Source: Nitzschia sp. pyKryTriq1 (Eukaryota > Bacillariophyta > Bacillariophyceae > Bacillariales > Bacillariaceae). From it: a stretch of DNA of 64,000 bases. The stretch lies in contig OY101121.1 in assembly GCA_956465555.1 (NCBI GenBank), positions 268,222 to 332,221 on the forward strand, in the 5' to 3' direction. A model generated the notes under the pieces. It ran no database searches, was not told the origin of the DNA, and saw nothing but the letters and a program-made list of their open reading frames with translations. This document shows, piece after piece, positions 1 through 64,000 of the stretch; within the stretch, counting starts at the first letter, position 1, and each line of letters opens with the position of its first letter. Made by a program: the position numbers and the translations under genes.

Positions 1-1389
1 GGATGTCACTTGAAGATTGACCATGGGAAAGCGTTTCTTGTCTTCCGGACGAAAGACAGCCTCTTGGAGAGGAACCAATAGCGTAATCGAACCTTCAAAG
101 ACAAAGAACTAGAAGACAACAAGATAGGAAAAGGTGAGCGATACTGTATTCATTTCATTCATATATTCATGGATTGACAACGAAAACGGCTTCATGTCGT
201 TTCTTACACTTGTCCCCACAAATAAAAACCATGTATCGTTGGAGGGGGGTAGTTCTTGGATCCGTTCTAACAAATTCGAGTCGGGATCTTGCAGAGTGAC
301 CATGCACGCAATGCACAAGCAGGACAACAAGCCGTAGGCAATCAGAAAGGTCGCCAGGATATTTGTGGGTGTCAGTTTGCGAATATCTCGAATCCATGAG
401 AGAGGAACTTCAATGGCAATCATGAGTATCAAAAAGACCACCTTGTTCACATGGACTCCAAAGAGGGCATGGACACTTTCCACCAAGTTTGGGGGAACAA
501 AAATGAAATAAGTCAAGCAGACACCAAACTGCATGGCAGCAATCCCAAATTGTACAAAGACGGCCCAACTACCAAAGGCTCTTCGAGCCAACTCGGGATA
601 CGTTAGTAAATTCGGTGGAGGGGAATGGGGATCAATGGGACCCGCTGATGATGATGCAGAAGGAACGGATCCATAATTTTGTCCCATCTTTTCCGAAGAT
701 TCTGTTTTTGGAATTAAAAAGGCCCGAATTTCTTCCAACTTTTCAATCTTTGCCTTTTCCACCTTCCAGCACTGCAACAATCGAACTGCACTGTAGAGAT
801 ACGATGTCGTCGCTAGAATCATAGACACAATAGCGACCGCATACCCTGCCATGGAGAAACCCCGTGGCAGATACAAGATTGCTGGCCCCACCGTTCCTTT
901 GACCAGTCCAAAGATGGCCGCGGTGAGACTTCCTCCTTCTACCGTGTCTACCATATTTTCTTCCACCTCAATATCCTCATCTTCTCCTTCTTCATCTAGT
1001 GGACCTTGATGAAACAGGGCATCCAACGTTCCATATTGTGGAACTTCTCCTCCTGTACTTCTACGACGTTTCCGACGGGTCAAGGTCCGCAAATGCAAGG
1101 TTCCATGTTCATCGACATGCTCATCGGCTCCCAAGGCACCGACACTGTGCATCCTTGCTGCCTCCAATGTCGAATCATGCAACATGGAGGAAACGGCCGC
1201 TCGGACATTGGTCATGGGATTTCGAGCACGGAGGAGTCCCATACTATGGGCTATCGTTTGCAACCGGCCGGCATCTTCGCCAGCAATATACGTGTGGTGA
1301 GCAGGAGCACCAGCTCCTGCTGATGGATCCAAATTGGAGGTGTTGTCTTCGTCCATGATATTATTATGTTGCGTGACTACTGACTGCAC
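1..1389 (-). CDS. AAAP-family amino-acid transporter (SLC36/AVT3-like), 3' partial
   Basis: Proton-coupled or vacuolar amino-acid transporter of the AAAP superfamily. A low-complexity, acidic cytosolic N-terminus of about 150 residues is followed by membrane segments starting at the family signature (GLVKGTVGPAILYLPRGF). Exon 1 is 1389..208 (394 codons). A 99-nt intron 207..109 (gtaaga...ttctag) is needed: directly after it the minus strand reads FFVFEGSITLLVPLQEAVF, the conserved FEG-plus-LPLQE motif of SLC36/AVT3 proteins, and this exon continues off the left edge. Without splicing the frame stops at 109 with nonsense residues. The start used is the first ATG; a second Met 11 codons on (MDEDNTSN) is an alternative. 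It is divergent from another AAAP gene starting at 1952. Substrate and membrane (plasma versus vacuole) cannot be told from sequence. Confidence 0.88.
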
Positions 1390-1951
1390 GTATTGAAACT
1401 TCTTTGAAATCGAAGATGCTGGGTAGTCTAATAATAACCAAGTGCACTGAATAATGAAGGAGTGGAGATCATAAAAGCAGCAACAACAATCATCACATCA
1501 TCACATACCACAGATATCATATGTCATATTACGCGTATCGTCGTCATCGTCATCGTCATAGCATATTTCTGGTGTCAAAGTGATCGATTATTCTCATCAA
1601 TCAATCATCGGCGGTCCACATTCTCCCATTTCCGACGACGCACACACGTCACTTGGCAACAATTCGTAAGTGAGTCCTGGATACTAGCGACTGGTGCGAA
1701 TCACGAATTGAAAACACATCATCTTCGCGATCTGCGCGCGCGCAGGCGTTCGTTTTTGTTCGAAAGATGATGTGATCTTTTTTCATTCTCGCGAGAGAGC
1801 AGATCTTTTCATGCGTTGCGATGCAGTCTATTTTACTACTCGTAATATAACACCTTTTGTTCTTGGGTCTGTTATTGTCTTGATCTCTCCTGATATTATA
1901 TTACATTGACGTTTGCCGACTTCCTCTATACTGTCGAAGCTGTTGGAAAAA
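1390..1951. promoter_or_regulatory. Shared divergent promoter region between two AAAP transporters
   Basis: 562 nt between two head-to-head start codons. It holds catca/tcgtc microsatellite-like runs near 1490-1560 and a CG-rich alternating stretch (gcgcgcgcgcag) near 1733. No confident TATA box or RNA gene is visible. The arrangement makes shared or coordinated regulation possible, but this is inference from layout only. Confidence 0.4.
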
Positions 1952-3772
1952 ATGATGGGTTCCCTTCCGCTACTAATAGCGGATATCGGAGGAAAGGAGA
2001 CGGTCCGTTATGGAAGCCTTCCTGCGACTACTACTACTACTACTACTGCTACTAGCACTACCAGCGAAGAGGACGAGACGACGACATCAGGGGTTGCCCC
2101 CGAAACCGCCTCCTTATTATTTCTCTCCGGGGAAGGAGCACAAAAAGAAGAAGAGACCCAAGCCACTCATCAAATACTGGAAGATGTGCATGCCAAATTT
2201 TCTCCCCAATGTGTATTTGAATCCGAATCCTGGGGGACTGGAACTGCTACGATCACCAATGAGATTTTGAATCTTGTCAAGAATATTGTCGGGAGTGGAG
2301 GACTTTCCCTACCTGCAGGAATTGCCGCCTTTGGTAATCATCCAACTGCTATCCTTCCTGCTATTTGTGTGATTGGGGTCATGGGAATACTCAACGCGTA
2401 TTCCTTTTCGCTGTTGGGAAGAGTTTGTTCCGTGACCAAGTCCAAGACGTATCAAGACGCCTGGGATCGAACCGTAGGGAGACGATTTTCCGAAAAATAC
2501 AATGTTGTTTGGGTAGGATTGGTCGTGACGGGCAAGGCAATTCTGGGATGTTGGTCGTTTAGTATTGTCATTGCATCGACCTGTCAGCCACTTCTCAAGA
2601 TACTCGTACCGGTACTGCTGGGGGGATCACCACACTACAACTACTTGGCGACAACTATGAGTAAAAGCGAGGTACTCTTGGGGATTACAATTCTGGTGCT
2701 TCTTCCGCTTTGTTTGCTCGAGAAACTCTCATCGTTGGCCTTTTTTAGTATTATTGGTCAACTCGGGACGCTCGTGACGACATTGACAATGGTATTGCGA
2801 TACTTTGATGGGACGTACCGACCCGGGGGCAAGTTTTATGCGGTACGTATATTGTAGCACTGATGATAAGAGCATGATTCTGATACCCGAGCGCCGTCCT
2901 CCTAACCGTATCATATCATGATGATGATGTGTTGTACTGTAGGACGTTTTGCCAGAGCACTTGCCATCATTTGGCAACAAGGGAGCCTTGTCCTTTTTCT
3001 CTCCACAAGCCTTGATTTTGGTCAGCATTCTTTCTACAGGATATATTGCCCATTACAACGGTGCGTAGTGCATGCTAGTTGCACCAGTGTTTGATGCGGG
3101 AGGAGGAATCTTTCCAGAACGAGTATCAGTGCAAGTAATTCTCACCTCTTCACTCCATTTCACCACCACGCATGGACATCATCAGCACCCAAATTCTACT
3201 TTGAACTAAAAGATCACACGACTGGCAAATTCAATATCGTGGTCAATGCCAGTTTTATCTTGGCGGCCATTACCTACATGTGTATAAGTTCCCTCGGATT
3301 CTTGACCTTTGGAGCAAACTCGGCAGGATTCATTTTGGACAACTACTCGTATCGCGATCCACTTGCTACCTTGTCTCGATTTGGAGTGGCACTGTCTGTC
3401 ATTTTTGCCTATCCTCTATTGTTTCAAGGAGGACGGGATGGTCTCTGGGACTTGTTGGGACTATCATCAACATCCAACAACAACGCTTTGGCACGGCGGA
3501 TAACTACGATTCTGTTGTTGGCCACGGTGACATGGCTCGCTATTTTTGTCAATGATTTGACCTTTGTCCTCAGTTTTGGTGGGGCGACTCTTTCTTCGGC
3601 AATCATTTACATTTTCCCACCCCTCATGTTTCAAAGTCTAGTCTTGAACTGTACTTGCGTACGAACGTATAGGACGAACTGGGAAGTTAAAGAGAGCCAA
3701 ATCATGATGTGGGTGGGTGGTCTACTTGGCGTTTGTGGCGCTGTAGTCACCGTAATTCGAACATTCTTTTAG
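1952..3772 (+). CDS. AAAP-family amino-acid transporter (SLC38/AVT6-like), three exons
   Basis: Sodium- or proton-coupled neutral amino-acid transporter type. Exons 1952..2842, 2943..3060 and 3186..3772; introns gtacgt...tgtag and gtgcgt...tcag join in frame to give about 531 residues. The reconstructed junctions are convincing: exon 2 begins DVLPEHLPSFGNKGALSF and the exon 2/3 junction gives HYNAPKFYFELKD, a conserved stretch of SLC38 proteins. The N-terminal third is Thr-rich low complexity; membrane segments start at NLVKNIVGSGGLSLPAGIAAF (about residue 105), the canonical AAAP TM1 motif. Start chosen at the first ATG of the tandem ATGATG (1952/1955); upstream in-frame sequence opens only with TTG. 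It is the second AAAP member in tandem divergence, but the two proteins are from different AAAP branches, so this is not a recent duplication. Confidence 0.9.
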
Positions 3773-3773
3773 A

Positions 3774-3840
3774 TGAGCGAGCGAGCGAGCGAGCGAGCGA
3801 GCGAGCGAGCGAGAAAGAGAGAAAGAGAGAGCGAGAGAGT
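3774..3840. repeat. (GAGC)n / (GAAA)n microsatellite
   Basis: About nine GAGC units grading into gaga/gaaa, immediately after the stop codon of the upstream transporter and inside the 3' space between two convergent genes. Confidence 0.95.
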
Positions 3841-3921
3841 TGGAGATTGATAATCCGTGCCCACCCTAGTAGTAGCGTCTACATAAAAAGCTCTAGTAGA
3901 GATGGCCAACGAAATGAAATT

Positions 3922-6900
3922 TCATTCACCCAGGGATACTTCGGTCATGCCTTCCGATAGGAAGGAAATTGCGTCTTCGTCATCATTCTCGTTGCCGCCG
4001 CCGTCGTTGGTGTTGTCCTCGGTTAGATCAAGCTCGGTTATATGAGCAATAGCCGCTTCAAAGGAGGCCAAAAAGTAACCGATCTCTCCAATTCGATTCA
4101 GTCGATCACAGAGAGTCTGCAAGAGTACACACAAGGCGCAGGGTCGTTCCATATCGGCGCGGACGACGCAAAAAATGAAAATAGGCAAAAGGTCGTCGGC
4201 ACCCAAAGGAATCCCACCGCTTCTGGGATGTTCTTGTTCGTACAGTCGAGCAATCTCGCGAGAGGCATCGACAATAGCTCGAAGCTTGACACAGGGCAAC
4301 GTACTCATCCCAACTCCCTTCTTCAATATCGTTGCTACGGATTGCCAATGAGTAGGACTCATCTTATCAGAAGGAATTCGAAACAGGCCCTGGGGGCGTT
4401 TTCGAAGCTCCTTGATCTTGAACTGTACTTCCATATCTTCATGGCGCCATCCATTCACTAGCAATCGGGATACAACGCTTCTCAATGGCACATAGACTTC
4501 AATCTCGACTTGCTCTCGGATCGCCTCTCTCACTAGGCGCTCCCACGCACCACTCGTGGTGGTATCCTCAAAAAGGGAAGCGTGCAAAACCCAATAATAT
4601 TCCTGCTGAGCAATCTGACGCATTTCCGCCTCGCATCCATCCAAAATCAAATCCACCATTTGATCCAGGAAGGATTGAATCCGTTCCAGGTCGTTCTTGG
4701 CCCGCGATTTCAAGGTCGCTTGAAACTCCAACGATTCAATATCTTGGAGTTTGGGACCTCTTGCCCGAGTGGTGTCGACAAAGTCATTGACAATGGCCTT
4801 CATGACATTCAAGAGAAAAATTCGATAGGTATAGCGTTGTAAACTCATTTTGAGCTCTTGACGGACCTGAGCCTTTTCATTGGTCAAGCTAGTGTTCGAG
4901 CCGTTTGGATCGTGGTCAAGAAAGCTTGGACTACCGCCATGAATCTCAATGTCCTTCTCGTTGGTGTTGAGGGTAATGTCATCACCCCAGTCGGTCGCAT
5001 CGGACAAGCCAGCTTCCACGCCCAAAAAGGATTGCACATGAATCGCCATTTCCGCAACCTCTGGTGAGAGCGAGTCGCACGTATAGATCAAACTACAAAG
5101 ATTTCGAAGAAAGTGCTCCAATTGATGAGAGTAGTGCTCACCACCACAACTGCCGCCCCCACTATTGTTGCTGCCGGTCGTGGCATTGGAAGAAGAAGAA
5201 GAATTCCCACCATTTCCCAACCAAAAGAATAATGATGATAGTCCATTTGGAAGAGGATGATGATTTCCAGTCGGTGCCTTTTTTGGAAATTCCCAGTCTC
5301 GTATCCCCATTTCTTTGGGAGCCAAGGCGATGCAGGCCTGTCGTAAATCTTCAAAATCTTGCCAGTATCGAATCGGTGCATACCATTCCTTGGTCGTTTC
5401 GACATCGTAGACCCAAATCGTATAGGCAATACTACTCGTCGTACTGCCGCTTTGTTGTTCATTGGTACCTGCTATTCCCTCAGAGTGCTTGTTGTTTGTC
5501 GTCGTCGTTTCGACAAAGGTATTGACAATACGCGCACAAAGAGCTTTTCGAATATTATAGAGTGGAAGAAATATTTCATTCCAAGAATGATGATGATGAT
5601 GATGATGATGTTGGACTTTGTTGTTGGGAGTAGAAAAGGCCGAAGAAGAATATCGACTGGATGCTTCCGCAGGATAGGATCGGAGGAGCGAACGATGACG
5701 ATGCGGTTCTTTGTATAGTGGGTGGTGGGAATACGGATCCTCCTTCCAACCATCGTCGTCGTCGTCGTCGTCGTCATCATCGTGGGAAACCTGTAATGGC
5801 GTGGAAGGGGCGCCCGGGAGCATCGTGGCTGCTGCTGATTCCAACGTACCATTATTGTTCCTCCGTGGCAGTAATTCATGAGTCGTAGCATCAATGCGTA
5901 AGGAAGAAAAGGTTTCCCATTGTTGGGCTCGAATCATGAATTGATGCAACCGTTTGGTAATTCGTTGTTCATCCACGACACCACGAATCAATCCTCGCTT
6001 CGCCAAGGCACTGGCAAAGGGATGGATATTATTCTTTGTATGATTCCGAGTAGTAGTAGTAGTAGTAGTAGTATTCTGCTGCTGCGGAATCATGGGTCGA
6101 TGATGATCATGATGATGATTCCTCCTATCTCCAAAGATGTGACTCCTAATATTAGGGGAGAAAGACGAAGTAGTCGTCGTGGTAGTGAAGGTAGTCATGG
6201 TTGATGCAGTGGCAATACTCTCACCATCGTGGTGAGGATCGAGAATCATCATCCTGTTATTGTTGTTGTTGTTGTTGTCACCATCGTCTTCCCCGTAATA
6301 ATAGTTGACGTCGACGTCGTCTTCTTCATCGTTCGAATGATCCAACAAGGAGGATTGATTCCGCTTTTGTTTTTGTTCCACCACACCATGGTGGTGTTCC
6401 ATCATCCTCATCGTCCTGCTTTGATCGGCACCACCGGCACCACGACCAACGCCACCACTCCTACGGACCAAATGTAAAACAACTGGATTGGGTGAGGCTT
6501 GGATCGCTCGGACTACTGGTTGCATCATCCTGCTTGCTGCGGAAGACGACGATAAGTTATAGTAGCTGTCCTCATTATGATCATTGTCATTGTCATTGTC
6601 CGATAAAAAGTAAAAGGTCGAACCATTGATTCCCACCAAAATATCTCCTGGTCGGATCCTGTTTTGAGCTGATGATGCGGATGGATCATCATCATCATCA
6701 TCATCATCATTATTTGATTGTAGTAGTTGTTCTTCTTCTCGATGATTTGCTGATGCTGATGCAGCAGCAGTACAAGGATTGTTCCTCTCGGGATGATGAT
6801 GATGATGTTGATGATGAGAGACGAAACCATGGACTCGAACTACTAATTCGTCATCCTCGTCTCCTTGATGATAATGATGATGATCATGATGATCATTCGT

Positions 6901-8190
6901 TGATAGTATTGTCAGTGTCAATCCCAATCCAATTTTTTCCTGGCGAGGAACCGCCACGGTAAAAAAGTAGTCTTCATGATGAGGATGTGGTTGTGGTTGT
7001 TGTGGTTGTTGTGGATGTGTGCTGATCCATAGTAGACTGGTAGATGTAGGAGTGAATGGTACAAGAGTCATGGAATCATCAGCATCATCATCATTGTCAT
7101 TGTTGGGGTAATAGAGTTGTCGTCGCCTGGTGATGGACTGTTGTTGGACCAGAATATACTCTTCCATGGCTCGTTGATGAAGGTCGGAAAGGAATTCGTA
7201 ATGAAGGGATGAGGAGGAGGACGATGATGATGTATTTTCATTATTCCTCGTGCTGGGACGACGATGACGAAGGACTGCCACGGATATGGGAAGTCGTAAA
7301 AAGTCGGGCGGCAATACTGCGACTGGATGATTCCATTCTTCGAGTAACGGGTTGGTGCTGGTGCTGGTGCTGTTGGTGCTGGTGGCAGGTCGTCGTTTCG
7401 TACTTTCGTCCTCGTCCTCGAAGATGAATGGCTTCTTTGTCTTTTTTGTTTCGAAATACATATTCCATATCCGTTGTCCTAATTTGGATTGTGGCTGATG
7501 CTGGTGCTGGTGCGGATGCAGCTGCCGCCGATCTGCACTACTCCTAGAATCGTCATGCTGGTCATGCTCACAACCTTGTTGTTCCTGCTGCTGCTGCTGC
7601 TGCTGTTGTTGATGATGAGTCCTGGTAGTCCTGGTGGTACTACTACTACTACTACTACTACTACTCGCCATATTGCCCTGCTTCATCATCACACGGTGAT
7701 GATGTAATTCTCGAAGAGCTTGGGGAGATTCTTCGGGAAAGATTTGTTTCAACAAGGCAATCGCCGGAGCATCGGCCAAATCCAGGGTCGTATTGGGATT
7801 CAACAATGATATTGAAAGGTCGTCCGTGACGCTGACATTAGATATTGTTGTTGTTGTTGTTCTTGTTGTTGTTGTTGTTCGTGTTGTATCATTCTCCAGT
7901 ATTTCAGAAGAGGCTGCTGATTCTTCGTCTTCTTCTTCTTCTTCTTCTTCGGAACGAAAGGTTCGAGAATGTTCCTTCTTCTCATCACCATCATCATGAG
8001 CATTGTTGTCATCAGAAGATTGATCCAGCGATCCAACAGCATCAGCATCCTCCACCATTTCATCACTTATTGCCGCCGGCGTCTTCCTCATGGAGTGTCC
8101 TTCCAAGACAGCAGAAGCAGCAGCAGAAGCAGCAGAAGCAGCAGCAGCATTCTCCTTTTCGTGATTGTCGCGGCTCATCATTCTATACAA
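3922..8190 (-). CDS. PDZ-PX-VPS9 protein, predicted Rab5-family guanine-nucleotide exchange factor
   Basis: 1,422 residues, single exon. The C-terminus (about 1212-1390) is a VPS9 domain: GADDLLPIFIFCVVRADM and EIGYFLASFEAAIAHI match the GADDLLP...YYLTSLEAAI core that binds Rab5-type GTPases and catalyses GDP release. Residues about 915-1055 fit a PX phosphoinositide-binding domain (YTIWVYDVETTKEWYAPIRYWQDFEDLR... QLEHFLRNLC). Residues about 410-575 form a PDZ-like domain (KIGLGLTLTIL ... RIRPGDILVGING ... VVLHLVRR) split by His/Asp low-complexity insertions. The other half is homopolymer-rich (Asp, His, Asn, Ser, Thr, Gln). Predicted role: endosomal recruitment through PX and activation of Rab5/Rab21-like GTPases. 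Start is the first of MYRMM. PDZ and PX calls are less certain than VPS9. Confidence 0.82.
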   Translation of the reverse strand: MYRMMSRDNHEKENAAAASAASAAASAVLEGHSMRKTPAAISDEMVEDADAVGSLDQSSDDNNAHDDGDEKKEHSRTFRSEEEEEEEDEESAASSEILENDTTRTTTTTRTTTTTISNVSVTDDLSISLLNPNTTLDLADAPAIALLKQIFPEESPQALRELHHHRVMMKQGNMASSSSSSSSSTTRTTRTHHQQQQQQQQQEQQGCEHDQHDDSRSSADRRQLHPHQHQHQPQSKLGQRIWNMYFETKKTKKPFIFEDEDESTKRRPATSTNSTSTSTNPLLEEWNHPVAVLPPDFLRLPISVAVLRHRRPSTRNNENTSSSSSSSSLHYEFLSDLHQRAMEEYILVQQQSITRRRQLYYPNNDNDDDADDSMTLVPFTPTSTSLLWISTHPQQPQQPQPHPHHEDYFFTVAVPRQEKIGLGLTLTILSTNDHHDHHHYHQGDEDDELVVRVHGFVSHHQHHHHHPERNNPCTAAASASANHREEEQLLQSNNDDDDDDDDPSASSAQNRIRPGDILVGINGSTFYFLSDNDNDNDHNEDSYYNLSSSSAASRMMQPVVRAIQASPNPVVLHLVRRSGGVGRGAGGADQSRTMRMMEHHHGVVEQKQKRNQSSLLDHSNDEEDDVDVNYYYGEDDGDNNNNNNNRMMILDPHHDGESIATASTMTTFTTTTTTSSFSPNIRSHIFGDRRNHHHDHHRPMIPQQQNTTTTTTTTRNHTKNNIHPFASALAKRGLIRGVVDEQRITKRLHQFMIRAQQWETFSSLRIDATTHELLPRRNNNGTLESAAATMLPGAPSTPLQVSHDDDDDDDDDDGWKEDPYSHHPLYKEPHRHRSLLRSYPAEASSRYSSSAFSTPNNKVQHHHHHHHHSWNEIFLPLYNIRKALCARIVNTFVETTTTNNKHSEGIAGTNEQQSGSTTSSIAYTIWVYDVETTKEWYAPIRYWQDFEDLRQACIALAPKEMGIRDWEFPKKAPTGNHHPLPNGLSSLFFWLGNGGNSSSSSNATTGSNNSGGGSCGGEHYSHQLEHFLRNLCSLIYTCDSLSPEVAEMAIHVQSFLGVEAGLSDATDWGDDITLNTNEKDIEIHGGSPSFLDHDPNGSNTSLTNEKAQVRQELKMSLQRYTYRIFLLNVMKAIVNDFVDTTRARGPKLQDIESLEFQATLKSRAKNDLERIQSFLDQMVDLILDGCEAEMRQIAQQEYYWVLHASLFEDTTTSGAWERLVREAIREQVEIEVYVPLRSVVSRLLVNGWRHEDMEVQFKIKELRKRPQGLFRIPSDKMSPTHWQSVATILKKGVGMSTLPCVKLRAIVDASREIARLYEQEHPRSGGIPLGADDLLPIFIFCVVRADMERPCALCVLLQTLCDRLNRIGEIGYFLASFEAAIAHITELDLTEDNTNDGGGNENDDEDAISFLSEGMTEVSLGE

Positions 8191-8808
8191 TAGAGCAGCT
8201 CCTCTCTTGTCCTAATAACGAGCAAATGACATGCTTCTGTAATGTCCGTCGGTATTCTTTAGTATGGATGTATTATTATTTGTGCGTGCAGTTTGTACAG
8301 TATGTTCTATTGATCTATACTAAAAATACCGCGTAGAGTATGATGTGATGAGATTGAGATGATTCTTCCCATTGCGCCCACTGTCATTCTTGCGCATGCA
8401 TACAGTATGCGGGCAAGATGCAAGCGCATCTTTTGGGGGGATCGCCACACCAAAAGAGGGAAGTGTCGCTACTACAACTTTGGGGATCTCGGATGGCATG
8501 GGCGGGGGTGATGGCCATTGCGTTACAGTATGGCACGCCGGGCGGCTAGTGAAACACATGGATACGATGCCATCAAACACCTAACGGCAAAACGCACTGT
8601 TTGAACAAAAACGATCACAAATTAACAAATTCTCCTTCCAAAAAATACAGTATTCGTACAGTGGCAATATAATAAATACCATCACAAATCCTTTTCATCT
8701 TCGTCCCCTAGAGAGTAGTCTGCTATAATAACATACTTGGTTGTAGTCTACTTACTCACAGTCGAGATCACAATCATCATCACACGTACTGCTACCACCA
8801 CGAATAAT
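8191..8808. other. Divergent intergenic region
   Basis: 618 nt between divergent start codons (VPS9 protein on minus, NXPE-like protein on plus). No gene seen; ORFs here are short and lack support. An AT-rich patch (gctataataac, near 8721) lies about 90 nt before the downstream ATG and could be promoter sequence, but this is not testable by eye. Confidence 0.4.
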
Positions 8809-10707
8809 ATGACAACAACAACAACAACAAACAGGGATGACCGTCCCTGGTCGTGCTCCTGCTGCTGGCCGTGTACGAGGGGAATTCGCACTATACTTTT
8901 ACTTCATCTTTTAGCCATGGTGGGTTTCTTCATCAACTATGGATTGGAACTCCAAAGTATCAGGAACATCATGCAACCGCAATTACGAGCAAACAGCAGC
9001 TCGCATTCTGGTGCTGCCGCTACTACTAGGAAAGAAGCAGCAGCAGTAGCAGAAAAGGGAGAATTTCAAAACAAGTCCTCGTCAACACCACCATCGCCGT
9101 GTAATAGCAGTGTTGGGGGTGCAGCAGCAGCAGCAGCAGAACCACGACCGACGATTCTGTTACCGGAAACACAAGATGGAAAATTGATCCAAGGTCTCCG
9201 TCGCGACTTGACCAATGCCACATATGAAAAACTTTTTTCTTCGTCTTCCACCGCCTGCTTGCCAACGACCCAAGTACAAATTATCTTCCCGACGAACAAC
9301 AACAACAACAACAACGAAAGATGTAATGATAGTGCTTCCGGAGATGATAATAATGATAATTTTTATTGGGAGCTCCAAACGTTTGATGAATATGGTCATC
9401 CGAAAACAGTGGGTGGGGATGAATTTTATATTACCTACACAGATCAGCGACTCTATGAAAGTCAAATGATCAACAACAACAACAGCACCAGTACTACGAA
9501 AGCATTTCATAAGCTACCATTTACAGCGGCGGCCTGGATTACCGACCTACACAATGGACGATATCGGTTAGAGTTTGAAGAGCCACCGCCACCACAGCCT
9601 CGTCCTCGCCGCATCATTCTCCAGCAGAATGAAACGGGGGCACCAGTATCACCACCACTTGCTGTTGTTGGTGGTGCCGCCGATCGGCGGGAAGAAAGTG
9701 CTGGTATTAGTGGTGGAAACGGCGTCCTGGCTGTCTATTTTCAGTACACATGTCAGATTGGTCGAATGGGACCCCCCTCGAAACAACATTGGAAGACGGG
9801 TGGAAATACGGCCGATATTTGGTACAAGACCAAGAATAAGATGCTACCCATGGCACCTCCCATTCGGCCATTTCAGTACCCTTTATCCATCATCGGACAG
9901 CCCTCTGGTGAAGATGGCCTACCAAAGTACTGGAAGGACAATTTTGACGTCATTGTTCCCGTTGGCGATTCTCTTCTGATGCAGTTTCTAGAGCCCTTAG
10001 GCATTCAATTTCCCAACATTAACCAACATTTGTCCATGGCCAATGTCAAGAACTGGATGAAAGTATTGGATGATAGGATTCGAGAAAAAAAGACGAAATT
10101 TGTACAAGAAGAAAGGATGGCAATCATTACCGATAGCTGTGTTTGGGATATCCTAGACGACGATGTGCCAAACACCACCTTTACAAGAACAACAACAACA
10201 ACTACTGCTACTACTGCCACTTTAGATGGCAACAACAGCAGCAGGGAAGACGAAGAAGAAGAAGAATGGGTAGACCATCGATTGGCAATGGAAGAATATT
10301 TGAGGTACATTACCGAAAAGGTTCCCAAGGCGACTATTTTTTGGAAAAGTTGTACCGGAATGCACATCCAACTACCCGTCCTCCAAGAGGGCAAGCCTGG
10401 AACCAGTCGAGTCAAGTACATGAGTACCTCTCGTGCATGGAGTTTGTATTCCATTCAGAAGGAGGTCATTGAAAAGGAGATTGAGAAGCGTCGGAAGAAA
10501 GAGCAACAAGAAGCCGCAGAAGAAGATGGTTCTTCGTCTCTTCCAAGAACAACAAGAACAAGGACTAAACAGCGACTATTCTTCCTGGACGTATATTCGG
10601 CTTACTATTTATCGCCAAATCGCGCCCAGGAGGGAGATGGACGACACTACATCCCGGATCTTAATCGGGAAGTAGTGTCCTGGTTTGCAACGAATGCATC
10701 ATCATGA
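8809..10707 (+). CDS. NXPE/PC-esterase-like type II membrane protein (filamin-like plus SGNH domain)
   Basis: 632 residues. A short Thr-rich cytosolic tail is followed by one membrane anchor (ILLLHLLAMVGFFINYGL). Residues about 140-290 resemble the filamin/Ig-like domain of NXPE proteins (WELQTFDEYGHPKTVGGDEFY ... AAWITDLHNGRYRLEF). The C-terminal part carries SGNH-esterase hallmarks: PVGDSLLMQF with the candidate nucleophile at Ser388, and DGRHY with Asp610-x-x-His613, the DxxH dyad of PC-esterase/TBL-type enzymes. Likely a Golgi-lumen enzyme that adds or removes an acyl group on a glycan; the reaction is inferred from the fold family only. The first ATG of the frame is at 8809; upstream sequence opens only with TTG. 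Asn, Ser, Thr and Glu runs sit in loops between domains. Confidence 0.65.
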   Translation: MTTTTTTNRDDRPWSCSCCWPCTRGIRTILLLHLLAMVGFFINYGLELQSIRNIMQPQLRANSSSHSGAAATTRKEAAAVAEKGEFQNKSSSTPPSPCNSSVGGAAAAAAEPRPTILLPETQDGKLIQGLRRDLTNATYEKLFSSSSTACLPTTQVQIIFPTNNNNNNNERCNDSASGDDNNDNFYWELQTFDEYGHPKTVGGDEFYITYTDQRLYESQMINNNNSTSTTKAFHKLPFTAAAWITDLHNGRYRLEFEEPPPPQPRPRRIILQQNETGAPVSPPLAVVGGAADRREESAGISGGNGVLAVYFQYTCQIGRMGPPSKQHWKTGGNTADIWYKTKNKMLPMAPPIRPFQYPLSIIGQPSGEDGLPKYWKDNFDVIVPVGDSLLMQFLEPLGIQFPNINQHLSMANVKNWMKVLDDRIREKKTKFVQEERMAIITDSCVWDILDDDVPNTTFTRTTTTTTATTATLDGNNSSREDEEEEEWVDHRLAMEEYLRYITEKVPKATIFWKSCTGMHIQLPVLQEGKPGTSRVKYMSTSRAWSLYSIQKEVIEKEIEKRRKKEQQEAAEEDGSSSLPRTTRTRTKQRLFFLDVYSAYYLSPNRAQEGDGRHYIPDLNREVVSWFATNASS

Positions 10708-11571
10708 TCATTGCCGCCGCCCACGATTTCTTCCTAGAACAATAAAACTACTAGTAGTAAAGGAAGAAGAATAACAACAACAAAGCGATTGGGTGGGATC
10801 ACGCAAGAGGAAGAAGAAGAACAACAACAACCTCACAAGCAACGTCGTGTTACTACTACTGCTACTACTACTACTACTTTTTCCCAAGTCGGGAGAGAAG
10901 AAGTCGCCGGGGGGACGCAACATCATGCATGATCATGCACTCAATGCTTGTGTGAAGAACAATGGTGTTACCATGCTGCTGAGAACGAGGCACCTGCAAA
11001 TACATTATACATTATATCTCTACTAGACTGGAGTTGATTGATACTGAAGCAAATAATAGTCTCTCTATACTACAGTAGAGAGTACTACTAGAGAGAGGCT
11101 ACTGGGTACCGCTACCTAGTCTACTAGCTTTACTATTCATAATATCTCCAATGACTACTTCCATTGAGGAGTCAGTCGTCAATAGCATTCGGCCGGCCGG
11201 CATTTTATATTCATGTGTCATCGACTTGTTTCATATACGGCGATGTAGCTTTCGGAATGTTAAAGGTGCCTGCCTGCGCGGTAATAGAGTTTCATGAATG
11301 TTGTACAATATCTGGGATGCATGGATGGATGGTCGCGCGGTCGGTGGCAGGTCGCAGATGGCCGATCGATGAGCTCATCGATCGATCGACCGACCGACCG
11401 AGCGCGCGAGAAGAAACACGGCGAGAAGAGAAAGAAAATAAAAATGACAATGGCGGCGCGGCGGCGCCTGCGGCAGAGACAACATCATAGACGACTATTA
11501 CCTCCAACCTGGTTGGTACAAGTACCGTATACATCTTTGTTTGTGAATTCGCACCAATATTATTGCGTACG
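10708..11571. other. Intergenic region, no gene recognised
   Basis: 864 nt between two genes on the same strand. It contains tac/cta microsatellite (about 10850-10880), AGTAC-type repeats (11060-11130), a CG-rich block with gatcgatcgaccgaccgaccg (about 11375-11400) and gcgcggcggcgcc near 11456. ORFs in it are low-complexity shadows. The last 100 nt should hold the promoter or 5' UTR of the SDR gene. Confidence 0.4.
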
Positions 11572-13019
11572 ATGATGCAGCAAGACCTCTTTGCTCCCCT
11601 CGGCCTCTTGGTCGTTTTCACTCTGGCCGCTGGCAAGTACGACAATCACTTTTGGCGCCTCGTCTTGTTGGTGGTGCACTCGTATGCCTCGCGGGCCTTT
11701 TTGGCGAATACGAATGCTAACGCGGATGCGGATGCGAGTTCATCGTCGTCGTCCCTCGTCTCCACGCTCCTCTATATTGCCACCTGTGTCGCCATTTGGA
11801 TGGTCCCGCTGTGGACCAATTTCCTTCATGGGTATCAAAAACGTCAAGGATGCGTCTTGGTGACGGGTTGTGATTCGGGAATGGGACAAGCGACGGTCGT
11901 CTACTTGGCAAAATCAAACAGTAATAATAATAGTAGTACTACGAACAATGGCAGGTACCAGCAAATCTTTGCGGGTTGTTTCAATCCCGAGGCCAGTCAA
12001 AAGTATTTCGATCAAACGTTGAGCTTGGAAGAACAAAAGTACGTGACGGTCGTCGCATTGGATGTCACGCAAGAAGAGTCGGTCCAAAAGGCTGCCGCCA
12101 CGATGGAAGCGTACCGCCAAGCCCAAACCAAGAAGTTTCCCGATCAATACTTTGGTATTACTGGACTTTTGATGTACCATGGCATTGCCTATAACGGACC
12201 GGCGGAATATATGCCATTGGACATGTACGAACGACAAATGCAAGTCAACTTTTTGGGCTTTTTGAGGGTCATTCAACACGTCCTTCCGCTGATGAAGGCC
12301 CACCCCTGTCCCGACTTGCCCGGCCGGATTATTTTGACGGGTACCGGCGGTGGCCCCTGCAGTCCCTGTCCTCCTCTCTTGACCGCGTACATGGCTTCCA
12401 AGTTTGCCACTGAAGGTAAGAACAAGAAAAAGTCATGTTCCCCACTACTGTTAGTAGTAGTAGTGGTAGTAGTAGTATCACTACTTGGATACTAGTCTAC
12501 GGGAAGCACTTTTTTCAATACAAGCTGAACTCACCCCTTTCTTGCTGGTGCACATGCCCCTTGCTTGCTTGATTTTCGACCACCACAGCGTATTGCCAAG
12601 CGCTGCGACAAGAGCTGTTCATGACGGGAAGTAACATTGAAGCGGTCGTCATCAATCCAGGATTTGTCAAGCCTACCATGCTCATGGAAGAAGGAAAGAA
12701 ATTGACGGCCAAAATGTGGGAACTTTGCCAAGCCAAAATGGGCGGTTCGACAAAAGCCAAGGATACCTTTGGCGGACTCATGGATCATTTCATGGAATAT
12801 TCGGCACTGCAACCGGGTACCCATGTTTCGGTCGTCTGTCAAGCGGCCGAACATGGATTGTTGGCCCCCGTCCCTCGCAGCTCGTACAAAGTAGGAATCG
12901 ATTCCAAACTGGCACCGATTGTCGGCATGTTGCCCACGGGAATGAGGGAAACCATTGCACGTCATGGAATTTATGGAATCTTGAGCCCAGCGGGAACCGT
13001 TCCCGGATATAAAGTGTAA
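11572..13019 (+). CDS. Membrane-anchored short-chain dehydrogenase/reductase (SDR9C/RDH-like), two exons
   Basis: NAD(P)-dependent oxidoreductase of the classical SDR fold, probably acting on a lipid, retinoid-like or steroid-like alcohol or ketone at a membrane. Exons 11572..12415 and 12589..13019; the 173-nt intron (gtaaga...ccacag) joins KFATE to AYCQALRQEL, giving 424 residues. N-terminal hydrophobic segments (LFAPLGLLVVFTLAAG, LLYIATCVAIWMVPLW) precede the cofactor motif VTGCDSGMGQ (about 97-106), the form seen in SDR9C retinol dehydrogenases. Catalytic YMASK is Tyr273 and Lys277. Odd point: the usual NNAG motif after the GLL strand reads MYHGI, losing both Asn and Ala. Start at tandem ATGATG (11572/11575). 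Confidence 0.85.
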
Positions 13020-13192
13020 AAAATGGCGTATACTGTATGGTGTATAGGATGTATTGGCGATGGAAAATCTAAGAAGTAAAGAGAAGATGTTCCACCCTTA
13101 TTGCACTGTACTCGTAGTAGCTTGTACTGTAGTATCGCTATCGCTATCTATTATTATGATCTAATGATGTTGTGTTCGATTAATGATCATCA

Positions 13193-14902
13193 TCAAGTAA
13201 AGGCAAAGGCGAGTCCCACCCCAATCCCCGCGGTCACCAACAATATCAGCAATACCAAAATGACCAACATGGCTTTGGAGGGAACAAACATGTCGGGATC
13301 ATCGGAACAACCATTGTCGGCTACCACTCCCTCTTCATCCACGATTTGAACCTTGCCATCAAACACTTTCTGCATCACTTCTGCCAAGTCTCGATCGTCT
13401 CGAACATAAATGATTTGGGTGCTCCCACTATCTTCGGTCGTCATGGCACTACTGCTGTTGTTGCCACTGCTGCTACTACTGGCTGTTGCGCTGCTGCGTC
13501 GGGGTCCCATAAAACTGTTGGGTGCCGCATCACCACTCTGACTTTTCTTTGTCTTGTTGTTGTTTCTCTTGTCGTCGTCCTCAGCTGCCTTTTTCTTCTT
13601 CTTGGCCATGATTTTATCATTCCTGGCAAACAGTGCAGTCGTCGAAGTACTCTCACTGCTGGCGTTGCGGCTTTCACTCAGACTACTATCACTTGGTGAG
13701 GACGAAGACGAAGAGGATGATGATGTTGATACCGATAGGGGGTCTCGCTCCTTCTTCTTCTTTTTCTTTTCTTTTGATTCTCCTCGCTTTTTGGAAATCT
13801 CGTTGGGTGGTCGTACAGGAGGAGGTACCGCCGATGACGAAGTTGACGGGGATGATGATGATGATGATAAATTCTCGTCCACTGTCTCCAATTTGATATT
13901 GTTTTCGTCTAGGACTGCCTTCAATTTCTCTTCTTTCCTGGATGATGATGTTAGTGCTTGTTGTTGTTGTTGTTTCGGAAAGAGCCAGGAACGTTTGGAA
14001 AAATCCACAATGGTTTCATCCCGAATATTATCATTATTAGCACTCTTGGACGAATCACCATCTTCCTCGCCATAATAATCATCCGTTTCGTCATCGTCTT
14101 CTACCGACCAAGATCGGGTGGGAACCGATGTTTCATAAACTCGTTGCGATGCCACGGTCATCATGGGGGATACAGCTCCAGGGGGCGTCCGTGGATCGGT
14201 TCCAGAAGGAGGAGGTACCCAAGCAAACTCCTCATCCACTTTGTAGTTCTTCCCTCTTTGAGGATTCATACTGCTCTTATTGTCGGCTTGCTTTTTTTGG
14301 TGGTATTCGCGGCTAGTTTTGTTTTGGATGCTCTTCAAATACTCTTTGTAGGAATATTCTTGGACGGGACGTTCTTTCAAGGACTCTCCGGCGGGTTGTG
14401 CCTTTGGTGGATGAGGTTTAGCACGAGCCACCTTTCTACGTTCTTTTTGTAGCTTCTGTTCTTGCAATTGTCGTTTTTGTTCCTCAATTTGTTGCTGTTG
14501 ATAGGCCCACCAATCGATTTGTTTTATGGATGGAAGAGGAATCAAAAATCCGGGTGGATCTTGGGGTCCTGTGGGCTCTACTGGTTTGGGTGGTTCTTCT
14601 TGTTCTTGTCTCTGGGTCGGCGTGGCAGGTCGCTGCTCTAATACGGATTGAATAGGTTTGTTATTATTTTCGCCAGAGGAGGGTTCTGGATCGGTGGGCC
14701 CTGTTGGTAATACTGGCGGTGGCGGCATGGACTGTTCCTCCATCATAATAATTTCCTCTTCGATAATTTCTTCGTCATCATCGGTCACGACCTCCTCTTC
14801 CATGATGATTTCTTCTTCTACTGTGCTGTTGTTCTCTTCCACCTCTATTACTTCTTCCTCATCGTACTCCTCGTATTCTTGTTCGTGGTCGTCGTCCGCC
14901 AT
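13193..14902 (-). CDS. Acidic low-complexity protein with C-terminal membrane anchor
   Basis: 569 residues, not recognised. The first 70 residues are almost all Glu/Asp plus hydrophobics; then comes a Pro-rich segment, a Gln/Lys/Arg-rich helical stretch with coiled-coil character (QQIEEQKRQLQEQKLQKERR, about 135-155), and a long Ser/Lys/Asp-rich disordered region. Near the C-terminus an ordered piece (TQIIYVRDDRDLAEVMQKVF) precedes a single hydrophobic helix (AMLVILVLLILLVTAGIGVGL) ending four or five residues from the stop, a tail-anchored or single-pass topology. It is convergent with the SDR gene (173 nt between stops) and divergent from the desaturase. No function can be given. Confidence 0.7.
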   Translation of the reverse strand: MADDDHEQEYEEYDEEEVIEVEENNSTVEEEIIMEEEVVTDDDEEIIEEEIIMMEEQSMPPPPVLPTGPTDPEPSSGENNNKPIQSVLEQRPATPTQRQEQEEPPKPVEPTGPQDPPGFLIPLPSIKQIDWWAYQQQQIEEQKRQLQEQKLQKERRKVARAKPHPPKAQPAGESLKERPVQEYSYKEYLKSIQNKTSREYHQKKQADNKSSMNPQRGKNYKVDEEFAWVPPPSGTDPRTPPGAVSPMMTVASQRVYETSVPTRSWSVEDDDETDDYYGEEDGDSSKSANNDNIRDETIVDFSKRSWLFPKQQQQQALTSSSRKEEKLKAVLDENNIKLETVDENLSSSSSSPSTSSSAVPPPVRPPNEISKKRGESKEKKKKKKERDPLSVSTSSSSSSSSSPSDSSLSESRNASSESTSTTALFARNDKIMAKKKKKAAEDDDKRNNNKTKKSQSGDAAPNSFMGPRRSSATASSSSSGNNSSSAMTTEDSGSTQIIYVRDDRDLAEVMQKVFDGKVQIVDEEGVVADNGCSDDPDMFVPSKAMLVILVLLILLVTAGIGVGLAFAFT

Positions 14903-15799
14903 GATGGCGACTGATGATGCTGCCTGATAGATGCCCCGTATGTTCTGCGCGCACTATAACAACAAAGTAGTACTATCGCTGTCTATCTTCTATCTGATTT
15001 GAGATCAACGAGGTGCAAGTTTGAATGTACGTATCAATATAATATTGTTGCCGGACGATACTAGTAGATGGCATCCATTTCGATCGATCGATCAATCAAT
15101 CATGGTCATCATCATCAGCAGCTCATCTCGGCGAAGACTCGGAAGTCACAAGACATGCTCCCATCGCATCGCATCGTTGGTCGGTGGCAAAAAAGAGGCG
15201 AGCCAAAAATCTTTTACAAGACCAAAGGGAACGGACAATCACGGACGCTTGGATTCCAGGTGGGACCGACGTCATCCAATCAATCATTTCAGAGATTGAT
15301 TGATTCATTTGATTCATTCATTCTTTCAGACCGAACGACGACAGACGACAGGTTTTACTTTTTATCCGGGTCTCAATTTGCAGCTCGAGCTCGTGACTGA
15401 TGACGATCTTTGAAGAGCAAAATCTTCGTCATCACTCTCATCATCATCGCGCATCATCGTCTCGATCGTCGTCGGCATTATTTTGCATTCCGTGTCCGAC
15501 CATAATTCCCATCGCGCCAGCCTCCTACGAGCATTCTCGTAGGTAATTCTACGACAGGGCGACCACGTCGTCATCCCGCCACATTTTCGGACCCTCCACG
15601 CGTGGATTGCCATTGGCCTTTTCCATTCCTGCGCTGGCGAAAAGGAAGAAGCGTCCGGTTGGTGTTGTTGTGGTATGTGTCGCGACTTGAAAGAAAGCAA
15701 AGAGAGCGTAGCCAAGGATTTGTCCTTCAGCGATTACTTTTTTCAAAAGGGAAAAGCCAAACATCGTTCCAGTTCTTTGAATAGAAATCCGACGACAAA
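14903..15799. promoter_or_regulatory. Divergent upstream region of the delta-6-type desaturase
   Basis: 897 nt between divergent start codons. It contains tcgatcgatcaatcaatc near 15081, direct and inverted gattgatt runs around 15275-15330, and a gacgtcat core at about 15268 that resembles an ATF/CREB-type (bZIP) site. Short ORFs on the minus strand (15362-15764) overlap the expected 5' UTR and have no recognisable content. Regulatory roles are inference. Confidence 0.35.
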
Positions 15800-17269
15800 A
15801 TGGGAAAGGGAGGAGACGCTCGAGTTGCTTTGAGCAACAGCAACACCAACAAAGACGCAGAAATGTCCAAGACGACCTTGACCAAGTACACGTGGGCCGA
15901 AGTCCAAAAGCACCGAACTCCTTCGGATGCTTGGATGGTGTACCACAACAAGGTGTACGACGTGTCCGACTGGTACGAGCACCCCGGCGGCACCGTCATT
16001 TTCACCCACGCCGGTGACGACATGACCGACATCTTCGCTGCCTTTCATGCTCCTGGATCACAGAACATGATGAAGAAATTCCTCATTGGAGAGTTGATTC
16101 CGGAAAGTGTGGAGCACAAGGACGACCACCAGCGGGACTTTGAAAAGGCGTACCGCGACTTGCGATCGAAGATGGTCATGATGGGACTCTTCAAGTCCAA
16201 GGTTGGCTACTACATCTACAAGCAAGCCTTCAACATGAGCATGTGGGCGCTCTCCATGTACCTCATGTACTCTTCCGATAGCACAGCAGTGCAACTCTTT
16301 GCCGCCACCTTTATGGGGCTATTTTTTCAACAATGCGGATGGTTGGCGCACGATTTCTTGCACCACCAAGTCTACCGCAACCGCCGATACGGGGACTACA
16401 CTGGGCTCTTCTGGGGAAACTTGATGCAAGGTTTCTCGGTACAGTGGTGGAAGAACAAGCACAACGGACACCACGCTGTGCCCAACCTTCACAACTCGAC
16501 CGCCACTTCTCAAGACGGCGATCCCGATATTGATACTATGCCTGTCCTTGCTTGGTCGTTGAAGCAAGCTCAGTCGTACCGTGAACTGAACCCGGATGGC
16601 AAGGACTCGGCCTTTGTCAAGTTCATGATCCGCTATCAAAAGTGGACCTACTTCCCCATCCTCTTGTTGGCCCGTCTTTCTTGGTTGAACGAATCCTTCA
16701 AGGCCGCCTTTGGTATTGGAGCCGCTACTGAAAATGCCGCTCTTGAGTTTGAGCGTGTCGGACTTCAATACCCCATCCTCGAAAAGGTGGGAATTACCCT
16801 GCACTACGTTTGGGTGGTTGCCTTTTGCACTGGCTTTGGACGATTCTCGGCTGCCTACTCGGTTGCCTTGTTCCTCATTATGACTTGCACCTGTGGTTTC
16901 TTCTTGGCCACGGTCTTTGGATTGGGACACAACGGTATGGCCGTCTACGACGCCGAAGCCCGACCGGACTTTTGGAAGTTGCAAGTGACTACCACTCGTA
17001 ACATTACGGGAGGACACGGAATTCCTCAATGGTTTGTCAACTGGTTCTGCGGTGGTCTCCAATACCAAGTGGACCACCACTTGTTCCCTGGTCTTCCTCG
17101 ACACAACTTGCAAAAGACTCACGCATTGGTCAAGAGCTTTTGCAAGGAGTGGAATGTGACCTACCATGAAGCCGACATGGTGGACGGTACTGTGGAGGTA
17201 CTCAACTGTCTCGACAGCGTCGCTATGGAATTCGTCATTGACTTTGTCAAGGATGGTCCCACAATGTAA
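15800..17269 (+). CDS. Cytochrome-b5 fusion front-end fatty-acid desaturase, delta-6 type
   Basis: 489 residues, no intron. Introduces a cis double bond at carbon 6 of C18 acyl chains (linoleate or alpha-linolenate) in the ER, the first step toward EPA. N-terminal cytochrome-b5 domain with heme motif EHPGG (about residue 57), then the desaturase with three His boxes: HDFLHH (about 183), HNGHH (about 220) and QVDHH (about 423); the Gln in the third box marks front-end desaturases. From memory, the start MGKGGDAR and blocks such as GDDMTDIFAAFHAPGSQ, GWLAHDFLHHQV and VQWWKNKHNGHHAVPNLH are near-identical to the characterised Phaeodactylum delta-6 desaturase, which argues for delta-6 rather than delta-5 or delta-8. 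Codon use looks more biased to C-ending codons than neighbouring genes, suggesting strong expression. Confidence 0.94.
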   Translation: MGKGGDARVALSNSNTNKDAEMSKTTLTKYTWAEVQKHRTPSDAWMVYHNKVYDVSDWYEHPGGTVIFTHAGDDMTDIFAAFHAPGSQNMMKKFLIGELIPESVEHKDDHQRDFEKAYRDLRSKMVMMGLFKSKVGYYIYKQAFNMSMWALSMYLMYSSDSTAVQLFAATFMGLFFQQCGWLAHDFLHHQVYRNRRYGDYTGLFWGNLMQGFSVQWWKNKHNGHHAVPNLHNSTATSQDGDPDIDTMPVLAWSLKQAQSYRELNPDGKDSAFVKFMIRYQKWTYFPILLLARLSWLNESFKAAFGIGAATENAALEFERVGLQYPILEKVGITLHYVWVVAFCTGFGRFSAAYSVALFLIMTCTCGFFLATVFGLGHNGMAVYDAEARPDFWKLQVTTTRNITGGHGIPQWFVNWFCGGLQYQVDHHLFPGLPRHNLQKTHALVKSFCKEWNVTYHEADMVDGTVEVLNCLDSVAMEFVIDFVKDGPTM

Positions 17270-17441
17270 ATAATACGAGCCAATATGAATAGGAGATACA
17301 TATACACTTTCCTAGTAGTTGGAATATTATTATATTGTTTATTCATGCATTTATTATAAGAGCGGGTGCAGTGTTTGCAAAAATTATTATGTATTCGCTC
17401 GTAGAGGGGTTTTGGGTTGATAAAAAAATACAATACTCGTA

Positions 17442-20336
17442 TTATGAGTACGCCGCATCATGCGGTCTCGCTCCAAGGTGTGTTGTCAGAGTCTCTTGAA
17501 GCAATTTGAAGTTGACTGGCTTGGTCAGGTAATCGGTCATGCCCACAGCCAACCCTCGTTCGTTGTCACCTTTCATTGCGCCAGCCGACAGGGCAATGAT
17601 AGGAACAGGCTTCTTCCAGGGTGTCTTGGCCTCTAACTGTCGGATCAAAGTCGTGGCTCCCAAACCGTCCAAGTTGGGCATTTGAACGTCCATCAAGATT
17701 AGGGCAATGTCGTCATGAGCCTTGAATTGCTCGACTGCCTTTTGGCCGTCTTCTGCGAGTATTGTCTCGTAGCCAGATATCTCGAGCATTCGTTTCACCA
17801 GTTTTCGACTCACAGGCTCGTCCTCGGCAACCAGCACTTTGCCTTCGATAACCACACTCTCCGCTCGGAATTTCCTGACGGGAGATGCATCATCCACTTG
17901 GCCTGGAATTCTAACCTGCACGCGGTATGGGAATGTGATGGAAAAGCTCGATCCATTGTAGGGCTCCTCAGTGCTGGATGTGACCGACATTTGGCCGCCC
18001 ATCATTTCGACCAACTTTTTGGAGATGGTCAATCCAAGTCCGGTCCCACCATGTTTCCGTGTGTCCCCAATTTCCACCTGTCGGAATGGTAAGAAAATAA
18101 TGTCCATATGATCTTTTGGTATTCCTTTTCCAGTGTCCGAGACACAAAATTCCAACATGTTGTTGTTGTTGTTGTTGTCCTTTAGTGAAATTTCCAACTT
18201 GACCTTGCCTTTGGCGGTGAATTTGATGGCATTGGACACCAGATTGTTCAGCACTTGTTGCAAGCGGAATACGTCACCTCGAATTCGATCCTCGATTCCA
18301 TCTTGAACATGGCTTTCAAAGGAAATGTCTTTGTTTCGTTGGCTGATCATGGTTTGACCGAGACTCGTCACTTGGTCTACCAAGGTGCGGAGCTTGAAGT
18401 TCCCATCGTTCTCAATCGCCATTTCGCCCGCCTCGATTTTGGACAAATCCAAAATATCTTGAATAATCGTAATGAGGAGTTCTCCACTCTGGCGTGCCAC
18501 TTTGAGACCGTCTAAATTTTCCCTTTTGACACTCTCGGACAATCCATTGGACAACGCCAGGTCAATGTGTCCAATAATTCCATTGAGTGGAGTCCGGATT
18601 TCATGCGACATGTTGGCCAAAAATGCGGACTTGAGTCGGTCTGCCATTTCGGCGCGGTCTTTTTCACGGAGGAGTCTTCGTTCAAATTCTTTGGTCTGTG
18701 TCATGTCCGTAAAGGTGGCATAGACTTGAAAGGGTGTACTCTCTCCCGGTCGGAATCGGGGGATCGCATCAATAATAATCCAATGATGCTTTTCAGTAGA
18801 GGGATGGAAAACTCCCATGAACACTCCAGTCTCGGGTTTTCCTGTTTTCAAAGCGATCATGGATGGATGCTGATCGCCAGGAAAATCACTTCCATCTTCA
18901 CGGATGGACTTCCATCTTGGATCTACCGAAGTCCGTCCCATCATCTGATCAATAGTCATGCCCAGAATTCGTTCGGCAGAAGGATTGGCCGCGATGATAT
19001 TTCCAGACGCTTCTTGATACACCACACCTTGCATCATACTCTCGAAAAGGTTTCGATGACGTTCTTCGGATTCTCGAAGAGCTTCTTCCGCACGAACACT
19101 GTCGGTAACATCCAAGAATAATGACACGAACAGCCCCTTTTGACCTCCTGGCCGGTACGTCATTCCGCCATACCATTTTTTTAGACTCTTCGAGTATTGG
19201 CGGTCATATTTATAGGTCACACCATCGAGGGCGACTTGACCAAACTTTCGAACCCAATCCGAAGGATCGTCCAATATACCCGGCAGGACTTCGGTCGCCC
19301 GCCGTCCGATGACTTCGCTCTCTTTGAGACCGGTCATTTTTTCAAAGGCAGGATTGATTTCTCGAAAGATGAAATCAATGGGATTATTATCCTCATCCGT
19401 GACGACCTCGTTCAAGGCAGCACCCATTTGCATGTTTTTGAATAGTCGACGATAATTCTGGCCTGGTTCGAGGATATCATCCCAGCAGCCACCAGCAGCA
19501 GAAGGAGACGATGACGATGACTTTTCTTCGTCGTCCTCGTCGGTCATCGAACTGGACGTTCTCCGCTTGAGTCTGCGGCGATTAGTGGAAGGCGGAGGAG
19601 GCGAAGAGGACGAGGATGGTAGTGGTAGGTTTGCGGATAACCTCACAGTCGTCTCCACTACTTGCTGGGGCACCAAATTGTGTGGCGACGACGACCAGGA
19701 CTTGTTCTTGCTGTTGTTGTTGCTGTTGTTCTTGTTGTTGTTGTTGTTGTTGTTCTTGTTGTTGTTGCTGTGGTGATGGTGAGTGTGATTAGTTCCTCCT
19801 CCTGATGCTCCTCCTCCTCCTCCTCCTCTCACCACGAGACCTCCAATAGCAATCATGGTTCCTTCATCGTCGAAAATTGGAAATTTCGTCACAATGCTCC
19901 GGTTGCAATCCACACCCGCGACGCGCTGACAGTGCATACTTTTACCAGTCTCAATGACCTGCTCATCTTCCAGAGCTTTTTGTTGCACTATTTCCTCCGT
20001 GTACAAACTCGCGTCCGTGATGATGTTGCTGTTGCTGTTACTGTTGCTGTTGTTGCTACTGAAGATGTTGGCACCATCACCACCACCATCATCATCATCA
20101 TCATCATCGCCATCACCATCATCATCGAACTCCATTCCACCTGATGATGATGACGATGATAATTCTTTGCACAGAATTCCATGTTTCATTTCAAATTGTC
20201 GATTGACGTAGATATAATTTCCACTCAATTCTTTAATGTAGGCCTCCCCTGGCATGGCATCGAGAAACGCTGCCAAGAGTTGCCCTTTATTATGATTATT
20301 ATTATTCATCATCAGCATGGTGCTGCTGCCAGCCAT
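17442..20336 (-). CDS. Soluble hybrid histidine kinase with PAS domains and receiver
   Basis: 964 residues, no membrane segment. PAS-like regions lie at about 15-175 (start AFLDAMPGEAYIKELSGNYIYVN), 293-415 and 425-550; a PAC-like segment follows the last. The kinase has the H box MSHEIRTPLNGIIGH (His near 578), N box NNLVSNAIKF, G1 DTGKGIP and G2 GGTGLGL, then a receiver (about 840-960) with acidic pair EDE, phospho-acceptor Asp in LILMDVQMP, and Lys in YLTKP. All residues needed for autophosphorylation and phosphotransfer look intact. An Asn/Ser/Gly-rich insert separates the first PAS from the others. Convergent with the desaturase (172 nt between stops). The signal sensed is unknown; a separate HPt partner would be required for output. 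Confidence 0.92.
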   Translation of the reverse strand: MAGSSTMLMMNNNNHNKGQLLAAFLDAMPGEAYIKELSGNYIYVNRQFEMKHGILCKELSSSSSSGGMEFDDDGDGDDDDDDDGGGDGANIFSSNNSNSNSNSNIITDASLYTEEIVQQKALEDEQVIETGKSMHCQRVAGVDCNRSIVTKFPIFDDEGTMIAIGGLVVRGGGGGGASGGGTNHTHHHHSNNNKNNNNNNNKNNSNNNSKNKSWSSSPHNLVPQQVVETTVRLSANLPLPSSSSSPPPPSTNRRRLKRRTSSSMTDEDDEEKSSSSSPSAAGGCWDDILEPGQNYRRLFKNMQMGAALNEVVTDEDNNPIDFIFREINPAFEKMTGLKESEVIGRRATEVLPGILDDPSDWVRKFGQVALDGVTYKYDRQYSKSLKKWYGGMTYRPGGQKGLFVSLFLDVTDSVRAEEALRESEERHRNLFESMMQGVVYQEASGNIIAANPSAERILGMTIDQMMGRTSVDPRWKSIREDGSDFPGDQHPSMIALKTGKPETGVFMGVFHPSTEKHHWIIIDAIPRFRPGESTPFQVYATFTDMTQTKEFERRLLREKDRAEMADRLKSAFLANMSHEIRTPLNGIIGHIDLALSNGLSESVKRENLDGLKVARQSGELLITIIQDILDLSKIEAGEMAIENDGNFKLRTLVDQVTSLGQTMISQRNKDISFESHVQDGIEDRIRGDVFRLQQVLNNLVSNAIKFTAKGKVKLEISLKDNNNNNNMLEFCVSDTGKGIPKDHMDIIFLPFRQVEIGDTRKHGGTGLGLTISKKLVEMMGGQMSVTSSTEEPYNGSSFSITFPYRVQVRIPGQVDDASPVRKFRAESVVIEGKVLVAEDEPVSRKLVKRMLEISGYETILAEDGQKAVEQFKAHDDIALILMDVQMPNLDGLGATTLIRQLEAKTPWKKPVPIIALSAGAMKGDNERGLAVGMTDYLTKPVNFKLLQETLTTHLGARPHDAAYS

Positions 20337-20448
20337 TGTAGTAATATTTGTTACGTACTGTTTACTTTACGAAATACTTTTGTTTTTTGTTTGTATGTTC
20401 AAAATGAGAAGTATCACTGTAGTTTGTGTGCGTGTGCGTGTGTTGTTG

Positions 20449-20480
<32 letters not shown>

Positions 20481-20924
20481 GATATTAGTAGTAGTAGGAT
20501 GGTCCTTCTTGCTTCTTGCCGCTTCGGGTTTCGTTGTGCGGCTTCTTTTGTTCCAGTACTTGTACCCAGTACCGCACCAGTGCCATTACGAACTATCTCT
20601 AGTAGTAGCTTTAAAAAATTTAAGTATGCGGTATATTTTAGGCAGAACGGAGAATTTGCGGTGAGATCGATGAAATGTACCAGTACACTACGGTACAAGT
20701 AGCGGAAAAATTCCAATCCAAGCAATCTAGTATTTTCGGAAAAATCAGCGAAAAATCTACTTCTTCGTTTGTGTAGTTGGGAGCCCTAAATAATACGTGC
20801 ACTATGTGTACATTTTCGTCCCTTGCTTGCCCATCCGTCGGTCCTTTCCTTGCTTGCTTCCGATCTCCATGTGCCGACCGCCTTTTTTGTCCACCATACG
20901 CAGAACCTGCTGTACCAGCAGCAG

Positions 20925-20956
20925 GAAGGCAGGCAGGCAGGCAGGCAGGCAGGCAA
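20925..20956. repeat. (AGGC)n tetranucleotide microsatellite
   Basis: About seven tandem AGGC units with one aagc variant, intergenic. Confidence 0.95.
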
Positions 20957-21339
20957 GCAGGTCGGTGACGCACCAGAAGTCAACTTCTTCATCCGAAGAA
21001 TTCCGAGGGGCACTTGAACATAAGTCATAAGTGTCATGTTGATGTTAGTTTGTTGTTTGAAGATGCATGCGCGTGCAGTCAGTCAGTATTTAATATTTGT
21101 ACTGTACCAGTACCGTATGATATTTTGATGTACAGTACGTACTTGCAGTACCGGCCGGTGTACTGTACTATTCCTCTTGCCCGTGTACGAGAAAGTAGCA
21201 AAGTAAAAGCACAAAACTATTTCTCTGGATCGTCGCGATACAATAGGTAGGGTATCATAAGATTTTCAACCCTCCCGCCGCCAGTCGTTTTACAGTGAAG
21301 AACTCCTCAACAAGAGTAGACAACTCTACTCTATTCTAC

Positions 21340-21720
21340 CAGGTAGTACTTGTAGTGGTAGTGTGAGGAGAGGAGGAGCCGAGTCGTCGTCGTCCTCGTA
21401 GTACTAGTAGTACTACTAGTAGTAGTAGTACGGTAGTAGTAGTACGTAGAGTAGTAGTAGTACGATATAGTAGTAGTAGTACTACTAGTAGTAGTACTGT
21501 ACGAACCGGTACCGGTACCGGCACCGGCGGTAGCAGTAGTCGACTACGACCGCACTCTACTCTACTACTACTCTAGCTAGAGAGACTACAAAACGTAACA
21601 TCGGTTATATCTACTAACACCGTACTACAGTACTACTACTACTGCAACTAGAGAGCTAATCTCTCTACTACTAGTAGCTTCTACTCTACCCGGAGTAGTA
21701 CTACTACTAGCTAGTGGTAG
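21340..21720. repeat. TAC/GTA/TAG-dense tract with self-complementary AGTACT and ACTAGT words
   Basis: Almost 400 nt composed largely of agtactagtagtac-type sequence, including accggtaccggtaccgg at about 21505-21521. Because AGTACT, ACTAGT and GGTACC are palindromic, the tract can pair with itself in many registers. It lies downstream of the MRG-domain gene on the minus strand. Confidence 0.85.
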
Positions 21721-21851
21721 AGAGAGGTAAGAACCAACAATAACAATGCTGATACTGAAGTCACTTTTACATGTTCCATTTATTGCTGGATCATACTATC
21801 ATAAGTACAGTACGGTAGTATATCCTCCTGTATAGATACTTCTACTACCAT

Positions 21852-24065
21852 TTAGTTGTTTGCGACCACCACGGTACTTTCCAAATCTTTTTCTGCCCCA
21901 GCACCAGTTTCGTCTTTTCCTTCTTCTCCCGCTTCCACCATCGCCGTTGCTGCTATTGTTGTTGTTGTTGTAGCTGTTGTTGTTGTTGTTGTTGTTGTTG
22001 CCGCTCGTTTGCGTTCATATCGTTTGATCCATTTCTGTTCCAGTTTCATTTCTTCCACCGTCTTTTTTCGAAATCGTTGAGGAAAGTATTCATCTTGATG
22101 TTTTTGCAAGAATCGTAGCAAATCATTGACTTTGGCCAATATTGGTTTGACCAAGACTTGTTGGATTTCATCATCATCATGATCATCATCATGGTGGTTG
22201 TCATTGTTGTCAGTATTATTGCCATCCGTACTACTACAACTAGTAGTAGTATTGGTATACTGTTCCATCAACAAGGCGGGCAATTGACAAGCCAATCGTA
22301 GTAAATGCACACATCCATAGTGCGACGCGAGCGAGGAAGGATTGTCGAACCACTCGACCTTGTTATTCTTGTTGTTGTTGTTGTTGTTGCTGCTGCTGGT
22401 AGTATTCGTTTCGGCCCCCGCCAGGTTATCCAACAACACACTCAATTGCGATTGTTCCGTCGGATACAGCAATCGAAAGGGCAAGGCTTGATCAAACAAT
22501 TGACAGATTCCCTTGGCCATGTCGGTCCATTCTTTCTGACGCCTTTGCCGTTCCTTCTCCTTTTCGTCTTGGGCATCATCATTGTTCTTGTCGCCGATGT
22601 CGCCGTCGTTGGGAGGCAAAGGCTCGGTATTCACCTCCTCGAGTTCCATATCAGTAGTAGCAGTAGTGGTAGCGGGGGGACAGTCCTCCTCTACTGTTGC
22701 TGCTGCTACAGTTGGATCTTCCTTGGCAACGGTCGTATCTTGGTATTCTTTTGCAGCCATCTCCTCTTGGCCGTTGTCCTCCTCCCCACCGGGCAGGTGG
22801 TTGGACTGCTGCTGCTGCTGCTGCTGCTGCTCGTCTTGTGGTTGTTCACTACCACCACCACAACCACCACCACCACCACTACCACCACTACCACCACCAC
22901 CAACAACAACAGTGATACCTTTGGATTCCAAATAGTCTTGTAAGACTCGAGCAATGGACGACGACGACGACGACGACGACGACGAAACCTTGTTCTTTGT
23001 TCCCCAGCACCAATAATAATCCAAATCATGAATCATCCCAAAGGGTCCATTCAAAATTTCCCATTCTTCCACCAGAATCCGTTTCAATCCCACAGGAATG
23101 ACCAACTGCTGTTCCATTACTATTGTTTTTTGAGTAGTAGAAGAAGGATGTAATGCTGCTGCTGCTGCTGCTCCTGCTGGCAACGCCAAATGCTGCTGGG
23201 TTCGCAGCTTGTGTTGTTGCTCGAGGTGTTGCAGTTTCGGCTTCTTGTTGTGGGTGTTGTTGTTGGCGGTGGCGGTGCAAGCCTTTTTGGTACTTTTCTT
23301 GGTACTAGTACTACTACTACTAGTAGTAGTGTTTTCTTTTTTCCCCTTGTTTTGCAATTCTTGCAAGACACTTTCCAATTTCGGTTTCCAGGCCTTGAGA
23401 AAGGTACCACCATCAATGCGTTGTTTATTGGACTTTTGGCTCGACGTCAATTGCGCCTTGAAGGATTGTTGCAGCTGCTTGTGTTCACTGGCAATCCGTT
23501 GTTGCCATTGCACATGCTCGTCGGTCCACGATAACAAATCCGTTTCACAGACCCATCGATCCCAATTGGTCTTCCACGCCAAATAATGGACAAAATAAAA
23601 CCAATGACAATGACCTTCCTCTCGTTGTTCTTGTTGTTGTTCTTTCTTCTTCTCGTCATCACTACCACTACCACTACCATTACTACCACTACTACTATAT
23701 CCAATCGTGCTCAACACATCCATCTTGTCTTGATGTCCTCGAGCTCCATACAGCGATCGACGGACAAAGGCGACATACAAGAGTCCATCATCATCACGGG
23801 CCAAGACTTTGTCACCCGGTTGATACAAGGGTGCTGGCGGTGGAGGAATTTCACCATTTTCATCTTCTTCTTCATCATCACCACCATTTTCATCGTCATC
23901 ATCCCCTTCGTCATTGGGCACCATCACATCGTCGTCGTCATCGTCGTCGTCGTCGTCATCCTCGATGATACGTTCTTGTTCGACTTCGACTTCTACCTCT
24001 TTTTCTTTTTCTTCTACTACTACTACTACATCTTTCGCTTTGCTGCTGCTACGGGGACGCACCAT
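21852..24065 (-). CDS. MRG15/Eaf3-like chromatin protein (chromo-barrel plus MRG domain)
   Basis: 737 residues from MVRPRSSSK. An acidic N-terminus is followed by a chromo-barrel (about 80-190: GDKVLARDDDGLLYVAFV ... WFYFVHYLAWKTNWDRWV), the module that binds methylated H3K36 in MRG15/Eaf3/MSL3. The MRG domain is spread over about 320-660: VGLKRILVEEWEILN, then after a Gln/Gly/Asp-rich insertion the segments DQALPFRLLYPTEQ, LASHYGCVHLLRLACQLPALL and LLRFLQKHQDEYFP. Such proteins are subunits of NuA4/TIP60 acetyltransferase and Sin3/Rpd3 deacetylase complexes. The total is about twice the usual length because of insertions. An upstream in-frame Met at 24107 would add only a repeat-derived Ile-rich stretch, so 24065 is preferred. 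Confidence 0.88.
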   Translation of the reverse strand: MVRPRSSSKAKDVVVVVEEKEKEVEVEVEQERIIEDDDDDDDDDDDVMVPNDEGDDDDENGGDDEEEDENGEIPPPPAPLYQPGDKVLARDDDGLLYVAFVRRSLYGARGHQDKMDVLSTIGYSSSGSNGSGSGSDDEKKKEQQQEQREEGHCHWFYFVHYLAWKTNWDRWVCETDLLSWTDEHVQWQQRIASEHKQLQQSFKAQLTSSQKSNKQRIDGGTFLKAWKPKLESVLQELQNKGKKENTTTSSSSTSTKKSTKKACTATANNNTHNKKPKLQHLEQQHKLRTQQHLALPAGAAAAAALHPSSTTQKTIVMEQQLVIPVGLKRILVEEWEILNGPFGMIHDLDYYWCWGTKNKVSSSSSSSSSSIARVLQDYLESKGITVVVGGGGSGGSGGGGGCGGGSEQPQDEQQQQQQQQSNHLPGGEEDNGQEEMAAKEYQDTTVAKEDPTVAAATVEEDCPPATTTATTDMELEEVNTEPLPPNDGDIGDKNNDDAQDEKEKERQRRQKEWTDMAKGICQLFDQALPFRLLYPTEQSQLSVLLDNLAGAETNTTSSSNNNNNNKNNKVEWFDNPSSLASHYGCVHLLRLACQLPALLMEQYTNTTTSCSSTDGNNTDNNDNHHDDDHDDDEIQQVLVKPILAKVNDLLRFLQKHQDEYFPQRFRKKTVEEMKLEQKWIKRYERKRAATTTTTTTTATTTTTIAATAMVEAGEEGKDETGAGAEKDLESTVVVANN

Positions 24066-25895
24066 GGTGATGATAATGATAATGCGGATGATGATGATGA
24101 TGAACAAACTCTCTGTACTAGCTAGTAGTAGAGCAGAGAGAGAGATAGGGAAACTACTACCGGTAGTAGTAGTTACTCGTACTACTATTTCGGTACTTTC
24201 TCCTACATACTACTACTAGCTATAGTAGAGTAGGCGCTCGGTAGAAGCAGGCAGGCGCAAAGAGCGCAGATGAACTCGTACGTAGAGGTACGGTACCTGT
24301 ACTACCATGCAGTACCGGTACAGTACAGGATGCGCATGAAGAACGATGGGGATGGCGATGTGGAAGAAAAAGTGTTGCGGCACAGTACGTGGCCTTGTAG
24401 TCATTAATTTGCGTAGATTCTACAGAGCGTACCCACTGCGTAGACGTGCACCAGAGACTCTGACCAGTCAGACGGAAGAAGGACGGACACAACCACCCAC
24501 GGACGAACCACGAGACGCACAGTCGAAGTTGTCGAATTTAGGCGGAGTCAGACTCCGCCATCTTTCTTCGCCCGCATCGTCTAGTACGCAGGCGGCTACC
24601 AAGGCGGCACCAGGTAATCCATACCGGTATGTAGAATTAACGAAGATGACTCCGAATCAGGGACTCAGTGCCGTTCTTCTCCTGTATTTTATCCTGTATT
24701 TTAATGATGGTCTAGCAAAATAGTTTGGTCATTCTACGTGCGCACCGCCCAACGTACCAGACTCTACGTGTGACATCAGCTTTTGGGCTAAATAAGTACC
24801 GATGATGTGTGCGTCGTGCGTCGACGACATGTTTTGAGTTTTCAAGTTGATGATCAATAAATCTCTGTTCCCAATATGAGAAGGTTGCTTACTAACAACC
24901 GGTGTGATCGCTTCCAGTAATTGTCTATATGCCTTTTGATTCACGAATTCTACTAAAATTGTTTAACGATAGGAAACCATGAAAGTTCTCTATCCGACAT
25001 TTTCGAAAGCAAGGAATAAGCCCTCCAGTATTTCGCGTGTTCAAAGATGCGCCCTACTGACTCCAGAACAAGATGCGCTACTGGTATGAGAATGGGGGGA
25101 ACAATTCTGCTTCCAATTGTGAATATGCCTATTGATTCACGAATTCGACTTGTAGAACGATAGCAAACAACAAGTATTCAATTATACAAAGAAAGTTCTC
25201 CATCCGACAGTTTCGAAAGGAATAAGCCCTGTAGTATTTCGCGTTCGTCCTTCGTTACCGGTTCAACTAATACTGTGCGTAGTGGATCTAATTGTCTATA
25301 TGCCTTTTGATTCACGAATTCCACTAAAATTGTTTAACGATTCGTCCTTCATTACCGGTTCAACTAATACAGTATTTATGTAAAGGACTGTTCCAGATAG
25401 TTGATGATTCGTCACGAATTCGACTTCACTACTTGGTTAATTATAGTAGATAACAAACTGTTTCAGATAGTGTATTCGGCATAAAAAAGATTTTGTCAAG
25501 AAACGGCCAGCATTTTTGCAATTCCCACCTTTGCTCGAGCAACCGATTTAGAAATCGGAATTTTCGTGCAGTATTCGTCTCCCACCAATGCTGATCCTGC
25601 CACTATGCTTCGAGTGGTTGTTGAATTCACTCGAACCTGGAGAAGGAACCGATCCGAGGAATTCGGCAATCTGCAGGCGCTGTGCAGCATTGGTTGTTTG
25701 TTTCCTACCGGATCATGAATTCGACGACGTGGCTTTCCCACAAGCAAGAATGCTCAGCGATGCTGCCGCCGCTATTCCTTGGAGCGGGCGTTGGCAGCGT
25801 CGTTCGACGAATCGTCATAAAACCAGCTCGAGCAAAAAGCGCGAAGTAACAGGATCACAACGACATTGCTCAACAACGAAACCAGTAGCAGCAAG
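24066..25895. other. Long intergenic region with composite degenerate repeats
   Basis: 1,830 nt between divergent genes. The first part (24115-24330) is TAC/GTA microsatellite plus taccggtac words. A perfect palindrome with 9-nt arms lies at 24541-24559 (ggcggagtc and its complement around a single a). From 24913 to about 25376 a composite set of direct repeats is found (separate entry). A 125-codon ORF at 24346-24723 has no recognisable content. Confidence 0.5.
24913..25376. repeat. Composite dispersed direct repeats
   Basis: Three word blocks recur. Block A (taattgtctatatgcctttt, continuing through ttcacgaatt and aattgtttaacgat) at about 24918-24970 and 25289-25341, with a diverged copy at about 25115-25160. 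Block B (gaaagttctc, tccgaca, tttcgaaag, ggaataagccct, agtatttcgcgt) at about 24981-25038 and 25191-25244. Block C (ttcgtccttc, ttaccggttcaactaatac) at about 25244-25273 and 25341-25370. Order changes between copies (A-B ... A'-B-C ... A-C), suggesting repeated local duplication or remnants of a mobile element. No coding capacity seen. Confidence 0.75.
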
Positions 25896-28547
25896 ATGCT
25901 ATTGCTTGTTTCCAAGGAGACCACCAGCAGCAGCCGTTGCACCCTGGTGATGATGGTGCTTCTTGGTCTCTGCTTGATGGCATCGCCGACATCGTCGGTT
26001 GATTTCCCATTGGAACGAAAGCGAAACATTCGCGGTGGGCGGCCAATCGATGATGGCAACCCCAACAAGAACAGCAAGCACGAAGCCCTCGTCGCCCGCC
26101 GTAACGATGAGCTGGCGGGAGCGCCATCCGGAGCGCCCTCTGTGTCGGCAGCGCCCTCTGTGTCGGCAGCGCCCTCTACAGCTCCGACAGACTCGAATGC
26201 CCTACGGGTACAGCCGGCTATGAGCATGCCTGGAGCGCAACAAGGAGGCGGTAACCGACGGGCTGCTGCTGCAGAAGCTCGACGCCTAGCCGACGCAACC
26301 AGCCACAAGGAAGAAGCCATTTCGATCAATACCAACAACGAGGACACGAAGACGTCGCAAGAAGAATATGAAGACCGAACGCCGTCCCCGTTGGTGGAGT
26401 CCACCGCCGTTCCACAGCATGTGTCACCTCAGTCGTTGTTCTTCGAGGAGGATGACGATGACCTAATGACGTTCTCGAGCAAGTTCTACATTTATGATGA
26501 CCATGCCATTGCTCAATCGAAGCTCGTTGACAAGCTTCGTGCGCTTGGCAAGGCAGCCTTCGACGAGGAGAGCAAGGCCCTGGATCACGTCATCACGGAT
26601 GCTATGGCGGAATTCAACGTCCTCGAACAACTCAAAGAGCATCCGTTTCGCACCATGAATCCAAATGAGGCCGAGCTGTTCATTGTTCCGACGCCCGTCA
26701 CGGAACTCCTTCTCTTTGGCTGTCGCTGGGAAGACTGTCTCTGGTACGACGAAGCTTTTGACGCCTTGGCTAAGCATCCAATCTTCCGAATGCATCACGG
26801 CCACAAGCATGTCCTTCTGTGCTTCAACTGGCTCTCCTTCAACCGAAGGTTCAACGGATTCATCCCCGCGCTGTCACGCAGCTACAACTTGTTGAAGAAT
26901 GTGACTGTCGCGCATCATTTCGATCCATTTGGTGCCGCCAGACTTGCCGCAGTCAAACAAGATTCCGAGTACGACGCTCTCTTCCCCGACGAGTCACCGC
27001 CAGTCACCAATGCCTTTTCGGTCGGGCTAGGACTTGGCTACGACAAGAAGACCTTCCCGATGCGTGTTGTGGATTACGAGACGTTCTGGAACAACAATAC
27101 CAACTTTATGTTCTATCACCCAGGCGACCGAGAGTTCGCTTATGGAACCACCAAGTACCGCAGGGCCATCTTTGAAGATCCGGCTCGCTTGGCGACGGCC
27201 CTGCCTCCTTCCAGCATTGGGTTCGCCATCGAGTACAGCAAGTGGCTAGGTGGACTCTTGTCTTCCAAGTTCTGTTTGGTCATTCGAGGAGATACTCCGC
27301 ATTCACATGCGCTCCTCTTTGCTGTCCGTGCTGGTTGCATCCCGGTGGTCGTCAGCGACTTTTATCAAGAGTATGCTCCATCGTTCAAGACGTCCTTAGA
27401 TATCAAAGACTGTTCCATCGTGATTCCGGAAAAGACCTTTCTCCAAGCACCCATCGACTCTCTGGTCGCCCTTCGGAATCTGCCGGAAGACTTTCTTCGG
27501 GCCAAGTTGACCAATCTCACCCGAGCCCAACGAATCCTCTTGCCGGACCATCCGAACTCTCTCTTTGTCCCAGCCTTGCTTCGAGAAGCACTGGAAGCCT
27601 CCAAGAATCAAGTGGTGCCCGAGTCTATTCCTCCACCCCGGGCGGATATTTTGGAAGATGTCGCCATTCTCAGTGGTTTGACAGTACCCTACCGAGTTCC
27701 TTCCACAATCCTCGTCCTCAACAAGAATGATGAGACTGCTGCTGGTGGTGCTGCTGGTGGTGCCACTACCAGCCCCAGCACGACGCTCCTCGTCGGAGTC
27801 TTGTCCAAGCCCACGAATCGTGACGCTAGACTTTCGATTCGTCAGACTTGGGCCGAGAATCGCAAAGGCCAAGTCTTTTTTGTTGTGGCTGGCTTGTGGG
27901 AAGTGATTCAACAAGAATTTTATGAGCAAGGGGACTTGATCTGGCTCGACATGCCAGAGCCGGAAGACGTTTCGCTCCTTACCTACAAGACCCAAGCGAT
28001 GTTCCATGCGTTGAATCGTTTTGGGGACGAGGAGCACCACCATTATATTATGAAGGCCGACGACGATAGTTATGTGGGCGTCGATGCGATTCAAGAGATA
28101 ATGGAACGAAACCAACCAGGATATTGGGGACAATGCATGTGGAACGACTTGTATCGTTTGCCTTCCCGTGATCCAGCCGACACCACCAAGCGCTTTGTAT
28201 CCACCGAAACGTGGCCCCAAGAGCATTTCCCCGTCTGGGCCGACGGCATGGGTTATGTCCTCTCGCGATCCTTGACTCGCTGCGCGGTCGATTCTTTTCC
28301 TTTGATGAATCCCAACTTGATGACGGGAGTCATTACGGAAAACGTCGCCATGGGCATTGTGGCGGATCACTACTGCCATGTCCCCTGTCGAAACGACGAG
28401 TGGGATGCTTGGAGCATGGTGGAAGACAAGTACACTGCCCCACTCCGAGTCGAGCATCCCGTCCTACCGGGCCATGGGGATATGTTGAATCGACACTGGG
28501 ACAATATGCGCATTTTGAAACGCGGTGTCTTTGCCGAATTCGATTGA
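25896..28547 (+). CDS. GT47-GT31 fusion glycosyltransferase (exostosin-like plus beta-1,3-galactosyltransferase-like)
   Basis: 883 residues, no intron. A signal-anchor (TLVMMVLLGLCLMASPTSS) suggests a Golgi type II protein. Residues about 190-570 are exostosin/GT47-like, with the nucleotide-sugar-binding core SSKFCLVIRGDTPHSHALLF followed by GCIPVVVSD. A linker with Ala/Gly repeats leads to a GT31-like domain (about 628-870): RDARLSIRQTWAENRKGQ, then KADDDSYVG (the DDD metal-binding motif near 720) and WADGMGYVLSRSL followed by ENVAMG, the GT31 EDV-like motif. Both halves keep their key residues, so one protein may add two different sugars in turn, as EXT proteins do with GT47-GT64. The first ATG is at 25896; the frame opens upstream only with TTG. 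A duplicated 18-nt unit makes tandem SVSAAP near residue 85. Confidence 0.85.
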   Translation: MLLLVSKETTSSSRCTLVMMVLLGLCLMASPTSSVDFPLERKRNIRGGRPIDDGNPNKNSKHEALVARRNDELAGAPSGAPSVSAAPSVSAAPSTAPTDSNALRVQPAMSMPGAQQGGGNRRAAAAEARRLADATSHKEEAISINTNNEDTKTSQEEYEDRTPSPLVESTAVPQHVSPQSLFFEEDDDDLMTFSSKFYIYDDHAIAQSKLVDKLRALGKAAFDEESKALDHVITDAMAEFNVLEQLKEHPFRTMNPNEAELFIVPTPVTELLLFGCRWEDCLWYDEAFDALAKHPIFRMHHGHKHVLLCFNWLSFNRRFNGFIPALSRSYNLLKNVTVAHHFDPFGAARLAAVKQDSEYDALFPDESPPVTNAFSVGLGLGYDKKTFPMRVVDYETFWNNNTNFMFYHPGDREFAYGTTKYRRAIFEDPARLATALPPSSIGFAIEYSKWLGGLLSSKFCLVIRGDTPHSHALLFAVRAGCIPVVVSDFYQEYAPSFKTSLDIKDCSIVIPEKTFLQAPIDSLVALRNLPEDFLRAKLTNLTRAQRILLPDHPNSLFVPALLREALEASKNQVVPESIPPPRADILEDVAILSGLTVPYRVPSTILVLNKNDETAAGGAAGGATTSPSTTLLVGVLSKPTNRDARLSIRQTWAENRKGQVFFVVAGLWEVIQQEFYEQGDLIWLDMPEPEDVSLLTYKTQAMFHALNRFGDEEHHHYIMKADDDSYVGVDAIQEIMERNQPGYWGQCMWNDLYRLPSRDPADTTKRFVSTETWPQEHFPVWADGMGYVLSRSLTRCAVDSFPLMNPNLMTGVITENVAMGIVADHYCHVPCRNDEWDAWSMVEDKYTAPLRVEHPVLPGHGDMLNRHWDNMRILKRGVFAEFD

Positions 28548-29509
28548 TTGATTTTAATTGAAGAACAACACGAACATACATGAACGTCACAGAAGAAGAC
28601 TGATTTATATTGCCATGATGGGGACTGCTGTTGGCACAATTATTTATGTAGGGTATACTAGTGCTGTGGTCCCCACACTATTTGTTGTTGCTTGCTTGGA
28701 AATAATACATATAAAATTACATGATTGTATGAAGATGGTCTCTCTTGCTCCTATAGTACTGGTAGTTCTTTACTGCCCGGGTATGCGGATACCGACCGTT
28801 CATCGAACAACAAACAACAAACAACATTTCAAAATTTCAACAAAAGAAGAATCACGCACGGTGTTTTAAAAGGCGGATGACGAGCAGAACGTCCTGATCG
28901 ACAGCGTTCTACACAGAGAACCATGGTACCGGTATGGTTCTCTGGTTCTACATTGGGAATGATGTTGCGAGGTCGGAGCTCGGACGTCTTCGCGTGTTCC
29001 TTGTGCACGCGCGCCGAGCCTGCCGAGGTCCCAAATTACCGGTAGTTGTTGTTGTTACGCAGTAGTTGTTGTGGTTGTGTCTTTGGTTTTTACGCCACAA
29101 AGGTGTGGCATGCCCAACCGCATCCATCAAACGCAGTTGAAGAATAACTATTGAAAGTTGCATCAAGCAGTTAGTTGTGCGCCGATGATGAGAGCGCGAA
29201 GAGCGAGATATGCAACGACATTATTATTATTTTGGGTGGGTGTCACAATTTTGAATCAAATTTGAGTGGCTACTACAGTATTCTTATTTCAGTCGGTACG
29301 GGAATACACTACCGGTCCCTTCCTACTACCGGTATCATACTCTCTACTCGTGCAACTGACTTCGTAACTACACATTTGTATTTGCGTAGAGAAGCAAGCG
29401 GGCAAATTCGTAGACTAAAATACTCATACCGTGGTATTGGATACTACAAGTACATTTCTCCCGAGACGTTACTATCAAAATCAACATCAACATCAACATC
29501 AGCATCACC
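28548..29509. other. Intergenic region, no gene recognised
   Basis: 962 nt between two plus-strand genes. It contains (aac)n at 28807-28822, a gttgtt tract near 29046, and several taccggta words (28927, 29310, 29330). The 40 nt before the SulP start are a (caacat)n run ending in caccATGG. No RNA gene seen. Confidence 0.4.
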
Positions 29510-32257
29510 ATGGCGGACAGTATTACTGGTACCAGCAATACAAATGATAATGAGGATGAGGATGATGGCCGTGATCTTACGAACAACAACATCATCCAAG
29601 GTGGTGGCTCGGGCAGCACTGGAACCCCTTCCGACAGCAGCAACAGCAACAGCAGCGCCAGTGGAGGTGGAGGTGGTGACGAACATCATTCAAATCCACC
29701 AAATTCCAATCAAGTGATGCGACGCCGCTTGACCAAACATCGACAATCACTGCTCAACATTCATAATGACATGCTGATGATGAGCAGTATCCAAACGAAC
29801 AACAACAGTAACAGCAGTAAGAATGATCAATCCAAGATTCGGCATGTGGTTCCTGTTTCTCCCAACATGAAGATGATGAACAACCACAACAACAAAAAGT
29901 TTAATAGTACCGACAACTTGATGGAAGCGGCACCCGCAGCAGCAGCAGGTCTCTCCGAAAACACAACAACAACAACAGCACTTGGTGGTGGTGATGGATC
30001 CCCCGAATCATGGGTCGAAAAGTACAAGCAATCGATGCGAGAGACCTTTCTCCAACCACGTTCGTGCAGTGATTGGATCTCTACCTTTGTACCACTCTAT
30101 CGATTTCTTCAAAAGGAGTATAGTTGGAGGAATAACCTACTGACGGACATTTTGGCCGGGCTTACCGTGGGGGTCATGATTGTGCCCCAATCCATGAGTT
30201 ATGCCAAACTCGCCGGCTTGCCCGTCGAATATGGACTCTACTCGAGTCTTGTTCCCATTTATGCCTATGCCCTGTTTGGAAGCTCGCGACAATTGGCGGT
30301 CGGACCCGTCGCCTTGGTATCCCTGTTATTGAATACGGGCTTGTTGCAGGTAATGGAAAAGGAGGGAATGACCCCGGACAATACTCCCAACTACGATACG
30401 ATTTATGCTACCATGGCCCTCCAAACGAGTTTTTTGGTCGGTGTCTGTTTCATCGTCATGGGGGTATTGCGGATGGGCTTTGTCACCATTTTCTTATCCC
30501 ATGCCGTCGTATCCGGCTTTACCAGTGCGGCTGCAATCATTATTGGATTGTCCCAACTCAAATATATTTTCGGATATCCGATTGCGTCCGACAAGAGTTT
30601 GCAGGGCCTGTTGCGCAACCTCTTTGCGGGTATTTCGGAATTCAATTACAAAACGTTCTTGTTGGGAACGTCTTGTGTGTTCGTATTGATGGGACTCAAA
30701 AAGTTGGCCCAAAAGTATCCCCGACGATTCAAATGGACCAAGGCCATTGGTCCATTATTGGTCACGGTCGTATCGATTGTCTTGCAAGCCACGATGGATT
30801 TGGAAGCACGGGGCATTCCGATTGTCGGTCCGATTCCCAAGGGATTTCCCGAATTCGCGGGCGACGTCGTCTTTCCTATTACGGACATTGGAAATTTGTC
30901 CATTGTCATTTTGAGTATTGTCATTATTGGCTTTATGGAATCGATTGCGATTGCCAAACAATTGGCCAACAAGCACAATTACGAATTGGATTCCAGTATG
31001 GAATTGGTCGGATTGGGAATGGCCAATATGACCAGTGGATTGTTTTTCGGATATCCCGTCGTGGGAAGCTTTTCTCGATCGGCCGTCAACAATGACGCCG
31101 GAGCACAATCGGGAATCAGTGCCATGGTGACTGCCACTTTGGTCGCATTGACGCTGCTCTTTTTGACTCCGGTCTTTGAACTACTGGTACGTACTGTGTA
31201 GTACATGCAGTATATACTGTATACGAGTACATGATACAGGCCAAAATCAAATTCGCCTGCCACATCCTTTATCATCATACTCATCGTCGCCTCATCTCAT
31301 ATCCATCTTTTTTCTTTTGATTCGTCTTCTTAGCCTCTTGCCGTCTTGGCATCCATTGTCATTTCCGGAGTCATTAGTTTGGTCGACTATCCCGAAGCTA
31401 TCTATTTGTGGAAGGTCCACAAATTTGATTTTGGCGTGTGGATGATTGCCTTTTTAGGGACCCTCTTTTTAGGAGTCGAACTTGGTTTGGGCATTGCCGT
31501 GGTGCTTTCGTTGCTGTTGGTCATTTTTGAAAGTGCCTATCCCCATACGGCCGTGTTGGGTCGATTGCCCGGAACGCATCAATACCGCAACATTAAACAA
31601 TATCCACGTGCCGAACGGTACGATGGAATCGTCATGGTCCGTATCGATGCTCCTATTTACTTTGCGAATACGCAACATGTGAGAGAAAAGATTGAAAAAT
31701 ACTATGAACGTGCTCAAGAAGAACTGGAAAAACAGCAACAACCACAACAACCAAAACAAGTTGTCAGGTATATTATCTTGGAAATGGGGGCAGTATCCCA
31801 TGTTGATACCAGTGCCTTGCACATTCTGTCGGATTTGAATTCCAATTACAAGAGTACGAGGCAAATTCAAGTTTGCTTGGCCAATCCCAATAAGAGTGTC
31901 ATGCATCGATTGGTCTTGAGTGGATTGGTGGATGAGATTGGACGAGAACACATCTTTGTTTCATTGCAAGATGCTGTCGAACACTGTCTCCATGCCATGG
32001 ATGAAATTGAAATGTCCACTCGATATGATGAGGATCCTCATTTAACGACGGCTGAGCTAGAAGAACTCATGATGGGCAGCAAGGGTGAAGAACCAACACC
32101 ATCATCATCATCATCATCAAGGAACAAAAATGAGAAACTTCGTGAAGTCTCTGATGTCGAAAAGGGACTGCTCCAAGTAGCAGACACAGTGACAACAACG
32201 TATTCTGAACAAGAGGTCGAGACAGCAGCAGCATCACCCCCGATGAAAAATCTCTAG
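29510..32257 (+). CDS. SulP/SLC26-family anion transporter with STAS domain, two exons
   Basis: 866 residues from exons 29510..31186 and 31334..32257; the 147-nt intron (gtacgt...ttcttag) joins FELL to PLAVLASIVISGVISLVDY, restoring the SulP membrane domain. About 175 low-complexity residues precede the family signature (NLLTDILAGLTVGVMIVPQSMSYAKLAGLPVEYGLY, about 200-235). Membrane segments run to about 620, then a STAS domain (about 650-780) with HVDTSALHIL at the regulatory loop. Transports sulfate or another anion (bicarbonate, chloride, oxalate) across the plasma membrane or an internal membrane; the ion cannot be told from sequence. The unspliced frame stops 15 nt into the intron. Start codon lies in a strong context (caccATGG). 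Confidence 0.93.
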
Positions 32258-32522
32258 TAGTAGAACCTTCGTCCTTTCTTGGGTGTCATTTGATCGTGGC
32301 GCGTGCCTGTGCGTGTGTTTCAACAGCACGAAGGAGAAGTTCGACCAGTAGACCAATGGGCAGACGACTGCCTGTATGTACAATAGCAACAATTGGATTT
32401 CGAAAATTGATATGGACTGTTTATACATAAACACATGTAGTAGCTACTGTAGACTCAATAGAGAGCGAACTTGGTCAGCGGACGAGCCTTCATGGCATCA
32501 TCCATCACGAATAGTACTAAGT

Positions 32523-33830
32523 TCAGGCGATCTCTCTGATAGTAGGCGCTCCTTGCTGTTGCTGTTTCCCGTCTTCTTGGAGTACTACCGATGAACTATA
32601 AGAAATGTTGAAGGCTGCTGGATCAATCTTCTCATCTCGTCGCAACTTATTTTCAAACGACTCATCGACATCCTCCTGCGGCTCTTGGGCATTCAAAATG
32701 ATACGCGTGTTTTCAATAGTTGTCAAGACGTACGTCATAACACTCAGGTCTTCCAAGTCATCGCCACACGGATCGACCATCTTTTGTGCCAACAATCGCA
32801 AGCCCACCACAAAAAAGGATTGCAGTACGACAATCGTTCCCGTCAAGATCTCAATGCTGAGACACGATTCTTGTCCCCATCCCGCCGAAAAGGCATTGTC
32901 GACCGCAAAGATGGGCAAATACAAGGCCGACAAGAGGCACAGAAAGTGAATGTAGAAAAAGTGCGTGGGCTGATCGCAATAATCGTAAATCCCATCCATG
33001 GCGCCCCGAAACATCAAGACATGATTGTGTAGCTGAGAAGCTTCAAAGCTGTTGATATATCCTGCTTTCTGGGCACGTCCAATGTCGCGTTGGTACCAAG
33101 TAACGAGTTCCTTGAATACCGCCGAACCTGAATCCATATCGAGATATTCCACTTGTTTCAACTCACTCGTATCCAGCAAGTGATGGTTTTGATTAATCAC
33201 GTCAAAGAATTGGCACTTGCTATAGGGCCCACCTAATCCGACGTATCCAGCGACTTGAGCGGCGTTCATATATCGAACCAGTCGATGTGCGGCGGCCTTG
33301 GGGAATTGAGTGCTGACTAATCCAGCAACATCTTGGACTTGTCCACTGCTCTTCTTGGCGAGTTTATACATTTCAAAGAATCGCGAGTTTGTTTGATTCA
33401 CAAAAATGACAAGTAAAAAGGATAAAAATCCTCCCAATATATCAGTATCCGTTTTGCCGAGCATTTCCGCCATTTCCGGCATGTCGTTATTGTCCTTTCC
33501 TTGATGGGCGTGGATCCGAATTGCCACAAAAATGGTAATCGGTACCCACACAAGCCAATCGAGGGCCAATGCCTTCAAGCAAGTGCCATTCCAAAAGGCC
33601 AAGATTCTCCAAAAGGGAAGTTCGGCGCGTTTCAATAAAGCTCGGCGCGTCCTCTCGATTTGTTCGAGTTCTTCCCAAGGATGTTTGGTGACCTGTGGTT
33701 CCTCGGCACAGTTCAATAACATGCTATCCCCCAACGTCATATCATCTCCCGAATTGGACAGGGACAGTTTGTACGCCCCCGTATTGTTGCTATCCTCTGG
33801 AGGAGTACTACCGCCGGGTGAAATGTTCAT
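32523..33830 (-). CDS. Bestrophin-like anion channel
   Basis: 435 residues, single exon. The pattern fits the bestrophin/RFP-TM family: an N-terminal amphipathic region with RILAFWNGTCLKALALDWLVW, then GGFLSFLLVIFVNQTNSRFFEMYKLAKKSSG (the S-rich pore helix followed by NxRFxE), a cytosolic helical middle, and DPCGDDLEDL in place of the DPFGEDDxDF calcium-clasp-like acidic cluster. Members conduct chloride or bicarbonate; in algae related proteins deliver bicarbonate to the thylakoid lumen. No plastid presequence is visible here, so a plasma or internal membrane position is open. Convergent with the SulP gene, 265 nt between stops: two anion-transport genes side by side. Confidence 0.75.
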   Translation of the reverse strand: MNISPGGSTPPEDSNNTGAYKLSLSNSGDDMTLGDSMLLNCAEEPQVTKHPWEELEQIERTRRALLKRAELPFWRILAFWNGTCLKALALDWLVWVPITIFVAIRIHAHQGKDNNDMPEMAEMLGKTDTDILGGFLSFLLVIFVNQTNSRFFEMYKLAKKSSGQVQDVAGLVSTQFPKAAAHRLVRYMNAAQVAGYVGLGGPYSKCQFFDVINQNHHLLDTSELKQVEYLDMDSGSAVFKELVTWYQRDIGRAQKAGYINSFEASQLHNHVLMFRGAMDGIYDYCDQPTHFFYIHFLCLLSALYLPIFAVDNAFSAGWGQESCLSIEILTGTIVVLQSFFVVGLRLLAQKMVDPCGDDLEDLSVMTYVLTTIENTRIILNAQEPQEDVDESFENKLRRDEKIDPAAFNISYSSSVVLQEDGKQQQQGAPTIREIA

Positions 33831-34669
33831 TACAGCAGGATATACTAGTATTAAAATAACACTTGTAGTCTGCTCTTATCAAAGTCCAAAAATGAAAATG
33901 GGAGCGAGAAGAATGAATAAAAAGAGCGATGATGAGCATAATGCATAACAAAAAGGACGAGTAAAGAATAGTGCGAGAAGAGAAGTCGTCGCGTCGTCGT
34001 CTACCAGTAGTAGTTCTGTAGTCTACCTCATTTTTTGAACTACAGTATGTATCGAAAAGGAAGACAATTCCCTTTTTCAACCGCTCCCTTAAGTAAAATG
34101 TTCGTGTAACGGTTCCGTCTGCCTGCCTTCTTCATTCGAATAACCCCATTCACCACCGGGTATTTTTTTCGGAGAACTAACTTCAACCGCTCCAACCAGG
34201 CTCCAACCGCCACCACGCACGTACGGTACTTCTTGTACCGGTGGTTTTTCGAACCCGTACAAGTACAAGTACTATGTACGAAATATTATGCATGACGACT
34301 GACTCATGATACAATTGAACGTGAATCACTACCGTAGGCACGTTCGCTCGAGTGAGTCATATTGGTCTGTCCGGCTGACCTAAAAATCCTCCCGGCGCGC
34401 TCGCGATATGTAACCGCACAATACAAGTACAGACTGTACTGATACATACCTACCGGTACGGTACAGTTTATGTCTGTCTGTTCCGGTAGAAAAAAATCGA
34501 AGTGAACTCGCGAACGATCGAGCGGCCATGGCGGAGGCGACCGGCGACATACCATAGTAGGCGACGCACCACAACGAAAGAGCGCAACAACACATCTCTC
34601 GCTCGACGGAGGACATTCCAAACCATCAACACTATACTATATACTACTGCTACTACTACTGCCACCACC
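33831..34669. other. Divergent intergenic region
   Basis: 839 nt between divergent genes. It holds GTAC words (cgtacggtacttcttgtacc near 34220, gtacaagtacaagtac near 34257, taccggtacggtacag near 34452) and a tactac run just before the downstream ATG. The short ORFs on either strand have no recognisable content. Confidence 0.4.
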
Positions 34670-35832
34670 ATGTTTCAACGAAAGAATAATTCAGGGTCGT
34701 TACCCACGACGATGAGTTCGTTGAACGTGCCATCGGGAGACAGCCACAATGCAGGAGGCGGAGGCTATGGAATGGGCGGCTTTGGCGTATTAAAAGGCAG
34801 CCATCGAGGTGGTGGTGCTGGACCGGATGGGTCGGGTAGAGCCATCAAGATGGATGCTCCCGTCGTCAAGGCATGGAAACAATCGAGTACCTTTACGAAA
34901 TACAGCTACTACATTTTGGCCGTGTGCGTGTTGATGATTTTCATGGGATATCGGTACCTCCGATACTGGAATGGTAGGTCTGTGTTTGTTAGTGTATTAT
35001 TCGTACCCGTATAACCTGCCTATACAGCACTTGCCTCTCACAAAGGATATACTACTCTACTACTCTACTCTCATATATGATAATAGCTTCGATCTGGTTG
35101 ACATGCCACGCGCAAGAATGTACCTTGGAATTGACTCCTCCCGGTTCTCGTACCCAAACAGTCGTGTTTTCTCGCACGCAACTATATCAGACCCAAGCCA
35201 CGCGTGTCGACAAGAATGGCAAATTCTTGGCGGTAGATACTTCCAAATACGAACCTCCGGAACGGGGTAACAAGAAGAAAAAGGGATACAAGTCTGGTTC
35301 CTACAAGGGACCAGACGCAGATGGAATGTACAAATCGTATTGTATCAAGTTTCATGTACAAACTCCTTCCAATGTCGAAAAGACGGAAGAGGATGTACCC
35401 GATGGAGATTTTTCCAAAGTGGCACAGTACTTAGAAAAAGATCGTACCGATGACGCGGAAGGTGAAGTCTATGTCTTGCACATGCGCAAATTTGGATTGG
35501 CGCAATCACGGACTCGGATTCGAAGTATGATCAACAAGGTGGAATCGTACATGAAACGACGACGACAAAAATTGTTGGTGAAGGAATCGGCGCCTCTTCC
35601 ATGGCAAGGCTTGTTGTTTTTGATTTTTGGATTGTTGGGATTGATGCTGACTTTGATTATTGGACAGTTTTGGGAAGAGACCACGCCGAGAAGACAAGGT
35701 GGACCCGGGGCGAGGCGGACGCCAAAAGCAGACGCTAACAGCAGCAGCAGCAGCAAGAAACCCACCTTTGTGGTGGATACGGGGCGTCCTTCCAAGTATC
35801 CACCAGGCTACAACTATCACAAGAAGTATTAA
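34670..35832 (+). CDS. Conserved-looking two-TM protein of unknown function, two exons
   Basis: 349 residues from exons 34670..34973 and 35087..35832 (113-nt intron gtaggt...aatag). The junction gives RYLRYWNASIWLTCHAQECTL in frame. A Gly-rich cytosolic N-terminus (about 60 residues) is followed by TM1 (YYILAVCVLMIFMGYRYL), then a region of about 160 residues with ECTLELTPPGSRTQTVVFSR, and TM2 (LPWQGLLFLIFGLLGLMLTLIIG, about 265-290), ending in a Pro/Lys/Ser-rich tail. I do not recognise the family. The start at 34670 has the context gccaccaccATG. It is convergent with the lipase gene, with 152 nt between stops. Confidence 0.7.
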
Positions 35833-35984
35833 AGACAAGATTGATTACTCTAGTAGTATACAGTGTGGCTAGCTAGTATAGCACTATAGTCTATTTCCAG
35901 TGGTAGAAACCATAGATTATGGGATTGGTGGATCTCGAACCATGTTAGTATTTCTTTTTCATCTCTGTCTTGTGATCATTATTA

Positions 35985-38264
35985 TTACTGGCTGGCAGGA
36001 CTTTTTGTTGCCCCGTTGGGAAATGGTGACGGCCAGCAACCACAATCGACTGTCGACGATGATGATGGTCGTCGGGAAGAATCATAAAGAGTATTGTCGT
36101 TCTTGGAAAGGTCCGATGCCAGTTTGGTTTCATTCCACGTAAAGATTTCTTCGACCAATTCCTTGGCCAACGAGTCCACGACGGGGCGTCCACCCTTGTT
36201 CATAAAGGTAGTCAGTCGACTTCGACTAAATGCCACAATCATATTGTGTCCCAAAGGAAGAGCTATACGATTGTCCATGGGAGAGGCGACTGCAGTGGCC
36301 ACTTCTCTCGATTCCACCACACGATTTTGCATCTGCAGGGACTGTAGATTCGGAACAACAGCAGGAGCCAGCACTGATCCTGATCCTGATCCTGATTCGT
36401 TATTGTTGTCCATGGAAGAAGGATCCGAATTGAAACGTCGGAGTAGCCATGCAGAACTAGGCAATTCGGCACTAGGTAGTTCGCGTCGAATGTCCACAAA
36501 GACCTTCTTCCAACCCAAGCGATCGAGAGATCGACTCATGTGGTCCAATTCATCTTCCTGGTCGCCCGACTTCCGGCCGGAAGACGACGACGACGACGAC
36601 GAATTTTTAGACGAGCCATCAGCGTCGTCGTCACGGTCATTCTCTTCCTCTTCACTGTCACTCTCCCCGTGAGGCTGGGCAGGAGTATGCAAAGTCGCAA
36701 TGACCATGCCTCCATGAGTTTCATCTGATGTGGTCGTCGTCGTGATGGGGCTTCCATCTTCGGACGTCGTCGGAGTAGTACTCCTGGTGGTGGAAGTCGT
36801 ATTCTTGGTTTCCACAATATGATGCGGATACGTGGAATTTTCGGATAAAAAGGCCGCGGTCGAGGCTGGAACGGGAAAGTCCGTTCCGTACGCGTTGGCA
36901 TAGGCAATGCGTTTTCGAAACTTGGACAGGGGCTTGAGAAAGGTAGGTGTGGTGGCCATGGAGTGCAATAGATCATTCAAGCGAAATAAATCCTTTCCCG
37001 TGTTGCCCATGGCATGAGCGACACCAATTTCGGCCGTGCGGGGGATCTTGACGTACGTGTGGCGGGAAACACCCAAATGCGGCGTGGCCGTGGTACAAAA
37101 AATGTTCAAGTGCAATCGAAACCGACCATCGAGAATCCAACAGTCGGATTCTGGTTCCAACACGCAATGCCGTTCAATCAATTTGGCAATGGCGTATCTA
37201 CCAAACAATCCACCGAGTGAATTTCCCAAAATGGAAATAGTCACATCGTAAATAGTAGTTCTTTCGGAGGAAGCCGCCGAGGAAGTATTGTCCGTCAGTA
37301 TCTGCTGTTGATGATGTTCTTCTTCACGTCCACGTTCGGCTCGCAAGCCTCGCAAGAAATCCAATTCTGGATGACGTTTGATCATTTCATCTTCAATCAC
37401 TTGTCGCATTTCTTCGACTAATCGATCTCCTCCATTCCGGATCCCATCGTTAGTCTTGCCTTCATTGCATACTGAGCTGTGAACCACCATGTCATGAATA
37501 GCGGCAGTTGTTGTGGTAGTATTCGTATCAAAGTTGTTGTTGTGGTTGTCTTTTGTGCTGCATTCTCCAGTATTAACGGCTGGTTGTGTCTTCATCATTC
37601 GTTTTTGTTTTTCCACGGCCGCCATACGTTGCATCATAACTTGCATGTACGCCAAATCTTTGGAAAGACCCCGATGTCCATGCAACAAGAAACAAAAATG
37701 GGTAACATCGGGGGACTCGATATGGGCGGTCAAGTCATAGTCGTGATCTGATGTGGCATTCGTAGTACTACTGGTAGTCGTAGTAGTAGTATTTTTATTC
37801 GAAGCGGATGTCACAAAAGGAGGAGCCAAATCATTCCACATGTCAAAGCTGGCCAAACCTTGTTGCAACGTTCGGCTGGCAGCAGAAGAAATTGACGTAG
37901 TAGTCGAATAATCCAACTCTGCTTTCTCTTCTTTGGTGGCAAAGGTTGCATCATCTTCTTCTTCTGGCGACGACGATATCAACCGCCGAAAGGGTGTAGT
38001 GACAGGCCGGATGATGCGACGATGGAATCCCACTCGAAAGGCGTCCGCTCTACTGGCGACTCCAAAACATAGAAGCAGTGAAAGTAGTGTAAATATAAGA
38101 GTCATGATCACAGCAGGAGATTGGGTGGCGGAAGTCACCATCGATTCCAAGAGTTGTTGCAGTTTGTCCTGCTCTGGGTCCAATTCTGGTTGTGTTTGCG
38201 TTTGCGTTTGTGCTATTGTTTCTTGATGGCTCGTAAAGGAGAGCGCCACGAATAACAGGGCCAT
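35985..38264 (-). CDS. DUF676-type serine esterase/lipase with N-terminal signal/anchor
   Basis: 759 residues. N-terminal signal peptide (MALLFVALSFTSHQETIAQ) and a second hydrophobic helix (VIMTLIFTLLSLLLCFGVA, about 53-72) suggest an ER or secretory membrane protein. Alpha/beta-hydrolase features of the DUF676 family: FCFLLHGHRGLSKDL (oxyanion strand, about 190) and the nucleophile elbow SILGNSLGGLFGRYA (Ser near 350), followed by FCTTATPHLGV. A C-terminal PLGHNMIVAFSR (about 675) could supply the catalytic His. Likely hydrolyses acyl-glycerolipids or another ester. Ser/Thr/Asp-rich inserts roughly double the usual length. Start is the first ATG with a good signal peptide. Confidence 0.8.
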   Translation of the reverse strand: MALLFVALSFTSHQETIAQTQTQTQPELDPEQDKLQQLLESMVTSATQSPAVIMTLIFTLLSLLLCFGVASRADAFRVGFHRRIIRPVTTPFRRLISSSPEEEDDATFATKEEKAELDYSTTTSISSAASRTLQQGLASFDMWNDLAPPFVTSASNKNTTTTTTSSTTNATSDHDYDLTAHIESPDVTHFCFLLHGHRGLSKDLAYMQVMMQRMAAVEKQKRMMKTQPAVNTGECSTKDNHNNNFDTNTTTTTAAIHDMVVHSSVCNEGKTNDGIRNGGDRLVEEMRQVIEDEMIKRHPELDFLRGLRAERGREEEHHQQQILTDNTSSAASSERTTIYDVTISILGNSLGGLFGRYAIAKLIERHCVLEPESDCWILDGRFRLHLNIFCTTATPHLGVSRHTYVKIPRTAEIGVAHAMGNTGKDLFRLNDLLHSMATTPTFLKPLSKFRKRIAYANAYGTDFPVPASTAAFLSENSTYPHHIVETKNTTSTTRSTTPTTSEDGSPITTTTTSDETHGGMVIATLHTPAQPHGESDSEEEENDRDDDADGSSKNSSSSSSSSGRKSGDQEDELDHMSRSLDRLGWKKVFVDIRRELPSAELPSSAWLLRRFNSDPSSMDNNNESGSGSGSVLAPAVVPNLQSLQMQNRVVESREVATAVASPMDNRIALPLGHNMIVAFSRSRLTTFMNKGGRPVVDSLAKELVEEIFTWNETKLASDLSKNDNTLYDSSRRPSSSSTVDCGCWPSPFPNGATKSPASQ

Positions 38265-39392
38265 TGCTTGTCCCAGTCAACGAATAGGCGAATAGTCCTT
38301 CCTTGCTTGCTTCTTGTTGTTTTCTTGCAGTGATGATCTGGCAGTCGTGAAACTGGGATACAGGTATTAGGATTGAATTGAATTGATTGATTGGAACCCA
38401 CGGTGTTTCTCCCTTGACAACTCAGTACGTCTGAAATTAATTAATTCAATCAGTCAATCAATCACTCGATCGGAATTCAATTCTCTCTCTTCCTCCTATA
38501 ACAGAACAGTGATGGCGAAGCCCAAGAAAACGTTTGGTTGCAAGGAAGGAAGAAAATATCGAACACAACTGTACTACTACCGAACGTCCTTCGGAGAGAG
38601 CAAGTAGAAGTAAACAGCTACTTGTTGTGTAAGATCCTTCTCTACTCTCTAGAAATAGTGCCGTTGGGATGATATGAGTCAATCGTGAGGATCGAGGAAC
38701 ACGCAACACAAAACTCCCAAAACCCGCCAACAAGCAATAAGCATCTTCAACGCCTCTATTTTCGGCAAAACCTGGCCAAAAATACTTTTCTCACTTTTGC
38801 TCTATTATTTATTTATTTCAGCGTGTGATGATGCATGTTCTCCGTGTAAGGGGATGTCCACCAAATGTCGCATTTCGTAGAATACATAATGGGTATACCA
38901 TGTCGTATACGACAGTTTTATTTAGGGATAATATCCTCTAATCTATTGGTACAGGTATCACCGCACCGACCGATGACCGCATTCCCGCAACACGATCAGA
39001 ATTTTTTCGTGTCATCACGGATCACGGATCACGATTAGAATAGTTATTAGTCGAAAGAGTCGTCGTCGAGTGTGGCGTGTGGATCGGATGGACGGACCGG
39101 ACGGAGGAGTGCGGATGATGATCAGACGGAAGGAATACGGAATGCAAAACATTTCAAATCCGAAAATACAATCGAGAAATAATGAAATCCAACGCCATCG
39201 ATCGGTCGGTATACGGTTTGGCATCAAAAAGATATGATGATCATATGCGCGCGATGGTAGAAAATATGCGAAGAAAAAGCACAAGAAACACCTTTCGACG
39301 GCTGTTGTAGTTGTTGTTGTTGTTGTTGTTGTTGTTGTCACTACAGTATCCATAAAGATCTTCCACTGCCAGGCTATTGTCTGATTTTGGCA
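38265..39392. other. Divergent intergenic region, no gene recognised
   Basis: 1,128 nt between the lipase and flavoprotein start codons. It contains a caatcaatcaatc run near 38449-38463, an AT-rich stretch (tattatttatttattt, near 38803) and a (gttgtt)n run at 39306-39338. A 37-residue ORF at 38497-38607 and others on the minus strand have no recognisable content. Confidence 0.4.
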
Positions 39393-41120
39393 ATGAAAGC
39401 CTCCCCACAATCCAGAATTGTTGTTCGCCGGAATAATCTACTAGGGGAATTAAAGAATCATCATCATCGTCGTCGTTGCCGTGGTCGATACTTCTTGCAT
39501 TCGTCGAAGATTTTCGGTATCCGCTGCTGGACAATGCTACTGCTGATAGCATCGGCGTTTTCGGGGCGGCCATCGATCCACAAAACGTTTCCTATTTGGT
39601 GCGCGGCCCTTTCCACTACTACATCAAGTAGTACTAGTTCATCACGTCCCCGTATTGCCGTAATTGGAGGTGGTGCTTCGGGAATATTTGCTGCCATTGC
39701 TGCTTCGGAACAACAACAACAACAACAACAACAACAAGATCCTCATCATCCTGCCGGCAGTATTAGCCGTCATCGTCCACCACTACAACCATCACTACCA
39801 CATGTGACGGTATTCGAAGCCACATCGCAAACGCTACAAAAAGTCAAGATTTCCGGTGGTGGTCGTTGCAATGTCTTGCACGATACCTCCAAAACCGTTT
39901 CCACCTTGTTGGCTGGTTATCCACGAGGTCAAAAAGAATTGAATGGATTGTTTCATAAACATTTTACTCCCACCATGGCACGAGCATGGTTTGAGAGTCG
40001 GGGTGTCACACTCAAAACAGAAGCCGATGGTCGCATGTTTCCGACTACCGATTCGTCCCAAACCATTATGGATACTTTGATGATGGCCGCGGAAGAACAA
40101 GGAGTCGAAATTTGTCGACAACACAAAGTCGTCGGGATTCAGCGTTTGTCGAAATCGGCTTCGTCATCCTCGTCGCCGAATATTACTGGAAATACTAATT
40201 TTGTGATTGAACTCAAAGATGGAAGTCAACAGGAATATCAAGCGGTGATTTTAGCCACGGGATCGGCGCCGGCTGGATATGCTCTAGTCGAGGCTCTGGA
40301 GCAACCGATGGAACCAAGAGTTCCCTCGTTGTTCACTTTGAATGCCAAGACGGAAATTAAAGAAGGCGGGTTACTCTATGGATTGTCGGGAGTTTCGGTT
40401 CCCACTGCTCGAGTGACATTGCCGATCCAGGAGAGTAGTAGTTCCACCACCGACAGCAACGACCAACAACAACCCAAGAAACGAAAGAAAAAGAATTTTC
40501 CATCACAAGAAGGTCCCTTGCTCATTACTCATCACGGCCTCTCGGGTCCAGCAGTGTTGCGTCTATCCGCCTTTGCCGCTCACGAATTCAAGGAGCAGAA
40601 TTATCGGGGGCCGATCCTGGTCCACTGGGACACGGCAGCATTGGGCGATGATAAGAATGTGGAAACTGTCGTGGAAGAATTGTGGAAGATGACCTCGACC
40701 AATCCCAAACGAGCCGTGGCGAGTGCCTGCCCGCTTCCCAACAATTCCATTCCACGTCGTTTATGGTCCGCCTTGGTCGTCCACAGTGGTTTTGAACTCG
40801 ATACCGTCTGGGGCAGTGCTTCCAAGAAATTGGTACGAGCGCTCGCCACCAATTTGATAGCTTGTTCCATCGAAGTGACTGGAAAGGGAACCTTCAAGGA
40901 TGAATTTGTCACGGCTGGAGGCGTATCACTCAAACACATGGATATGAAACGAATGGAGTCCAAACTCCATCCAGGCTTATTTATATGTGGAGAATTGCTG
41001 AATGTCGATGGAGTCACCGGGGGGTTTAACTTTATGAATTGTTGGAGTACCGGCTACGTTGCAGGACATTCGGCGGCCGATTACTGCCTTGAACAGCAGG
41101 AAGAAGCGAAAAGCGCCTGA
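39393..41120 (+). CDS. HI0933/YhiN-family flavoprotein with plastid-type presequence
   Basis: 575 residues. An FAD-binding Rossmann motif (IAVIGGGASGIFAA, about 90) and the family hallmark ISGGGRCNVLHD (about 153-165), followed by a long middle domain and a C-terminal FAD segment with GLFICGELLNVDGVTGGFNFMNCWSTG, place it in the BaiN/HI0933 NAD(P)/FAD-dependent oxidoreductase family; the substrate of eukaryotic members is unknown. The N-terminus has a hydrophobic core then ASA|F (MLLLIASAFSGRPS), matching the stramenopile plastid motif, but a long basic stretch precedes the core, so either this Met (about residue 46) or the first ATG could be the start. The first ATG at 39393 is used; upstream is TTG only. 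Confidence 0.88.
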   Translation: MKASPQSRIVVRRNNLLGELKNHHHRRRCRGRYFLHSSKIFGIRCWTMLLLIASAFSGRPSIHKTFPIWCAALSTTTSSSTSSSRPRIAVIGGGASGIFAAIAASEQQQQQQQQQDPHHPAGSISRHRPPLQPSLPHVTVFEATSQTLQKVKISGGGRCNVLHDTSKTVSTLLAGYPRGQKELNGLFHKHFTPTMARAWFESRGVTLKTEADGRMFPTTDSSQTIMDTLMMAAEEQGVEICRQHKVVGIQRLSKSASSSSSPNITGNTNFVIELKDGSQQEYQAVILATGSAPAGYALVEALEQPMEPRVPSLFTLNAKTEIKEGGLLYGLSGVSVPTARVTLPIQESSSSTTDSNDQQQPKKRKKKNFPSQEGPLLITHHGLSGPAVLRLSAFAAHEFKEQNYRGPILVHWDTAALGDDKNVETVVEELWKMTSTNPKRAVASACPLPNNSIPRRLWSALVVHSGFELDTVWGSASKKLVRALATNLIACSIEVTGKGTFKDEFVTAGGVSLKHMDMKRMESKLHPGLFICGELLNVDGVTGGFNFMNCWSTGYVAGHSAADYCLEQQEEAKSA

Positions 41121-41529
41121 GCCAGTCAGTCCGCGAGTGAAGATATAAATATCACTCGGCAGAATATCTATCATACGATGAAGTTTACTCGATTGGATTC
41201 TTCGATCCAGTATGTACCTTTCTTCTCATCGACTCATGGAGCTGTCTCATTCGACTACAGTAGTATGGTACCCAAAACTCACGGCAGCGATCCATAGTGG
41301 GCATACTAGTAGGAGCTTGCTTTCCGTCCCCCCTAAAGCATCAGAATGACGAAAGGAGAGAGAGAGAGAGAGAGAGAGATCATCCCTTGAAAGGACAACA
41401 GAGCCATGATTCTTCCAATCCCGCTGACTTCACTTCACTTTGACTTTTTGACTTTGCGACATGGCGATTCCGCGTTTTAGAGAACATGATCTTAAACACA
41501 GTAGATACAGCTATAGATGGAGCTTACTA
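41121..41529. other. Convergent 3' intergenic region with (GA)n
   Basis: 409 nt between the stops of the flavoprotein and Kelch genes. It holds a (GA)n run at about 41356-41379 and nothing else recognised. Confidence 0.5.
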
Positions 41530-42606
41530 TTACTTTTGAATCTTCAACATCCATAGATCATCCAAACGTTGTGGATTCTGATCGTCGCCCGATAGACCGC
41601 CACAGAAATAAAAGGACCCCGTGCCATTTCCTGCATCCACCGCTACAGCATCGGACCAACCACGAGTCTGGGGCCACGGGGAGGATGACGACGATTCTGG
41701 TGATGCTTTCAACGACGTAATATAGGCTCCCGATTCTTCCTTCAATAGGACCAAATCATTTTCAAAGGCACCCGCTCCTTCGTGTCCACGATCGGAAGGA
41801 TCGACTTCTCCACCAAAAATCAAGGAATATCCCGTCGAAGGAAGAGATCCCGAGACGCACACGCTTCGGGGTCTCATGTCTTGGAGTTTGGCCAAATCAA
41901 AGACATGCCCATCGTTGGTTTCTTCGCCACAAAATCCAGCCACGACTCCAATCTTTTGACCCCCACAAAGGGGAATCAAGTTGGCCCCTCCGCGACCTCG
42001 CAACAAGGGAGAGGCGGTCAAATCATGCCACGTCTGCGTTTCTAAATCAAAACGATGCAAATCGGCCAATCTTCCATGATTAGCGCTGCATCCACCAAAG
42101 ACATATAAATTCTTATCGATTCCAATCATGCGATGGAACGAACGAGGTTCGGGAGGATTGCCTCCTTTGGCAGTTACCGCAACCCAACGTTCCGTACCGG
42201 CTGGGCCCGAACAATCCAATTTCCACAAGTCATTCATGGCCTTTTCTTCCATGGTAATCCCGGCTCGTCCACCAAAGATGTATACTGCATCGTCACAAAC
42301 TGCCTGGGCGTGTGCAATACGATCGGGCGGAACTTCTCCTCCTGTGGTATTGTTCAGTAGGCTCCACTTCCACTTGTCTTCATCTCCTTCTCCGACTACT
42401 TTATCTGCGGCCCAATAACTATTGGACATATCAATGGGTGTACGAGCCACATGCTCTCCTCCCAATAGAATCAAACGAGTAGTATTGCCATTATTCTTGT
42501 TTTTTTGTACGATGGAAAGTCCATGAGAACTCCTTGCACAAGGACTCCCGTGCACGGGATCGGGGGAGGGAACGAGACGAGTCCAAGAAATTGTGGGTGT
42601 GGCCAT
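41530..42606 (-). CDS. Kelch-repeat beta-propeller protein
   Basis: 358 residues, single exon, no signal peptide. At least four Kelch-type blades are visible: LILLGGEHV, AVYIFGGRAG...NDLWKLD, NLYVFGGCSANHGRLADLHRFDLETQTW and YSLIFGGEVD, ending with SFYFCGGLSGD...LDDLWML. The GG pairs and the spaced Tyr/Trp residues are as in plant nitrile-specifier/Rab9-effector-like Kelch proteins. Such cytosolic propellers bind partner proteins or, in some plant lineages, modify hydrolysis products; no specific role can be assigned. Start at the first ATG (MATPTISWTRL) is typical for this subfamily, where SWTRL opens the first blade. Confidence 0.88.
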   Translation of the reverse strand: MATPTISWTRLVPSPDPVHGSPCARSSHGLSIVQKNKNNGNTTRLILLGGEHVARTPIDMSNSYWAADKVVGEGDEDKWKWSLLNNTTGGEVPPDRIAHAQAVCDDAVYIFGGRAGITMEEKAMNDLWKLDCSGPAGTERWVAVTAKGGNPPEPRSFHRMIGIDKNLYVFGGCSANHGRLADLHRFDLETQTWHDLTASPLLRGRGGANLIPLCGGQKIGVVAGFCGEETNDGHVFDLAKLQDMRPRSVCVSGSLPSTGYSLIFGGEVDPSDRGHEGAGAFENDLVLLKEESGAYITSLKASPESSSSSPWPQTRGWSDAVAVDAGNGTGSFYFCGGLSGDDQNPQRLDDLWMLKIQK

Positions 42607-43217
42607 GACTGCGTTATTTGTACCTGCAGTAGCTATAGTAAATGAAGAATCTACTCTTTCTGTTGGATAATAGAAAGCAAGACAAAACTATAACAGGAAA
42701 GATAGAAAGGAAGGAGGAAGAAGGAGATTATGACTGACTATCATCTCTACGGTCGGTGGTGGTGGTTGGGGGGGGGGGAAGAATAAAGCAAACGGAAGTG
42801 CAGAAGCAAAAGCTTCCCTTCCTTCCAGCTAGATCGACTAGATCGACCACTGTAGGAAAAAAGATACCATGGACCGTCTGTCCAATGTCAGTTCCAGTGA
42901 CTCATCGGCGCATCACAATTATCGGCATGTAATGCGAAGAATCTTTCGCAAAACAACAACACGCACAAACTGGATGACGTTTCGTTGTTGTTGACGCGGG
43001 TACGACGACGAAGCATAGCTTGGATCCGATGACGACCCGCCGATGAACGATGATGAGCGATGAGTGAGGAGTCGTCTACTACGTTGGTTGCTGTTGTTGC
43101 CATTTCCAAACCGCCTCTCTGCATCATAGTGGTAGGATCTCCTATACTTGGTTTTCAAGCAAATACATATACTGACTATCTTCTCGATATCGCGCGGTTT
43201 CTTCCTATCCGCATATT
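42607..43217. other. Divergent intergenic region
   Basis: 611 nt between divergent start codons (Kelch on minus, plastid PDZ protein on plus). It includes a G10-11 run at about 42768-42778. The minus-strand ORFs at 42888-43158 are low complexity and unsupported. Confidence 0.4.
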
Positions 43218-44049
43218 ATGATGTGTTCTCCTTCTTCGCTGACCCAGATTCTTGTCGCTGCCGTCGTGGTTGTATTTTTGGCTTCCACGGCTCCTGCCGA
43301 TGCCTTTACCGCCTCTCAACATCAGAAGCATCAGTCTGTTTCCCGCCCTACCGGTACTACGATTGGTACAAGTAGTACTAGTACTAGAAGCCGATATGAT
43401 ACAGCTCTGTCGGGTTCTTTGACAGTTCCCGGAATGTGGGGATCGGGTCTCAACTTTGGAAAGGGAGACTTTTGTTTCTACAAGAGTTTTGCTAGTTTCA
43501 TGAAAGTCTTTTCAGAAGAAGATCGACAAGCCTTTCCCGAAATTTTCAACATTCCCAAGGGCGTCTATGAAGTGAGCATGACCAAACCATTGGGGATTGT
43601 ATTTGAAGAAATTGAAGTAGGCAACAAGGGGGTATTTGTGCAAGAGTTGGTGGAAGGTGGTTTGGCCGAGACACAGGGCAAAATACAGCCGGGGGATGTC
43701 TTGGTGGCCGTGACGGCCATTAAAGTCGTCGGGGCAAAATTTGAACGACGATTGATTCCGGCAAGGAGATTTGATTTTGATACCACCGTGGGAGCGATTG
43801 GATCCAATGAGCCGAAATGGCAATGTAGCGACGTCATTCTCATGTTTGAACGACCGGGTGAGTCAGACCCCAAGGAAGTCGACAAGTTCTTGGAATTTTT
43901 CGAGCCACCCTTTGACAATCCGTAAGTGTGTACTTTTCATATTCGTATAATGCATTATATTGGGTTCCTTCTTGTGTGATGGGAATATCCAAGGATTGAA
44001 ACAGAGACTAACCACTATATTGTTTTACAGGTGGAAACAGCAGCAGTAA
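43218..44049 (+). CDS. PDZ-domain protein with bipartite plastid presequence, two exons
   Basis: 240 residues from exons 43218..43921 and 44031..44049; the 109-nt intron (gtaagt...ttttacag) leaves a very short last exon that adds PWKQQQ. The signal peptide core (ILVAAVVVVFLASTAPADA) is followed directly by Phe (ADA|FTAS), the stramenopile plastid motif, then a Ser/Thr/Arg-rich transit-peptide-like stretch. Residues about 130-190 form a PDZ fold (KPLGIVFEEIEVGNKGVFVQELVEGG ... IQPGDVLVAVTAIKVVG). Predicted stromal or thylakoid protein-binding protein; without a protease domain it is not a Deg/Ctp protease. If unspliced the frame ends after FDNP. Confidence 0.8.
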
Positions 44050-44156
44050 AGTGGAAGCGATACACCGGTGATCGACTGACTAACTGCAAAACACTCTTAC
44101 AATAATCGAGTAAAGGAGATAAAACTATTATTATTTATTGTCGTTCATTCATTCTA

Positions 44157-46729
44157 TCAAGGTCCAAGTTTGCTAAGCAAATGCATCGAAAGCTGCCCAC
44201 GCTGCTCATCCACACCCATTATCCGCACTCGGACATTGTCGCCAGCTACAAGTGTTTGGCCCATGCCTTGTACCATGGTGGCTACACCCACGGGCAAGCC
44301 GCTGAGTTCCGGCTGAACATACACCCATTCCCCAGTGTGAGATGTTGCCTTGACAACCCCACCGCACTCCTGTCCTTCCAGCTCCCAAATCTTTCGAAGC
44401 GAACCGCCAAGACTTTTCTTTAGGCGGTCAAGCTTCTTGGTGGCGCTGCTTTCCTTCTTGAGGTCCTTTGCTTTCCGGCCCTGAACCGTTGGATTTGTGG
44501 TCACGGTAAATTGGCCCGACTGCTTGGAAACTGTTCGAATGTACACATTCACTTCTTCTCCCACTCGCAGTCTCTTTGATACAAGTTTGGGTGCTGGCTT
44601 ATAAATATTTGGCTTGGTCTCAATCTTCGTCGCGGCCACCGGTATCTCTTTCGTTAATTCTTCATCCTCCTCCTCCGAGTAGATGTAGTCCACATTTCTG
44701 GGAGTAGGCGGGCGAGAATATTTATCAATCAACGATTTGATTGTCAGCATGTCTTCAAACTCTTCATCATTCCTGTCCACTTCAAGAGCTTCACCGGATT
44801 CGGGATCAATAAAAGCGACAGTGGTTCCATCCTCGCCCTCCTTGAAGAGTGAGGACATGTCAAAATCAATATCATCGCTATCGTCATCGCCATCGAGGGT
44901 GCTGTCTTGATTGTCCTCGTCGACGTATTCTTCCTCCTCCTCCTCCTCTTCTTCATCATCATCATCGTCATCAGATGCTTCCATGATGGTCGTCTCTCCT
45001 GTCTCTGGATCAGTGTAAGCCAAGTTGCCATCTTCATTTATCTGGAAAAGATCAGATATATCTTCTTCCTCTTCGCCATCTTCGAATGTTCCTTCGGCAA
45101 AAGTATCGCTCGATCGAAGAGACAAGAGGTCGTCGGCCACGAACTCATTGTCGTCTTCTTCCATGTCCTCGTCGTCGTCGTCATCGTCGTCATCGTCGAT
45201 ATCGTCAAAGTTAAAAAGTACATCGTCAACGTCTGAACCAAAGTCATCCTCATACTCATCGAAGTCTTCATCGTCATCTTCGTCGACGATGTCGTACTTA
45301 TTGACGGCCATCTTGTTTTTATTATTATTTCCTCCTGCTACTTCGACCGAGTCTAGGTAGCGAAGTGTTCCAAGGCATCGGACCATAGTACCTTCCGCGG
45401 ATACTAGTGTTCGTCCCACATCCATGTCGACAAGGGCACGTCCATGTTGCAAACGAACAACCTTGGCTCGATAGGGTCCATCACCGACTTTGAGATTTTG
45501 AAATACGAGCTTGGGAGTTTCAATCGGCTCGAATTTGCGATCCGGTTTGACTTTGAGATTCTCCCGGATCCCATTCGGATTCAAAGATAGAGTCAATAGT
45601 GGTGATCCTGCATCTCCCGTCAAGTCATAATCAAAGACTACGGCGGCATGAATGGAACCTTCTTCAATCCGGCCCGTGTCGACATCATCTTTTTGGGATA
45701 CCCGCAACGCCGCCGACAGGGGTAAGAAATGGTAGGAGCGATCGACAGTGGTATCTTGTTGCGCCTTGCGCGTCCTCAAAAAGCCCGTATGCGTCAATGT
45801 CTCGGAAAGATCACAATCGTTTCCACGATCCCCCGGTTTGGGTTCTCGAAATTGCAGAATGGGAGTCTGGGCGGCCCGTTTCTGGGCCTTGGTGCGGGAC
45901 ATCGGAGCTTTCAAAGCCAGCTCGCCATCTTTATTGTTCATTTCCACCAAACGAATACCATAGGATTCTTGGACCTTTTTGTTGAACAATTCCGTGATCA
46001 TATCCTGACTCGATTCATAACCCAACGCTAACGACTGCTTCTGTAAATAAAAAAATGAAAAGCAGTGAGAACATTTGTTGTTCATCTCATAATAAACATA
46101 AAACAATATGTTGCGACCATCACCATCAGTCTAGTACGTACCTGCAGTGAAGACCTCAAAAAGGTTCGATATCTCTTGGAGAGTTCGCTCGCTGTAATTT
46201 GAATTCCATCCGCTTGCGCTTTGCCAAACTTTTCCAACAAGAAAATCAAATTCCATCGTACCATGCTGCGTTGGTCGGCATTCAAAATACTGCAAGGCAC
46301 GAGGAGGGGCGATCCCGTTCGTCGACGCTTCTTCCATGCCTTGCGTGCCAAGGACAAATCACCAATCTGAACCTGCACGACTGTTCCTGGTGACATGGCG
46401 CCATACTCGGGTCGCGTGGTACTAGTACTGCTACCGTTGGCATCTTCGGCCACAGCAGCCACTTGTTGTTGTTGCTGCTCGTTTTGATTCACAACCACAT
46501 AGTCACTAGTTCTACTCGACACCACAGCATCGTCATCGCCGGGATTCATATCTGGATCAATCATGGAAAATTCCGAGTGCGAGGCCAAGAAGGTTGAAGG
46601 CTGATGCTGGATCATCAGCATCACATGAGCAGATCTTGGCGCGATGGGCGAAAAGCCAAAGGACCATCCAGCCAACTCTGTGAAAACAACGAGGAGGAAC
46701 CCCCACCAGCACACAAAACAGACGCCCAT
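44157..46729 (-). CDS. Plastid-targeted S1/OB-fold protein with long acidic insert, two exons
   Basis: 823 residues from exons 46729..46142 and 46040..44157; the 101-nt intron (gtacgt...atttacag) joins RSSLQ to KQSLALGYESS in frame. The signal peptide (FLLVVFTELAGWSFG) is followed by FSPIAPR, an ASAFAP-like site. A helical region is followed by OB/S1-like segments: VGDGPYRAKVVRLQHGRALVDMDVG (about 360-385), then about 200 Asp/Glu-rich residues, then LRVGEEVNVYIRTVSKQSGQFTVTTNP and a C-terminal S1-like unit (GGVVKATSHTGEWVYVQPE ... GDNVRVRIMGVDEQRGQLSMHLL). Likely binds RNA in plastid translation or RNA processing; the exact role is not known. Two acidic sub-blocks share the phrase DPE(T/S)GE, an internal duplication. 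Confidence 0.8.
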
Positions 46730-47389
46730 ATTATTGCTGTGTTTGTTGTTGTTGTTGTTGTTGTTGTTGTTGGATGGTGCACCTAGCTAGACTATTACAG
46801 CAGATCTAGAGGACAGTTTGGATAGAAATAAGGATTCTTCTGTGGTTCGGTCGACGACCATCACCCATCAGTTGATATTGCCTGTACTTGTACATCAGTA
46901 CGTAGTGCGACATGCATGATGTGATGCTTCGTTTTCTTCGCACTTTCTCTTCGGTTGGTTGCTGTGATGTCATTCGGATGGGCTTACAGACGTCCAACGT
47001 TCGTGGTCGACGTGCGGACGGAGCGAATTTGCGGACATTCACGGACATGCAGAACCGAATGATCTAAAGATAAATAGATATATGCCTTCACATTATTTAT
47101 GGATTGTCGAAATTGCCTATTATTGTGGGTTTCATTGGTTCTATGACACTTCAAAAGCAATGACATCACTCATTTTTTCCACCACGTCGGCAAGATTAGA
47201 GTTTTCAGACATAAAGGTAACATCAACTATCCAGCGTTTCCCAAGAATCAAACATCAAACACCAACTAACATCATCATAATTTTTTTGTCGATAGCATCA
47301 CAAAAACAAACAAACAAACAAACAAACAAACAAACACTGACTTCTTCTATTCACCCACTTTTATCTTTTTCTCCTTCTCACACTGAACA
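46730..47389. other. Divergent intergenic region
   Basis: 660 nt between divergent plastid-protein genes. It contains (gtt)n at 46743-46771 and (caaa)n at about 47303-47336 just upstream of the thioredoxin start. No gene recognised. Confidence 0.4.
47303..47336. repeat. (AAAC)n tetranucleotide microsatellite
   Basis: About eight AAAC units 54 nt upstream of the thioredoxin start codon, inside the likely 5' UTR. Confidence 0.95.
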
Positions 47390-48151
47390 ATGGTCCGATT
47401 ATCCTTGCCAATCATCCTCCTTTCTACCCGCGTCTTCTCGCAGGAGGCAAGTGCCTTTGTTGCCAACCAGAAGAAGCCGGCAGTACTACCACCACAACAA
47501 GCTTCATTTGCCCTATCGTCAACGACGACGAGGACAAACTTTGCCGGTACACCCAGTAACAAGCAGGTTGAAAACAGCAACAGCAACAGCAATGATAATG
47601 ATAATGATAATAAAGTTGTGGATCTTTTAGATTCCAACTTTCAAGCCTTGTTTCATTCCGAAACGCCGTTGCTCATTGATGCCTACGCCACCTTTTGTGG
47701 ACCCTGCAGACTCATTGAGCCGGTGATTCAAAGTTGTGCGCAAAATTGGGCGTCGTCTGACTTGGTTGTTTCGCGATGGAACGTCGAAGCGCTTCAAACG
47801 GATATCAAAATTGAATTGCTCTTGCAAGGTGCCAATCCTACCAAGCTTCCAACATTGATTCTGGTACATCAAGGAAAGGCCAAGAAGATTCACAGTGGAT
47901 TAATCACCGAGGATCAACTGGACGATCTCTTGAGTCAACATTATTTGCCCCTCAAAAGGGTTGGGCTCACGACGACTTCAACAACAACGAAGAGAAAGGA
48001 TCCAACCAAGGAGGAGGAGATGTGGGATATAATCAGAGAGGCGTCATCGGAATCATCATCATCATCATCTTTGAAACGAAAGAAATCTGGATTCATCAGC
48101 TTTGGCGCAAAGGAAGACGACTACATGCTGACAGCATTGGAAAGACGATGA
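47390..48151 (+). CDS. Plastid-targeted thioredoxin-like protein (CGPC)
   Basis: 253 residues. Clear bipartite presequence: signal peptide MVRLSLPIILLSTRVFSQEASA followed by F (ASA|FVANQ), then a Ser/Thr/Lys/Arg transit stretch. The thioredoxin domain (about 80-190) has the active site FCGPCRL (Cys103 and Cys106) and cis-Pro region NPTKLPTLILV, so both redox cysteines and the cis-proline are present. It should reduce disulfides of plastid enzymes. A C-terminal extension of about 60 residues rich in Thr, Ser and Lys is longer than in classical thioredoxins; the subclass (m, y or another) is not certain. Confidence 0.9.
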   Translation: MVRLSLPIILLSTRVFSQEASAFVANQKKPAVLPPQQASFALSSTTTRTNFAGTPSNKQVENSNSNSNDNDNDNKVVDLLDSNFQALFHSETPLLIDAYATFCGPCRLIEPVIQSCAQNWASSDLVVSRWNVEALQTDIKIELLLQGANPTKLPTLILVHQGKAKKIHSGLITEDQLDDLLSQHYLPLKRVGLTTTSTTTKRKDPTKEEEMWDIIREASSESSSSSSLKRKKSGFISFGAKEDDYMLTALERR

Positions 48152-48495
48152 TTCTTCCAACCATCTCAATAGGATTGATCTGGACCATGTAGAGAACTAC
48201 AGACGGGGGAGCCGAATATACTTTTCATCTTCTGAGGAAAAACCCCACAACCTTATTGGCAATCAAGAACATAAATAATAATTTGCACAAGTCAGCAAAA
48301 GAGAGACAACAAAGAGCTATGGTCTGGCGGGACTAATGACTAACTGTACCTACCTCACTTTGAACATATCCCGTGCTCTCACGTACCTGAATATATTGAC
48401 CATAATATTATGAATAATTGCACACAAAGTATACCGCAAAAATATTGCTAATAGATACCCACAATGTGACTTATTATTGTTTGCAGAGAGAAAGC
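48152..48495. other. Convergent 3' intergenic region
   Basis: 344 nt between two stops, AT-rich, with no repeats or genes recognised. Confidence 0.5.
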
Positions 48496-49353
48496 TCAAG
48501 ATTTTCTTCGAAATTTGGCAGATAGCTCTGCCAGTCGGAGCAAGGGCCCCGACAGGCCTCCAGGAACCACTAGATTCTGCGCCGTCGGTATTCTTTCTAG
48601 CTTGGCACGATACGATGCATCCAGTTTCCAGTATCGAGCACCTTCTTTGATAATATCCAGATAGGAGGAACTTGGAGGAACATCGGTCGGGCTAATGTTA
48701 GAAAAATCTGGAGGAACCAATGTGACTGCATCTTGTCCCTTCGACGATGTTTCTAGCAGTGCCGTGATACTGATATCTTCACCTTCCTTTCCAACATACG
48801 GGTAGACTTGACAGCGTTTCCACCGATATCCAAACGGGACCCCTTCGGTGGTACCCACTCGGGCAAAGTCTTTGGCCGTGAGAGTATACATGACGCCATG
48901 GACACTGTTATTACTGCTCTCATCATCACCATCATGATTATGATCATCATCATCAGCAGCACTTTCTGATGGAACAACAAAGGCCGCCGAAGGCTCAAAA
49001 GGACCGCCACTCCCCAAGAAACGTAGTCGAAAACCTGGCAAGACGGCGGCGGTGGCATCCAAGGGTTGAATTCCACGAAGATTTTCCATGGTGGATGGTA
49101 ACACATTCGAACCATAACAAAAGTAGCGATAATAAACATCATCAGCATCAGCATCAGCATCCTCGCCTTTATGATTTCTACCAGCGGCATTCATACTAAT
49201 AGCACCGCCATCGTCGGCGGTAGATGTATCTGATGGTAGTACCAAGAAGGCGTCAACAAATAATAATATTGACTTCTTGTTCCATCCCTCCAAGAACAGC
49301 CACAACGCTGCTAGTATCGGGAAGAATCTCCAACCAATACGAGGAGGAGTCAT
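48496..49353 (-). CDS. Gamma-glutamylcyclotransferase-like protein with plastid-type presequence
   Basis: 285 residues from MTPPRIGWRF. The GGCT/BtrG fold signature is YRYFCYGSNVLPSTM (family YGSN phosphate-binding loop), then VLPGFRLRFLG, and HGVMYTLTAKDFARVGTTEG, where the family places its catalytic Glu in the TEG segment. Predicted to cyclise gamma-glutamyl groups to 5-oxoproline, or an AIG2-like variant. The N-terminus has a hydrophobic core and KKSILLFVDA|FLVLPSD, a Phe at the cleavage site as in plastid presequences. The frame is open to an earlier Met at 49467 (38 residues more), which would bury the signal peptide, so 49353 is preferred. A His/Asp-rich loop lies near residue 150. Confidence 0.78.
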   Translation of the reverse strand: MTPPRIGWRFFPILAALWLFLEGWNKKSILLFVDAFLVLPSDTSTADDGGAISMNAAGRNHKGEDADADADDVYYRYFCYGSNVLPSTMENLRGIQPLDATAAVLPGFRLRFLGSGGPFEPSAAFVVPSESAADDDDHNHDGDDESSNNSVHGVMYTLTAKDFARVGTTEGVPFGYRWKRCQVYPYVGKEGEDISITALLETSSKGQDAVTLVPPDFSNISPTDVPPSSSYLDIIKEGARYWKLDASYRAKLERIPTAQNLVVPGGLSGPLLRLAELSAKFRRKS

Positions 49354-49780
49354 GCTATCATAGAGGTACATACACAGCTTATAGCGATGCGCTATATATG
49401 CGAGGATGATGGTAGATGATGAATGATGACGAAATAAAAAAAATGATGATGCGATCGCATTCTTCATTCGTCAATATGTCATTCTAGTAATAGATATTTT
49501 TGTACATTCATTCAGTACCTGGTACAGGTACAAAGTATCGGGTACGCTCGTACGCGTTTCTCTTGCAGAGACGTCGTCCGTGGTTCACTTTGTGGCGTTG
49601 TTATCACGCATCATCATTCCGCCGGCCCGCACGCTCCTCTCCTTCTCTCGCTTCCCGCTAAATTCTTACAGTAGTCTACATACTTGTACACACTCACTTG
49701 TCTTTATTACAAGGGGTATCGAAAGATATGGTCTGCGCGCAGCCGTAACGTGCCGGTAAGGCTTGGGTTGGTTAGAGGGG
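49354..49780. other. Intergenic region before the minisatellites
   Basis: 427 nt with GTAC words (ggtacaggtacaaagtatcgggtac near 49521). No gene recognised. Confidence 0.4.
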
Positions 49781-50358
49781 TTACCTAGAGATTGAGTGTG
49801 GACATCGAGGGGTTACGTAGAACGAGGGGGTTACCTAGATTGAGTGTGGACATCGAGGGGTTACGTAGAACGAGGGGGTTACCTAGATTGAGTGTGGACA
49901 TCGAGGGGTTACGTAGAACGAGGGGGTTACCTAGATTGAGTGTCGACATCGAGGGGTTACGTAGAACGAGGGGGTTACCTAGATTGAGTGTCGACATCGA
50001 GGGGTTATGTAGAACGAGGGCGTTACCTAGATTGAGTGTGGACATCGACGGGTTACGTAGAACGAGCGGGTTACCTAGATTGAGTGTGGACATCGAGGGG
50101 TTACGTTGAATGAGGAGGTTACCTAGATTGAGTGTGGACATCGAGGGGTTACGTAGAACGAGGGGGTTACCTAGATTGAGTGTCGACATCGAGGGGTTAT
50201 GTAGAACGAGGGCGTTACCTAGATTGAGTGTGGACATCGAAGGGTTACGTAGAACGAGCGGGTTACCTAGATTGAGTGTGGACATCGAGGGGTTACGTTG
50301 AATGAGGAGGTTACCTAGATTGAGTGTGGACATCGAGGGGTTACGTAGAACGAGGGGG
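49781..50358. repeat. 48-bp minisatellite, 12 units, with a four-unit higher-order repeat
   Basis: Twelve head-to-tail units of 48 bp (the first has a 2-nt insertion) starting ttacctagattgagtg. Units start at 49781, 49831, 49879, 49927, 49975, 50023, 50071, 50119, 50167, 50215, 50263 and 50311. Shared variants show that units 5-8 and 9-12 are copies of one 192-bp block: units 5 and 9 share tat-for-tac and ggcg; 6 and 10 share gcggg; 7 and 11 share gttgaatgagg. Because 48 is divisible by three and no unit carries an in-frame stop in some frames, both strands stay open, giving 16-residue peptide repeats in each direction; these are probably not genes. Confidence 0.97.
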
Positions 50359-50437
50359 TTAAAAGGTTCGATCAAAAGGTATCCCTACCCTAGCCCGCCC
50401 AAAGAGGTTATCCCCCGAATAGCTGGAGCTTTCGTTG

Positions 50438-51030
50438 ACGCGATAGCGATAGTAATAGACATTATTTTATTTTTATCCACGCGATAGCGCTAGTAATAGA
50501 CATTGTTGTACATTCGAGCACGCGATAGCGCTAGTAATAGACATTATTTTATTTTTATCCACGCGATAGCGGTAGTAATGGACATTGTTGTACATTCATT
50601 GACGCCATAGCGGTAGTAATAGACATTGTTGTACATTCATTGACGCCATAGCGCTAGTAATAGACATTGTTGTACATTCGAGCACGCGATAGCGGTAGTA
50701 ATAGACATTGTTGTACATTCATTCGCGCGATAGCGCTAGTAATATACATTATTGTACATTCATTCGCGCGATAGCGGTAGTAATAGCCATTATTTTACAT
50801 CCCAGCACGCGATAGCGCTACTAATAGACATTATTTCATTTTCATTCACGCGATAGCGCTAGTAATTGACATTATTTTATATTCGAGCAAACGATAGTGC
50901 TAGTAGTAATAGACATTATTTTATTTCCATTCACTCGATAGTGATAGTAATAGCCATTGTTTTATATTCGAGCACGCTATCGCTAGTAATCGACATTATT
51001 TTATATCTTAGCACGCGATAGCGCTATGAA
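50438..51030. repeat. About 15 copies of a 41-bp AT-rich minisatellite
   Basis: Units start near 50438, 50479, 50520, 50561, 50601, 50642, 50683, 50726, 50767, 50807, 50848, 50890, 50933, 50971 and 51013. The consensus is a conserved core (cgcgatagcgctagtaatag, with the palindrome tagcgcta) followed by an AT-rich acattattttattttt or acattgttgtacattc variant. The two AT-rich variants are interspersed. It is separated from the 48-bp array by about 80 nt and shares no sequence with it. Confidence 0.95.
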
Positions 51031-51264
51031 TAGTAAGTTGGCTTCTTTCATGAACACGAATGATCCAGTTCTGAAGGACAGTCCATAGTCATGAAATTTG
51101 GCGGGAGATCATGCCGGCTCGAAAAATCTGGATACAAAAAATCCCGCCCCCCGCCCGATCGCGATGATCGAAGAAGCAAAAGCGGCAAAGCAGCCAGATT
51201 TTGTGTCATTTTCACAACATCAGAACATATCAACACCGACATCAACACCAACGTACCTTCCATC

Positions 51265-52498
51265 ATGATGGCGATGAAATATGTATGGTTCATAATGTTA
51301 TCCGCTGTCCTGTGTCCACGGCGAACAGCTTTTGCTCAACCCCTCTTCTTGCCTCCTGAGCAAGGAGGAGATATCAACGAAGACGGATCGCTCGTTCACC
51401 CGTCCAGCTGGGAAGTGGGATGTGATCCCTGGAAAGAAAGACCGATTGATGTTGATTTGGACTTTTTGAATGATACCGATCTTACCTTGGACGATTATGA
51501 TGACTGGGAATGTCCTGTCGAAATGCGAAGTGTGTCGGGCTGCGGCGATTTCCTTTTGGATACTCGTGGCAACACCACGATATGCGATGAGAGAGGGGGG
51601 AAGCCACTGCCGCGTTGCTCAGATCAACGCGTAGTCAACGTGGCCCAGCCGCTGGTTCCCCAATATCATGTTTGTTTCCAGCATCCCGTCGGCCCTTATG
51701 AAAACTATGGAACGGTGGAGGGTCTTGGTACCCCTCCCATGATCGGCAGGCATCGACCATGGTGGGCCAAATGGGGGGAGTATGAGGTACGGGCGAAAAC
51801 AGCAGCATTGCGTTATTGTCAATCAACATCTCACGCACTTTTCATTTCATTTGTACCTTGTCTCTCAATGGCTTCACTACATCATGTAGTTCCTTCCTCC
51901 AGAGCGATGGCTACCAAATGCCAAACACGGTGGTGCGATCTTTCTCTACCATCCTTGTATTTCTCCCGAAGATTTGTGCCGATTGCGCGAGTATATCTGG
52001 AGCCGACCCGATGAACCTCTTTATGGAGACGATACTCAAGATGCTGCCCGCTCTTGGGCGGGCAGATTCCGTTGGATTTTGACTCCCTACCCGGAAATGA
52101 GGACGACCATGGCCATTGTGACGTGGGGCCAAGGCTTTTATTCGAATTGTCTAAACGAGCCGGGGATGGATCGATTTTTGGATCTATATTATCGTCAAGC
52201 GTGGGAAGATTATCCTGCCGGCGGCACCTACGACTACTTGTACATGGGTGGTGCAGATGAGCCGTACAGAGAAGAAGACGGTGGTGGTAGTGTTGCTTTC
52301 CGACGCGAGTCGTACTTGGCCGATTGTCCGATGGTGCCGCGACGAGTTCCGCCGACGAGTGCGCCGACGGCGGACCCAAATTCCATTCCATTCAATTTTC
52401 CGGACAGCAGCGCCTACACCATCTACCACCTCAATGTGGTTTCGTTCTTTCTTCTTGTTGCTCTATCCAATGGGGCGATGGTGCTGGCAGTTCTTTAA
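51265..52498 (+). CDS. Secreted DUF3105/TP53I13-like protein, two exons
   Basis: 376 residues from exons 51265..51786 and 51890..52498; the 103-nt intron (gtacgg...catgtag) joins WWAKWGEYE to FLPPERWLPNAKHGGAIFLY. That junction rebuilds the DUF3105 core seen in TP53I13-type proteins (GEYEFLPPQRW...HG..FLYHPC). A signal peptide (VWFIMLSAVLCPRRTAFA) gives a lumenal or extracellular mature protein with paired cysteines, and a hydrophobic C-terminus (FFLLVALSNGAMVLAVL) that could be a TM anchor or GPI signal. Function of the family is unknown. Start set at the ATG that opens the signal peptide; the frame extends 58 codons upstream, in basic sequence. A diverged fragment of the same family lies at about 55000-55085. 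Confidence 0.82.
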
Positions 52499-52749
52499 AA
52501 TACAGTGCTCAACGTCCGCGAAAGAAGAGTTGAGCAAAGAAGAACTGCAAGTAAGCCGCTTCGTCTTGGCGAATTCAAGAACCAGGTGGGGCAGTAAAAT
52601 AACAAAAATGCCCAGGACTCTTTCTGTTGTCATTCGCATGTGGTTGTTGTTGCTGTGTCCTGGTGCTCTTCGATGTAAAATCATCGTCGTCGACTGTCGC
52701 TTTTTTTGCATTGGTGGCTGACTACATCCACGTCGCCGTGGAATACGTT
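52499..52749. other. 3' flank of the DUF3105 gene
   Basis: 251 nt, no feature recognised before the repeat block starts. Confidence 0.3.
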
Positions 52750-53290
52750 ACTCGATCGAGTCGAAGGTTTGCCCACTCTACTGACCCGTCAACGTAGTAA
52801 GGACTTCACGGTGGAAAACACTGGAATTTGACGAAAAATCGAGTTCCAGCAATTTCTTTCAAACTAGTTGAAAAAGTTGACGCCAGTACTGAAGTTTCGA
52901 TACGTTGAAGAATTAGTGAATTCGGACCACTCCAACGTGCCGAGATTGGCTTTCATAGCGTCCTCTCCAAAGTCGGTTCCATGCTGGAACGACGGACGAC
53001 GGCCAGTCTCAACACTCGATCGAGTCGAATCACATCCAACCGCCTCTACTACACGCAGTGTCCAAGGTAGTAGAAGGACTTGACCGTGGAAAACACTGGA
53101 ATTTGACGAAAAATCGAGTTCCAGCAATTTCTTTCAAACTAGTTGAAAAAGTTGGCGCCTGTACTGAAGTTTCGATACGTTGAAGAATTAGTGAATTCCG
53201 ACCACTCCAAGGTGCCGAAATTGGCTTTCATAGCGTCCTCTCCAAAGTCGGTTCCATGCTGGAACGACGGACGACGGCCAGCCTGCGTTG
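52750..53290. repeat. Tandem duplication of a ~264-bp unit
   Basis: Two copies begin with the palindrome-containing actcgatcgagtcga at 52750 and 53014. The strongest match is 52808-53009 versus 53082-53282, with about ten differences by eye over roughly 200 nt. The end of the second copy (gacggacgacggccagcctg, continuing cgttgac) recurs at 59815-59843, beyond the duplicated gene region. No coding content recognised; it may be a remnant of a mobile or subtelomere-like element. Confidence 0.9.
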
Positions 53291-53871
53291 ACTTTTCTTC
53301 ACATCCTTCACGCTTATGATTATCACGCTAGCACGCATCATCATCTACCGCGGTGCTCGCCGCAAAGGCTGGTACATCAGTGCCTGCGATATGGCACAAT
53401 AGTACTGATATACGATTATTCAATATTCACATGGATATGCTGATGCCGATGCCAATGATCCTCTTTCGACCACTTTAAAAGCCACGACAGAAAGCGGAGT
53501 CATTCAGTTAGTCGATGACCACATGGCACTGGTTAATGGAAAGTGACTGCTGATTGCTTATTCACATCCGATCAACATCAGCAGCAGCAGCAGCAGCAGC
53601 AACATGCCTTTCGGCCTCCGCACCGTTCATATTACAGGACGACCAGCACTACCACCACTTCTACTACTACTACTACTACTAGTAGTAGTAGTACGCCACA
53701 GTCGACTGTGAATTATTGGAGGCAAGCGTGGCAGTGGGCGTTACTTCCTCTTTCGGCTGACAGCTCATTCTTGGCACAACCCCGCTCATCCTTTGTTCGG
53801 CGGATCCAAGGCAATAACAACCTACTGGTTTTTCAGCCGCCGCCAAAGACGTCCTCACTCCCGACACCACC
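53291..53871. other. Region upstream of decayed copy 1
   Basis: 581 nt with a (cag)n run at 53577-53600 and a cta/act run near 53660-53690. An ORF from about 53543 (poly-Gln and poly-Thr, then QSTVNYWRQAWQWALLPLSA) could be an upstream exon of the gene that follows, but the frame and a splice link are not settled. Confidence 0.3.
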
Positions 53872-55141
53872 ATGTCTCACGACGAGGAGGATCCGCAGTG
53901 GGTGCAACAACAACAACAACAACAACAAATCCATAATTCACTGCTCAATTGTATGGGTGCACTTTTGCTAATACCACAAGAAGGCCACCGGCAGGATCAA
54001 ACGGAGTTGTTGTGGGTGGAAGAAGCCTGCGAGATTCTGGAACGTGCATCTTCCACAGTTGACTCTTGCCTTTCAATTGACTGAAGATAACGAGAAATAT
54101 CCGCGTTTGGCAAGTCTTGTGGCACAAGTGATCCAGCAAGACCTGGAACGAATACAAGTTCTGCAAGAAGAACAAGAACAAGAACAACCACAACAAGAAT
54201 CGTCGTCGGTATTCGACAATACTCGAAGCAGTACCTGGGAAGGACGCAAACAAATCGTATCGGGGATCATGGCATTGGCGGCTCGAGTGCGACCGTGGTC
54301 GTCGTCCAGTGGAAATAATGCCGACAGCCAAGAAAACAAGAACAGTCCAGCAGCGCTCTCGCTTTTGGATTTGGTCCAAGCCGCCATTTCGTTGGATTAT
54401 TGGCACGCCGCCGTATTGCTCTGCCAAAATGCAGCTGATCGTGATGATGCGGACTCCTCCTCGAACCGTAAAAATAATGACGACCATGTCACGCGGGCGG
54501 TCGAATTCCTGGTGGATACCGCATTGGAAGAAGGTACCAACTGTAAGGATGATTCCCTGGCTACCAATCTGTACAGCTGTGGGGGTCGATCACGATTTGT
54601 CATGGCTCGAATTCAGCATGCCTGTGATACCATTTCTCAGGTCGTATACAAACGTCAATTGCCCATTATTGAACGCCAGGTGAATCAGGTCGACAGGGCA
54701 GTGGAAAAAGTCAAACAAGACAATACAAGTACTACTGCTACTGCTACTGCTACTGCTACTGATACATCCAACCCCGTGTCTACTATTACTACTACTACTA
54801 CTACTGCTACTCTTGAGGAGGAAGCGCTGCCAGATGCCTCTCAAGAAATTCGAATCTTTGTCTTGATGCGACTCGAGGAGGCGGGAGAACACGATGCAGC
54901 ACATCGATTGGCTACCCTGTGGAATATGGATTATGTTTACGATGAAGAAGCGATGTTAGCAATAAAACGAATGTGGTCAGGAAGGTCGGAGTCCCTTGTG
55001 CTCAAGGCGCTGGCCCCCCAACATCATGATGGAACCGTGCCCTGGAGGGTCTACCCGTGGGCCAAATGGGGGGAATATGAGGTATGTACTGAGGATACGA
55101 AGCGTATCACCGATCATCGGCGTTGTTGGTGTTTGCATTAA
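53872..55141 (+). pseudogene. Decayed helical gene, copy 1, with a DUF3105 fragment fused at its 3' end
   Basis: A frame opens at 53872 (MSHDEEDPQWV...) and reads ELLWVEEACEILERASST, then stops at 54084; a different frame carries on from about 54047 (LPQLTLAFQLTEDNEKYP) through an alpha-helical region to about 54965 (LMRLEEAGEHDAAHRLATLWNMDYVYDEEAML). So a frameshift or unrecognised splice lies near 54050. Instead of the continuation seen in copy 2 (59540), the frame then enters LAPQHHDGTVPWRVYPWAKWGEYE at about 55010-55080, matching the exon 1 end of the DUF3105 gene, including its splice donor context. The original protein is not recognised with confidence; see copy 2 for a possible exonuclease. 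It could still be transcribed. Confidence 0.6.
54998..55085 (+). pseudogene. Diverged fragment of a DUF3105/TP53I13-like exon
   Basis: The phrases LxPQxH, GTV and WAKWGEYE|gta occur in the same order and frame as in the intact gene (51650-51789), with about 45 nt missing between them. At DNA level gtgggccaaatgggggga continues to tatgaggta in both. A downstream cgacacag at about 55206-55213 could be a matching acceptor, but the sequence after it does not continue as FLPPERW. Confidence 0.65.
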
Positions 55142-55429
55142 CAACTCGCGTATGGCATTAACAACTCGCGTGTTTTTCATTGGTGCCTTTTCTCTTACTT
55201 GCTTCCCGACACAGTTCCAGACTCAAAGAACAACATCGGGCAGTACATGTACAGTATTTCCCAGGACCCGTGTTCCACGATGGAGGAGTATCCCAGACGA
55301 CGAGCGTCGATTAGGAGGGTCATTAACGAAATTATTGACACATCATTCGGACAACTTCCGTTGTTATAATCTTATCGATAGTAGTTATAAATATGCAGTT
55401 TATCATGTACATCATATCCATCGCCAGCC
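55090..55429. other. Region between the chimeric fragment and the RdRP gene 3' end
   Basis: 340 nt. A short direct repeat (attaacaactcgcgt) is present at about 55137 and 55156. A plus-strand frame at about 55207-55368 (IGQYMYSISQDPCSTMEEYP ... VINEIIDTSFGQLPLL) has ordinary protein-like composition and may be a terminal exon remnant. Confidence 0.3.
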
Positions 55430-58205
55430 TTAGAAAGTAAAGTCAATATACTTGCTTTGTTCAGCTGAGAAATGATTCCTGAAACGGTACGGGAGGCTGA
55501 CGTTGCCTCCGTGCTTGCCAATGTCATTGGACAACTTGTAGGCCCTACCAAACAATATAGTATCAGCATCATAGGGCCCGTTCTTTTGATGCAACTTATT
55601 ATACATTGAATGCAGCTTCTTGCGAAGTAGATCGAGTGTATAAAGCCGTTGCCTGTCCGACAAATACTGCTGAGCCGTGGAAAGCCACTGGCATTCCACC
55701 TTTTTGGTGTAGGCAGAAACCCAGGCCAAATCTCTCCACCCAAGAAGCTTGTGCTCCTTCACATATTCGACTACAACATCATTGTTCGCATGGTCCAATT
55801 TTTCCGGTTCCAACTCGTTGGCTGGACGCCACTCTTTGTCGCCATCATCGTACTGGACCAATAGCTCCGCCGGTCCACCACTCCTCTTTTTGTGCCCGCA
55901 AACATTGATGATTTCCGCATCTCGAAGCTGAGTCTTCAGCCACTTCCAGCCCTCCATCTCAAGCAAGTTGTTTTTCTTGGCATAATTGAACAGCATGCCG
56001 GGGATCTCCGTTTTTTTTTCGGAGAGCCAATGGAACTTTTCTTCTCCCGAATATGATCTCAGTAGGACCATCGTTTTGATGCCCTCCCCTTTGTGGGATA
56101 CGACAGCTTCAATGTCTACAACTTTTTCCAGCAAATCCGATTTCCCAATTTTGATGGAAATGGTTTCCAGCTGGGGCGTCGTACGCTGACATAAATATTG
56201 GTCTTCGCCAATATTTTCATGCACGACCCACTCCACCTTGTTGTCATCAAGGTAGGAGCTGCCCAGAATTGCATCATTGCAATCTGGGACAAACTCTGTC
56301 GGTGCACTCACCTTGTCAACAAACGTGGGGTTTATTTCGCGTAGGATGCCTTCATCCCACGCGACCAAGTAAAGATCCCCGTCCAGATCCCCATTTGCGA
56401 TGGACTCGGGGATCGAAATTTCTCCTTCACGTTTTGGCCCTCCGAAAACAAGAAAACCAAATGGAAGCTCCTGCAGGAGCTTCCAATTGTCCTCTCTCAT
56501 ATTGGTTGGCTTGCTGGTAATTGCACCCAGCACTTTGCCGTCTCCGGGCTCTGTCGCCGGGTTCCGAGTAACAAAAACTTGTCGTTCCAAGCCAGATTGG
56601 CATTTCGCATACACCCCGAGGCCACTAAGGAAAACTTTTTCCACGTGGAATGGTTCCCGTCATATCAGCGACTCCAACAATGTAGGAGTGGCTGCAGTTG
56701 ATCATGCTTTGGGAAACACTAGCATTGTAATATTGCAAAGTGTCCAAAGAGACCCCCAGTCCAAGGAGAACGTTTATGGCCATGGGGGGCAAGCCGACCA
56801 AGTCACGTTGAAAACTTTGTGGCGGAGACTTGTCAATATTGGGGTTGTAAAGCCTCTCAAGATTGCGGTTATGCTCCGAGGGGAACAACTGGATCATCAA
56901 AATTGATCCTTTCCCATAGAGCTTGTGATCTCTTGGGAGTTTCTTTGAGGATTCTGGCACTTTTTTCATCGATCCAGGAAACTCAATCTTGCTGATTGCA
57001 TTTTTTACAACCAACATTCCTTTGAAGATGCCGAGAGAAGGTACCACACATCGGACTTGGCAGGCAAATATGCCTTCACCCACGAGTTCCTTCATTAAGG
57101 CCTTTGGGATAAAGCCGCATCCGACATTGTGCCTCTCTTCGACAAGCGAAAATTTGCCTTCTGGCAGCACAAAATGCCGATGTTGCCCCACAGGACTGGT
57201 CAAAAGCTCGAGTCGCGAAGCAACCTTCGCGGCTGGCAGACTAGCAAAGTTGCCAAGATTCTCAAGTGCAAGTTGGAGATCTCTCCGACTTGCACTAGCA
57301 ACATAGAAACCTTTCCAGAAGGTAGAAGGGAAAAACCCTTCCTTCTTGGACTTCTTCTCCAGCCGAACTGAAACCAGCTGAAACGTGGCCCCACCTTGCT
57401 TGTAGGTTTCTAAAATAGACTCTTCGGCATTTGAGAGTCTGCCTTCGAGCATTAAAACCTTTGCTGGAAACATCCAGCGAAGAAACATGAAGTCGGTTTC
57501 CAGTCGAATCACTGGAACACCATTGTCATCTGCATCAAGATCTGCAAGATATGGCGAGGTTAGGAAGTGTTTGGCCCGGATCTTGGTTGGGGTAGCATAC
57601 ACCACAACCTCGGGCTCATCATAATGTGGCTTGTTGTCGTCTTCTTCGTCTTCTTGTTCTTCACTGAACAAACCGTCACGATCCGAATTGATGGACTCGT
57701 TGTCTTCTTGTTCTTCACTGAACAAACCGTCACGGTCCGAATTGATGGACTCGTCGTCCTGCTTGCCAGCGGCAGCAGCAGCAGCAGCAGCAGCAGCAAG
57801 TGTGTCGGGGTGCTTGCCTCTTGCCATTTCTTCTGGTACGATCCCAAACTTACTGGGATCCAAACTTTCTTCGACATCACCGTCTGCATACTGAATCTAA
57901 AAACGTGTGAGTAATGGACAATATGCTACTGGATTGAACGAACTTACCTCAAAATGCTCCCATCGTCGATCCTCCTCGTGCTCCACCACGAATTTTTTCA
58001 ATATGGTCCCCCAATACCACTGCTTGTCTGCAGGGAATTGGCACCAGACCTTTTGAGCTACTATTAGTTGGGTAGTGTCTTCCCACTTTTTATTCTTCTT
58101 TTGCTCCCGCTTTTTGCTGGGCGGAGTGACAACGGCGGCAGGTTTCTTTTCATCGTCAGAGCTGGCCTCATTGCCATCTCTCTTTCGTTTGCCTTGTTCA
58201 TCCAT
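55430..58205 (-). CDS. Cellular RNA-dependent RNA polymerase with Tudor-like and chromodomain-like modules (one frameshift)
   Basis: RNA-silencing RdRP (RDR/QDE-1 type) that makes double-stranded RNA from single-stranded templates. Exon 1 58205..57948 and exon 2 from 57896 (51-nt intron gtaagt...ttttag) join HFE to IQYADGDVEESL, giving a Tudor-like domain (about residues 45-100). An acidic linker holds a duplicated SINSDRDGLFSEEQED. RdRP motifs: ADMTGTIPRGK / VFLSG, QVFVTRNPATEPGD, and the catalytic ANGDLDGDLYLVAWD at about 56350-56395, all three Asp present. After it lie two chromodomain-like stretches (56119-55957 and 55924-55738), then the usual RdRP C-terminal segment GRAYKLSNDIGKHGGNVSLP. 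The frame is broken at an A5 run (56640-56636): with A4 it reads through for about 909 residues. Hence either a recent pseudogene or an assembly error. N-terminus MDEQGKRKRD is likely a nuclear signal. Confidence 0.83.
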
Positions 58206-58229
58206 GATTGCAAATAAATAAATAAATGA

Positions 58230-58267
<38 letters not shown>

Positions 58268-58600
58268 GAGTTTGATAATAAGATGCAAGCCAGCCCGAGC
58301 CCCTCGGAATGATGATCGATGATGATGTTGTTTGTTGTGATGATCGGTCACAACCAAAGATACTTTTTCGTTCTATGGCGCACATAGAAACGGTGATATG
58401 CCGTACGTCGGAGGGAGAAATTGTTGCGCGCTTTTGGCCGCGATTACCGCAGTATTATCCGCCTATGCGCGCTCTTATTATTATGCACAAAGCACGCAGC
58501 AAAGAGCCCACCTCTTTATATTTTTAATACTTCATCACAATCGGTATCGCCTCGTTCTTTCTCAAGCCATGCGATACCTTGCTGAATACTTCTAGTCGCT
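58206..58600. promoter_or_regulatory. RdRP upstream region with (TTGA)n
   Basis: 395 nt between the RdRP start and decayed copy 2. A (ttga)n tetranucleotide run (about nine units, 58230-58266) begins 25 nt upstream of the ATG, within the likely 5' UTR. Nothing else recognised. Confidence 0.4.
58230..58266. repeat. (TTGA)n tetranucleotide microsatellite
   Basis: About nine units immediately upstream of the RdRP start codon. Confidence 0.95.
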
Positions 58601-58602
58601 CC

Positions 58603-59815
58603 GATGTATGGGTACACTACTTTTGCTAATACCCGAAGAAGGTGACAATCAGGGTCAGCAGGAGTTGTTGTGGGTGGAGGAAGCCTGCGAGATTCTGGAA
58701 CGTGCATCTTCCACCACCACGTCGCCGCCGCCGCCGCCGCCATCATCAAACATCATTGGACACGAATGACAAACATTCGAATGCATCCAGCCGTCTTTGT
58801 AATTTGGCAAAAGATACCACCCGTGAGCTCTGTCAGTACAGCGACTGGTGATAATAGTCCCAGTTGTTATCTGCTGTTCCAATGCATTGGCTATATCTTT
58901 AGTATTTGGTGTCTTGGCCTTGATTCCTACTAATAAAAATACGTCGACGAAAAATAATGTCATCATCCACTCTTCAGGTGGTGCCCAAGCTGGCGCCAGT
59001 GCCTTGGCTACGACTGTTTCGTCAGTTTGGAAAAAGAAAACAATAAGCACCGAAACAAGGACGACAATATCGCCTGAATTCTCTCGCGGGCGGTCGAATT
59101 TCTGGTGGATACCGCATTGGAAGAACGTACCTAACCTACCGTCGGGACGATTCCCTGGCTACCAATCTGTACAGTTGTGGGGGTCGATCATGCTTTGTCA
59201 TGGCTCGATTTCAGCATGCCTGTGATACTATTTCTCAGGTCGTATACAAACGTCAATCGCCCATTATTGAACGGCAGGTGAATCGGTTGGACCGGGCAGT
59301 GGAAAAAGTCAAACAAGACAATACAAGTACTACTGCTACTGCTACTGCTACATCCAACCCCGTGTCTACTACTACTACTACTACTACTACTCTTGAGGAG
59401 GAAGCGCTGCCAGATGCCTCTCAAGAAATTCGAATCGTTGCCTTGATGCGACTCGAGGAGGCGGGAGAACACGATGCAGCACATCGATTGGCTACCTTGT
59501 GGAATATGGATTATGTGTACGATCAAGAAGCGATGTTAGCAGCAGCAGCGGCAAGACGAAAGAAGTATATACAATTTGACGAGGTTTTTTTCGAAGCGGC
59601 AGCGGCGGCGGCGATGATCCCAGAGCTAATCTCGAATCCCCCCAACACTCCGCGAGTCCTTTTCCGAATTCTGGAAACAGGGACCGTATCCCCGAGGGCC
59701 TTTTGGTTTGGATGCCGAATGGGAGGGCAATGTCCATAAGGAGTCGATCTGCTACAGCTATCTCATCCAAAACGCGCAATGCTATTGGAGATTCCAGCAT
59801 TGATATCTTCTTGGA
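58603..59815 (+). pseudogene. Decayed helical gene, copy 2 (possible DEDD 3'-5' exonuclease remnant)
   Basis: Two blocks match copy 1: 58606-58715 (reads MGTLLLLIPEEG ... ELLWVEEACEILERASST) and 59082-59542 (TRP-like helical region to RLATLWNMDYVYDQEAML). The DNA between them is unrelated to copy 1, and the join has stops. Copy 2 keeps the original 3' continuation: ARRKKYIQFDEVFFE...IPELISNP, then a C6 run at about 59639-59644 breaks the frame; with one C fewer it reads PTLRESFSEFWKQGPYPRGPFGLDAEWEGNV up to a stop near 59800. GLDAEW resembles the first Asp-Glu motif of WRN/Mut-7/EXD exonucleases, but the remaining catalytic motifs are not seen. The exonuclease idea is inference with low certainty; decay of the copy is clear. 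Confidence 0.55.
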
Positions 59816-59843
59816 CGACGGACGACGGCCAGCCTGCGTTGAC
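59815..59843. repeat. Short block shared with the 52.7-53.3 kb duplication
   Basis: gacggacgacggccagcctg followed by cgttgac is identical to the end of the second ~264-bp unit (about 53267-53293) and, except for its end, to the first. It marks a second breakpoint outside decayed copy 2. Confidence 0.8.
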
Positions 59844-59981
59844 TATATCGACTCCTAGTAGATCGCAGCGTCTTATTCGCGTGATGCGGATGCGCATGGG
59901 AGATGGGAACAAAAAATACTGTATGGTGTTATGCGTTTTGTTCAAGAACATCGCGTCATATATCTCTGCACCGGGCTGATA

Positions 59982-60230
59982 ATGCGATGCTGCGTCGACA
60001 AGTCTTTCTATCTCTCTTTGGTTGCATTACTGCTTAGCATCCTTGCGGCCTCAGAGGCTACTAACTTGCTGCAACCGCACCATGGGAATGATTCGTCAGC
60101 CGACGAGCAGTCGTGGGGAACCGCAGATGGGGTGAAGAGTGCTTGCACAATTCCGGAACTTCGAGGCCAAGATTATGTAGACGGACAATTGCCTTCTGTC
60201 GAGCCATCACTACGATCGTCGGTGCATTGA
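59982..60230 (+). CDS. Small putative secreted protein
   Basis: 82 residues starting MRCCVDKSFYLSLVALLLSILAASEA, a good signal peptide, followed by a short Asp/Ser-rich segment with one Cys (SACTIPEL). No family recognised. It lies directly after the rearranged zone, so it may be a truncated leftover of a longer gene. The evidence is only an ATG, a hydrophobic leader and an open frame. Confidence 0.25.
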   Translation: MRCCVDKSFYLSLVALLLSILAASEATNLLQPHHGNDSSADEQSWGTADGVKSACTIPELRGQDYVDGQLPSVEPSLRSSVH

Positions 60231-60295
60231 CAGCAGTAAAGAATTCATGTCAAACGATGATTTATTGAATTTTATGTTATTATGAATACGAATAC

Positions 60296-63200
60296 CTACA
60301 AGATGATAATGCTGCTGGCGGCGCAGCCGCCATTGGGAGTATTACCAGCAGGGGGGGCGGATCCAAAGGCGAATTGCTCGCAGGTTTGGACATTATCAAA
60401 TTCCAGGCGCAGGCTGTAGGTGAAAGTAAAAGATCCATCCGAGACCTCTCGGTCCAATTGAAAATCCGCTTTTCCTCCAACCTCCAATATACCGAATACT
60501 TGCCATGCGGCGTCTGTCTCGTTCCATCGGTAGAGTCGGTGCGTGGAAGCAATTGCTGCTGTCGAAGAGGGGGTAACACCACCAAAAACAAAATCTGGGG
60601 CTTGTACACCCGTAATTGAAATGGGCACGACACCTGGCCAGTCGTTGGCGATCGTGTCTAAATTGAATCTTGCCGTGTTATCAGTGGATGATGAAGATGT
60701 GGCAACGTGAATCCGGGGAGGATACTTTCGTTCGAGGCTTCCTTCCAAGACATTTACTCTAAGATCGTCGCCTCGCTGGGCTTCGAGAGCTACAATGTTC
60801 CACGCATTGGAGTAATCGGATGCCACATCTGCTGAAGTATACCAGCTACGGAGGCGTTGAGAATCTCCATAGTATACTGCGCTTTCGCGAGGAGGCAGCA
60901 GCTGTTCGATATCGCCGCGGATATAGTCGTCTTTCAAAAATTGGGCCGTGCCATCGGCAAGGCCTCTCAAAAACCATGTTGGCAGACTGACTTCCAAGGT
61001 CAGTCGAGCCGGTGTATCTTCTCGATTGCGGAGGATACTGTAGGTAAATGGACTTTCGGTATCAGTAGTAGTACTACCGGCGGCAGGAGGCCACTCAATT
61101 CCATTCAGGCGGGCTTTGAAATTCCGAACGATGAGTCCACGATGTGCTTCGTGTTTCTCTTGAGAACCTGCCGGAGTCAACATTCCAAACCAACACGAGG
61201 ACGAGTCGGAGACTTGTTCGGGCTGACCACAGCCAGCTGGGGCCTCCGCATGAATGTAGTCAGGAAAGTACTGAAACTTTCCGACAGTACCAGTGGGGTT
61301 GAGTTCTGCGTACGTTTTACTATCCGAAGCGGAGGCCGAGCCGATCCCTTGCACAAAATGAGGCTCTTCCATGTAATTATAATTGTCGGTTCCAAGCATA
61401 AAGAGAGAAAAGCGCTTGTACGGATTTCCAACAATATCTTGCTGGACGGTGTACTCAAAGCTGTGCAAGTGCTTGACAGTGGCGTCAGTCGACCATGTAC
61501 TAGCAGTTCGTTGAACGTGCCAATTCCCGTCCACAGTACTGGCAGCGTAGGTGGCATTCGTGAGACGAGGACCATTCATTTGATGCAAGGCAGTGTTGTT
61601 TACCAGATACTGATAAAAGCCATCATGAGTTGTAGCACTGAGCCAATCGGAACCGCCATGGTTATCGGTCCAACCGGTCTGATCGGGATCTCCACCGCAG
61701 GGTCCGGTGACGCTCTCTCGGCAAGTCAAGAAGGGCCGAGTGTCCAAAATCGTGTTGCGTCGATGGTGTGGGTCTGGCTCATACGTAATGGACTCGCCAT
61801 TGCTTCCTAGGCCGACCTCTTCCCACAGTCCATTCGTGCCCCAGCCAACAAGACTGAGCTGTGAGTGGGAGACACCATGCAGCGGACCAAAATACTGCGA
61901 GACAATCACCAACTGGAAGGAAGTTGTGCTCGAAGGAGGTACGCGAACATGGACCACACCAGTCCACCAGGAAGAGTCGTACAGCTGACGGTCTTCTGGC
62001 CGGGAGTGCCAATTCTTGCTCATTTGGACATGGATCCCTAGCGGTAGCTTGGTGTCCGGATCCTGTAAGAATGCTCCGATACCGGTGACACCGGTTGGGC
62101 CATCGATGTGGAACTCCAACTTTAATTTTCTCCATCCTGAGTCTTCTGTTGTGGCGACGGCTGCATTCATGGCGCGGACCGTCACTTCGTCATTGACCAG
62201 CATGTCAGCGCTGTATTGTGGTACCTTGACCAATATGTTGTGGCCATCGCCTCGGATGGCTAATGCGGATGGTACGATCACAGCATTGTCATAATTGACA
62301 TTGAGAGTGCAGGAAGATTGAGTTCCCCGATCTCCCGAATTTTCAAATGGTCGGATTACATTAGATGCGAGTGACAGTTTGACAGCAACGGAACCGTCAG
62401 GGCAGCTCCCGTCGTGCCCACCGCTCCGTACAAACGCCCCTTGTGCCACCAACGTTTGATTTATTCCTGCGTCGGTCAAACATGAGCTTGTGAGGCTGGT
62501 ACCCACGGGTGGCCATACACCTGCCAAGCCGTCGCCAGAATGGGTGGTGTTGCCCACACACATAAACGATGTCCACCCACTCCAAGCAAAATGATGAAAG
62601 CGCCGAATGACTAGCTTGGTTTCACCTTCCATCCAGTTGACGGGAGGGGATTCATCAATGGTGAATGTCATATCACTGGAATGAGGACTTACAATCGGAA
62701 CTGAGCAGTCCTTGGTAGGTCCAGTGGACCCGCACATGTTGACTCCAAGCATGCAACAGTCGTCTTGAACGGGCGTCTCCACAATCCTACAGTCAGAAAA
62801 GCTTGCATCCCATTGCTGACCTTCATCGCAATGAACGCAATATGAGAGCGCCGCGTATCCAGAGCTCAAACCGCTGGAGACTCCATGCACCATCCATTGG
62901 ACGGGCGACCCATTTTCCGAGATGAGATAGGCTTCTATACAATCGGGGGTCACCTTGAGCTCCATTCGAACAGTGCTTGTTTCATCACAGGTGAGAGACT
63001 GAAAGTACCAATGATGCAGATACCGGCCCGATTTTACTAATCGAACACCATATCCACCATCGCTGCTGCTTGAGGTATCTGGAGGAGCCGTACAAGCTAC
63101 CCCATTGTTTCCTGCTGGAAAGAAGGAAAATGCCTCATCGATACAACTGTACGCATTCGTCCCCAATTTCATGGATCCTAGCATCCCGTTGTCCAGTTCT

Positions 63201-63988
63201 AGTTGGAAATCTTGGTAGTACGAAAAGAAGGCCATGGTCCTATTGTGATGTGCAGAGTCGATGGCGCATGGCTCCCAGGATTCTTGATCTGTCCCCTCAC
63301 CACGTGGATAGGTACATGCTGAATTCGATCCGGGCCACGCCCAAGAATGTTGCTGCCCCGCGAATGGGCCGTTCAGGTAGGAGCCATATACCATGTCTTT
63401 TTCTTCGGCAAATAGCACGGGAGCATCGGCGGGATGTGGATCGCAGACTGGTGCTCCTGTTGGTTTGAAGGATGGTTCTTGGCTGGGCATCGATGTTGGA
63501 TCCGACGACGGCTCCAGAGATGGGGCGGACGGCGAAGTAGTGACATCATCATTGTTGTTTGGGACCACGCAACATTTCTCTTCACATATCATGTTGCTTT
63601 CGCATTCATCATCCTTCTTACATTGGAGGGAAGAATCTTCGCACTTTTTCTTTTTCCTTTTCATTTTCCCCTTGTTGTCTGTTCCGGTAGATTCTTCTTG
63701 TTCCTGCTTGGGAGCAGGTTGAAGTGAAGGTGCATTGGAAGGCTCCTCTGGAGAAGAATCCTTATTGGTACCCATTTTTTTATTCATTCCGAGATGTCGT
63801 GCTCCGTTGTTGTGGTCCTCCGAGGATCCCGCTACTAGTAGTAGTAGCAAAGCCTCCTCTGGTGTTTGCCCAGAAGAAGAGCCAATCTCCTCTTTATTCG
63901 ACCCTCGTCGCAAGCCTCTCAAGAAGGCATGGTTGCCGAGGATTTGACTTAGGATAAGGATGAACGAAATCGAAAGGCTGTTCTTCAT
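60296..63988 (-). CDS. Large secreted protein with PSxxPS linker, function unknown
   Basis: 1,230 residues, single exon. Signal peptide (SLSISFILILSQILGNHA, then FLRGLRR), a disordered Ser/Lys-rich region, a Cys-rich patch (CEDSSLQCKKDDECESNMICEEKCC cluster, about 110-140), and a Ser/Pro/Thr linker (APSLEPSSDPTSMPSQEPS) of the type common in diatom cell-surface proteins. The remaining 1,050 residues look globular and beta-rich with scattered Cys pairs and Asn-X-Ser/Thr sites, and end in a hydrophobic ASSIIIL that might be a weak anchor. I recognise no catalytic family; a cell-wall, adhesion or carbohydrate-binding role is plausible. The NHA|F junction resembles a plastid motif, but the following sequence argues for secretion. 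Start at the only ATG that opens a signal peptide. Confidence 0.75.
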   Translation of the reverse strand: MKNSLSISFILILSQILGNHAFLRGLRRGSNKEEIGSSSGQTPEEALLLLLVAGSSEDHNNGARHLGMNKKMGTNKDSSPEEPSNAPSLQPAPKQEQEESTGTDNKGKMKRKKKKCEDSSLQCKKDDECESNMICEEKCCVVPNNNDDVTTSPSAPSLEPSSDPTSMPSQEPSFKPTGAPVCDPHPADAPVLFAEEKDMVYGSYLNGPFAGQQHSWAWPGSNSACTYPRGEGTDQESWEPCAIDSAHHNRTMAFFSYYQDFQLELDNGMLGSMKLGTNAYSCIDEAFSFFPAGNNGVACTAPPDTSSSSDGGYGVRLVKSGRYLHHWYFQSLTCDETSTVRMELKVTPDCIEAYLISENGSPVQWMVHGVSSGLSSGYAALSYCVHCDEGQQWDASFSDCRIVETPVQDDCCMLGVNMCGSTGPTKDCSVPIVSPHSSDMTFTIDESPPVNWMEGETKLVIRRFHHFAWSGWTSFMCVGNTTHSGDGLAGVWPPVGTSLTSSCLTDAGINQTLVAQGAFVRSGGHDGSCPDGSVAVKLSLASNVIRPFENSGDRGTQSSCTLNVNYDNAVIVPSALAIRGDGHNILVKVPQYSADMLVNDEVTVRAMNAAVATTEDSGWRKLKLEFHIDGPTGVTGIGAFLQDPDTKLPLGIHVQMSKNWHSRPEDRQLYDSSWWTGVVHVRVPPSSTTSFQLVIVSQYFGPLHGVSHSQLSLVGWGTNGLWEEVGLGSNGESITYEPDPHHRRNTILDTRPFLTCRESVTGPCGGDPDQTGWTDNHGGSDWLSATTHDGFYQYLVNNTALHQMNGPRLTNATYAASTVDGNWHVQRTASTWSTDATVKHLHSFEYTVQQDIVGNPYKRFSLFMLGTDNYNYMEEPHFVQGIGSASASDSKTYAELNPTGTVGKFQYFPDYIHAEAPAGCGQPEQVSDSSSCWFGMLTPAGSQEKHEAHRGLIVRNFKARLNGIEWPPAAGSTTTDTESPFTYSILRNREDTPARLTLEVSLPTWFLRGLADGTAQFLKDDYIRGDIEQLLPPRESAVYYGDSQRLRSWYTSADVASDYSNAWNIVALEAQRGDDLRVNVLEGSLERKYPPRIHVATSSSSTDNTARFNLDTIANDWPGVVPISITGVQAPDFVFGGVTPSSTAAIASTHRLYRWNETDAAWQVFGILEVGGKADFQLDREVSDGSFTFTYSLRLEFDNVQTCEQFAFGSAPPAGNTPNGGCAASSIIIL

Positions 63989-64000
63989 GGTGGTTTCTTT

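Follow-up and report, generated by a model that had tools for sequence, protein, structure and literature searches.

The question raised by an RNA-dependent RNA polymerase (RdRP) gene of the diatom Nitzschia sp. pyKryTriq1 is whether the amplification of small RNAs and the reading of histone marks can be united in a single polypeptide. The tie of small-RNA amplification to chromatin outside model organisms is an open question, and RNA interference (RNAi) in diatoms is little understood. The window analyzed here is a stretch of 64,000 nucleotides (assembly GCA_956465555.1, contig OY101121.1, positions 268,222 to 332,221, forward strand); in its RdRP gene an original prediction had placed two chromodomain stretches, designated A and B, behind the catalytic motif and a Tudor-like domain at the start of the protein.

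The minus-strand gene at positions 58205-55430 was confirmed as a cellular RdRP with an intact DLDGD motif, as had been predicted, with a match to the Pfam RdRP family (PF05183) in the second of the two open frames that make up exon 2 (E = 2.4e-10; 40.2 bits against a curated cut-off of 23.8). In a search with the part of the protein that follows the frameshift listed in Table 1, the DLDGD region also matched the solved plant RDR2 (7eu0/7roz; PDB sequence match, E = 7.2e-4). The part preceding the frameshift gave no Pfam RdRP match on its own, and it falls within the alignments to two sister proteins, with identities of 148/391 to the sister at C14 and 124/355 to the sister at C12. Read through the frameshift, the window protein comprises 907 residues. 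A search of the genome with the Pfam RdRP profile returned three RdRP loci, namely the window gene, C14 and C12; the local identities (the two above and 161/475) did not support ranking the window gene as the most divergent among them, and that idea was dropped. A pattern search based on the alignment of the three paralogues gave 182 matches in viral contigs and 59 in genome contigs, none of which was confirmed, and no pattern match to relatives of the C-terminal half of the window protein was obtained among the viral contigs.

Table 1. Coordinates of the window RdRP gene and of the RNAi genes at C12.
Feature	Position	Strand	Basis
Exon 1 of the window RdRP gene, 86 codons from ATG	57948..58205	minus	open frame and GTAAGT donor
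51-nt GT-AG intron of the window RdRP gene	57897..57947	minus	gtaagt...tttttag; frames joined in phase 0; predicted from sequence
Exon 2: RdRP core, insert, C-terminal segment, stop	55430..57896	minus	423- and 409-aa open frames, one-base break
N-terminal Tudor-like stretch, across the intron	57846..58067	minus	PTM_DIR17_Tudor, E = 0.028, below cut-off, weak
AAAAA run with one-base frameshift, upstream of the catalytic motif	56636..56640	minus	frame comparison
Catalytic DLDGD motif	56375..56389	minus	identical in all three RdRPs of this genome; aligns to solved RDR2
Insert, 200 codons as drawn, edges uncertain by about 15 residues either way	55721..56320	minus	absent from the C14 and C12 paralogues
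Stretch A (first proposed chromo-like stretch)	55940..56140	minus	unsupported by shuffles
Stretch B (second proposed chromo-like stretch)	55721..55939	minus	weakly supported by shuffles
C-terminal RdRP segment with KHGGNVSLP	55433..55720	minus	alignable with C14 and C12 starting at the tryptophan of WLSTAQQ
C12 RdRP	C12 1510334 to 1506899	same as Argonaute and Dicer-like frame	
Argonaute	C12, start 1520132	same as C12 RdRP	Piwi above cut-off, PAZ below
Dicer-like frame with RNase III domain	C12 1520520-1523795	same as C12 RdRP	E = 1e-12

The distance from the end of the DLDGD motif to the KHG..LP motif is 286 residues in the window protein, compared with 98 in C14, 115 in C12 and about 88 in the solved chain 7w84_A, the last figure being a hand count on the alignment. 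The predicted spacing of about 280 residues, where plant RDRs were said to have about 100, is thus upheld, and the extra sequence amounts to some 170 to 200 residues. Since the C-terminal pieces of the paralogues, aligned separately, begin at the tryptophan of WLSTAQQ, the insert was placed at the interval given in Table 1. The insert, which C14, C12 and the solved 7w84 all lack, is both real and unusual, and it shows that a cellular RdRP gene can acquire some 170 to 200 codons downstream of its catalytic motif. Its codon bias, measured against three RNAi genes of the same genome, was +0.173 in its own frame and between -0.179 and -0.402 in the other five frames. A genome search at E up to 1 found no further copy of the insert; an origin from a retrotransposon was considered, for which the genome gave a single Tf2-1-type match, lying below the cut-off.

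The combination of an RdRP and a histone-mark reader in one chain, which had been predicted for the window gene, is better represented by the sister at C12. The C12 protein comprises 1115 residues once an 88-nt GT-AG intron is removed, and its N-terminal part holds two modules with the common pattern WE(I/V)EGI...W..Y. The second module, when excised, matched Pfam Chromo at 31.7 bits (E = 1.5e-7; cut-off 25.1); the same module scored 30.9 bits in the genome search and 24.9 bits, just below the cut-off, within the whole 818-aa frame. Its best match among PDB sequences was CBX5 (E = 7.2e-5), and in the alignment with CBX5 the residues W452, W471 and Y474 occupy what are presumably the positions of the aromatic cage. 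An N-terminal chromodomain with a complete W/W/Y cage is therefore predicted with confidence for this protein. For the first module, no Pfam match was obtained and the one PDB match (E = 0.14) is not a chromodomain; against chromodomain profiles, the hhalign probability was 0.74%, and its scores were reached by 7/1000, 3/2000 and 14/2000 shuffles. Compared directly with the second module, it was equalled by 79/2000 and 21/2000 shuffles, and the shuffle counts suggest that it may be a chromodomain as well.

Across the genome, the Pfam Chromo search gave at least eight matches at five places, which were paired at C2, C6 and C10 (CHD-like by eye), with the remainder in one C8 protein and in the C12 RdRP. 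The C8 protein, of 619 residues (L012 655-2511, minus), matched at 25.4 bits when the domain was excised and at 21.3 bits as a whole, the cut-off being 25.1; a similar-looking stretch before its chromodomain was unsupported (101/1000, 119/2000 and 153/2000 shuffles).

The likeness of the insert to chromodomains was assessed with three profiles, built from eight domains of the same genome, from these with CBX5 and MPP8 added, and from the latter set without the domain of the RdRP itself; seven sequences were tried in the shuffle tests against such profiles. With the eight-domain profile, stretch B scored 7.9 bits, a value reached by 1/1000 shuffles, and stretch A scored -1.4 bits, reached by 826/1000. 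The addition of CBX5 and MPP8 brought the counts to 92/2000 for B and 468/2000 for A, and the best 14 of 299 windows across the three RdRPs all belonged to C12. After removal of the chromodomain of the RdRP, the counts were 21/2000 and 538/2000, and the windows of stretch B (4.4 bits) ranked highest outside the two C12 modules among the 299 windows of the three RdRPs. When 1071 open reading frames (ORFs) from the retrieved sequences were scanned, the B region, at 3.1 bits, was second among those that had not contributed to the profile.

Other comparisons gave less. A Pfam search at E up to 10, in which the HMMER filters drop most matches above 0.1, listed no domain in the insert as a whole or in stretch A or B taken singly, and hhalign against the eight-domain profile returned probabilities of 0.76% for stretch B (E = 0.073) and 0.08% for stretch A. 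Stretch B matched no PDB sequence, and a two-row profile of A and B gave four PDB matches (best E = 0.051), none of them a chromodomain protein. Pairwise alignment of stretch B with the C12 modules was not significant (134 and 476, 284 and 826 of 2000 shuffles). In the low-confidence alignment that places stretch B, a tyrosine stands where the cage has its tryptophan, the third cage position coincides with a gap and the first lies outside the alignment, so that the cage for methyl-lysine looks incomplete. When the first 127 residues of the insert were compared with its last 73, the score was reached by 632/2000, 680/2000 and 107/2000 shuffles; these two halves, like stretches A and B (369/2000 and 64/2000 shuffles; BLASTP E = 0.24), appear at best weakly alike as repeats of each other. 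From the profile, hhalign, shuffle, pairwise and cage results, it follows that stretch B is weakly chromo-like, that stretch A is unsupported and that nothing in the insert points to methyl-lysine reading; of the two chromodomain stretches originally proposed, the second is retained in this weak form and the first is not.

The surroundings of the C12 gene bear on its possible role. The chromodomain-RdRP, Argonaute and Dicer-like genes are located on one strand within 17 kb (C12 about 1506.9-1523.8 kb), with at least two plus-strand frames between the RdRP and the Argonaute, one for a DAGAT-family acyltransferase and one with an EF-hand match. Profile searches of the genome yielded three RdRP, two Piwi and three RNase III loci, and a triple of these within 17 kb arose in 13/2,000,000 random placements, a test in which contig ends were ignored and the 17 kb span was chosen after the cluster had been seen. 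No diatom case of clustered RNAi genes appears in the available portions of the literature matches listed. Near this cluster, at about 1496.6-1500.6 kb, there is also a frame for an SNF2-type ATPase.

The explanation favored here, to which a probability of about 0.45 is assigned, is a joint one: the window gene, possibly broken, is one of three RdRPs and carries a docking insert of the barrel type, and the link between chromatin and siRNA is made by the C12 sister. Behind the catalytic DLDGD region and ahead of its C-terminal segment, the window RdRP would have gained the additional residues, and these would most likely fold as one or more small barrel-type modules, of which stretch B would be chromo-like. 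As no complete aromatic cage is in sight, docking of a protein or nucleic acid is a likelier role for the insert than the reading of methyl-lysine. The connection between chromatin and siRNA amplification would more plausibly be made by the C12 RdRP than by the window gene, the former being, on its predicted domains, the better-supported candidate for a chromatin-tethered siRNA amplifier. Its chromodomain may bind methylated H3 tails, where the polymerase would copy nascent transcripts into double-stranded RNA, which could then pass to the Dicer-like and Argonaute proteins encoded nearby. A single C12 polypeptide with both chromodomain and RdRP, encoded near Dicer-like and Argonaute genes, offers a directly testable shortcut from histone marks to siRNA production.

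A broader proposal, which is tentative and more doubtful than probable, is that diatom RdRPs have repeatedly been fitted with barrels of the chromatin-reader type, placing the jobs of the fission yeast RITS and RDRC complexes in single polypeptides, one of them encoded in the compact neighborhood with the Dicer-like and Argonaute genes. This would span the N-terminal chromodomains of C12, the KOW/Tudor-like repeats of C14 and the chromo-like insert of the window protein. The C14 RdRP (L005 798-4397) is a single uninterrupted frame of 1199 residues without the insert, and it begins with three repeats of KOW-like appearance that resemble one another (0, 0 and 3 of 2000 shuffles in pairwise tests); the whole protein matched KOW at E = 0.13, below the cut-off, and for two of the repeats taken alone Pfam listed nothing at E up to 0.05. 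At the N-terminus of the window protein, where a Tudor-like start had been predicted, the best and single named Tudor match does lie at the expected place and is weak (14.6 bits against a cut-off of 27.2), and a DUF6763 match is nominally better (E = 0.013) and likewise below the cut-off. This N-terminal stretch does not resemble the C14 repeats (578, 1317 and 1730 of 2000 shuffles), and no likeness was obtained when it was aligned with the insert. A search of NCBIfam gave nothing useful.

On another view, regarded as rather unlikely, the C-terminal region of the RdRP underwent a lineage-specific expansion, and the resulting insert has a fold of its own that is unrelated to chromodomains. This view would accord with the lack of a Pfam match, with PDB matches that include no chromodomain, with the low hhalign probability for stretch B and with the length of the site, which varies between C14 and C12 too; on the other side stand the windows of stretch B, which are the best outside the C12 modules with one profile, and the second rank of the B region among non-training ORFs with another.

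The state of the window gene introduces a further alternative. Its reading frame in this assembly is broken once, by one extra A in the AAAAA run (Table 1), and since this frameshift lies upstream of the catalytic motif, the gene as assembled cannot make the whole enzyme. Two candidate GT...AG introns over the frameshift were checked by hand and rejected, as neither restores the frame. A DNA search of the assembly with positions 56400-56900 found no second copy of this segment; apart from the segment itself, the search returned a 32-base match that lies within it on the opposite strand. The window gene is thus possibly a broken third paralogue, and it has been considered that the frameshift is real, the enzyme dead and the insert unselected or mildly constrained, a reading that is compatible with the other views of what the insert formerly was. 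The position of the frameshift ahead of the catalytic motif, and that of the gene between two direct repeats of neighboring sequence, would fit such decay. However, a single lesion was seen in about 2.5 kb, DLDGD is intact, the frames are open on both sides of the break, both the insert and the core behind the break show coding bias, and one surplus base in a run of A can also be an assembly error; decay is regarded as unlikely.

The direct repeats flanking the RdRP gene, at window positions 53961-54961 and 58619-59541, are 88-97% identical block by block, and the region that they form contains open frames; the segment 53972-55138 beside the gene gave no Pfam match at E up to 0.05. Tandem arrays with periods of 48 and 41 bases occupy positions 50000-51033, the first of which may start before 50000, where the search began. 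The genome also contains eight matches to silicon transporters, a mark of diatoms, four of them within about 42 kb (C1 275839-317295) and a fifth at C1 79892.

That the insert consists of a pair of genuine chromodomains, reading histone marks and anchoring the polymerase to chromatin, is quite improbable, as the success of stretch B against most shuffles and the real chromodomain of a sister RdRP are opposed by the failure of stretch A (468/2000 at best), by the absence of a Pfam match for the insert and of a chromodomain among its PDB matches, and by the incomplete cage in the single low-confidence alignment that places B.

Among diatoms, three RdRPs have been described for Thalassiosira pseudonana (PMC3155517), and a review lists two for this species and one for Phaeodactylum tricornutum (PMC3145265); the accessible parts of these two papers report no chromodomain in the RdRPs of either species. 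The accessible parts of PMC3145265, PMC4247016, PMC3155517, PMC10080066, PMC11910954 and PMC6396948 do not mention a fusion of chromodomain and RdRP, nor do the titles and opening lines of the abstracts among the literature matches listed, and the C12 architecture may have been described already. Within the cellular RdRP family (PF05183; plant RDR2 7eu0/7roz, and 7w84), the window gene aligns at the DLDGD region and the C14 sister at both DLDGD and the C-terminal K(H/T)G..P segment, and the window gene differs by its additional residues between the two. In comparison with chromodomains of the HP1/CBX type, aromatic residues occupy the cage positions where C12, around residues 452-474, aligns to CBX5, whereas stretch B, in its low-confidence alignment, has at most one of the three cage aromatics and stretch A does not score. 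The closest functional parallel is provided by fission yeast, in which a single silencing loop employs both a chromodomain and an RdRP through RITS (Ago1-Chp1-Tas3) and RDRC (Rdp1-Hrr1-Cid12), with the chromodomain of Chp1 in the former, the polymerase Rdp1 in the latter and the two complexes interacting through Ago1 (PMC3380556). Whereas these are separate proteins in separate complexes, the diatom gene at C12 is predicted to encode chromodomain and RdRP in one chain.
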